From the NCBI GenBank assembly GCA_021814475.1, contig JAKAIE010000035.1, positions 1 to 33,222 of the forward strand: a stretch of DNA of 33,222 nucleotides. Reading direction: 5' to 3'. The notes under the pieces were generated by a model. The model was not told the DNA's origin. It worked only from the letters and a program-made list of their open reading frames with translations, and did not search any database. The position numbers were made by a program, and so were the translations under genes. This DNA is from Nitrospirota bacterium. GTDB lineage: Bacteria > Nitrospirota > Thermodesulfovibrionia > Thermodesulfovibrionales > UBA6898. Below, piece by piece: positions 1 through 33,222 of the stretch (position 1 is the first letter of the stretch; every line of letters starts with the position of its first letter).

Positions 1-145
1 AAAATATTAGGTTTAGTTATGTTAGCACGGAGGGGCTCAATGCTTCTTGGCCAGCGATATAATTTTGCAGATCGCAAAAGGGTTAATTCCTCACAGCAAC
101 AGACAAATACAGGGGGACGGGATAGTGCGTGGGTTTCAGGAAGAA

Positions 146-412
146 TTAATCAGTATGGTGTCCCCGGAATTGCACAACTTCTCCTGCTTTGGTGTGGAGT
201 TTCCTTGCGTAATACCCAGCTCTGGTGTCCTGCCGCTCGTCTGTCCTCTCGTATCGTTTCGCTCTGCAGAGCCTGTCTGCCTCTTCATCCAGCAACGTAT
301 TGAGGGTCTCCTGAACCGTTCCTCTGACGATCTCTCCCAGATGATTTTTTACCTGTTCCTCGTCAATCTGAATAATTTTGCCTCTCTTTGCGTTAGAATG
401 TCCTTGGGTCAT
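146..412 (-). pseudogene. IS256-family (mutator-type) transposase, N-terminal fragment
   Basis: An 88-codon reading frame whose first about 77 residues look like the N-terminus of IS256/mutator-type transposases: a short basic start, then a helical segment ending in LLDEEADRLCRAKRYERT, then the Arg/Gly-rich stretch RAGYYARKLHTKAGEV. In intact members this is followed by the KVPKLR region and the DDE catalytic domain, for a total near 400 residues. Here the match stops after KAGEV and the frame ends nine residues later, so all catalytic residues are missing. The join falls at a GGTGTCCCCGGAATT stretch (about 161-175), which resembles termini of other small insertion elements, so a second element may have cut the first. 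The gene is dead; I am confident of the family and less so of the cause of truncation. Confidence 0.75.
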
Positions 413-463
413 GGTGTTCCTCCTCCGGTGTGTTGTTTTTGGCGAAATTACATTACCAGATTC

Positions 464-478
464 GAGTCACCATGACTC
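464..478. repeat. 15-bp dyad GAGTCA-CCA-TGACTC
   Basis: A perfect 6-3-6 inverted repeat between the transposase remnant and the response regulator start at 537. It could be part of the insertion-element end or an operator for the regulator gene; the sequence alone does not decide. Confidence 0.35.
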
Positions 479-536
479 AATTGTGCGAAAAATATTTTAC
501 GTTATCTTTCCCCTCTGCCCCGTGCTACAATTCTGC

Positions 537-1862
537 ATGCTGAAATGTCTCGTCGTCGAGGATGAGAAGGAGGTCGCTTCCCTCCTTTCCGAGCTTCTGG
601 AATCCGTTGGAGCACGGGCATATCATGCGGCCTCGGGAAAGGATGCAGTCGTTCTCGCCGAAAAATATCCTCTCGATCTGGTGCTGGTCGACCTGATGCT
701 TCCGGATATGGGAGGAGTGGAGCTGATCCACCGGCTGAGGTCCCAGTATCCCGGCATGGTCTTTATAGTCATCACCTCTGTCTACGATACTGAGACGATT
801 GTCGCCGCGGTGAAGGAGGGCGCCTCGGAGTACATCACGAAGCCTTTCGAGGTTTCATATTTGACAAAGCTTCTGGCGACCTACAGCGAGCTGATCCTTC
901 TGAGGAAGAAGGCGGAGGCAGCCGGCGCGCTGCCTGACAGCCCGCTCGACACCATGATCGGAGAGAGCCCGGTGATGCTCAACCTGAAGAAGACGATCCG
1001 GGAGATAGCACCGTACCAGTCGACTGTCCTGATCACCGGACCGACGGGGGTGGGGAAGGGCATGATCGCCGGACTGATCCATTCTCACAGCAATTGTGCG
1101 GGCGGTCCCTTTGTGGTGATGGACTGCACGACGATCCCCCCCGCGCTCCTCGAGAGCGAACTCTTCGGGTATGTCAGGGGGTCATTTACCGGGGCAGTGA
1201 CCGACCGTAAGGGACTTGTCGAGATGGCCGACAGCGGCACTCTCTTTGTCGATGAGGTGGGGGAGCTCCCGCTTTCCCTGCAGGCTAAGCTCCTGAGGTT
1301 CATCGACTCGGGATTTTACCGCAGGGTGGGCGGGGTAACGGAGCGGCATGTCGAGACTAGGATCATCGCTGCGACGAACAGGGACCTCGATGCGATGGTA
1401 AGACAGCATGAATTCAGGGAGGATCTCCTTTACAGGCTGAACGTCATCACCCTGCAGGTGCCGCCCCTGAGGCAGAGGGGCAATGATATCAGGGCGCTGG
1501 CGAATTATTACGTGTCGGAGTATTCCCGGCAGCTCGGCAAGCCGGTCAGCGGGTTTACAAAGGAGAGCGAACAGCTGATCATGGCGTATACGTGGCCCGG
1601 TAATGTCCGCGAACTCAAGAACATCATAGAGAGGGCGGTGATACTCAGCGAGGGGCAGTGGATCAACCTGAAACCGTTCTGCCTTGAGCCCCCCTCAGAG
1701 GCGCAGGGTTTTTCCATGCCTCAACACATTCTCTCCCTGAGTCAGCTGGAAAGGAAATATATCGGTCATGTGCTCGAACAGACCGGGGGCAACAAGACCC
1801 GGGCGGCCGAGCTCCTCGGCGTTACACGCAAAACCCTCCGGGAAAAATTAAAGGGTCAGTAG
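537..1862 (+). CDS. NtrC-family sigma-54-dependent response regulator
   Basis: A 441-residue cytoplasmic transcriptional activator. Order: receiver domain (about 1-120; acidic pair E8/D9, phosphoacceptor D52 in LVLVDLMLP, conserved K102), AAA+ sigma-54 activation domain (about 135-365; Walker A GPTGVGKG, sigma-54 contact loop written GSFTGA instead of the usual GAFTGA, Walker B LFVDEVGEL), and a Fis-type helix-turn-helix at the C-terminus (NKTRAAELLGVTRKTLREKL). I place the start at 537, where the receiver begins; the frame is open further upstream, but that part resembles nothing and overlaps the transposon remnant. No clear Shine-Dalgarno precedes it. Its phosphodonor may be the heme-motif kinase at 2246-4558. 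A sigma-54-type promoter lies 90 bp downstream, before the two-CW gene, so that gene is a natural target. Family is certain, the stimulus unknown. Confidence 0.9.
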   Translation: MLKCLVVEDEKEVASLLSELLESVGARAYHAASGKDAVVLAEKYPLDLVLVDLMLPDMGGVELIHRLRSQYPGMVFIVITSVYDTETIVAAVKEGASEYITKPFEVSYLTKLLATYSELILLRKKAEAAGALPDSPLDTMIGESPVMLNLKKTIREIAPYQSTVLITGPTGVGKGMIAGLIHSHSNCAGGPFVVMDCTTIPPALLESELFGYVRGSFTGAVTDRKGLVEMADSGTLFVDEVGELPLSLQAKLLRFIDSGFYRRVGGVTERHVETRIIAATNRDLDAMVRQHEFREDLLYRLNVITLQVPPLRQRGNDIRALANYYVSEYSRQLGKPVSGFTKESEQLIMAYTWPGNVRELKNIIERAVILSEGQWINLKPFCLEPPSEAQGFSMPQHILSLSQLERKYIGHVLEQTGGNKTRAAELLGVTRKTLREKLKGQ

Positions 1863-1863
1863 T

Positions 1864-1897
1864 GGGTAATAATTAGCCATGTGGATAAAAATTACCC
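1864..1897 (+). other. Inverted repeat GGGTAAT/ATTACCC after the regulator gene
   Basis: Seven-base arms separated by 20 bases, starting right after the regulator stop codon. There is no strong T run, so it is a poor intrinsic terminator. Its centre lies about 85 bp upstream of the -12 element of the sigma-54 promoter at 1951-1965, so an upstream activator site is also possible. Confidence 0.3.
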
Positions 1898-1950
1898 GCC
1901 TGTTTTGACCCCCATCCTTTGTAAGTCAATATAGAATAAGAATTTTTTTC

Positions 1951-1965
1951 TGGCATATCTCTTGT
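1951..1965 (+). promoter_or_regulatory. Sigma-54 (-24/-12) promoter candidate
   Basis: TGGCAT-N5-TTGT, close to the consensus TGGCAC-N5-TTGC with the invariant GG of -24 present and GT in place of GC at -12. It lies 50 bp upstream of the two-CW gene at 2016 and directly downstream of an NtrC-type regulator gene. Confidence 0.6.
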
Positions 1966-2015
1966 AAGTCTATATCTGCTTAAATCCAAAAGTCACCTTT
2001 CACGAGGAGGAATGC

Positions 2016-2210
2016 ATGAACTGTTGGGAATTCAAGAAATGCGGCAGGGACAAAAGCGGAGACTGCCCGGCGTTTGCAAGGAAATCGGGGAAGATCTGCT
2101 GGATTGTCGCCGGGACGATGTGCGGCGGCACGGTTCAGGGGAGCTTTGCCAAAAAGCATGATACCTGTGCGCAGTGCGATTTCTATCAGTACGCGACCGC
2201 AAAGAACTGA
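2016..2210 (+). CDS. Two-CW domain small protein
   Basis: A 64-residue soluble protein that opens MNCWEFKKCGR and continues with CPAF, ICWIVAGTMC and a final CAQCDFYQY. This spacing of cysteines and the two Cys-Trp pairs is the signature of the two-CW small proteins found in many anaerobes; their role is not established, although the Cys count suggests metal or redox chemistry. It has no signal peptide. A GAGGAGG Shine-Dalgarno sits about 5 bases before ATG. It is preceded by a sigma-54-type promoter and followed within 35 bp by the heme-motif kinase, with which it is probably co-transcribed. A paralogue with the same Cys layout is at 5161-5361. Confidence 0.85.
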   Translation: MNCWEFKKCGRDKSGDCPAFARKSGKICWIVAGTMCGGTVQGSFAKKHDTCAQCDFYQYATAKN

Positions 2211-2245
2211 CAAGAACTGATTCGGGGTGAGTATTCGGCGACTGT

Positions 2246-4558
2246 ATGTTCCGGCAGGGTAACCGGTCTCCCTGGCGGAAGGGCGAGGGGGCGAGAGGGT
2301 TAAAGGGGTTAAACCAGAAACTGCTCTCGCTGGCCATAGCCGTAAGCCTCAGCCTGACGCTCCTCATTATCTATTACGAATACCTTGAAGACAGGAGGAT
2401 CGTTGAGGAGATATACAGGGAGGACCTCACTGCGCATGTGCTCTTTGTCAACGAACTCATCGAAACGCGGATGGTCGAGAGGGACATCCCCCGTCTCAAT
2501 GAAGACCTGAGGATGATGATGCATCACGGCTGGCTCAAGGGCCTTACGATCTTTGACAGTCATGGATCTCCCCGATTCTCCTTCGGCAGCCGTTCGCCTC
2601 TTTCCTGTCTTTCCCTGAGTCCCGCCGTCTGCTCGGGATGCCATTCTGCCCGGTACTCCAATATCGCCTCGTTCTCCCACGAACTTCGCAACGGTCCACG
2701 GTGCAGGAGCTGCCACAACGGGGACCCGATTGGCGTGGTCTCCCTGATCGCAGAAAACAAGCCGATCCACGCTGTTCACATGAAGACAAAGGTCGGGATT
2801 TTTTCGACCTTCTTCGGCATAGTCCTTGTGTTTGCCACCATCGGCAGGACATACCTGAATACCCATGTGGTGAAACGGCTCAGAAGGATCAGTGATGCGG
2901 TCGGAATGGTTAAGGAAGGCAGGAGCGTACAGATCCTGGACGGGAAGGGGGACGAGATAGCGGAGATCGCCGAGGCGGTGAGCCGCATGTCGGAGGACCT
3001 GGTCCTCGCGCGGAAGACACTCCAGAACTCACGCCTGCATCTCGAAAATATCCTCAACAATATCCAGGACTATGTGGTCGTCATCGACCGGGAATACCGG
3101 ATCACGTATGCGAACCGCAAGGCCCTTGAGCATTTCGCCCGGGAAGAGCATGAAGTTGTCGGGAGTAAATGCCACGAACTCATACACCACGCCGACCGGC
3201 CCTGCGACGAGACCCGTGCCGGGGATGAACAGTTCTGCGGCCTGAGGGAGGCCTTTCTGGGGAGGTCCGTGCAGTTCGTGCACCGGCTCGAGACCGGGCA
3301 GGGAATCAGGTATATGTCGAAGCAGTACAGTCCGTTTTATGAGGAGGGATCGATTCCGTATGTTATCGAACTCGTCCGCGACGTTACCGCCCTGAAGGAG
3401 ATGGAAGCGGAAAAGGAGAAACTCCACGGGCAGCTGCTCCACTCCCAGAAGGTCGAGGCGATCGGGACATTCGTCGGGGGCATTGCGCACGACTTCAATA
3501 ACATCCTGACCGCCGTGCTCGGCCATGCGGACCTTGCGCTGCTGAAGAATATCGGGAACGAGGGCCTCGGGAAAAATCTCGATTCGATACGGTGCGCGGG
3601 CGAGCGCGGCAGGGAGTTGACACATCAACTGCTTCTCTTCGGAAGAAAAGCGCCGACGGACAGAAGGGTCTGGGACCTGAACGTTATCGTCGGGGATTCC
3701 ATGCGGTTTATCGAAAGACTCCTGAGTGAAGACATCGCGGTAGCCTGTCTGCAGTCAGCCGGTCCTCTGTATGTCAGGGCCGACAGGGGCCAGTTGACAC
3801 AGGTGCTCCTGAACCTCTGCGTCAATGCGCGGGATGCCATGACCGACGGCGGAAGCCTGATCATCAGGACGGGAAGGGCCGCCAGGTCCGGCATTGGCGA
3901 GGGGGGCTGTGTCACGCTAGAAGTCTCGGACACCGGCAGGGGTATCCCTCCCGATATCATCGCGAACATCTTCGAGCCGTTCTTCACAACGAAACCCGAA
4001 GGCAGGGGGACGGGATTGGGGCTGAGCGTGGTGCAGTCGGTTGTCGAGATTCACCAGGGCGAGGTGCAGGTGCGCTCGACGTCCGAAGACGGCACGCGCT
4101 TCACGGTGTTCCTGCCGGAGGTGTCCGGGCACCTCGCCCATCAGCCGTCTGAGCCGGCGGAAGGGGAACTGCCGGGAGGAAAAGAGCATATACTTCTGGT
4201 AGACGACGATGAGACTGTTCTCAATACTGGCAGGGCTATTCTCCTGGAACTGGGGTACCGGGTCACGGCAGCGCATTCCGGCGGCGAGGCCCTCGCGAAA
4301 TTCAGTGCCTGCCGGGGGAATTTCGATCTCGTGCTTTCGGACCTTGTCATGCCTGACATGAAGGGATCGGATATGTACTTCCGGATGTCGTCGCATAAAC
4401 CGGGTCTGAAGTTCATGCTGATCACCGGCTATGGCAGGCATATCGCCGCAAAGGCCCAGAATGCTGGGATCAGCGGCATCATCGAAAAACCTTTGCGGGT
4501 CTCCGACCTGGCACACCGGGTCCGCAGGGTCCTCGACGGGGGGACGCTGCCGGCCTGA
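2246..4558 (+). CDS. Hybrid histidine kinase with periplasmic di-heme (2x CxxCH) sensor
   Basis: 770 residues. Membrane segment about 26-44; periplasmic region about 45-180 with two c-type heme motifs, CSGCH (129-133) and CRSCH (153-157); second membrane segment about 183-204; HAMP-like linker (about 203-255); PAS domain (about 262-385); HisKA with the phosphoacceptor in GGIAHDFNN (H415); HATPase with the N, G1 (DTGRGIP) and G2 (GRGTGLGL) boxes; and a C-terminal receiver with the VDDDE acidic patch and SDLVMPD phosphoacceptor. The two CxxCH motifs in the sensor region imply covalent heme and therefore redox or gas sensing, but no ligand can be read from sequence. It follows the two-CW gene by 35 bp and precedes a DUF2318 lipoprotein; the regulator at 537 is the obvious partner. 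The exact start is uncertain because no good Shine-Dalgarno is visible. Confidence 0.9.
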
Positions 4559-4602
4559 CAGGTCCCGTTGCCAAACGGGGTTTCAAATGGTTAGAATTTT
4601 CT

Positions 4603-5025
4603 ATGAGATCACTTGTGGCTGTCTTCTCCCTCCTGCTGTTTTTCTCCTGTGACCGGAGACCCGTGTATCCGCCCGTCACATTTGACGGCCAGAGCGCGGT
4701 TGTCGCTGTCGGTTCACTCAAAGAGGCGGTCCCTGTATTTTTTTCCTTTGGGCTACACGGTAAGCGGATAGATTTTTTTGTCGTGCGTTCCGGTTCGGAT
4801 ATCTCCTCGTACTTCGACGCCTGCAGGGAATGTTATGTGCAGAAACGCGGCTACCGGTATGAAAAAGGCGCGATGGTCTGCAGGGCCTGCAATGTCCGTT
4901 TCCCGTGCGACAGGCTTGATACCGGGATTGGCGGCTGTTACCCGATAAAGCTTCCGGGGACAAGAGCCGGAGACAGATATGTAATCAGCAGGGAGGACCT
5001 GGCTGCGGGGGAAAAATATTTCTGA
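4603..5025 (+). CDS. DUF2318-type lipoprotein
   Basis: 140 residues. The N-terminus is a lipoprotein signal peptide (hydrophobic stretch, then FFSC-D), so the mature protein probably starts at the lipidated Cys near residue 16. The core carries the DUF2318 pattern: CRECY, then KRGYRYEKGAMVCRACNVRFP, then IGGCYPIKLP. The two CxxC pairs and the later Cys suggest metal or Fe-S binding; DUF2318 proteins are often found with iron-transport or high-valence-metal systems, but the exact role is unknown. It lies 44 bp after the kinase and may belong to its operon. The Asp at +2 would in enterobacteria favour inner-membrane retention; this may not hold here. Confidence 0.75.
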   Translation: MRSLVAVFSLLLFFSCDRRPVYPPVTFDGQSAVVAVGSLKEAVPVFFSFGLHGKRIDFFVVRSGSDISSYFDACRECYVQKRGYRYEKGAMVCRACNVRFPCDRLDTGIGGCYPIKLPGTRAGDRYVISREDLAAGEKYF

Positions 5026-5089
5026 GCCCTGTCGCGGGGGCGGTCCGGTCCGAAGTTCTTAAAATCATCCCTCCGGAGGGGACTGCCTG

Positions 5090-5118
5090 TTGACAAAGAA
5101 CGGAGAATAGACTATCTT
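5090..5118 (+). promoter_or_regulatory. Sigma-70-type promoter for the second two-CW gene
   Basis: TTGACA (5090-5095), a 17-base spacer, then TATCTT (5113-5118), 42 bp before the ATG at 5161. The first two-CW copy instead has a sigma-54-type promoter, so the paralogues appear differently regulated. Confidence 0.6.
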
Positions 5119-5160
5119 TGTCGGTGGGAGAAATATACTTCTGATGAACCGGGAGGGATC

Positions 5161-5361
5161 ATGAACTGTTGGGATTATAAACAGTGCGGACACGACAGGA
5201 CGGGCGGGTGCCCCGCGTACCCCAAGCACGGGGAAACCTGTTTCTACGTTGCCGGTACGTTATGCGAAAACAAAATCCAGGGAGATTACGCAAAGAAGAT
5301 CCAGAACTGCAGAAAAGAGTGCGACTACTACGCACACCTGATGTCCAAGTCGGAAATCTGA
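5161..5361 (+). CDS. Two-CW domain small protein (second copy)
   Basis: 66 residues, MNCWDYKQCGH followed by CPAY, TCFYVAGTLC and CRKECDYYAH. It matches the copy at 2016-2210 over its whole length, with the second CW replaced by CF and the final C-x2-C spacing changed to C-x3-C. It is a soluble small Cys-rich protein of unknown function. GGGAGGG sits close before the ATG. It has its own promoter and looks monocistronic. Confidence 0.85.
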   Translation: MNCWDYKQCGHDRTGGCPAYPKHGETCFYVAGTLCENKIQGDYAKKIQNCRKECDYYAHLMSKSEI

Positions 5362-5437
5362 TGCGCGTCGTTATTCTGTGACAGCGACCAGCTTCATTGC
5401 CATCCCTTTTGCAGGGGGTATTTAGTTTCGCCGCGCC

Positions 5438-5620
5438 CTATTTAGGGATATAGGCGTTTAACCCGATCGTAAGAGGTTTCCCATCGACCGTCAGTGCGGT
5501 CCTCATATTGCCCCTGGTGCTGGCAACCACAAGAGTCTTTCCTGATGAGCTCGGCACAGGCTCCTCCAGATCACAGGTGATGATGAGCTTGTTCCCTTCT
5601 ATCTTTGCCTCGATCGACAT
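5438..5620 (-). CDS. Small conserved hypothetical protein
   Basis: A 60-residue acidic protein beginning MSIEAKIEGNKLIITCDLEE and ending GLNAYIPK. The frame stays open upstream to 5695, but AGGAGG sits 9 bases before the ATG at 5620, which fixes that start. Alternating hydrophobic residues suggest a small beta fold. There is no signal peptide. I do not recognise a named family, although the pattern GKTLVVASTRGN looks like a conserved motif of short hypothetical proteins. It is convergent with the two-CW gene and divergent from the flavoprotein at 5788. Confidence 0.7.
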   Translation of the reverse strand: MSIEAKIEGNKLIITCDLEEPVPSSSGKTLVVASTRGNMRTALTVDGKPLTIGLNAYIPK

Positions 5621-5787
5621 GATGTATGACCTCCTGAAATATAGTGTTCTTAGAGTATACACAAATCTGTCAGGATATGCCTGAGGGAGGGGCATTAAAA
5701 TCCGCGGGTCATTCGCACAAGGGTATGGAGCTGCGGACTCCGCCCGTCAAAAAAGATTTCTACCAGGGCCTGCGGTAGCGTGATACA

Positions 5788-7668
5788 ATGGGTGTATTCA
5801 TGAATGCCAGGATGACACGGCGGGATTTTCTCAATGGTGCCCTCCTCGGGGCGGGAGCGCTCCTGCTTGAGCTGCCCGCTCCTCTGAAACTGTTTGCCCA
5901 GGCGCCGCCGGCATACGGCTTTGGCGGTACCGGCGATTATGCGTCTTCGAACGGGAACACCCCTGCAGTGCTCGATGCCTTCAGGGCTGTCGAAGGTGGG
6001 GACTACAATTCTCTTCCCGCGGGCATCGTCGATACCAATGAAATTTTTGATCTTGTCGTCATCGGTGGCGGACTCAGCGGGTTGGGGGCTGCCTATGAGT
6101 TTAATAAGTCTGCTCCAGGACGGGCAAAATGTCTTATCCTCGAAAACCATCCTATCTTCGGCGGTGAGGCAAAGAGAAACGAATTCGTGGTGCAGGGAGA
6201 ACGGCTGATAGGACCCCAGGGGTCGAACGCCTTTGGCGTCATAGACCGTCCCGGTATACCGGGTTATGATATTTACACGGAACTGGGGATACCGACGGAG
6301 TTCGAATATGGTGAGCTGCCCTCCTCATTGCAGCCCCTGGACTTCGATGCCACAAACTTCGGCTACCGGCTTTGGTTCGATTCCAAAAGCATAGGCCACT
6401 ATTACGGCGGTCAAGGCCCGGGCTCGCATGGCAGGTGGGTGGCAGGTTTCTGGGAAGACAGGCTGGAAGGAACGCCGTATACGGAAAAGGTCCGAAAGGA
6501 CTTTTTCCGCTGGCGGAACATGACAGACCGCCAGTATGAGGGAGATGGCTACGGCCGCTGGCTCGATTCCATGACCTATCGGCACTACCTGGAGGGGATT
6601 CTGAAGCTGGATCCGGAAATAACACGGTACGCGGATCCCGTACTTGCGAGTGTTGTTGGTCTTGGCTGTGATGCCATTAGTGCCTATGCGGCGCTTCAGG
6701 TCTCGATGCCCGGGTTTCCCGAATTTCAGGGCCATCGCTCCCTGAGAAACAGCCACTGGCATTCATTCCCGGGCGGCAATGACGGCTTCTCCCGCTATTT
6801 CATGAAGGCCCTCATCCCCGAGGCCATTGAAGGCGGCAGGAGCTTCGCAGATATTCACAACGGTCGCGTGCGTTTTTCCGCGCTCGATCGTGACAATAAC
6901 AGGGTGCGTTTGAGGGCCGGTTCCTCCGTTGTCCGCGTCGGGCTGCAGGACGGACCTTTGCAGAGGAAAGGGATAGAGGTCATCTATCTCCGCGGGGGAA
7001 GGCTTTACCGCCTCACTGCCCGGGGTGTCGTGCTGGCATGCGGCAGCCGCCTGTCGCGAAAGATTGTATCAGGGCTGCCTCCCGGCCACGCTGAAGCGTA
7101 CAGCCATTTTCACGTTTCTCCCATGCTGGTGGCGAACGTGGCCCTTACCAACTGGCGTTTTCTTTACCGGATGGGCTTTACAGCCTGCAAGTGGCACGGC
7201 GGTTTCGGCTTCGGCTGTAACATCCGCAAACCGATGTATGTGGGGAGCTACAGGCCGCCGCTGCATCCGGACAAGCCCACCCTGCTCACCTTTTACGTTT
7301 CCTTCCATCATCCGGGCCTGCCTGCCGAGGACCAGGGAGAAATAGGGAGGAAGAAACTCCTGGGGACGGGCTACGCCGAATTCGAGTCCCTGATAGTCGG
7401 ACAGATGAAGCAGCTCTTCGCGGAGGCGGGATTTGATGCAGGGAAAGATATTGCCGGTATTATCCTGAACCGCTGGACATACGGATATGTGAACCCTCAG
7501 CCGGGCTTTTACTTCGGCAGAGACGGTAAGCCCGCGCCCCGCGATATTATCCGCAAGCCCTTCGGACGCATCTCCTTTGCCCATGCCGAGCTCAACGGGC
7601 ATCAGCACTGGGTTGCCGCAGTGGATGAGGGAAGGAGAGCGGCGGGGCAGGCCTTGTTTCCGGAGTGA
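5788..7668 (+). CDS. Tat-exported FAD-dependent oxidoreductase, spermidine dehydrogenase-like
   Basis: 626 residues. A twin-arginine signal (TRRDFLNG, then a hydrophobic segment to about residue 38) is followed by an FAD-binding Rossmann motif DLVVIGGGLSGLGAA and the downstream ENHPIFGGEAKRNEF, the arrangement seen in bacterial spermidine dehydrogenases (SpdH), which oxidise spermidine to 1,3-diaminopropane and 4-aminobutyraldehyde. Length also fits SpdH (about 620). A C-terminal GRISFAHAELNG segment fits the second half of the FAD site. The next two genes have spermidine-synthase ancestry, which supports a link to polyamines, but substrate choice cannot be proved here. The start could be the ATG at 5788 or 5800; both keep the Tat motif. 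Confidence 0.75.
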   Translation: MGVFMNARMTRRDFLNGALLGAGALLLELPAPLKLFAQAPPAYGFGGTGDYASSNGNTPAVLDAFRAVEGGDYNSLPAGIVDTNEIFDLVVIGGGLSGLGAAYEFNKSAPGRAKCLILENHPIFGGEAKRNEFVVQGERLIGPQGSNAFGVIDRPGIPGYDIYTELGIPTEFEYGELPSSLQPLDFDATNFGYRLWFDSKSIGHYYGGQGPGSHGRWVAGFWEDRLEGTPYTEKVRKDFFRWRNMTDRQYEGDGYGRWLDSMTYRHYLEGILKLDPEITRYADPVLASVVGLGCDAISAYAALQVSMPGFPEFQGHRSLRNSHWHSFPGGNDGFSRYFMKALIPEAIEGGRSFADIHNGRVRFSALDRDNNRVRLRAGSSVVRVGLQDGPLQRKGIEVIYLRGGRLYRLTARGVVLACGSRLSRKIVSGLPPGHAEAYSHFHVSPMLVANVALTNWRFLYRMGFTACKWHGGFGFGCNIRKPMYVGSYRPPLHPDKPTLLTFYVSFHHPGLPAEDQGEIGRKKLLGTGYAEFESLIVGQMKQLFAEAGFDAGKDIAGIILNRWTYGYVNPQPGFYFGRDGKPAPRDIIRKPFGRISFAHAELNGHQHWVAAVDEGRRAAGQALFPE

Positions 7669-7795
7669 AAAAGATCTTTCATAACGGCAACGGATTCCTG
7701 TAAACTACCCCATAGGGTTAATGCCGCTCACGGACCGGGATTGCCCTCATACCTTTGCTGTATTCCGGCCGGCAGAAATGAATCCGGGAGGTGCC

Positions 7796-8716
7796 ATGGC
7801 TAAGACACGATATCTGCTTTTTTTTATTGTTATTCTGTTCCCCCTGCGGGGGTTCGCACTCGAACCGTCGGAAAAACTGCTCTTCGAGAAGAATTCCCTC
7901 TACCAGTACATTTCTGTGATAGAAGACACTGTCAGGAAAGAGCGTTATGTGCGGAACCAGAAGAAGGAATATGCGCAGGGGGGCATCTACGTGAATGCGC
8001 CGGATAAGCTCCTGTATGAGTTTACCCAGATGGTATTTGTCTCCCTGGCCTTTCTGGAGAGGGAGCCGCAGGATGCGCTTTTCGTCGGGCTCGGCGCCGG
8101 CGCCATGCCTAAATACTTCAGCCGTTACTACCCGAATGCCAATATCGATGTCGCAGAGATCGACCCGGACATGGAGGCTGTAGCGCAAAAGTATTTCTCC
8201 TTCAAAGAAAATGAGAGGATGAAGGTCCATGTGGATGACGGGAGACTATTCGTCAAAAGGGCGAGGAAAAAGTACGACTGGATAGTCCTGGATGCCTACC
8301 AGAATGACTACATCCCCTTTCACCTTACGACTCTGGAGTTCCTGAAGGAGGTGAAAAGCAGATTGAAAGACGACGGGGTGGTGGTTTCGAATATCACCGC
8401 GCCATTCAGGAACAAGTTTTTCGATTCGATGGTCATGACGTACAGAAAGGCATTCCCGGCTGTATATATTTTCAAGGGAAGGAAATCGGCCAACTTTATC
8501 TTTGTCGCGACGACCGGAAGCAGGCCGGCAGGCAGGGCCGCTGTCGAGGCGCGGGCCGCAAAACTGATGGCCGCAAAGAAGTTTGATATTGACCTGGAGG
8601 CGTTTGCGGCGAGATATGAACTTTCGGACGCATACGCGTGGGAGGGAGCCCGGGTCCTCACGGACGACTTTGCCCCGGTGAACCTCTATCAGCATCAAAA
8701 ATCAGGGGCGCGTTGA
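7796..8716 (+). CDS. Exported spermidine synthase-fold protein
   Basis: 306 residues from the ATG at 7796, chosen because GGGAGG lies just upstream; the frame is open to 7721 without a better site. Residues 1-22 form a signal peptide or anchor ending FPLRGFA. The rest is a SAM-dependent Rossmann fold of the spermidine synthase type: glycine loop FVGLGAGAMPKYFSRYYP, acidic EIDPDMEAVA, DDGRLFVKR and DAYQNDYIPFHLTTLEFL. True aminopropyltransferases have D-x-x-D-P at the last site; here it reads DAYQND, as in the membrane-fused MFS/spermidine synthase proteins, whose activity is mostly unproven. The partner membrane half is encoded separately 10 bp downstream. I am sure of the fold and unsure of the reaction. 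Confidence 0.75.
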   Translation: MAKTRYLLFFIVILFPLRGFALEPSEKLLFEKNSLYQYISVIEDTVRKERYVRNQKKEYAQGGIYVNAPDKLLYEFTQMVFVSLAFLEREPQDALFVGLGAGAMPKYFSRYYPNANIDVAEIDPDMEAVAQKYFSFKENERMKVHVDDGRLFVKRARKKYDWIVLDAYQNDYIPFHLTTLEFLKEVKSRLKDDGVVVSNITAPFRNKFFDSMVMTYRKAFPAVYIFKGRKSANFIFVATTGSRPAGRAAVEARAAKLMAAKKFDIDLEAFAARYELSDAYAWEGARVLTDDFAPVNLYQHQKSGAR

Positions 8717-8726
8717 GGAGGGTTTT

Positions 8727-9320
8727 ATGATCAAGTTTGTTGTCTTCCTTTGCGGAGCCATTGTCATGTCTTTTGAAATCCTCGGCAGCCGGGTGCTGGC
8801 GCCGAACTTCGGCAGTTCGGTCTTTGTCTGGGGCAGCCTTATCAGTGTCTTTTTGTCCGGGCTCTCGGCAGGCTATTATCTGGGCGGCTGGCTCGCGGAC
8901 AGAAATCCTTCATCGCGCAAACTGAGCCTGATGATTCTTATCCCCGGAATACTCTTCCTGACCTTCCCGCTGTACAGCGCAGCCATTGCAGACTGGATAT
9001 TCACGAAAGATCTCGGAATACGGGTGAGCCCTCTGCTGGCTTCAGTTGCCCTTTTCCTGGCCCCTTCGCTCTTCCTCGGCATCGTCAGCCCGTATACCGC
9101 CAAACTGATGATCTGCAGCCTTCATACCTCGGGCAGGACTATCGGGACTCTGTATGCCCTTTCGACATTCGGGAGCATAGTCGGGACGGTCGTCACTTCC
9201 TTTTATCTCATCACGATAGCCGGGACGAATGCGCTGATCGTGGGGCAGGGAATCTTGCTGATCGCACTGAGTGTGCCTCTTTTCTTCATGAAACTGGTAT
9301 GTCGCGCCGGGGAGAACTGA
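8727..9320 (+). CDS. Integral membrane protein, N-terminal half of fused MFS/spermidine synthase type
   Basis: 197 residues with about five to six membrane helices. It opens KFVVFLCGAIVMSFEILGSRVLAPNFGSS, the conserved first segment of the fused membrane/spermidine synthase proteins, and contains the LSGLSAGYYLGGWLADR loop and the SPYTAKL and GTLYALSTFGSIVGT motifs. In most genomes this segment is joined to a cytosolic synthase domain; here the two parts are separate genes, soluble part first, 10 bp apart, with GAGGAGG before this ATG. The order is thus reversed relative to the fusion. The two products probably act as one complex. Confidence 0.75.
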   Translation: MIKFVVFLCGAIVMSFEILGSRVLAPNFGSSVFVWGSLISVFLSGLSAGYYLGGWLADRNPSSRKLSLMILIPGILFLTFPLYSAAIADWIFTKDLGIRVSPLLASVALFLAPSLFLGIVSPYTAKLMICSLHTSGRTIGTLYALSTFGSIVGTVVTSFYLITIAGTNALIVGQGILLIALSVPLFFMKLVCRAGEN

Positions 9321-9370
9321 CCTGATAATCTGAGGACCCGGCACAGGTAGCGACCGTAATGCGGCGGACT

Positions 9371-9913
9371 CTAGAGCCAGAACTCCGGATATCTGCGGTG
9401 CTTTGCGAGGTTGTTGACCACGAGGGCGATCACCAGCATGATACAGGCCCCTCCCCCGGCCGGGAAGAGGGCGTAGAGGAATCCGAGGTTGTGGATCTTC
9501 TCTCCCCCGATGACCGCGATCAGGGCGGTAGCCCCTCCGGGGGGGTGAAGGGTTCTTGTTGCATGCATTACCGCGATGGCGGTGGAGACCGCCACGGCAG
9601 AGGCGAGCCAGAGATGGGAGTGGAACATCTGCTGGGAGGCGACACCTACCAGGGCCGAAAACACATGGCCCCCCACGAGGTTCCTCGGCTGGGCAAGCGG
9701 GCTTTTGACCGCGCCGTATATCAGGACGGCAGAGGCGCCGAAGGACCCGATGATCATCAGCAGGTCTATCTTCTCGAAGAGGTTCGCGTTGGCATAGCTC
9801 ACAAAGCCGATGCCGATGAATGCGCCGACCCACGACCAGAGGATCTCGTCGAGGCCGACACGGGGCGGGCTGCTGGTCGATCCCTTCATCTTGTCGAGAT
9901 AGGTCCCCAGCAT
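9371..9913 (-). CDS. HPP family integral membrane protein
   Basis: 180 residues with four to five membrane helices and the family signature TRTLHPPGGATAL (His-Pro-Pro). The HPP family is a small group of membrane proteins in bacteria and plants; some plant members carry nitrite, but the bacterial role is not established. It lies 3 bp after the CBS-domain gene at 9917-10531, so the two are translated from one transcript. HPP and CBS domains are fused in many homologues, so this pair is likely one functional unit with the CBS part as nucleotide sensor. It converges on the membrane protein ending at 9320, and I see no strong terminator in the 50-bp gap. Confidence 0.85.
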   Translation of the reverse strand: MLGTYLDKMKGSTSSPPRVGLDEILWSWVGAFIGIGFVSYANANLFEKIDLLMIIGSFGASAVLIYGAVKSPLAQPRNLVGGHVFSALVGVASQQMFHSHLWLASAVAVSTAIAVMHATRTLHPPGGATALIAVIGGEKIHNLGFLYALFPAGGGACIMLVIALVVNNLAKHRRYPEFWL

Positions 9914-9916
9914 CGT

Positions 9917-10531
9917 TCAGCGTAACCCCGCGACAGGCGAAGCGATGATGTCGGCGCGCGTGACGATACCTGCTAAGGAGCCGCTGTCATCAACCACCGG
10001 CGCCCGGTTTATCTTCTTCGAAGAAAAAATCTCCATGATCTGGAACAGGGGGGTTTCCCTGTTGACGGTAATTGCCGGGGCTGTCATGATATCGGCCGCA
10101 ACTTGCGCCTTCATCGGCAAGGCCAGGCATGAGCTGCCGTTCATGCATTCCGCTATCACCGACATGACCGCCCCGTGCTCGGGCGCCCCCATCAGCCTGA
10201 GGAAATCCCGCTCCGAGATCACGCCTGCGATCTTTTCGTCCCGGTCGAGGACCGGCACTCCCGAGATCCGCTGCCTCGCCATGAGCGCCACCACAGCGGA
10301 TACCGGGGTATCGATCCGGACACTGTGTACGGGCGTCTTCATGATGTCCCCCGCGTGGACCGCGTTGGCGATCCGCCTGAGCGCATGCCGGTACGCGGCG
10401 CGCATCACTTCCTTCAGGTCGCCGGGGGTGATGTCCAGGTACCCGCCGATCTCCCTCATCGCCCCGACTACATCGTCATCCGATATATCGGGAGGTGCGG
10501 CGAACTGTCTGTTTTTGTCTTCCGTGTCCAT
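9917..10531 (-). CDS. Tandem CBS-domain protein
   Basis: 204 residues, soluble. After an acidic, helical N-terminus (about 1-60), two CBS motifs follow: the first begins at AGDIMKTPVHSVRIDTPV and ends GVISERDFLRLMG; the second begins at AADIMTAPAITVNRETPL and ends GIVTRADIIASP. Paired CBS motifs form a Bateman module that binds adenosine nucleotides. It is the first gene of a two-gene operon with the HPP membrane protein, and probably regulates it. The 245-bp stretch upstream (10532-10777) contains only the hairpin at 10727-10770; I see no gene in it. Confidence 0.85.
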   Translation of the reverse strand: MDTEDKNRQFAAPPDISDDDVVGAMREIGGYLDITPGDLKEVMRAAYRHALRRIANAVHAGDIMKTPVHSVRIDTPVSAVVALMARQRISGVPVLDRDEKIAGVISERDFLRLMGAPEHGAVMSVIAECMNGSSCLALPMKAQVAADIMTAPAITVNRETPLFQIMEIFSSKKINRAPVVDDSGSLAGIVTRADIIASPVAGLR

Positions 10532-10726
10532 GAGTCCGTCTCTGCTCCTACAGTATCAGATACCGGGCGGCTGTCCTATGATCTGCGTCATAGAATGAGG
10601 AGGCGAATAACTTCGGCAATAAGATTGCGTAATGTGGCAGGGGATACGTCCTCGGAAAATTTCCAGACGCGCGACGGGAACGTTTCACCCCGGTCTGCTC
10701 CACGTCCGGGAAGGGATGACAGAAAT

Positions 10727-10770
10727 GGGGCCGCCGGACATCCTGAATGCGCGGATAATCCGGCGGCCCC
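10727..10770 (-). terminator. Hairpin after the NosL gene
   Basis: Twelve-base perfect arms GGGGCCGCCGGA and TCCGGCGGCCCC with a 20-base loop, starting 7 bases after the stop of the minus-strand NosL gene. The following T run is weak (ATTTCT), so termination may be inefficient. Confidence 0.55.
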
Positions 10771-10777
10771 TGCCTTA

Positions 10778-11296
10778 TCAGCGCTTATGCTCCATCATCT
10801 TCATGCGCTTCATCTTCCGTTTTTCCCTTATCATCCTTGTGTCCGCGTAGAGGTCTTCATATGCGGCCTTCATCGCCTCTTCAAATGTGGCGGGTGAGCC
10901 GCCGTTCTTCGCGATAAAGGCGTCGGCGTCCTCTTTCTTCGCGAAGGCCCACTTCCCGCGCTTTGACATTACGCCCGGTTTGGTGCCGCCGACTGTCCAG
11001 AAGGCCTTCTCCGCATCGATCAGGTCCTTTGTATTAAAGTCTCCGACCATGATTTTTGCCGGTGTTTTATCGATAGTGTTAGCAAGATCGATCGCGGCGC
11101 AATGAAGGCTGCAGAGCGCTGAGGTTGACCCGTCGTCGTATTCGATCAGCATGCGTGTGAAATCGAAGCTCCCGCGGTCCATACCGCAGTATTTGCAGTC
11201 CTTGTGGAGATGAATATCCTCCTTCGGCTGGGCATGGGCCGAACCCGTCAAAATGAGGGCGATTGTCAATACGATCAGCAGAAGACCTTTTCTCAC
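10778..11296 (-). CDS. NosL family copper-binding protein
   Basis: 172 residues with a signal peptide (hydrophobic stretch ending GSAHAQ). The NosL pattern is clear: KYCGMDRGSFDFTRMLIEYDDG, then ALCSLHCAA, then KDLIDAEKAFWTVGGTKPGVMSKRGKWAFA. NosL is a Cu(I)-binding accessory protein of nitrous oxide reductase; NosL-like proteins also occur without nosZ, and no nosZ, nosD or nosF is visible here. The C-terminus is a basic Lys/Met/Arg-rich tail. The start is GTG with GGAGG upstream. It lies downstream of the NosL/barrel fusion, whose N-terminal domain is a clear paralogue of this protein. Confidence 0.85.
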   Translation of the reverse strand: MRKGLLLIVLTIALILTGSAHAQPKEDIHLHKDCKYCGMDRGSFDFTRMLIEYDDGSTSALCSLHCAAIDLANTIDKTPAKIMVGDFNTKDLIDAEKAFWTVGGTKPGVMSKRGKWAFAKKEDADAFIAKNGGSPATFEEAMKAAYEDLYADTRMIREKRKMKRMKMMEHKR

Positions 11297-11357
11297 GATT
11301 TTCCTCCATCCGTTGATTTCCCCCTGGTACGGGGTGTCGAAGCCTCAAACAGCAGCT

Positions 11358-11409
11358 GGTCCCGGCAAAGCCGGGGCCTCTGCCTTCATTATAGCGTAAA
11401 GAAGGCAGA
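11358..11409 (-). other. Two hairpins and a possible -10 between the NosL genes
   Basis: GGTCCCGGCAAAGCCGGGGCC (11358-11378) folds on itself, and TCTGCCTTC (11379-11387) pairs with GAAGGCAGA (11401-11409). On the minus strand the loop of the second contains a perfect TATAAT (11388-11393) that could serve the NosL gene, but its -35 (TGGCAA, 17 bases upstream) is poor. The stretch may act as a partial terminator plus internal promoter. Confidence 0.35.
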
Positions 11410-11447
11410 TTGCCAGCCGGCCTGTTGGCAGTATGCGTACGGGAATA

Positions 11448-12926
11448 TCAGAACATCACCTGTACCCCTGCGGTAAGGAACCACGTGGTCTTGAGCTGCA
11501 GACCGTTGAGGTCCTGGTAAAGCGGAACGCCGCCTTCAATCCCCGCGCTGAAGGCGCCATGTTGCAGGCTCAGGCCGAGGGCCGCGTCGAGCCGCCTGCC
11601 TCCGTAGTTCCCGGGATCCGCGTCAGGCGTGGGAGCGCCCATGCCCGTTACAGGATGGTTCATCTTTCTGATCTCGGGGTCCTCCCCCCGTATCCTGTCT
11701 GTATTGCTGAAGACGAGGCGCACCCACGAGGTGGCCGGACCGAATGCGCGCTGGAGCCAGCCGTTAATCCGGATGCCGTCCCCGTAACGCCAGTCGTTAT
11801 TGTTGTCTGCGGTATGCCATGTGTACATCGCCTGTGCTCCCCAGTTCCAGAGTTCGTTGTCGCTCAGCGCGTTATAGGTGATCGCCGGCTTGAGGTCGTA
11901 GGATCCCGAGCCGAGCTGCATATCATATGGCGCCCTGTATGTTTTGCGCATCATGACGGTAGTTTCGTTGATGCTGCCGGTGGGAAGGCTGATTCCGAGA
12001 CTTCCCACGAGATGGTCGTTGATCTTGTAGATCCCCCTCAGCTCGGTGTCGCCGAATCCGCTTGTCTTCATCGGATCTTCCTGGGAGATCGGCTTCATGG
12101 GACCCATGTCCATCAGCATATTCATCTTGTTGTCGAGATAATTCGCCATCGCCATCACAGTAAAACGGTCGGTTATACCGTACATCAGCATCGCCATATG
12201 CATGTCCATTGTCATGTCGGTGGGGATCATCATATAGGAGTATTTTGTCGGCCTCTTGAACCCTACGCTGCCCTGGTCGACGTTGCCGGTGCCATTGCGC
12301 AGTCCGCTCATATTCATGTGCATGAACTTGTACGTTACCATCCACATGCCGGCCGGGTGGGTATGGTATATATCGTCACCGAAGGAGGGATTGAAAAGCA
12401 TCTGGGCCCCCGGACCCATATCCATGTTGCAGCCTTCATGGCCCCCGTGCTGCATCCCCTTGCTATAGGAGAGCTCTCCTTCCGCAGCTGCCATCGCCTC
12501 ACCGTACGATGCGGTTTTGCCGCCATTGTCCTCTACAAACTTCAGGGCGGCTACCTGCGTGGCAAAGGCCCATTTCGGCACCTTTGTCATGACGCCGGCC
12601 TTGCTGCCTCCCATGACCCAGACAGCGGTCCTGGCATCGATCAGTTTTCCGGTGTCATGGTCGGCAACCATGATAGACCTGACCTGTTTCCCCTTGCTAT
12701 GCTTCAGCTCCAATGCTGCACAGTGTATGCTGCAGAGCCCGACCTCTGTCCCGTCCTCATACGTGATCAGCATACGGCTCTGCGCATAGACGGTCCGGTC
12801 CATGCCGCATTGCGAACAGTGTTTGGGATTCTCCACAGTGTCGGCAGCGCCGGCAACTGTGGAGAACGATAGCAGTAACAGCAGCAGTAATGAGATATGA
12901 GCGGGTGATAACGACCTTTTATTCAT
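11448..12926 (-). CDS. NosL domain fused to an outer-membrane beta-barrel
   Basis: 492 residues. Signal peptide (1 to about 27, ending TVAGA); NosL domain (about 30-150) with HCSQCGMDRTVYAQSRMLI, GLCSIHCAALEL and ARTAVWVMGGSKAGVMTK; a His/Met/Cys linker (about 155-175, GMQHGGHEGCNMDMGPG); then about 320 residues of alternating aromatic and polar strands with GMWMVTYKFMHMNMSG and a Met-dense TDMTMDMHMAML, ending in VQVMF with the terminal Phe typical of outer-membrane barrels. The Met and His clusters fit Cu(I) or other soft-metal binding. I infer a copper-handling outer-membrane protein whose periplasmic domain delivers or captures metal. It lies between a heme protein gene upstream and a stand-alone NosL gene downstream. 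The long opposite-strand open frame here is a shadow. Confidence 0.8.
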   Translation of the reverse strand: MNKRSLSPAHISLLLLLLLSFSTVAGAADTVENPKHCSQCGMDRTVYAQSRMLITYEDGTEVGLCSIHCAALELKHSKGKQVRSIMVADHDTGKLIDARTAVWVMGGSKAGVMTKVPKWAFATQVAALKFVEDNGGKTASYGEAMAAAEGELSYSKGMQHGGHEGCNMDMGPGAQMLFNPSFGDDIYHTHPAGMWMVTYKFMHMNMSGLRNGTGNVDQGSVGFKRPTKYSYMMIPTDMTMDMHMAMLMYGITDRFTVMAMANYLDNKMNMLMDMGPMKPISQEDPMKTSGFGDTELRGIYKINDHLVGSLGISLPTGSINETTVMMRKTYRAPYDMQLGSGSYDLKPAITYNALSDNELWNWGAQAMYTWHTADNNNDWRYGDGIRINGWLQRAFGPATSWVRLVFSNTDRIRGEDPEIRKMNHPVTGMGAPTPDADPGNYGGRRLDAALGLSLQHGAFSAGIEGGVPLYQDLNGLQLKTTWFLTAGVQVMF

Positions 12927-13017
12927 GTATTCGATTTCTCCCTTTCGTCATGGGGATTATGTTCCCCTGTTTTTCTTGCGCTTCTCCTGATCACTGGAGA
13001 ATCTCCCGGCATTGTAC

Positions 13018-13046
13018 GGACGGGCGGAAATGCCGGCCGCCCGTCC
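13018..13046 (-). terminator. Hairpin after the split-Soret-type gene
   Basis: Ten-base perfect arms GGACGGGCGG and CCGCCCGTCC with a 9-base loop, beginning 16 bases after the cytochrome stop codon. There is no T run, so it may protect the 3-prime end or attenuate rather than terminate. Confidence 0.45.
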
Positions 13047-13062
13047 GCAGCCTGCCCTTCGG

Positions 13063-13863
13063 CTATTTCTTCGCCATGGGAGGGGTCGGCACGTTCGAAC
13101 CGTGGCATTCGCTGCAGTTCTGCTGCGCCGTGATGCCTATGTTGCTTGCCGGCTTCCATGCGGATTTTTGCGTGTATGTGCCGTCCTTCCAGTCATTTAG
13201 GTCCCTGACGAGTTTATATGCTACGCTCGCCGCAACCCGGGCGCACCGGTCTTTTCTTTCAGGGCTTCCGAGGGCATACCCTGACTCCTTCATCCACTTG
13301 CCGACAGATACGTGGCAGAGGGGCGAATTGCTTGTCGTCTGGATGATCTTCGCCTTCTGCCGGGGCTCTTTCGGGGTGAAGGTGGGAAGCGCGGTTTCAG
13401 AGTACCAGAGCAGTGCATCCGCCCCGATCGCTGCGCCGTTTTCACACTCCGGCCCCGCGATCCTCGGGCCTATGATCATGTTGCTCACGATGTTGGCGCC
13501 CGCGTTCGAGCCGCAGACCGTTCCCCATCCGACCATCCCGCCTTCGAGAAAGACGAAGGCGTCGCTCGGAAATGATGTGTAGGGCTCACCCACCTTTTCA
13601 CGCAGTTGGCTGAAGACGCTGTTGATGACCGCGGCCCCGCAGAATACCCGGTACCATTCGTTATAAGCCAGTTCCGCGGTCTTTTCCGGGTCGAGTTTGA
13701 CGTAAGGCCAGGGCCATTTTTCTGTTGCCCCGCCCTTCGCCTCGGCCCTCGAGAAAAGTCCCATTCCTCCCATAGTGAGAGCCGCGATGCCGGCCGCCCC
13801 TGCGGCCGTCTTGAGCAGGCCCCTGCGTGATACCTCTCCATGAAACAGAGTTTCTGGTTCCAT
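13063..13863 (-). CDS. Split-Soret cytochrome c-like, Tat-exported C_GCAxxG_C_C protein
   Basis: 266 residues. A Tat signal (SRRGLLKTAAGAAG, ending at about residue 42) is followed by a C_GCAxxG_C_C-type redox region: FCGAAVINSV, GGMVGWGTVCGSNAGA, then CENGAA and SPLCHVS. The C-terminus has a single c-heme motif CSECH near residue 253. This layout (Tat signal, Cys-rich core, terminal heme motif, about 250 residues) matches the split-Soret cytochrome c of Desulfovibrio, a dimer with two hemes at the subunit interface and a possible Fe-S site; its role is unclear. GGAGG precedes the ATG. It is first in a run of minus-strand genes with the two NosL proteins, with a hairpin in between. Confidence 0.75.
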   Translation of the reverse strand: MEPETLFHGEVSRRGLLKTAAGAAGIAALTMGGMGLFSRAEAKGGATEKWPWPYVKLDPEKTAELAYNEWYRVFCGAAVINSVFSQLREKVGEPYTSFPSDAFVFLEGGMVGWGTVCGSNAGANIVSNMIIGPRIAGPECENGAAIGADALLWYSETALPTFTPKEPRQKAKIIQTTSNSPLCHVSVGKWMKESGYALGSPERKDRCARVAASVAYKLVRDLNDWKDGTYTQKSAWKPASNIGITAQQNCSECHGSNVPTPPMAKK

Positions 13864-13966
13864 TGGTTTCTCCTCCCTTTTTATTTATAGCGTGTATGCT
13901 GTTCTTCCCTTCGCCTGAAGGAAAGAACTCCCGACTGAGCGTTGTCAAAACTACGGTCTGTTTCTG

Positions 13967-14019
13967 AAAAAAAGGGCTCCGCTCCGGAGTTATTTTTCAA
14001 TAATATCCGAAGCGGAGCC
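13967..14019 (-). terminator. Intrinsic terminator
   Basis: Arms GGCTCCGCTCCGGA (13975-13988) and TCCGAAGCGGAGCC (14006-14019) pair with one mismatch, and the inner TTATT/AATAA extends the stem. On the minus strand it is followed by seven T residues (13967-13973). It serves the small secreted gene at 14118-14414 and insulates the cytochrome gene. Confidence 0.8.
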
Positions 14020-14058
14020 GAGTATAAGGGGAGAAAAGCCTGAAAAAAGGCCTTTCTG

Positions 14059-14078
14059 ATACAGGCGCAGGCCTGTAT
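14059..14078. repeat. Perfect 8-bp hairpin
   Basis: ATACAGGC-GCAG-GCCTGTAT, a stable tetraloop stem in the 3-prime region of the small secreted gene, 40 bp before the terminator. It may be a transcript-end structure. Confidence 0.4.
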
Positions 14079-14117
14079 TTCCTGAAAAGACGCAACTCGA
14101 CTGCTTCGGAACCGGAG

Positions 14118-14414
14118 TTAGACGCGAGGGGGGCGTTCGTGTTGAACCGAGGCGAGATAGGGGACAAAAAACGTGATGTCGTCTTCATGAAATCCTGCGA
14201 AGGCTAGAGGCACATACCTGCAGACACATTCATGGATGGACGGGCTGTCGGCGTTGACCGACAGAGAACTGTCTGTCATATGGCAGACATCGAGGGTGAC
14301 GAGATGCGCAGGGCGGTTTGAAGATGCCCCTGCAAGATGCATCGTCACGGGTGCAATGAAAGAGATACATATTGCCACAAGTATCAGGATGCCGCTGAAT
14401 TTCATTGCATTCAT
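14118..14414 (-). CDS. Small secreted protein of unknown function
   Basis: About 98 residues from the ATG at 14414 (an ATG at 14444 is in frame, but a TATAAT lies just before it, so a downstream start is likelier; 14405 is also possible). The N-terminus is a signal peptide (KFSGILILVAICISFIAP). The mature part has a conserved-looking DVCHMTDSSLSVNADSP, then HECVCRYVPLAFAGFHEDD and a QHERPPRV tail. Three Cys (CH, CVC) suggest a disulfide or metal site. I have an impression of similar short proteins in related anaerobes but no named family. It has a strong terminator downstream and looks monocistronic. Confidence 0.6.
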   Translation of the reverse strand: MNAMKFSGILILVAICISFIAPVTMHLAGASSNRPAHLVTLDVCHMTDSSLSVNADSPSIHECVCRYVPLAFAGFHEDDITFFVPYLASVQHERPPRV

Positions 14415-14492
14415 TCTGAAGAAACCGGAAGATGGTGTCAACATGAAATTATAATTATAAGGTCTCCTTTTGCCCCGATCCGTGCTTCCTGA

Positions 14493-16730
14493 TTACTCCC
14501 GGCTGTCCAGTATTTCGCGAATTTTTGAGAGCAGTTCTCTTGGTCTCATCGGCTTTCCAATCAGGGGCAGTTCCTCCCCGAGGAGCTGTTTTCTTTCGAG
14601 CGTATCAGCCGCATACCCGCTGATAAAAAGGACTTTCATGCCTGGACTGAGGCGGCTGATTTCCGCGAAGGCCTCTGCCCCGCTGAGCCGAGGCATGATT
14701 ACATCGAAAAGCAGAAGCTGCACCCGGCCCCTGTTCTGCAGGAACCTGTCGATTGCGTCCAGGCCGTCGTTCGCCTCAATCACCGAATAGCCATGGGCTT
14801 CAAGAAGCTCCCTGGTGAGTCTTCTGATGTTCTCGTCGTCATCTGCCACCAGTATCGTTTCTGTGCCCCCCTGGACAGGCGGTGGCAGGATCTCCTCAGG
14901 TTTGCGGACGTCGGCGGCAACTATAGGCAGGTAGACCTCGAAGGTTGTGCCCTTTCCGGGTTTGCTGCGGCAATCGATAAAGCCGCCATGCTGCTTCACA
15001 ATGCCGTACACTATCGCGAGCCCCAGCCCGGTGCCTTTCCCTGACACCTTTGTCGTAAAAAACGGTTCAAAGATCCTCTCACGGGTGCGTTCGTCCATGC
15101 CCATGCCGGTGTCAGAGACCGATATCACGGCAAAATTGCCGTGCAGGCGCTGCCCGTACAGACCCGAAGCAGTTCCGTCAAGTGCATACAGTCCTGTCGT
15201 GATGGTCAGTGCCCCTCCGTCGGGCATGGCATCTCGTGCGTTTGTGACGAAATTCATCAGGACCTGTTCCAGCTGCCCGCAGTCACCCATCACCATGAGT
15301 CTCCCGGGGTGCAGCTGGATGGCCGTCTCGATATCCTCCCCGATTATCCTCAGGACCATCTTTTTCACTCCATCGACCATGTTGTTGACGTCCACCGGTT
15401 TCAGCTCTGCGGGCTGCTTTCTGCTGAAGATCAGGAGGGACTGGGTCAGATTGGTTGCGCGCTCCGCTGCAGCCAGGATCTCCCTGATATGAGGTATGTT
15501 CGGATCTGTCTGGCACGATTTCATTTCCATAAGTCCCGCGTATCCGACAATTGCACTGAGGATATTGTTGAAATCGTGGGCTACGCCCCCTGCAAGCGTT
15601 CCCAGGGCCTCCAGCTTCTGGGCATGCCGAAGCTGGTCCTCAAGGTTTTTCTTCTCGGTGACATCGCGGACCACTGCCAGCAGATAAGTCCCTTTCTCCG
15701 CGGTTATATATTTCACATTCACTTCCACCGGAAACCTCGTGCCGTCTTTGCGCTTATACATGTCCTCTGAAAGCAGGTAGCCCCTCTGCCTCAATTCATT
15801 CACATGGGCTTCCCAGCTGAAGTCGTCCGGAATATCCGCAACCAGGTTCCGTGTTCCCATGGCCAGCAGTTCGTCGCGCGTGTAACCGAGACTTTGGCAT
15901 GCCTTGTCATTGACATCCAGAAAACGGCCCGTTTCAGGGTCAGTGACAAAGATTGCGTCGTTGGACTGATCTATTAATTTTCTGAACAGATGCAGAGCCT
16001 CTTCCGCCTGCCTTCTTTTTTGAAGTTCTGATTCAAGCTCGTGGAAGGCAGTCCTCATATTCGCGCCCATTGTGTTGATGGCCGCTGCTACCTGACCGAT
16101 TTCATCCTTTTTCGCGTCAGCGGAGGTATATCCCGCGAGAACCAGCGGCCTGCCGAATTCCCAGGGGGCCTCTTGCCTGAAATATGCGGCCATTGTTATG
16201 AGGTGTCGCGTAACAAAGAACTGGAAGACAACCAGCATGAACAGCGTAATGAGAAAAACCTGAATGCCCTGATAAAGCAGCCTCCTCGCCATATTCGCCA
16301 GAAGCCCGTCGTATACTTCTTTCAAACTGGCAGTGAGGAGCAGGGTGCCTATGTATACCGGTCTGTCGTTGTAGGTATAATAGAGAGGGAACTGTCTCTG
16401 CACCGACTTTTCGGTCTGGGGAGTGCCCGCGGAAACAATCAGCCGTTCTTTATACCGTATAGCGGCGTACTTTATATGGCCGATATTCAGGAAACCATTC
16501 AGAGATGTCCTGAGGAGTTCCGTGTTCATCACCCATAACGTTTCAGACATCCCTTGCAGTTCAACCTTCTCTATGTGCCTGAAATCATTTTCCAGGGAAA
16601 TCATTTCTTTCCGGTAATCAAAATACAGGCTCACGCACGCTAAAAAAAGGGTGATGGCCAGGCTGAACATTACCACGGCAAAAAGCAGCCGGAACGCAAT
16701 GGATTCGCGGAATTTATTTGGCATGATCAT
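14493..16730 (-). CDS. Hybrid sensor histidine kinase (PAS, HisKA, HATPase, receiver)
   Basis: 745 residues. Membrane segment about 10-30, a periplasmic domain of about 120 residues with no heme motif, second membrane segment about 148-170, a HAMP-like region, PAS domain (about 245-360, DAIFVTDPETGRFLDVNDKAC), HisKA with LAGGVAHDFNN, HATPase (N box NFVTNARDAM, G1 DTGMGMDE, G2 GKGTGLGL), and a C-terminal receiver (ADDDEN, LFDVIMP). The ATG overlaps the end of the solute-binding gene by 17 bases, so translation is probably coupled. I infer that the binding protein presents its ligand to this kinase, as in other kinase/SBP pairs. No separate response regulator with a DNA-binding domain is adjacent. 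Confidence 0.9.
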   Translation of the reverse strand: MIMPNKFRESIAFRLLFAVVMFSLAITLFLACVSLYFDYRKEMISLENDFRHIEKVELQGMSETLWVMNTELLRTSLNGFLNIGHIKYAAIRYKERLIVSAGTPQTEKSVQRQFPLYYTYNDRPVYIGTLLLTASLKEVYDGLLANMARRLLYQGIQVFLITLFMLVVFQFFVTRHLITMAAYFRQEAPWEFGRPLVLAGYTSADAKKDEIGQVAAAINTMGANMRTAFHELESELQKRRQAEEALHLFRKLIDQSNDAIFVTDPETGRFLDVNDKACQSLGYTRDELLAMGTRNLVADIPDDFSWEAHVNELRQRGYLLSEDMYKRKDGTRFPVEVNVKYITAEKGTYLLAVVRDVTEKKNLEDQLRHAQKLEALGTLAGGVAHDFNNILSAIVGYAGLMEMKSCQTDPNIPHIREILAAAERATNLTQSLLIFSRKQPAELKPVDVNNMVDGVKKMVLRIIGEDIETAIQLHPGRLMVMGDCGQLEQVLMNFVTNARDAMPDGGALTITTGLYALDGTASGLYGQRLHGNFAVISVSDTGMGMDERTRERIFEPFFTTKVSGKGTGLGLAIVYGIVKQHGGFIDCRSKPGKGTTFEVYLPIVAADVRKPEEILPPPVQGGTETILVADDDENIRRLTRELLEAHGYSVIEANDGLDAIDRFLQNRGRVQLLLFDVIMPRLSGAEAFAEISRLSPGMKVLFISGYAADTLERKQLLGEELPLIGKPMRPRELLSKIREILDSRE

Positions 16731-17457
16731 GTAACACCTGCCTGATAATGGTATTGTAGGCGCCGTCTTTCTTCATGTCTCTTATGGCATGAGCCAGTCT
16801 CGGCACCAGATCCGCGTGTTTCTTATGGAGATGCAGGTACATCTCCCTTACCGCCAGCGGGGGCCGCAGCGGGTAAATATCTCGATAGTTCAGCTCCCTG
16901 AGCAGGGCTGCTCCCTGCGAGAGGTCATAGACTATGGCGTCGACCCTGTCCGAATGCAGGAGGTCAAAGAGAAGACGTTCGTCCCGCACCTTCATCAGTG
17001 ATTTCGTGCCCGTAATATTTGCCTCGAGTATCTTCCAGCCGCGCACGATGGCGACATTATACGGCTTAAGGCTGTCCCAGCCTCGCGGCTTGAAATGCAA
17101 GTTCTTTGTGAAGACGACAAATTCAAATTTCAATACGCTTTCCGGAACCGGGAGCAGATTGGGATAAAATTTACCTATTTCCTTTATCCGGGCATAATTC
17201 CCGTCGTCTATCCCCTCGTCGGCATTGATAAGCGCCCTTTCCGAGGGAAGATGCACAAGGCGCATCGGGACGCCGATGCGCCTAAAGGCTTCTTTGACCA
17301 CCCGGTCGCCGATTCCGCGCTGGTCCGGGGCAGAATCAGGCGGGATATCGGCGGTGTTGAGCACGAGCGCTGTTTGTGATGACGCGCCCGGAGCCGGGAC
17401 CTGGACAAAGACCGTTGCCAGCATGACAAAAGCAATGATTGTCAGGCTCTTTTTCAT
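16714..17457 (-). CDS. Periplasmic solute-binding protein, family 3-like
   Basis: 247 residues from the ATG at 17457 (an upstream ATG at 17481 is possible, but neither has a strong Shine-Dalgarno). Signal peptide KKSLTIIAFVMLATVFVQVPAPGA. The mature part follows the ABC-type extracellular solute-binding family 3 plan: RGIGDRVVKEAFRRIGVPM near the start, LPSERALINADEGIDDG, FVVFTKN at the hinge, SLKPYNVAIVRGWKI, then LLHSDRVDAIVYD. There are no permease or ATPase genes here; instead the gene overlaps a hybrid kinase, so it probably acts in sensing. Ligand unknown, perhaps an amino acid or small organic anion. Confidence 0.8.
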   Translation of the reverse strand: MKKSLTIIAFVMLATVFVQVPAPGASSQTALVLNTADIPPDSAPDQRGIGDRVVKEAFRRIGVPMRLVHLPSERALINADEGIDDGNYARIKEIGKFYPNLLPVPESVLKFEFVVFTKNLHFKPRGWDSLKPYNVAIVRGWKILEANITGTKSLMKVRDERLLFDLLHSDRVDAIVYDLSQGAALLRELNYRDIYPLRPPLAVREMYLHLHKKHADLVPRLAHAIRDMKKDGAYNTIIRQVLHDHAK

Positions 17458-17629
17458 TTCGGTTCCGGACAGACTCTTCATTAAGTAGATCGTATGAGTT
17501 TTTAAAGGGGGCGTCAACAGATTAATGCCAGAGCCGGGGACTGCCCGGGCGGACAGCCGGCGACAAGTTTTATCCTGACCTGATATAAGATCGCAGTAAG
17601 GATACCTTCCCGGGATAGCGAGGCGGAAA

Positions 17630-17962
17630 TCAGCCGCCTTTGCCTTTCAGGTAGTCCCCGAGCAGGCCCCTGCTGTGTTCGTCCTCGTGGCAGTAGGCGC
17701 AGAGGTTTTCCCAGTTTGAGCCGTCGGGGGGATTGTTGCTGTGGTTGCCGTCCCGGTGATGCACGGTAAGCAGATGGCGATCTTTCTCCTCGAACTCTCT
17801 TCCGCACTTAGCGCAGATCAGCCCATGCAGTTTCAGGGAGCGTTCCCTGTAATCCTCTGCCGGATGGACAGCATTTTTCAGTTCCCTTACGATCTCTTCG
17901 ACAGACTTTCCCTTTGACGCGTTCAGGGTCCTTTTCGATGATGCATAGCGGGGACGCCTCAT
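17630..17962 (-). CDS. HNH endonuclease, YajD-like
   Basis: 110 residues from the ATG at 17962 (GAGG upstream); the frame runs open to 18064, but that stretch lacks family resemblance. It contains CAKCGREF, LTVHHRDGNHSNNPPDGSNWENLCAYCHEDEH, i.e. two CxxC zinc pairs and the HH...N...H residues of HNH nucleases, in the arrangement of YajD. YajD-like proteins are small cytoplasmic HNH proteins with no settled role. It is divergent from the selenopeptide locus and shares its 185-bp upstream region. Confidence 0.85.
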   Translation of the reverse strand: MRRPRYASSKRTLNASKGKSVEEIVRELKNAVHPAEDYRERSLKLHGLICAKCGREFEEKDRHLLTVHHRDGNHSNNPPDGSNWENLCAYCHEDEHSRGLLGDYLKGKGG

Positions 17963-18057
17963 ATAAGCTTGTCCTCTTCCACGATTCCTATTATATACCG
18001 CTTCTATGGCGCATTGAGCGATTGCAGCGCCGGGGAGGTTCTGTAGTCCTAATCCTA

Positions 18058-18085
18058 TTGACATGCCGTGAATAGCTGGTAAGAT
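18058..18085 (+). promoter_or_regulatory. Promoter candidate for the selenopeptide gene
   Basis: TTGACA (18058-18063), a 16-base spacer, TAAGAT (18080-18085). The predicted start of transcription falls in the GATAGAT dyad at 18092-18108, about 60 bp before the peptide ATG. Confidence 0.5.
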
Positions 18086-18091
18086 CAGATT

Positions 18092-18108
18092 GATAGATTG
18101 TATCTATC
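18092..18108. promoter_or_regulatory. Operator-like dyad GATAGAT-TGT-ATCTATC
   Basis: A perfect 7-3-7 inverted repeat just downstream of the -10 candidate and between divergent genes. Position and symmetry suit a repressor site; a 5-prime leader hairpin is the alternative. Confidence 0.5.
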
Positions 18109-18147
18109 TGAGCCAACAGATCCATAGGCAGAAGGGAGGTGAAGAGG

Positions 18148-18327
18148 ATGAAAAAGGCTATGTCCGAAAAGGCCCTGGCCCGGGAGGCTTCATTCTGGGA
18201 ACGCCTGAAGAAGGCGGCAGGGGAAAATCCCGGTAAGGTATGCCACAAGTGAAAGGGCTGAAAGAGCTGACGTTGCCGGTCTGGCAACAACGTGATGAAC
18301 GGCAGATATGCCGGTGCATGTTCATGA
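18148..18327 (+). CDS. Candidate tri-selenocysteine RiPP precursor peptide (reads through three UGA codons)
   Basis: ATG with GGAGG 8 bases upstream opens a frame of 34 codons, then in-frame TGA codons at 18250, 18259 and 18268, each followed by Lys or Arg and spaced three codons apart, before a TGA at 18325. Read with Sec (U), the product is 59 residues: a charged, helical leader (1-31, ending AAGENPGKV), then a core with Cys32, Sec35, Sec38, Sec41 and Cys43 in the order CHK-UKG-UKS-URC, a short tail and Cys58. The CxxUxxUxxUxC regularity and a following radical SAM/SPASM gene are typical of modified Cys-rich peptides. A SECIS-like hairpin with a GGUCU loop overlaps the end of the core. SelD in this window is itself a Sec protein. 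If UGA were a normal stop, the product would be a 34-residue peptide with one Cys. I recall a described class of Sec-containing radical-SAM peptides (SbtA/SbtM names) but cannot show membership. Readthrough is inference. Confidence 0.7.
18272..18288 (+). promoter_or_regulatory. bSECIS-like hairpin
   Basis: GTTGCC-GGTCT-GGCAAC: a six-base perfect stem with loop GGUCU. The SelB-binding apical loop of the E. coli fdhF SECIS is AGGUCU, on a stem with similar bases. Between each TGA and the loop lie 25, 16 and 7 bases; in fdhF it is about 18, so the first two fit best and the third would rely on a shared element. ACGT on both sides (18270-18273 and 18290-18293) can extend the stem past a bulge. 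Confidence 0.65.
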
Positions 18328-18328
18328 T

Positions 18329-18373
18329 CAGATATGCTGAAAGGACATCGCCGCATATCTGCTTTTCTTTTTC
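18329..18373 (+). terminator. Terminator/attenuator between peptide and maturase
   Basis: CAGATATGC (18329-18337) pairs with GCATATCTG (18353-18361), followed by CTTTTCTTTTTC. A second copy of CAGATATGC lies at 18303-18311, inside the readthrough part of the peptide frame, and can pair with the same 3-prime arm (10 bp). The competing arms and the position just after the final TGA suggest that translation through the UGA codons may influence termination ahead of the radical SAM gene. Confidence 0.55.
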
Positions 18374-18421
18374 GCTGTCCCGAAGGTCAAGGCGTGAAAT
18401 ACAATAATCAAGGTACATACT

Positions 18422-19471
18422 ATGCCGGTACACAACGCGTTTGAATTTTTTATCCAGCTGCACCTTACCGAACGATGCAATCTCCGGTGCACCCACTGTT
18501 ATCAGCAGGAAGGCAGAACGAACGAGATGTCGCTCCCCGAAGTAGCGGAACTGGCGGAAGAGACCGCCGACATGATCGGGGCGTGGCAAGAGGCGTACGG
18601 CATCGGGATCTCTTCGAGCTTCAATGTGACAGGTGGTGAACCTTTCCTCAGGCCGGATCTCTTCGAGGTGCTGGAAGAGCTGAACGGCCGGGGTTTTGAT
18701 CTGTATCTCCTGACGAACGGCATACTCGTGGACAGGGAAAAGGCGTCCCGTCTGGCGAACCTGGTGAAAGGGGTCCAGATCAGCATCGAAGGACCGGAGA
18801 CGGTCCATGACAGCATACGGGGGCGCGGCAGTTTTGCCTCGACGATGAAAGGCGTGCGCTCTGTCGTGGACGCTGGGATCGAACTGACACTGAACACCAC
18901 CCTATCCAGAGTGAACGCGCCGCATTTTTCCGGGATAATCGATCTGGCCTCCTCTCTCGGAGCGCGGAGGCTCGGTTTTTCGAGACTCGTGCCTGCGGGA
19001 AGCGGCCGGCAGATGCGGGACAGGACGCTCGGAAGGGAAGAAGTGAAGGCCCTGTATCAGGAGATCTTTTCGCGCGACACAGGGGGCCTGCGGATCGTCA
19101 CGGGAGACCCGGTAGCTTCCCAGCTCAGGGCTTCCTCTTCCGCGGACAATGTCTCTGATAATGGTGATGAGTGGCCATCCGGCGGATGCGCTGCAGGTGT
19201 CTCGGGCCTGACCATTCTGCCCGACGGTACTGTCACCCCCTGCAGGAGGATGCCGATACCCATAGGCAATGTGCGTCAGGACTCCCTCCGGGAGATATGG
19301 GCGACATCGGGAATTCTGAACAACCTCAGAAATAAATCGAAATACGGCGGGAAGTGCGGGAGATGCGCGAAATGGGCCGCCTGCAGGGGCTGCAGGGCTA
19401 TCGCCTATGCCTTTTCCCGGGATGCAGGCGAGGGAAACTGCCTTTCAGAGGACCCGCAGTGTTTTCTCTGA
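18422..19471 (+). CDS. Radical SAM/SPASM peptide-maturase-like protein
   Basis: 349 residues, cytoplasmic. The radical SAM cluster motif is C19-x3-C23-x2-C26 (ERCNLRCTHCYQ), with SAM-binding NVTGGEP and the strand QISIEGPETVHDSIRG. The C-terminus is a SPASM domain: GGCAAGVSGLTILPDGTVTPCRR, GNVRQDSLREIW, then KCGRCAKWAACRGCRAIAYA and a last Cys pair, enough for two auxiliary Fe-S clusters. Enzymes of this build modify ribosomal peptides (thioether, C-C or epimer products) or cofactor precursors. The small gene just upstream, with a CxxUxxUxxUxC core, is the obvious substrate. The ATG at 18422 is the first in-frame start after a stop at 18395; AAGG lies 9-10 bases before. No exporter or protease is adjacent. 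Family certain, substrate inferred. Confidence 0.85.
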   Translation: MPVHNAFEFFIQLHLTERCNLRCTHCYQQEGRTNEMSLPEVAELAEETADMIGAWQEAYGIGISSSFNVTGGEPFLRPDLFEVLEELNGRGFDLYLLTNGILVDREKASRLANLVKGVQISIEGPETVHDSIRGRGSFASTMKGVRSVVDAGIELTLNTTLSRVNAPHFSGIIDLASSLGARRLGFSRLVPAGSGRQMRDRTLGREEVKALYQEIFSRDTGGLRIVTGDPVASQLRASSSADNVSDNGDEWPSGGCAAGVSGLTILPDGTVTPCRRMPIPIGNVRQDSLREIWATSGILNNLRNKSKYGGKCGRCAKWAACRGCRAIAYAFSRDAGEGNCLSEDPQCFL

Positions 19472-19589
19472 GTAGGTGCGCGGCTGAGAACCGCTTGAGG
19501 GCCATATTTTTTTGAGATAAGATGAGCATGATCCGGCGGATACGAAAACCGGTCAAAGATATACATTGCGAAAACAGGAGGAAAACGGG

Positions 19590-20120
19590 ATGAAAAAATG
19601 GGCAGTAGATTCTGATCACTCGGTGGCTGCGTTTTCGATCAGGCATATGATGATCGCTCATGTGCGCGGCCAGTTCAACAGTATGGAGGGCGTCATTCAC
19701 TTCGATCCGCCCGATGTCGCCGGGGCGTCGGTGGAACTGCTGATCGGGGCAGCGAGTGTGGTGACAGGGATACAGAAACGGGACGACCACCTGAGGAGTT
19801 CCGATTTTCTCGATGTCGCTGCATATCCGAGGATCACGTTCAAAAGCAGCCGCATCGAACCTCTCGGGGGCAGTCGTGCAAGGGTGACCGGCGACCTGAC
19901 GATGCACGGGGTGACGAAGCAGGTGACTGTGGATGCCGAATTCTCGGGTCCGGTGAAGGACCCGTTCGGCGATGACGTCAGCATGGGGTTCAGCACCTCG
20001 GCAGTGATAAACCGCGAGGACTATGGCATCACCTGGAACCAGCCGATGGAGAACAACGGCATCATGCTCGGCCGTGAGGTCATACTGATGATAGACCTGG
20101 AAGCTGACCTCGTAAAATAG
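19590..20120 (+). CDS. YceI family protein
   Basis: 176 residues from the ATG at 19590, preceded by AGGAGGAAAA; a TTG 24 bases earlier is in frame but unlikely. The YceI lipocalin-like fold is recognised from WAVDSDHSVAAFSIRHMMIAHVRGQF at the start, KRDDHLRSSDFLDVAAYPRITFKS in the middle and GDLTMHGVTKQVTVDAEF and FSTSAVINREDYGI after. YceI proteins bind isoprenoids or similar lipids, and many are periplasmic; this one has no signal peptide, so it is cytoplasmic. It is 3 bp before the flavoprotein gene and probably co-translated with it. Confidence 0.9.
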   Translation: MKKWAVDSDHSVAAFSIRHMMIAHVRGQFNSMEGVIHFDPPDVAGASVELLIGAASVVTGIQKRDDHLRSSDFLDVAAYPRITFKSSRIEPLGGSRARVTGDLTMHGVTKQVTVDAEFSGPVKDPFGDDVSMGFSTSAVINREDYGITWNQPMENNGIMLGREVILMIDLEADLVK

Positions 20121-20123
20121 CGC

Positions 20124-21488
20124 ATGAGAAAGTATGACGTGATAGTCATCGGGGCCGGAGACGTCGGCCTCGGCATAGTCTTCAGGGCCGCCTCCGGCGG
20201 CCGGAAGGTCGCTCTGATAGATAAGGGGAACCCGGGAGGGACCTGCATCAATAACGGCTGTGTGCCTTCCAAGACCCTGATCTACACCGCCGACAGGATA
20301 ACCGAGATCAGGGAGGCTTCCCGGTTCGGCATCCGCGCCGTCATCGATGCTATAGACTTCGGGGAGGTGATGGGGAGGATGCGCCGCGCGGTCGAAAACG
20401 GCAGGAATGCGATAGCATCGGCGCTGGAGGAGACCGAAGGTCTGGATTTTCTGAAAGGACAATGCCATTTTCTCGACAGCCATACGCTCTATCTCGGGGG
20501 AGAGAAGATCAGGGGCAGGAAGATCTTTATCGCCTCCGGCGCCCGCCCTCTGATCCCGGATATTCAAGGGCTGGAGGAGACAGGCTATCTGACGAATGAG
20601 ACGGTGTTGGATCTCGAAAAGAGGCCGGAGAGCCTGATAATCATAGGAGGCGGTTTCGTCGGGCTTGAGTACGCCCACTTCTTTTCGGCCCTAGGCACGA
20701 AGGTGACCCTGGTGCAGCGCGGCGCCACGCTTCTGCCGTCGGAGGATCCCGAGATATCCGGGCTGCTGAAGGCCGGCATTACTGGTAAGGTGGAACTGCT
20801 TCTGGGGTGGCACCCCCGCGAGGCAAGGCGGGGTGGGACAGGCTGCGCGCTGGAGTTGAAGGATACCGCAGGAGATGCGGTGCGCGAGATATCCGCGGAG
20901 AAGCTGATGATCGCCGCCGGCAGAAGATCGAATGCGGATCTCCTGAGAGTGGAAGAGGCGGGGATAGAGACCGACAGCCGGGGGTTCGTCAGGGTCAACG
21001 ACTTCCTGCAGACGAACATTCGGCATATCTGGGCGGCCGGGGACGCGACAGGCAGGGCGATGTTCACCCACGCGGGTGACAGGGCGGCAGAGCTGGCCTG
21101 GCATAACGCCCTGCGCAGGAAGAAGATCGCTATGGATTTTGAATCCGTACCCCATGCTGTGTATACCTTCCCCCAGGTGGCTTCGGTCGGCCTGACCGAA
21201 GAGGCGGCGCGGAAGAAACACGATATCCTTGTAGGCCGCGCCCGTTATTCGGATATCGTCATGGGCGAGGCGATGATGGAGGAAGAAGGCCTGGCCAAGG
21301 CGGTCGTGGAAAAGGATACCGGGAGGATACTCGGATTTCATATCATAGGGCCTCATGCCTCGATCCTGATCCAGGAGGTCGTCAACGTCATCGGGAAAAA
21401 GGGAGGACTCGAAGAGATCACCGGCCGCATGCATATATTCCCGGCCCTGTCGAATATCGTGACGGAGGTCCTGGGGAATATCGGATAG
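20124..21488 (+). CDS. Dihydrolipoamide dehydrogenase-like flavoprotein disulfide reductase
   Basis: 454 residues. FAD-binding VIGAGDVGLGIVFRAA at the N-terminus, redox disulfide GGTCINNGCVPSKTLIY, NAD-binding IIIGGGFVGLEYAHFFSALG, second FAD motif NIRHIWAAGDATGRAMFTHAG, and a dimerisation domain ending in MHIFPALSNIVTEVLG. The lipoamide-dehydrogenase HP-x-L-S-E is here HIFPALSNI, so the His is kept in a shifted context and the usual Glu is replaced by Asn; the last residues lack the Cys pair of mercuric reductase. It therefore belongs to the class I disulfide reductases but its substrate is unclear; no lipoyl enzymes are nearby. A strong terminator follows. Confidence 0.8.
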   Translation: MRKYDVIVIGAGDVGLGIVFRAASGGRKVALIDKGNPGGTCINNGCVPSKTLIYTADRITEIREASRFGIRAVIDAIDFGEVMGRMRRAVENGRNAIASALEETEGLDFLKGQCHFLDSHTLYLGGEKIRGRKIFIASGARPLIPDIQGLEETGYLTNETVLDLEKRPESLIIIGGGFVGLEYAHFFSALGTKVTLVQRGATLLPSEDPEISGLLKAGITGKVELLLGWHPREARRGGTGCALELKDTAGDAVREISAEKLMIAAGRRSNADLLRVEEAGIETDSRGFVRVNDFLQTNIRHIWAAGDATGRAMFTHAGDRAAELAWHNALRRKKIAMDFESVPHAVYTFPQVASVGLTEEAARKKHDILVGRARYSDIVMGEAMMEEEGLAKAVVEKDTGRILGFHIIGPHASILIQEVVNVIGKKGGLEEITGRMHIFPALSNIVTEVLGNIG

Positions 21489-21508
21489 CGGACAGAAAAA
21501 GCGGGCAT

Positions 21509-21543
21509 AAAAGAGGGCGCCGTGATGCAGGGCGCCCTCTTTT
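21509..21543. terminator. Bidirectional intrinsic terminator
   Basis: AAAAGAGGGCGCC and GGCGCCCTCTTTT are perfect 13-base arms with a 9-base loop, between convergent genes ending at 21488 and 21577. U runs appear on both strands, so it can end both transcripts. Confidence 0.9.
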
Positions 21544-21576
21544 CCTGTTCCATAATTGACAATAAATAATGCTGTC

Positions 21577-22458
21577 TCAGTCTTTCAGGTGGCGTGACAG
21601 GAACGCCGCCAGTCCTTCCCTGTAAATGCGCCCTGATAAAAGGAACCCGTCATTATGTCCTCCCGCTATCCTGAGAAACTCTTTTGGCCCGCCCGCCTTT
21701 TCGAAGAGTCTCATCCCCTGCTCAAACGGGACGATCTCGTCGTCAGGGCTGTGGATGAACAGCTTAGGGATCAGTATCCGGGAGACCTTGCTGATCGAGG
21801 AATACCTGTACCTGGATATCAGTCTCACCGGAAGATGGGGGAAGAAACTGGCCCCGAGGTCAGGCACAGAGGTGAAGGCGGACTCCATGATCAGAAGCCC
21901 GGCCTTCCTGCGCAGGGCGGTCTCGGCGGCAACCGCACTGCCGAGGGAGCGTCCGAAGAGAATTATTCTCTCCGGCGGTACGCGAAGAGTGTAGGCAAGA
22001 TATCCCCATGCAGCCTCCGCGTCCCTGTACGTGCCCTCCTCGTCTGGCGCTCCCGCGCTCTTTCCGTATCCGCGGTAATCGAATATCAGGACCCCGAGGC
22101 CGAGGTCGTGAAATATCCTGATCGAGTCAAGCCGGTCGGATATATTGCCGGCATTTCCATGACAGAAAAGGAGGTATCCGCGCGCATTCTCCGCAGGCAC
22201 GTCCCACGCAGAGATATATATGCCATCCGTTGTCATGAGCGTGACTTCCCGGTAATTCAGGCCGACATCCCGCGGCGTGGCAGTAAGGTCTCTTGAGGGG
22301 AAGTAGAGCATGCTGCCCTGTTTTGCGTAGACATAGACGACCAGGAGCAGATATCCGGCGGCGAGCCCGGCAAAAAGCAGCAGGAGCATTCTCTTCATCG
22401 TCCCGGCAAGACGGCTCAGGTCCCCTGGGGGCCGGGTTGTCTTCCCTGTGATATTCAT
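21577..22458 (-). CDS. Alpha/beta hydrolase, membrane-anchored BEM46-like
   Basis: 293 residues. An N-terminal membrane segment (about 22-45, LLLLFAGLAAGYLLLVVYVY) is followed by an alpha/beta hydrolase fold: LLFCHGNAGNISDR oxyanion region, LIFDYRGYGKSAG, the nucleophile elbow FGRSLGSA (Ser), SPDDEIVPFE (Asp) and AGGHNDGF (His), a complete triad. This matches BEM46/YfhR-type hydrolases, whose substrates are largely unknown. The ATG at 22458 or at 22398 (MKRMLLL) could be the start; neither has a good Shine-Dalgarno. It shares a terminator with the opposite-strand operon. I cannot link it to its neighbours. Confidence 0.8.
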   Translation of the reverse strand: MNITGKTTRPPGDLSRLAGTMKRMLLLLFAGLAAGYLLLVVYVYAKQGSMLYFPSRDLTATPRDVGLNYREVTLMTTDGIYISAWDVPAENARGYLLFCHGNAGNISDRLDSIRIFHDLGLGVLIFDYRGYGKSAGAPDEEGTYRDAEAAWGYLAYTLRVPPERIILFGRSLGSAVAAETALRRKAGLLIMESAFTSVPDLGASFFPHLPVRLISRYRYSSISKVSRILIPKLFIHSPDDEIVPFEQGMRLFEKAGGPKEFLRIAGGHNDGFLLSGRIYREGLAAFLSRHLKD

Positions 22459-22576
22459 ATTCAGCGGCGCGATAAGGGAAGTGTATCATATGAGCGGATC
22501 TTTGGCGAGTTTCCGGGGCCGCGCCTGCGCGACCCCGGAAGAATGGCATGCCTGTTTCGTCACTTTTTCCGCCGGC

Positions 22577-23002
22577 CTACCGGGCCCGCAGCCCGCGCCA
22601 GATAGGAAGACAGGTTGAAGGATCCCTCAGCTGAAGCGTCTGCCCGTCTATCGTGATCGACAGGATCACCTTCTGGGTGGTGTAGATCACCCCGGAAGCA
22701 ACGACGGATACGAACTCTCCAAGGTCGGGTCGGTCTATGTTATTGGCATCCCAGTACCAGACGGGTCCCAGGCCGAATACCGTAACTGTTCCGCTATCCC
22801 CCTCTATCGTCAGGCCCGCCCCCGGGACCCATGCCCCGGTGACAATGCCCGTAATTGTTTCAGGGCTGCCGACACAGATGTTCTGCGCGAAGGTCTGCTG
22901 ATGCAAGGCCTGGCCCTGGGAAGCGCCAGGACCCGCGGCGAATGCGGTCTGACCCAATGCTATGACAACGAAGAGAGACAGTACGATCAGGTTTTTCTTC
23001 AT
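22577..23002 (-). CDS. Small secreted OB-fold-like protein, LRD-x4-P-x-W motif
   Basis: 141 residues with a signal peptide (KKNLIVLSLFVVIALGQTAFAA). The mature part has a beta-rich domain (ETITGIVTGAWVPGAGLTIEG, GEFVSVVASGVIY, KVILSITIDGQTL) resembling the small bacterial OB fold, then LRDPSTCLPIWRG at the C-terminus. The same LRD-x4-P-x-W-x-G ending occurs in the protein at 23554-24006, so the two are paralogues. Two Cys (43 and 132 roughly) could form a disulfide. It lies 30 bp after the Gly/Gln-rich gene and shares its sigma-54 promoter. No named family recognised. Confidence 0.65.
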   Translation of the reverse strand: MKKNLIVLSLFVVIALGQTAFAAGPGASQGQALHQQTFAQNICVGSPETITGIVTGAWVPGAGLTIEGDSGTVTVFGLGPVWYWDANNIDRPDLGEFVSVVASGVIYTTQKVILSITIDGQTLQLRDPSTCLPIWRGLRAR

Positions 23003-23032
23003 AATGATTTCCTTTCTATTGTGTGAGAGTTA

Positions 23033-23347
23033 TTATTTTCCAGTGGCGCCAGGTCCGAAACCGGTTCCATCCTGAGGTCTCGGCTGTGTGCCGTCTCCAT
23101 ATCCCCGCCCTGTCCCGTTTAGGGGGCGCACTGCGTTGCCGCTGCCGTATGTCCCCTGTCCGGGCTGATTCGTCCTTATGCCGGCCCGAGGATTCAGGCA
23201 TGATCCGTCCCTCAGTCTCAGGCCCTGCCCCTGGCCCTGGCCGCCGCCTCTGCCCTGGCTGTTCCACGCCACCGCGTCCGATGCGATGAAACTGCCCGCC
23301 ATTGTAAGGGCGAGGATCCCCGCTGCGATGCCCTTTCCTTTTTTCAT
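23033..23347 (-). CDS. Gly/Gln-rich small secreted protein
   Basis: 104 residues from the ATG at 23347, fixed by GGAGGTGA 6 bases upstream; the frame is open further to 23593 but that part is non-coding. A signal peptide (GIAAGILALTMAGSFIASDAVA) precedes a low-complexity Gly/Gln/Arg region, GRGGGQGQGQG, then LRLRDGSCLNP and repeated PxxGTGxG units (RPLNGTGRGYGDGTQ, RPQDGTGFGPGATG). It is probably a disordered periplasmic protein; comparable ZraP-type stress proteins sit beside ZraSR-like systems, which is only an analogy. It is preceded by a sigma-54 promoter and two GTGCA dyads. Confidence 0.7.
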   Translation of the reverse strand: MKKGKGIAAGILALTMAGSFIASDAVAWNSQGRGGGQGQGQGLRLRDGSCLNPRAGIRTNQPGQGTYGSGNAVRPLNGTGRGYGDGTQPRPQDGTGFGPGATGK

Positions 23348-23393
23348 CTGGTTCACCTCCTTTCTCTGAAAATGCAGATCTGTCAAAGGTTGA

Positions 23394-23408
23394 GCAAGGC
23401 GCGTACCA
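23394..23408 (-). promoter_or_regulatory. Sigma-54 promoter for the two secreted genes
   Basis: On the minus strand TGGTAC-N5-TTGC, one mismatch from TGGCAC-N5-TTGC, with the GG and GC spacing exact. It lies about 47 bp upstream of the ATG at 23347 and downstream of the dyads at 23484-23529. Confidence 0.75.
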
Positions 23409-23483
23409 GTGGTTTTCGGCTGTATAAAGGCTTGTGAAATTGCGTGAAATGAAGGAGATGAGGGGAAAGGGGTTTCCCCGTCA

Positions 23484-23498
23484 GTGCAGATCCTGCAC
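23484..23498. promoter_or_regulatory. Upstream activator dyad 1, GTGCAG-ATC-CTGCAC
   Basis: A perfect 6-3-6 dyad centred about 110 bp upstream of the expected start of transcription from the sigma-54 promoter at 23394-23408, a standard distance for NtrC-type binding sites. Its partner is 31 bp away, three helical turns. GTGCAGTGCAG (23500-23510) adds half-sites between them. Confidence 0.65.
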
Positions 23499-23514
23499 CG
23501 TGCAGTGCAGGGGA

Positions 23515-23529
23515 GTGCAATTATTGCAC
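23515..23529. promoter_or_regulatory. Upstream activator dyad 2, GTGCAA-TTA-TTGCAC
   Basis: A second perfect 6-3-6 dyad with the same GTGCA half-site. The pair is best explained as binding sites for the NtrC-family regulator encoded at 24063-25427. Confidence 0.65.
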
Positions 23530-23553
23530 GGGTCCGAAGCGGGGGCCGCAGTC

Positions 23554-24006
23554 CTATCCCCGGCGGTTTTTCATGTTTCTGCCCCTGCCCCAAAGCGGCT
23601 TATAGTCATTGTCGCGCAGGAGCATTTCTTTCCCCGAGGGGAGCATTCTGAACCTGGCAGCGATTACATAGATATTGCCGTCACCGCCGAAATATTTCGA
23701 TCCGGTTACTTCCAGTTCCTGGCCAACGGTAAAACGCACGTCCTCCTGCAGGAGATACCAGGGGGGGCTGGTGATCACCGCGTAGGTCTTGCCGGAGGCC
23801 TCGAGGCTCAGGATGAGGGGACCCCTCTCCCCCCTCGATATCCCGGCGATCCTGCCTTTGATCGTTATTTCGGTGTTCTCGTCGTATCCTTCCTTTACGT
23901 CCGAGCCGGCATGGGTGGCGGAGGGCAGGAACAGGGCAATGAGGATCAGGCAGAGGGGCATCAGACCTGTCGTGGCGATAGTGGATCTCATGACGCGTGA
24001 TTTCAT
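23554..24006 (-). CDS. Small secreted OB-fold-like protein, LRD-x4-P-x-W paralogue
   Basis: 150 residues from the ATG at 24006, where GAGGAG lies 9 bases upstream; the ATG at 24015 touches the Shine-Dalgarno and is unlikely. Signal peptide (LMPLCLILIALFLPSATHA). The mature domain has strands ITIKGRIAGISRGERGPLILSLE, YAVITSPPWYLL, VGQELEVTGSKYFGGDGNIYVIAARF, a small OB-fold plan, and ends LRDNDYKPLWGRGR, the motif shared with 22577-23002. It has its own sigma-54 promoter and no named family. Likely an envelope protein controlled by the adjacent two-component system. Confidence 0.65.
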   Translation of the reverse strand: MKSRVMRSTIATTGLMPLCLILIALFLPSATHAGSDVKEGYDENTEITIKGRIAGISRGERGPLILSLEASGKTYAVITSPPWYLLQEDVRFTVGQELEVTGSKYFGGDGNIYVIAARFRMLPSGKEMLLRDNDYKPLWGRGRNMKNRRG

Positions 24007-24034
24007 ATGGTGCATCTCCTCGTAAAATTTATGT

Positions 24035-24049
24035 ACAAAGTCCGTGCCA
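24035..24049 (-). promoter_or_regulatory. Sigma-54 promoter for the LRD-motif secreted gene
   Basis: On the minus strand TGGCAC-N5-TTGT, one base from consensus, ending 29 bp before the ATG at 24006. It lies between the response regulator stop and this gene, so any activator sites would be inside the regulator coding region. Confidence 0.75.
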
Positions 24050-24062
24050 CAGTATACGGATC

Positions 24063-25427
24063 CTATTCTAGGGTGCCAGTTTCTTCCTGTCTTCCGGATA
24101 TCCCGTAGTCCTTTATCTTGTATTGCAACGATCTCAGGGAGATCCCCAGTATCCCTGCAGCGCGCCTCCTGTTTCCGCCTGCCCTGATCAGGGCGTTTTC
24201 TATGGCGGTCCGCTCGATACTCTTCAGGTCGCTTTTGCCGCTCCCTTGCTTCCCCGGCGAGCCTGTGCGGTTATCAGAGAGAGGAAGGATGAGCCGGTTT
24301 CCCTTGCTGCTGATCATGGCCCGTTCGATCGCATTTTCCAGTTCCCGTATGTTTCCGGGCCAAGGATATGCTTTCATGGCACTGATGTCCTCTTCGGTGA
24401 TAAAGGCCTCTTCCCGCCCGAGTCTGTCGGTCATCACCTTTAAAAGGTGGTTCGTGATGCGGGCTATCTTGTCTATGCGCTCCCGCAGGGGCGGAATCCG
24501 CACGGGGAAAACGGAGAGCCGGTAATACAGGTCTTCCCTGAACCTCTTCTCTTCCACCAGGTCCTTCAGATTCCGGTTTGTAGCCGCGATGATCCGGGCG
24601 TTGGTCCGAATGGTGCCGAGTGCGCCGAGCCTCTCAAAAGACCTTTCCTGAAGGACCTTGAGAAGCTTTGCCTGCAGAATGAGGCTCATCTCCGAGACCT
24701 CATCCAGGAAGATGGTGCCATCCTGGGCAAGCTCGAACCTGCCTTTCTTTTGGGAGAGAGCCCCGGTGAACGCTCCTTTCTCATACCCGAACAGCTCAGA
24801 TTCCAGGAGGTTTTCAGGTATGGCGGCACAGTTGATGTCCACAAAGGGGCCTGTCCGTCCGCTCATCTGGTGGATTACCTTTGCGATCAGGCTCTTGCCG
24901 GTGCCGGTCTCGCCCGACAGTATTACGGTTGCCTCGGTCGGAGCGACATCGCCGATCGTTTCTAGCGTCTGCTCCATCCCCGCAAAGATAACGGCGACGG
25001 GCGGGAGTTCGTTGCCTGAGCCGGCCTGCTGACTTTTTTTATCTGGCGTTATCCGTCTCCCGCATACCTTTTCGACTGCGGCCCTCAGCTGCGCCGGGTC
25101 CCTCAGAGGTTTTGTGATATAGTCGGCCGCACCCTGTTTCATAGCCTCGACCGCTGTGTCGACCGTGGCGAACGCCGTGATCATGATGAATTCCGTCCCG
25201 GAATTGCGCTGGCGCACCTCGTTCATGAACCGGATGCCGTCCATTTCCGGCATCTTCAGGTCGGTGATCACCAGGTGGGGGTTGAACGACCCGATTGAGC
25301 CGAGCGCCTGCCCCGGATCGTCGAATCCCCTGACCTCATGGCCTGCGTCTTCTAGGATATTCGATACCAGGCGGAGAAACGATTTCTCATCGTCGACCAC
25401 AAGTATCCTGAACCGATCTTTATTCAT
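24063..25427 (-). CDS. NtrC-family sigma-54-dependent response regulator
   Basis: 454 residues. Receiver (about 1-120; VVDDEKS, phosphoacceptor in LVITDLKMPEMDG, K in ITKPL), AAA+ domain (about 150-375; Walker A GETGTGKS, canonical GAFTGA loop, TIFLDEVSEM, arginine finger region RFREDLYYRLSVF), and a Fis-type HTH at the end (NRRRAAGILGISLRSLQYKIKDYG). The layout is that of ZraR/HydG-type regulators. It overlaps the kinase gene upstream by 4 bases (ATGA), so they form one operon. Its likely targets are the sigma-54 promoters at 24035 and 23394, with GTGCA dyads as binding sites. Confidence 0.92.
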   Translation of the reverse strand: MNKDRFRILVVDDEKSFLRLVSNILEDAGHEVRGFDDPGQALGSIGSFNPHLVITDLKMPEMDGIRFMNEVRQRNSGTEFIMITAFATVDTAVEAMKQGAADYITKPLRDPAQLRAAVEKVCGRRITPDKKSQQAGSGNELPPVAVIFAGMEQTLETIGDVAPTEATVILSGETGTGKSLIAKVIHQMSGRTGPFVDINCAAIPENLLESELFGYEKGAFTGALSQKKGRFELAQDGTIFLDEVSEMSLILQAKLLKVLQERSFERLGALGTIRTNARIIAATNRNLKDLVEEKRFREDLYYRLSVFPVRIPPLRERIDKIARITNHLLKVMTDRLGREEAFITEEDISAMKAYPWPGNIRELENAIERAMISSKGNRLILPLSDNRTGSPGKQGSGKSDLKSIERTAIENALIRAGGNRRRAAGILGISLRSLQYKIKDYGISGRQEETGTLE

Positions 25428-26776
25428 TTTCCCTGCAGCCCCCTGTATTCCGCCGGGACTACGACGGATACGGTAGTGCCGAGCTTTACGTCGCTTTCGA
25501 GTTCCACTCTGCCGCCCAGAGATTCGGTCAGTTTCTTTACTATTGCGAGCCCCAGTCCTGTCCCCTTTGCCCGGGTCGTAAAAAAGGGCTGGAAGGCATT
25601 CTTTTTTGTCTCGGGGTCCATCCCGCGTCCCGTGTCCGTTATCCGTATGCGGACAGCGGCGCTGTCTGCCGGCTCCGCAACAATCGTGATACGGCCATTG
25701 ATGTTCTTTCCCCCCTGCAGGGCAGCCGTCGCGTTTTCGACGACGTTAAGGAGGATCTGCTTCAATTTGTCCCGGTCCGTGGTCATGCGGAGGCCTTCCG
25801 GAATCGAGACGGCACAGGAGAATTCACCGCCCCGGCCTCCAGGGGGTTCCGGGGAACTGACCACTTCGTGGACGAGCGGGCCGAGTTCGAAACGCGAGGT
25901 GATCACCCGTTCCGGCCTTGCATAGCTCAGGAGGTCATCGGTCAGCAGTTCCAGCCGATTTGATTCGGAGACTATGGTGTCGAGGGATTCCTTTACGCGG
26001 GCTCTGTTGCCCCTGGCCGCCTCACTCTGTTCACTGACGTATTGGGCGAAGCCCTTGATGCTGCCGAGAGGGTTTCTGATCTCGTGGGCCAGTATCGAGG
26101 CCATTTCACCAAGCACCGCCATCTTTTCCCTTTCGGATATGACCCTTGCCATGGCGTCCGAATGTTTCATCGTCTTCAGAAGGAAGTAGTACGTGAGCCA
26201 GAGCCCGCCGAGCAGAAGCGTTATCAGGCCAGCCTGGGTCCCCGCCTGCCTGATGATCTTTTCGGCCGGATAGGTGTGAAGGGCTAGTTTGAGGACCATC
26301 TGGCGGCTGGCGCCGGACCGGCCGCTTTCGCCGGGGATGTGGACAGGGAAGTACATGAGGAAGACCTTCTCGCCTGTGCCGAGCGTCTCGTACGCATGCA
26401 GCGGTGTCCCTTTCGAGGAGACCTCCCTGATCTGGGGGTCGGCGATGCGCCTGTTCCTGAGATGAGGATTGGAATGAAGGAGTGTGAGCCCCTGTCCGTC
26501 GCAGAGGGCAAGAAAGGCGATGCCTTCCCATTGGCCCCCTGTAATGATGTCTGTAAAAAGCGTTTCCCTGTCATGTTGCATGCGGGAGAGCGTGGCCTCA
26601 AGGCTCACCGCTATGCCGAGGCCCATCAGCTCAAGCGAATTCTCCGCCGCGTTCAGGGCATTGCGGTAATTCAACGTGATGCTGGAGAAGGTGACGACGG
26701 TCGCCGCTATCAGGACAAGGGCGAAATACCTGTATTTATTGTTCAGAGGCGGAGCCAGCACAGTCATTCCACGCAT
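25424..26776 (-). CDS. Sensor histidine kinase, ZraS-like
   Basis: 450 residues. Two membrane segments (about 15-35 and 180-205) enclose a periplasmic sensor of about 145 residues with no heme or Cys motif. After a linker comes HisKA (ILAHEIRNPLGSIKGFA) and HATPase (N box NVVENATAAL, G1 DTGRGMDPE, G2 KGTGLGLAIV). There is no PAS and no receiver, so it phosphorylates the separate regulator whose ATG overlaps its stop. By layout it resembles ZraS/HydH kinases of envelope or metal stress; the signal is unknown. Confidence 0.9.
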   Translation of the reverse strand: MRGMTVLAPPLNNKYRYFALVLIAATVVTFSSITLNYRNALNAAENSLELMGLGIAVSLEATLSRMQHDRETLFTDIITGGQWEGIAFLALCDGQGLTLLHSNPHLRNRRIADPQIREVSSKGTPLHAYETLGTGEKVFLMYFPVHIPGESGRSGASRQMVLKLALHTYPAEKIIRQAGTQAGLITLLLGGLWLTYYFLLKTMKHSDAMARVISEREKMAVLGEMASILAHEIRNPLGSIKGFAQYVSEQSEAARGNRARVKESLDTIVSESNRLELLTDDLLSYARPERVITSRFELGPLVHEVVSSPEPPGGRGGEFSCAVSIPEGLRMTTDRDKLKQILLNVVENATAALQGGKNINGRITIVAEPADSAAVRIRITDTGRGMDPETKKNAFQPFFTTRAKGTGLGLAIVKKLTESLGGRVELESDVKLGTTVSVVVPAEYRGLQGK

Positions 26777-26873
26777 CAGATATCCTCCACGAAGATCAGT
26801 TTCCAGGCGGTCTGCCTCACGAGCATGCAGGTCGGGGGAGCCCCCTCCCTCCTGATACGCCCCTACTTTCCTC

Positions 26874-26901
26874 TTGACAAATATATTCTAGACGGTAAAA
26901 T
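26874..26901 (+). promoter_or_regulatory. Sigma-70-type promoter for the octaheme cytochrome
   Basis: TTGACA (26874-26879), a 16-base spacer, TAAAAT (26896-26901), 60 bp before the GTG start. Confidence 0.6.
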
Positions 26902-26961
26902 TGTAATTATAAAGTAGCTTATTATTTAGAAACTCTGCAACAACTCACCAAGGAGGTCCCC

Positions 26962-28371
26962 GTGAAAACAGCATCCATGTTTCCCGCAGTCTGCGCCCTG
27001 ATGTTTTTGGCCCTTCCTGAACTGTCCGAGGCATTCGATCATGCCAAGGCAGTGAAGGGTCCATTCAAGAATGGAGAAGAGGTGACGAAGACCTGTCTGC
27101 AGTGCCACGACAAAGAGGCCGAAGACCTGATGAAGACGCCCCATTGGAAATGGAAGGGGGTCCCCCGTACGATCAAGGGTATGGAGAACAGCAAGGAGGA
27201 GTATGGCAAGGCGAACATGATAAACAACTTCTGTATTTCCATACAGGGGGGCGACAGGTGCGCGAACGAGGAGTTCTGTTCCAAGTGCCATCCGAGTTAC
27301 GGGTGGGTGGATAATACCTTCAATTTTGCGGATAAGACAAAGGTCGACTGCCTGATATGCCACGCCAGGGAGGGCAATTACCGGAAGGGGCTTGCAGGGG
27401 AGCCGGACCGCAAGCTTATCGAGATGGGCAAGATGTCCCTGACAAAGGCCGCACAGAGTGTAGGGCTTCCCAGGAGGGAGAGCTGCGGGGTTTGTCATTT
27501 CTTTGGCGGTGGAGGTGATGCGGTCAAGCACGGCGACCTTGACTCTACGCTGACCAAGCCGACGAGAGACCATGATGTCCATATGGGCGGTACGGTTGAT
27601 ATGTCCTGCCAGGGATGCCATGTCACTACTGATCATCGCATAGCCGGGGCATCGACCTTCCTGGCCACGAACGACGGGAGGGTAGGCTGCGAAGACTGCC
27701 ACAGGGATCCTCATAAGGATTCGGCGTCGAACAAGACCCTTGCGAAACATACAAAGACCGTTGCCTGCCAGACCTGCCATATCCCTGCGTTTGCCCGAGG
27801 CCAGGCGACCAAGATGAGCTGGGACTGGTCTGAACTCGGCAAGGATATCGAACCGGACGAACAGTACGGCAAAGAGAACTACGCAAAGCATAAAGGCCGG
27901 TTTGTCTGGGAGATGAATGTTATCCCGACCTACGCCTGGTACAGCGGCAAGATAGAGCGTTACATGAAGGGCGACAAGATCAAGGACCCCAACGGCATAG
28001 TCTATATCTCAAAACCGGTCGGGGATATCAGGGACCCCAACGCGAAGATATTCCCGTTCAAGGTCCATTCAGGAAAACAGCCGATGGATACGGTTAATAA
28101 GTACCTGCTGATCCCCCAGACCCACAAGGGCATATGGGAGCATTTCGATTGGGAAAGAGGGCTTGTCGACGGCGCCAAGGGATCCGGGCTTCCGTACAGC
28201 GGCAAGCATCAGTTTGTACGGACAGCGTTTTTCGGGAGCATCAATCACGAGGTAGCCCCGAAGGATCAGGCACTGAAATGCAAGGACTGCCACATGGAAG
28301 GCAAGCGTCTGGACTGGAAGGCGCTCGGTTACAAGGGCGATCCTATGAGGGTAGGGGGCAGATCCCTGTAA
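26962..28371 (+). CDS. Octaheme c-type cytochrome, tetrathionate reductase (OTR) family
   Basis: 469 residues with a signal peptide (ASMFPAVCALMFLALPELSEA) and eight CxxCH motifs in order: CLQCH, CSKCH, CLICH, CGVCH, CQGCH, CEDCH, CQTCH, CKDCH. The opening FDHAKAVKGPFKNGEEVTKTCLQCH and the later WYSGKIERYMKGDKI are the OTR pattern known from Shewanella, a periplasmic enzyme that reduces tetrathionate, nitrite and hydroxylamine in vitro. The physiological substrate of OTR is unsettled. GTG start with AAGGAGGT close upstream, its own promoter and a terminator after, so monocistronic. No membrane quinol oxidase is adjacent, so the electron donor is not visible. Confidence 0.9.
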   Translation: MKTASMFPAVCALMFLALPELSEAFDHAKAVKGPFKNGEEVTKTCLQCHDKEAEDLMKTPHWKWKGVPRTIKGMENSKEEYGKANMINNFCISIQGGDRCANEEFCSKCHPSYGWVDNTFNFADKTKVDCLICHAREGNYRKGLAGEPDRKLIEMGKMSLTKAAQSVGLPRRESCGVCHFFGGGGDAVKHGDLDSTLTKPTRDHDVHMGGTVDMSCQGCHVTTDHRIAGASTFLATNDGRVGCEDCHRDPHKDSASNKTLAKHTKTVACQTCHIPAFARGQATKMSWDWSELGKDIEPDEQYGKENYAKHKGRFVWEMNVIPTYAWYSGKIERYMKGDKIKDPNGIVYISKPVGDIRDPNAKIFPFKVHSGKQPMDTVNKYLLIPQTHKGIWEHFDWERGLVDGAKGSGLPYSGKHQFVRTAFFGSINHEVAPKDQALKCKDCHMEGKRLDWKALGYKGDPMRVGGRSL

Positions 28372-28382
28372 GAAGAATCGGT

Positions 28383-28414
28383 ACAGGGCCGGCATAGCGG
28401 TCAGCCGGCCCTGT
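28383..28414. terminator. Bidirectional hairpin between cytochrome and rhodanese genes
   Basis: ACAGGGCCGGC and GCCGGCCCTGT, perfect 11-base arms with a 10-base loop, between convergent genes. The T run is short (TTCC on plus), so termination is likely but not strong. Confidence 0.7.
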
Positions 28415-28417
28415 TCC

Positions 28418-29254
28418 TCAGAGTGTGCCCTCGAACACCCGGGCGATCCGGTCTATATTAGCGTGTTCCTCTTCCGCGAGGACCTCAAATATCCTTCGGG
28501 CCTCCTCGGAATTGACCATCCTGCCGAGCTTGAGATAAAGGTCGTAGGCATTGGCGCTCAGAGACATCAGCATCTCAAGGATATCTGTGGCGCTCCTGTC
28601 CTTTGCCCAGCGCAGGGCATCAGCAACCTTTACGCAGCCGACCATGACCGGGTCTTCGGGAAGTTCGATAACTCCTGCTGGAAAATTCTTCTCAGGAGAT
28701 TGCCCGGTGATACTGCGATAGAGCTGCCGCAGTCTCTCTTTATGGTCCTTTTTGTCGCCGGCGAGCGATGCCACGGCAGCTGCACCCTGTGACGAAAGTG
28801 CTCCGGTGGAGATCTGCCCTAAGAACGACCCGGTCCCTTCTTCCACGTAACAGGCTACGGCAAGAAGCTGGCCGGGACCGAGATTCTCGGGGAAGCAGAA
28901 CATCCCCGCCTCGGGAGGACCGCTTGCGACGATCCCGTTGTAGCGGATTATTCCGCCGCTCATATTCAGGACATTTTTCAATCCACTGGCCAGGAGGAGC
29001 GTGGCAGCTGCATTGCTCCTGCTTCCCGTCCGGCAGTATACGATGATGGTCCTGTCCGGGGATATCCCGCTGATATTCTGCCGCAGCTGACCAAGAGGAA
29101 TGAGCCTGGCCCCCGGGAGGTGACCATGCTGATACTCCGACGGCTGGCGCACGTCGACCAGACAGTATTCCGAGGGGGCCTTGTCACGTATATACGCACG
29201 CACTTCGTCTGTCGAGATGCACGGCGCCTTCCGGAAGAGATCAAAGATGCCCAT
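28418..29254 (-). CDS. Rhodanese domain fused to ferritin-like domain
   Basis: 278 residues, no signal peptide. Residues about 10-110 are a rhodanese with CLVDVRQPSEYQHGHLPGA and the catalytic loop VYCRTGSRS, whose Cys would carry persulfide sulfur. Residues about 130-275 are helical and end with ANAYDLYLKLGRM and FEVLAEEEHANIDRI, the E-x2-H helix of rubrerythrin-like ferritin domains that bind two irons. Similar fusions occur in metal-reducing anaerobes; a role in sulfur transfer with peroxide or iron handling is plausible but unproven. It follows the NifX-like gene by 15 bp, so they are likely an operon. Confidence 0.8.
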   Translation of the reverse strand: MGIFDLFRKAPCISTDEVRAYIRDKAPSEYCLVDVRQPSEYQHGHLPGARLIPLGQLRQNISGISPDRTIIVYCRTGSRSNAAATLLLASGLKNVLNMSGGIIRYNGIVASGPPEAGMFCFPENLGPGQLLAVACYVEEGTGSFLGQISTGALSSQGAAAVASLAGDKKDHKERLRQLYRSITGQSPEKNFPAGVIELPEDPVMVGCVKVADALRWAKDRSATDILEMLMSLSANAYDLYLKLGRMVNSEEARRIFEVLAEEEHANIDRIARVFEGTL

Positions 29255-29269
29255 TGTCCGGCCGTCCCG

Positions 29270-29650
29270 TTAATGTGCGCAGGAAGACCCGTGTCCATGG
29301 CCGCTGCAACAGAGCAGTGGGGAATATTCCTGGAGTTCTCCGGCGAGGAATTTGGAAAGGTTCTCCTCGACGCTTCCCCCCGCAGCCCGGTAAACCTTGA
29401 TGCCTGACTGGTTCAGTTTATTCAGTGCGCCCCCCCCAATTCCTCCGACAACGACCGCGTCGACCCTGTTGCTGTCGAGTGCCTTGATCGGGTTGCAGGC
29501 GCCGTGCGCATGATGCTGGTCACCGTTGACGATCGTAGAGACGGCCTGCGTCTCCGTGTCCGCCACGACAAAACACGGGGCCGAGCCGAAGTGGTTATAG
29601 ACCGTGCTGCCTCTGCCTTCATCCTTCTGTACCGGGAAACATACCTTCAT
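29270..29650 (-). CDS. NifX/NifB-type dinitrogenase iron-molybdenum cofactor-like protein
   Basis: 126 residues. The KVCFPVQKDEGRGSTVYNHFGSAPCFVVAD start, VNGDQHHAHGACNPIKAL and VDAVVVGGIGGGALNKL are the family signature of the FeMo-cofactor biosynthesis fold. The C-terminus is Cys/His-rich (LLCCSGHGHGSSCAH), a metal-binding tail common in anaerobe members that are not linked to nitrogenase. No nif genes are nearby, so it more likely handles Fe-S or other metal clusters. It lies between the DUF134 regulator (25 bp upstream) and the rhodanese fusion, a usual grouping. Confidence 0.88.
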   Translation of the reverse strand: MKVCFPVQKDEGRGSTVYNHFGSAPCFVVADTETQAVSTIVNGDQHHAHGACNPIKALDSNRVDAVVVGGIGGGALNKLNQSGIKVYRAAGGSVEENLSKFLAGELQEYSPLLCCSGHGHGSSCAH

Positions 29651-29675
29651 TGTCTTCTCCTTTTAGTGGTGTGTG

Positions 29676-29966
29676 TTATTTGCAGATCGTTTTTTCCATT
29701 ACAAGGGCCTTGCATTCCGACAGGGCCGTTGCCACCTTTTTCCTTGCACTGGCGAGGATCCTCTGGACAGTCCCCCGCGATATTCCCATCTTACGGCCCG
29801 CCTCCTCCTGAGTGAGGCCGTCCCTGTCGCATAACTTCAGTACCTCCAGTTCATCGAGGTAGAGACTGATCTTTCCGATCTGGTCGAGGGGTATGCCGGT
29901 CGGCTTGTATGCACTCCCCTTTGCCGGACAACCGCAGGTGCGCGGTTTTTTTAACCTTGGGGACAT
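29676..29966 (-). CDS. DUF134 (UPF0251) family DNA-binding protein
   Basis: 96 residues: RPRTCGCPAKGSAYKPTGIPLDQI then the helix-turn-helix LTQEEAGRKMGISRGTVQRILASARKKVA. The N-terminal Cys pair and the sigma-70 region-4-like HTH are the DUF134 signature. These small regulators sit next to NifX-like genes in many anaerobes. A perfect 14-bp dyad overlaps the start of its own transcript, so autoregulation is likely. GGGAAG lies 5 bases before the ATG. First gene of the three-gene minus operon down to 28418. Confidence 0.9.
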   Translation of the reverse strand: MSPRLKKPRTCGCPAKGSAYKPTGIPLDQIGKISLYLDELEVLKLCDRDGLTQEEAGRKMGISRGTVQRILASARKKVATALSECKALVMEKTICK

Positions 29967-29994
29967 CAGTCTTCCCTTGTATGGACGGCTATAG

Positions 29995-30013
29995 TGTGCA
30001 TATGCACATTATA
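29995..30013 (-). promoter_or_regulatory. TATAAT and overlapping 14-bp palindrome
   Basis: Minus-strand -10 TATAAT (30008-30013) with a TTGCAG -35 about 18 bases upstream, next to the perfect palindrome TGTGCATATGCACA (29995-30008). Position at the transcription start suggests repressor control of the DUF134 operon. Confidence 0.6.
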
Positions 30014-30085
30014 GCCCATGCCGGCACTAATCTGCAATTCGGTATCCCTAGGCATGCGCTATGGAATATGGAATGCACTTTCCTC

Positions 30086-30128
30086 TTGACAACATATGCA
30101 AACATGCTTATATTGATATGCAAGCATG
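30086..30128 (+). promoter_or_regulatory. ArsR gene promoter with direct-repeat operator
   Basis: TTGACA (30086-30091), a 17-base spacer, TATATT (30109-30114). The spacer holds ATATGCAAACATG (30094-30106), repeated as ATATGCAAGCATG at 30116-30128, 22 bp apart, so one copy lies between -35 and -10 and one at the start of transcription. CATGCTT/AAGCATG also forms an inverted pair. Strong candidate for ArsR autoregulation. Confidence 0.7.
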
Positions 30129-30145
30129 AATGATAAGGAGGAAGG

Positions 30146-30532
30146 ATGTTGACCACGGAAAGGATCGAGCTTCTCAAGGTGATCGCCCATCCTGCCAGGA
30201 TCAGGATACTCGAGGAACTGACGAAGGGTGTGAAATGCGTCAGTGATTTCGAGGACTTTCTCGATATAAGCCAGCCGAACGTCTCCCAGCATCTCTCCCT
30301 CTTGAGAAGACACGGCGCGGTCGATTATTACGTCGACGGGAGGCTCAAATGTTATTTCCTCAGAGACCCGGTTATTCCGGACCTTATCGCAATTATAAAG
30401 AAAGAATACAGCGGGGATCTCCCGGCGCCCCCCTGTTGTCCGGTAACAAAGAGAGGGACGTATCCTGGAAACAGACCGGCCAGGAAGACAAAATTATCCC
30501 GGCCACGCGAAAATCCGGCAGGATTTCCATGA
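30146..30532 (+). CDS. ArsR-family transcriptional regulator
   Basis: 128 residues. Winged HTH: ERIELLKVIAHPARIRILEEL, VSDFEDFLDISQPNVSQHLSLLRRHGAVDYYVDGRLKCYFLRDP. The ELTKGVKCV region replaces the ELCVCDL metal site of ArsR proper, so it need not sense arsenic. The last 40 residues form a basic tail with a CC pair (PPCCPVTKRG). Its promoter carries a tandem operator. SelD follows 52 bp downstream and the permease after that, so the regulator may control selenium or sulfur-oxyanion genes; this is inference. AGGAGGAAGG precedes the ATG. Confidence 0.85.
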   Translation: MLTTERIELLKVIAHPARIRILEELTKGVKCVSDFEDFLDISQPNVSQHLSLLRRHGAVDYYVDGRLKCYFLRDPVIPDLIAIIKKEYSGDLPAPPCCPVTKRGTYPGNRPARKTKLSRPRENPAGFP

Positions 30533-30584
30533 AGACTGGATCCTTGCATGATATACAGATCAATACCGAAAGGAGGCAACAAAG

Positions 30585-31631
30585 ATGACAATTAGGCTCA
30601 CAGAACTCTCAAGCTGCGCGGGTTGAGCGGCAAAATTCAGTCCTCTGGACCTGTCCCACGTGCTGGGGCAGCTGCCTGCTGTAACAGACAAAAACGTACT
30701 GGTTGGATCTTCGAACGCGGACGACGCCGGGGTATACCGGATCACAGATGATATCGCGGTCGTACTCACCACGGATTTCTTCACGCCGATCGTGGATGAC
30801 CCGTACTGGTTCGGCGCGATTTCCGCGGCCAACTCCCTTTCCGATGTCTGGGCGATGGGGGGACGGCCGACGGTCGCACTGAACATCGCGATGTTCCCGA
30901 GCAGCCCCGAGTTTTTTCCCTCTCTGCAGAGGGTGATGCAGGGAGGCATCGACAAGATGACCGAGGCCGGGGTTGCGATCATCGGAGGCCATACGATCAA
31001 GGACAAGGAGCCGAAATTCGGCTATACCGTCATGGGTCTGATTCATCCGGACAGGATCCTCGACAATTCAAAGGCGAAGCCGGGAGATGCGCTGATACTC
31101 ACAAAAAAGATAGGGACCGGCATCGTCTCGACCGGGGTGAAGGCCGGCATGTGCAGCAATGCGGTGATCGAAGAGTTTACCCTTTCGATGGCGACCCTGA
31201 ACAGAAGGGCCGGTGAGATTATGATGGAGACCGGTGTCAGCACCGCGACGGATATTACCGGGTTCGGGCTGCTCGGACACCTCAACGAGGTGCTCTCCGC
31301 AAGCCGTTGCCGGGCGCGCATTCATGCCGGGCGCGTCCCCTTCTTTGACGATGCCGTGAGGCTCGTGAAGAACAGCATTGCCCCGGGGGGGACGTTCGGG
31401 AATCTGAAGATGTACGCACCAAACACGACATATTCAGGCGATGTCCCAGAGTATGAGAAGATCCTTCTGAACGATGCGCAGACATCCGGCGGCCTTCTAA
31501 TCTTCGTGCCGGGCGAAAAGAGGGAGACACTGGTCTCGGCCCTTCAGAAAGAAGGTATCCTCGCTGCCCACATCGGTGATGTCCTGGACGCCGGGGTGAG
31601 GGACGACAAGAGAATAATCGTAGAGCGCTGA
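30585..31631 (+). CDS. selD: Selenide, water dikinase with in-frame UGA (selenoprotein SelD)
   Basis: 349 codons with one in-frame TGA at 30624, giving 348 residues when read as Sec14. The start at 30585 has AGGAGG 8 bases upstream; a tool that stops at TGA would begin at 30660 and lose the active site. The sequence CAG-U-AAKFSP lines up with the SelD catalytic motif, where Cys or Sec is followed by the essential Lys (here K17). Further motifs: DDAGVYRITDDIAVVLTTDFFTPIVDD for Mg-ATP and GGHTIKDKEPKFGYTV. SelD makes selenophosphate from selenide and ATP, needed for Sec-tRNA and selenouridine. Neighbours: ArsR upstream, TauE/SafE permease 8 bp downstream. SelA, SelB and selC are not in the window. 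Confidence 0.93.
30638..30653 (+). promoter_or_regulatory. Possible SECIS stem in selD
   Basis: CAGTCC-TCT-GGACCTG folds into a six-pair stem with one bulged C, 12 bases after the TGA and with the loop at about +18. The position suits a bacterial SECIS, but the loop lacks the GGUCU of the hairpin at 18272. Confidence 0.4.
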
Positions 31632-31638
31632 AACCTCC

Positions 31639-32415
31639 ATGACATTCTATCTTTTTTTGTGGGTGGCGGGTTCGCTCGTCGGTTTCTTTTCAGGATTGTT
31701 GGGGATAGGCGGGGGCATACTCATGTTCCCGCTTCTCCTGTATGTTCCTCCCCTCTTCGGGCTGGACCCCGTGGGTGTGAAGAACATCACCGGCCTGACC
31801 ATGATCCAGGGGTTTTTCGCCTCCCTTGCCGCCGTCTTTTTCTATCATAAGCACAGCCTTGTCAACAGAACCCTTGTCATGACCCTTGGACTGTCGCTCT
31901 TCATGTCCTCCCTTGCCGGGTCCTTCATCTCGAAGGTGGTTCCGGACAAACCGCTGCTTTTTATCTTCGGCACACTGGCATTTATCGCGGCAGTGATGAT
32001 GCTCATTCCGCGCAGTTATTCGAAGGATGAGCTGACCCAGGACAAGGTCGTATTCAACAGACCGCTGACAATATTCATCGGGGTTATTATCGGATTTCTC
32101 GTCGGGCTTGTCGGACAGGGAGGCGCCTTCATCATCATTCCGCTGCTCCTGTATGTATTGAAGGTCCCTCTAAGGGTGGCACTTGGAAGCACACTTGCCA
32201 TAGGGCTTTTTTCCTCCTCGGCCGGCCTTGTCGGAAAGATAGCCACGGGACAGGTGCCTTTTCATATGGCTGCCGTCCTGCTGTTAGGGGCCATACCCGC
32301 GGCACGGCTCGGCAGCGCGGCAGGAAAGAAGACCAGGGTGGAATATCTCAGATGGCTGCTTGCCTTGATCATCATAAGCTCTGCTGTCAAGATTTGGCTG
32401 GATATATTCAAATAA
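31639..32415 (+). CDS. TauE/SafE family permease
   Basis: 258 residues with about eight membrane helices. The repeated family motifs are GSLVGFFSGLLGIGGGILMFPLLL near the start and IGFLVGLVGQGGAFIIIPLLLYVL in the second half. TauE/SafE (DUF81) proteins move sulfonates, sulfite or other small anions. It begins 8 bp after selD, so it is co-transcribed; import or export of a selenium or sulfur anion is a reasonable but unproven role. It converges on the gene ending at 32450, with a 34-bp gap and no strong terminator seen. Confidence 0.85.
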   Translation: MTFYLFLWVAGSLVGFFSGLLGIGGGILMFPLLLYVPPLFGLDPVGVKNITGLTMIQGFFASLAAVFFYHKHSLVNRTLVMTLGLSLFMSSLAGSFISKVVPDKPLLFIFGTLAFIAAVMMLIPRSYSKDELTQDKVVFNRPLTIFIGVIIGFLVGLVGQGGAFIIIPLLLYVLKVPLRVALGSTLAIGLFSSSAGLVGKIATGQVPFHMAAVLLLGAIPAARLGSAAGKKTRVEYLRWLLALIIISSAVKIWLDIFK

Positions 32416-32449
32416 CAGAGCGGGGGATGACCGATGACTGCAGGAGGTA

Positions 32450-33222
32450 TCAGCCGGGTTCCTGTTTGCGTCTCTCCCTGTCCAGAAAATCTCCGTACAG
32501 CGCCTTGTAACATTCAGGGCATATCCCGTGAGAGAACTCCGCGTCCGTCTTTTCCATGAGATATTCTTCAATATTGACCCAGCCCTTCTGTTCCGCGCCG
32601 TCCCCTTCGGTCCTGATCTTCTTGCAGTTGCTGCAGATGGGAAGGATCCCCTCGAGTCTGTTGATCAGGGACAGGGCATCGTGAAGCTCGCGCACCCGCG
32701 CGATCAGCTTGCTCCCGAGGAAGTGGATAATGGCGAACCCTGCCACCAGAAAAAAAATGTGTATCAGAACGATCTCGCGGTCATGGGCGGTTATAGCCGC
32801 CTGGAAAGGCGCGTAAGAAAAAGTGACGCTGATCCCTCCCCTGACATCTCCGGCCTTATACCCCTGGCGTGCATGGCAGGTCAGACACGGGGTGTCGACC
32901 AGGAGCGGCGCCATATAACGGAAAGTCCCGGCATCCGAGGAGCGGACAAGAGTGGTCTGCTCCCTGACGCCCTTTTCGAAGGCCGCGAGCGCGCCGGCCT
33001 CCCACTCATCCGCTCTGTTTTCGGGGCGTATAGGCCTGAGGCTGGTGATATGGATTTTTATTCCCTCGCGGTTGTCCAGGATTTCCGAGACCATACGTGT
33101 CATATAGGCGGGGTTGATCTTGGTCAGCCGGAGGCCCTGGGTCGTGACCACGTCCCTCAACGGGTCGTCGAGATACTGGTTCGGTTGCAGCCTGTCGCTC
33201 ACCCTCCCGTAAACCCCTCCGA
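32450..33222 (-). CDS. DUF3365-type heme sensor protein (partial, 5-prime end outside the window)
   Basis: The frame is open to the window edge: residues before the apparent GTG at 33202 (GGVYGR) continue the family match, so the real start lies beyond 33222. Seen: a DUF3365/Tll0287-like periplasmic domain with NPAYMTRMVSEI and a c-heme motif CLTCHARQG, then a membrane segment (LIHIFFLVAGFAIIHFLG), a short coiled linker (VRELHDALSLINRLEG), and a cytosolic module ILPICSNCKKIR, GWVNIEEYLMEK, FSHGICPECYKALYG. That last Cys4 module is found at the end of many sensor proteins. No kinase domain follows, so output is unclear. Confidence 0.8.
   Translation of the reverse strand, partial: GGVYGRVSDRLQPNQYLDDPLRDVVTTQGLRLTKINPAYMTRMVSEILDNREGIKIHITSLRPIRPENRADEWEAGALAAFEKGVREQTTLVRSSDAGTFRYMAPLLVDTPCLTCHARQGYKAGDVRGGISVTFSYAPFQAAITAHDREIVLIHIFFLVAGFAIIHFLGSKLIARVRELHDALSLINRLEGILPICSNCKKIRTEGDGAEQKGWVNIEEYLMEKTDAEFSHGICPECYKALYGDFLDRERRKQEPG

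What the first reader, a model, noticed from the sequence alone, without database searches (positions are those of the whole stretch)
18148..18327. Candidate tri-selenocysteine peptide (CxxUxxUxxUxC) upstream of a radical SAM/SPASM enzyme
Seen: a well-initiated small frame meets three TGA codons exactly three codons apart. The repeat is TGA-AAG-GGC, TGA-AAG-AGC, TGA-CGT-TGC. Cys32, Sec35, Sec38, Sec41 and Cys43 would form a regular Cys/Sec array at the peptide end, as in modified Cys-rich peptides. Known: SPASM radical SAM enzymes modify such peptides; Sec-containing variants have been noted for a class annotated SbtA/SbtM, which I recall but cannot check. Inference: this is a selenopeptide natural-product precursor, invisible to gene callers that stop at TGA. 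The leader does not resemble any precursor I can name, so it may be a new class.
Basis: partly seen in the sequence, partly recalled or inferred. Interest (0 to 1): 0.95.

Follow-up and report, generated by a model that had tools for sequence, protein, structure and literature searches.

The report
Double-selenocysteine peptide with radical-SAM partner
This bacterial gene for a short peptide, whose relatives stand in protein databases cut off at the first TGA, has two conserved TGA codons that are predicted to be read as the rare selenium amino acid selenocysteine by means of one shared RNA hairpin, and its peptide is likely the substrate of the radical-SAM enzyme encoded next to it, which would make it a new family of selenium-containing peptide.

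Summary
The frame is real and starts where stated, but it holds two predicted selenocysteines, not three. A leader-only profile (no TGA columns) gave 69 distinct loci in the window's phylum. Codons 35 and 38 are TGA in 69 of 69. Codon 41, the "third Sec", is TGA 37, TAA 22, TAG 7, sense 3 (TAG next): it is the stop. A hairpin with an early-G loop lies 15-27 nt after the second TGA in 67 of 69 (shuffles 8.6%), and its stem covaries. In the window it sits 25 and 16 nt after the two TGAs, inside the published bSECIS range of 16-37, and 7 nt after the stop, so one hairpin beyond the stop probably serves both Sec codons and spares the third. The SPASM radical-SAM gene follows in 61 of 69 loci; peptide and enzyme co-occur in 47 of the 50 genomes holding either, of 176. 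SbtA/SbtM, the closest known kind, was tested and not met; true SbtA sits elsewhere in relatives. selA, selB and a Sec-type selD are present; selC was not found in this assembly. Chemistry is untested.

The parts
18135..18142 (+). Shine-Dalgarno-like GGAGGTGA
   Evidence: GGAGGTG stands before 33 of the 38 distinct homologues printed
18148..18270 (+). selenopeptide gene: MKKAMSEKALAREASFWERLKKAAGENPGKVCHK-U-KG-U-KS-stop, 40 residues
   Evidence: leader pN/pS 0.37 in 62 gapless leaders
18250..18252 (+). UGA 1, predicted selenocysteine 35
   Evidence: TGA in 69 of 69 loci; 25 nt before the apical loop
18259..18261 (+). UGA 2, predicted selenocysteine 38
   Evidence: TGA in 69 of 69 loci; 16 nt before the apical loop
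18268..18270 (+). UGA 3, the stop codon of the peptide
   Evidence: TGA 37, TAA 22, TAG 7, sense 3 (with TAG next) of 69; only 7 nt before the apical loop
18272..18288 (+). SECIS-like hairpin GUUGCC-GGUCU-GGCAAC, wholly 3' of the stop codon
   Evidence: such a hairpin in 67 of 69 loci vs 8.6% of shuffles; several standard pair types at each of six stem pairs; -7.7 kcal/mol
18422..19471 (+). radical SAM/SPASM enzyme, 349 aa, likely modifies the peptide
   Evidence: PF04055 and PF13186; 10 invariant Cys in 37 homologues; homologue follows the peptide in 61 of 69 loci
30594..31517 (+). selD (selenophosphate synthetase) with its own in-frame UGA at 30624; Sec machinery in the same window, context only (range is the matched stretch, not a gene call)
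   Evidence: 343.8 bits to TIGR00476, cut-off 125, one TGA inside

Best explanation
The locus is a conserved two-gene unit: a 40-residue peptide ending in C-H-K-U-K-G-U-K-S, in which U marks two UGA codons predicted to be read as selenocysteine, followed by a radical SAM/SPASM enzyme that likely modifies this peptide. How it would work: SelB carrying Sec-tRNA binds the one hairpin that lies just beyond the stop. When UGA 1 (25 nt before the loop) and then UGA 2 (16 nt before it) reach the A site, the hairpin is still outside the ribosome and Sec is inserted. When the third codon arrives, 1 nt before the stem, the ribosome has melted the hairpin, SelB has lost its hold, and translation stops, whichever stop codon stands there. 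The leader (conserved E13 and W17) would be bound by the enzyme, which uses SAM radical chemistry on the C-terminal Cys/Sec/Sec core. My favoured product is a selenium-carbon cross-linked peptide, by analogy with its nearest structural relatives. Shown: the frame, the TGA conservation, the stop, the hairpin, gene co-occurrence and enzyme fold class (predicted model). Inferred: Sec insertion, the sharing of one hairpin, the enzyme-substrate relation and the product.
Confidence: 0.8

Rival explanations
1. The peptide contains three selenocysteines and runs past 18270.
For: In the window itself the frame stays open past 18270 if TGA is read through, and 37 of 69 loci have TGA there.
Against: 22 loci have TAA and 7 have TAG at that codon; 3 have a sense codon with TAG next. 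Downstream sequence carries single-base indels in the hairpin. The loop lies 6-9 nt from that codon in 57 of 69 loci, outside the 16-37 nt rule (rule from PMC13188914).
Confidence: 0.03
2. The two Sec codons form a selenium-sensing leader that controls the downstream radical-SAM gene in cis (attenuation), and the peptide itself has no function.
For: The short frame lies close upstream (26-391 nt from UGA 1 to the enzyme start in 61 loci) and ends at a hairpin.
Against: The leader amino acids are conserved (pN/pS 0.37; M1, E13, W17, C32, K34 invariant in the 38 sequences of A1). Four genomes keep the peptide away from the enzyme while still carrying both.
Confidence: 0.07
3. The peptide is a selenium-rich metal or Fe-S ligand (CxxUxxU) or redox partner of the enzyme, not its substrate.
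For: CxxCxxC-like spacing; no third gene family recurs in more than 5 of 16 neighbourhoods, so no further RiPP genes are visible.
Against: A conserved leader and near-obligate pairing with a SPASM enzyme whose best-ranked structural relatives modify peptides fit a substrate better; not excluded.
Confidence: 0.15
4. The enzyme is a heme b synthase (AhbD) or other tetrapyrrole enzyme and the peptide is an accidental neighbour.
For: Best NCBIfam name for the enzyme is AhbD, and JGI names many homologues AdoMet-dependent heme synthase.
Against: 177 bits against a cut-off of 500; the same genome has a separate protein at 447 bits, itself just under that cut-off. Peptide and enzyme co-occur in 47 of the 50 genomes that hold either.
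Confidence: 0.03

Closest known systems
Selenobacteriocin SbtA (TIGR04081) with radical SAM maturase SbtM (TIGR04082), thio(seleno)oxazole RiPP
   Same: Short Sec-containing precursor, up to two Sec residues, with a radical SAM/SPASM enzyme (PMC11002830 passages; PMC13188914 Table 1; four loci read, three with one UGA and one with two).
   Different: SbtA has another leader (MDxxDLKKxLAGLSIAGLL-like) and U-(A/S/T)-G sites in the four loci read. Here the core is CxxUxxUKS, one hairpin lies beyond the stop, and the enzyme is 349 aa and scores 130 of the 350 bits needed for SbtM. Seven of the 9 relatives with SbtA also carry the peptide of this report, at other loci.
Multi-Sec bacterial selenoproteins with UxxU (Prx-like, FmdB family, putative mercuric reductase)
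   Same: Two Sec residues three apart (PMC13188914 Table 1; PMC2398784 passage).
   Different: None in the table is listed as a short peptide with a C-x-x-U-x-x-U motif. The review says nearly all selenoproteins have Cys homologues; none was seen here in 69 loci.
SPASM peptide maturases SkfB, SuiB, ChlB and CteB (CteB is my recalled name for 5why/5wgg)
   Different: Identity 14-24%. The model aligns to 5why and 8vpo only from their residue 91-92 on, so it lacks their N-terminal part. The substrate here carries predicted Sec.

Membership tests
Selenobacteriocin SbtA (TIGR04081) | match to the curated profile | tested here: not met
   0 NCBIfam families for the window peptide; of 24 homologues with C for U none matched TIGR04081 (three unrelated weak matches there, best SkfF E 0.0033 in 2 members); profile search of 61 genomes gave 10 places over cut-off in 9 genomes, none at the peptide loci
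Selenobacteriocin SbtA (TIGR04081) | SGUG-type Sec site | tested here: not met
   motif from PMC13188914 Table 1; here C-x-K-U-x-x-U-(K/R)-S in the 69 loci
SbtM maturase (TIGR04082) | full-length profile score of at least 350 bits | tested here: not met
   130.2 bits; only profile positions 199-515 of 516 covered
Bacterial selenoprotein gene | in-frame UGA conserved while neighbours vary | tested here: met
   codons 35 and 38 TGA in 69 of 69 loci
Bacterial selenoprotein gene | bSECIS: loop 3-9 nt with early G, stem 4-16 bp, 16-37 nt from UGA, MFE at most -7.5 | tested here: met
   window: 5-nt GGUCU loop, 6 bp, 25 and 16 nt, -7.7 kcal/mol; across the family 49 of 69 reach -7.5; rules from PMC13188914
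Bacterial selenoprotein gene | selA, selB, selC, selD in the genome | tested here: inconclusive
   selA, selB, selD found; selC not found in this 93.9% complete assembly
Bacterial selenoprotein gene | Sec in the product | not testable with these tools
   needs mass spectrometry or 75Se labelling
Radical SAM/SPASM enzymes | CxxxCxxC and SPASM cysteines | tested here: met
   PF04055 78.1 bits, PF13186 47.2 bits; C19, C23, C26 and seven C-terminal Cys invariant in 37
Heme b synthase AhbD (TIGR04545) | profile score of at least 500 bits | tested here: not met
   177.3 bits; separate protein in the genome scores 447.1, also under the cut-off
RiPP with radical SAM maturase | short precursor genetically coupled to the maturase | tested here: met
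   61 of 69 loci adjacent; both genes in 47 of 176 genomes, peptide alone 2, enzyme alone 1
RiPP with radical SAM maturase | covalent modification and leader removal | not testable with these tools
   needs reconstitution

The most novel reading that the evidence does not exclude
A new class of selenium natural product or cofactor: a di-selenocysteine RiPP with no cysteine counterpart, whose two tandem Sec codons are decoded by a single SECIS placed wholly beyond the stop codon, and whose dedicated SPASM enzyme forges carbon-selenium cross-links in the C-x-x-U-x-x-U core.
Probability: 0.35. Interest if true: 0.92.

Novelty: new variant of a known kind. Interest (0 to 1): 0.8.

Why it matters
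It would add a second genetic family of selenocysteine-containing radical-SAM peptides, found in 59 of 395 sampled genomes of the phylum and seen in protein databases only up to the first TGA (120 of 120 listed). It is also a natural test of how far a bacterial SECIS reaches: in the window the same hairpin faces UGA codons at 25, 16 and 7 nt, and in the family the first two positions are fixed while the third is an exchangeable stop. That makes the question of one SECIS serving several UGAs in bacteria directly testable in a short construct.

Tried and rejected
Rejected: three-Sec reading; SbtA/SbtM membership; AhbD identity; a larger conserved gene cluster (16 neighbourhoods chosen around the enzyme; besides it no ORF family recurs in more than 5 of 16, and one of the two that do is a frame antisense to the peptide region; the greedy ORF choice missed the enzyme itself in L155); general TGA reassignment (by reasoning: the enzyme gene itself ends in TGA, and selD carries UGA at its Sec site).

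Led nowhere: Rfam scan of the window (no match); the search for related loci gave a single locus; papers on tandem UGA gave one irrelevant paper; 'selenobiotic' 0 papers; SbtM with selenocysteine 1 paper; selenocysteine with Nitrospirota and ribosomally synthesized 0 papers; radical SAM, selenoprotein, PGAP and HMMs 4 listings, none opened; deep-Sep paper PMC12013277 held none of six terms asked. UxxU with SECIS gave 4 papers: term look-ups in PMC9312934, PMC2398784 and PMC13188914 gave 0 for 'single SECIS' and 'one SECIS', PMC13188914 0 for 'CxxUxxU'; PMC7539508 was not opened. Lewis et al. 2021 (PMC8935624) is not held; it is known here only through PMC11002830 and reference lists. One search was a self-comparison of alignment A3 and told nothing. 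In one search the automatic hairpin choice was wrong for L009 and doubtful for L055 and L096; one search replaces it for spacing and counts. In one search too the lowest-energy choice picked other hairpins for L031, L033, L055, L058, L096 and L130. The pattern search gave 56 genomes, including places I judge chance (L060, L063-L067; G138:C54 and G023:C5 from the listing alone) and one relic (G002).

Full report
What is there. The window is contig C47 of a 3.15 Mb draft genome in 136 contigs, 93.9% complete. A homologue of its enzyme (63% identity) lies in a record titled Thermodesulfovibrionales, and named database homologues are Nitrospirota or Nitrospirae, hence my use of the phylum name. 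From ATG 18148 the frame reads MKKAMSEKALAREASFWERLKKAAGENPGKVCHK-U-KG-U-KS and then a third TGA at 18268. The radical SAM/SPASM gene is at 18422-19471.

Is it more than chance. The bare spacing of three TGAs is not: 0.25 such triplets are expected per window. The fold energy of the window's own hairpin is not either. Comparison decides. Homologues of the enzyme were found in relatives, and the stretch upstream of them held the same peptide in 23 of 26 loci examined (not in L022 and L026, and L027 is cut by a contig end). A DNA pattern C-x-K-UGA-x-x-UGA-(K/R)-S then hit 56 of 176 genomes of the order, with 0 of 176 for the pattern read backwards; at least eight of these hits look like chance (and the listing). 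To avoid assuming the TGAs, a profile of the 34-residue leader alone (A1) was searched: 49 of 176 genomes of the order and 59 of 395 of the phylum, in another order of the class and in another class too.

The codons. The places were all held or fetched and collapse to 69 distinct loci. Codon 35 is TGA in 69 of 69. Codon 38 is TGA in 69 of 69. Codon 41 is TGA in 37, TAA in 22, TAG in 7, and TCA, TCA or GAA in 3, where TAG follows at once. So the first two TGAs look held by selection and the third is an ordinary stop. The profile was built from sequences that had TGA at both places, but its columns end before them, so Cys or other versions with this leader could have been seen; there were none. 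Of the best 120 of 239 database proteins matching the full-peptide profile, 118 end at C-x-K, as a protein cut at the first TGA would, and 2 end at the same place with another last residue; the other 119 were not listed, and their DNA was not seen. The leader evolves under constraint: mean pN 0.254, pS 0.685 over 1,891 pairs of 62 gapless leaders.

The hairpin. Just after the stop lies GUUGCC-GGUCU-GGCAAC (18272-18288). A hairpin with an early-G loop 15-27 nt after UGA 2 is in 67 of 69 loci against 8.6% of 3,450 dinucleotide shuffles (2.4% at -5 kcal/mol or better). It is missing in L058 and L096. Stem pairs change on both sides: U-A 45, C-G 18, U-G 5, unpaired 1 at one pair; C-G 44, U-A 19 and six others, all standard, at the pair next to the loop (hairpins there were chosen with at least 5 of 6 pairs, and the choice was wrong for L009 and doubtful for L055 and L096). 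The review PMC13188914 (passages, and section 7 with Table 1 in two of three parts) gives the bacterial SECIS model: 3-9 nt loop with an early G, spacing 16-37 nt, energy at most -7.5. In the window the loop starts 25 nt after UGA 1, 16 nt after UGA 2 and 7 nt after the stop, at -7.7 kcal/mol. Across the family 49 of 69 reach -7.5. Where the hairpin lies 12 nt or more from codon 41, the stop is TAG or TAA in 5 of 6 loci; the five are of one family (f4), so this is only suggestive.

Model. PMC4513850 (passages) states that the ribosome occludes about 11 nt in the mRNA tunnel and suggests that the SelB complex is recruited to the SECIS before the ribosome arrives. With UGA 2 in the A site the stem starts 10 nt ahead and could persist; with the third codon in place it starts 1 nt ahead and should be open. 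One hairpin could thus serve two UGAs and exclude the third. This is inference; whether UGA 1 has help of its own is not known.

The machinery. selB (385.9 bits) and selA (596.4 bits) lie on contig C125. selD lies in this very window at 30594-31517 with an in-frame TGA at 30624. selC was not found: best Rfam score 45.5 against 47, no useful blastn match with the same-genus selC, none beside selB. 53 of 61 relatives have selC over the cut-off, so I read this as an assembly gap, but it counts against certainty. Four other peptide genomes (G010, G015, G018, G382) also gave none over cut-off; G018 has a partial blastn match. selA was over cut-off in 10 of 11 peptide genomes tested and not found in G057.

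The partner. The enzyme follows the peptide in 61 of 69 loci, 26-391 nt from UGA 1. Of the eight others, L045 ends at the contig end, four (family f11) have the enzyme elsewhere in the genome, and three (L116, L120, L125; L120 has only 862 nt of downstream sequence) were not followed further. Over the 176 genomes of the order, 47 have both, 2 the peptide only (G067, whose enzyme is matched in three pieces, and G085, contig end), 1 the enzyme only (G023, 66% complete), 126 neither. G002 keeps a relic of the peptide end without leader and has no enzyme match at 1e-90. No other gene family recurs in more than 5 of 16 neighbourhoods.

Known kinds. The nearest is selenobacteriocin SbtA with SbtM, where the enzyme forms a thio(seleno)oxazole with loss of four hydrogens (PMC11002830 passage; the primary paper is not held). 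The membership tests fail: no TIGR04081 match, 130 of 350 bits for SbtM. True SbtA loci are present in 9 of 61 relatives, at other places, and look different. Table 1 of PMC13188914, covering 119 families and subfamilies, lists no CxxUxxU peptide. I therefore call it a new variant of a known kind. I do not claim that it is unprinted beyond those searches and that table.

What stays open: Sec insertion itself, the sharing of one hairpin, the product, its role, and the spread beyond this phylum, which was not searched at the DNA level.

Noticed in passing
window 30594-31517 (+): selD with an in-frame TGA at 30624 at what I recall as the usual Sec site; the ORF listing lists it only from 30660. 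It lies about 12 kb from the selenopeptide.
   Followed up: partly
L107 (G002:C33:30000-33200), minus strand: Relic of the peptide end (GRNPGKACRKUKAUKS-stop) without the leader, in a genome of the same genus that has no enzyme match at 1e-90.
   Followed up: yes
L165-L168: True SbtA-like loci in relatives; L168 has two UGAs (SSUTG and SSUSG), the other three have one. Seven genomes carry both selenopeptide systems.
   Followed up: partly
L108-L111: In family f11 the peptide gene stands apart from the enzyme gene; in L111 it precedes a large radical SAM gene that resembles ArsS (name recalled).
   Followed up: partly
L149, L150, L154: In family f4 the enzyme is followed by two related genes that look like MqnC/MqnE radical SAM enzymes and a thioredoxin-reductase-like gene (names recalled). 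In the 8 distinct f4 loci the stop is never TGA, and in 5 of them the hairpin is farther from the stop.
   Followed up: partly
G000, G010, G015, G018, G382: No tRNA-Sec over the Rfam cut-off although selA and the UGA-containing peptide are present; a divergent or split selC is possible, also in the single-contig G382. G057 conversely has tRNA-Sec but no selA match.
   Followed up: partly
L096, L058: Peptide loci without a scorable SECIS-like hairpin.
   Followed up: no
window 17630-18064 (-): YajD-family HNH nuclease gene directly upstream, divergent.
   Followed up: no
window 13063-13863 (-): Protein with weak matches to TAT_signal and to C_GCAxxG_C_C (26.3 of 27 bits), a family with listed Sec forms (PMC13188914 Table 1).
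   Followed up: no
window 28418-29254 (-): Rhodanese-domain protein 1.3 kb from selD; possibly linked to selenium handling.
   Followed up: no
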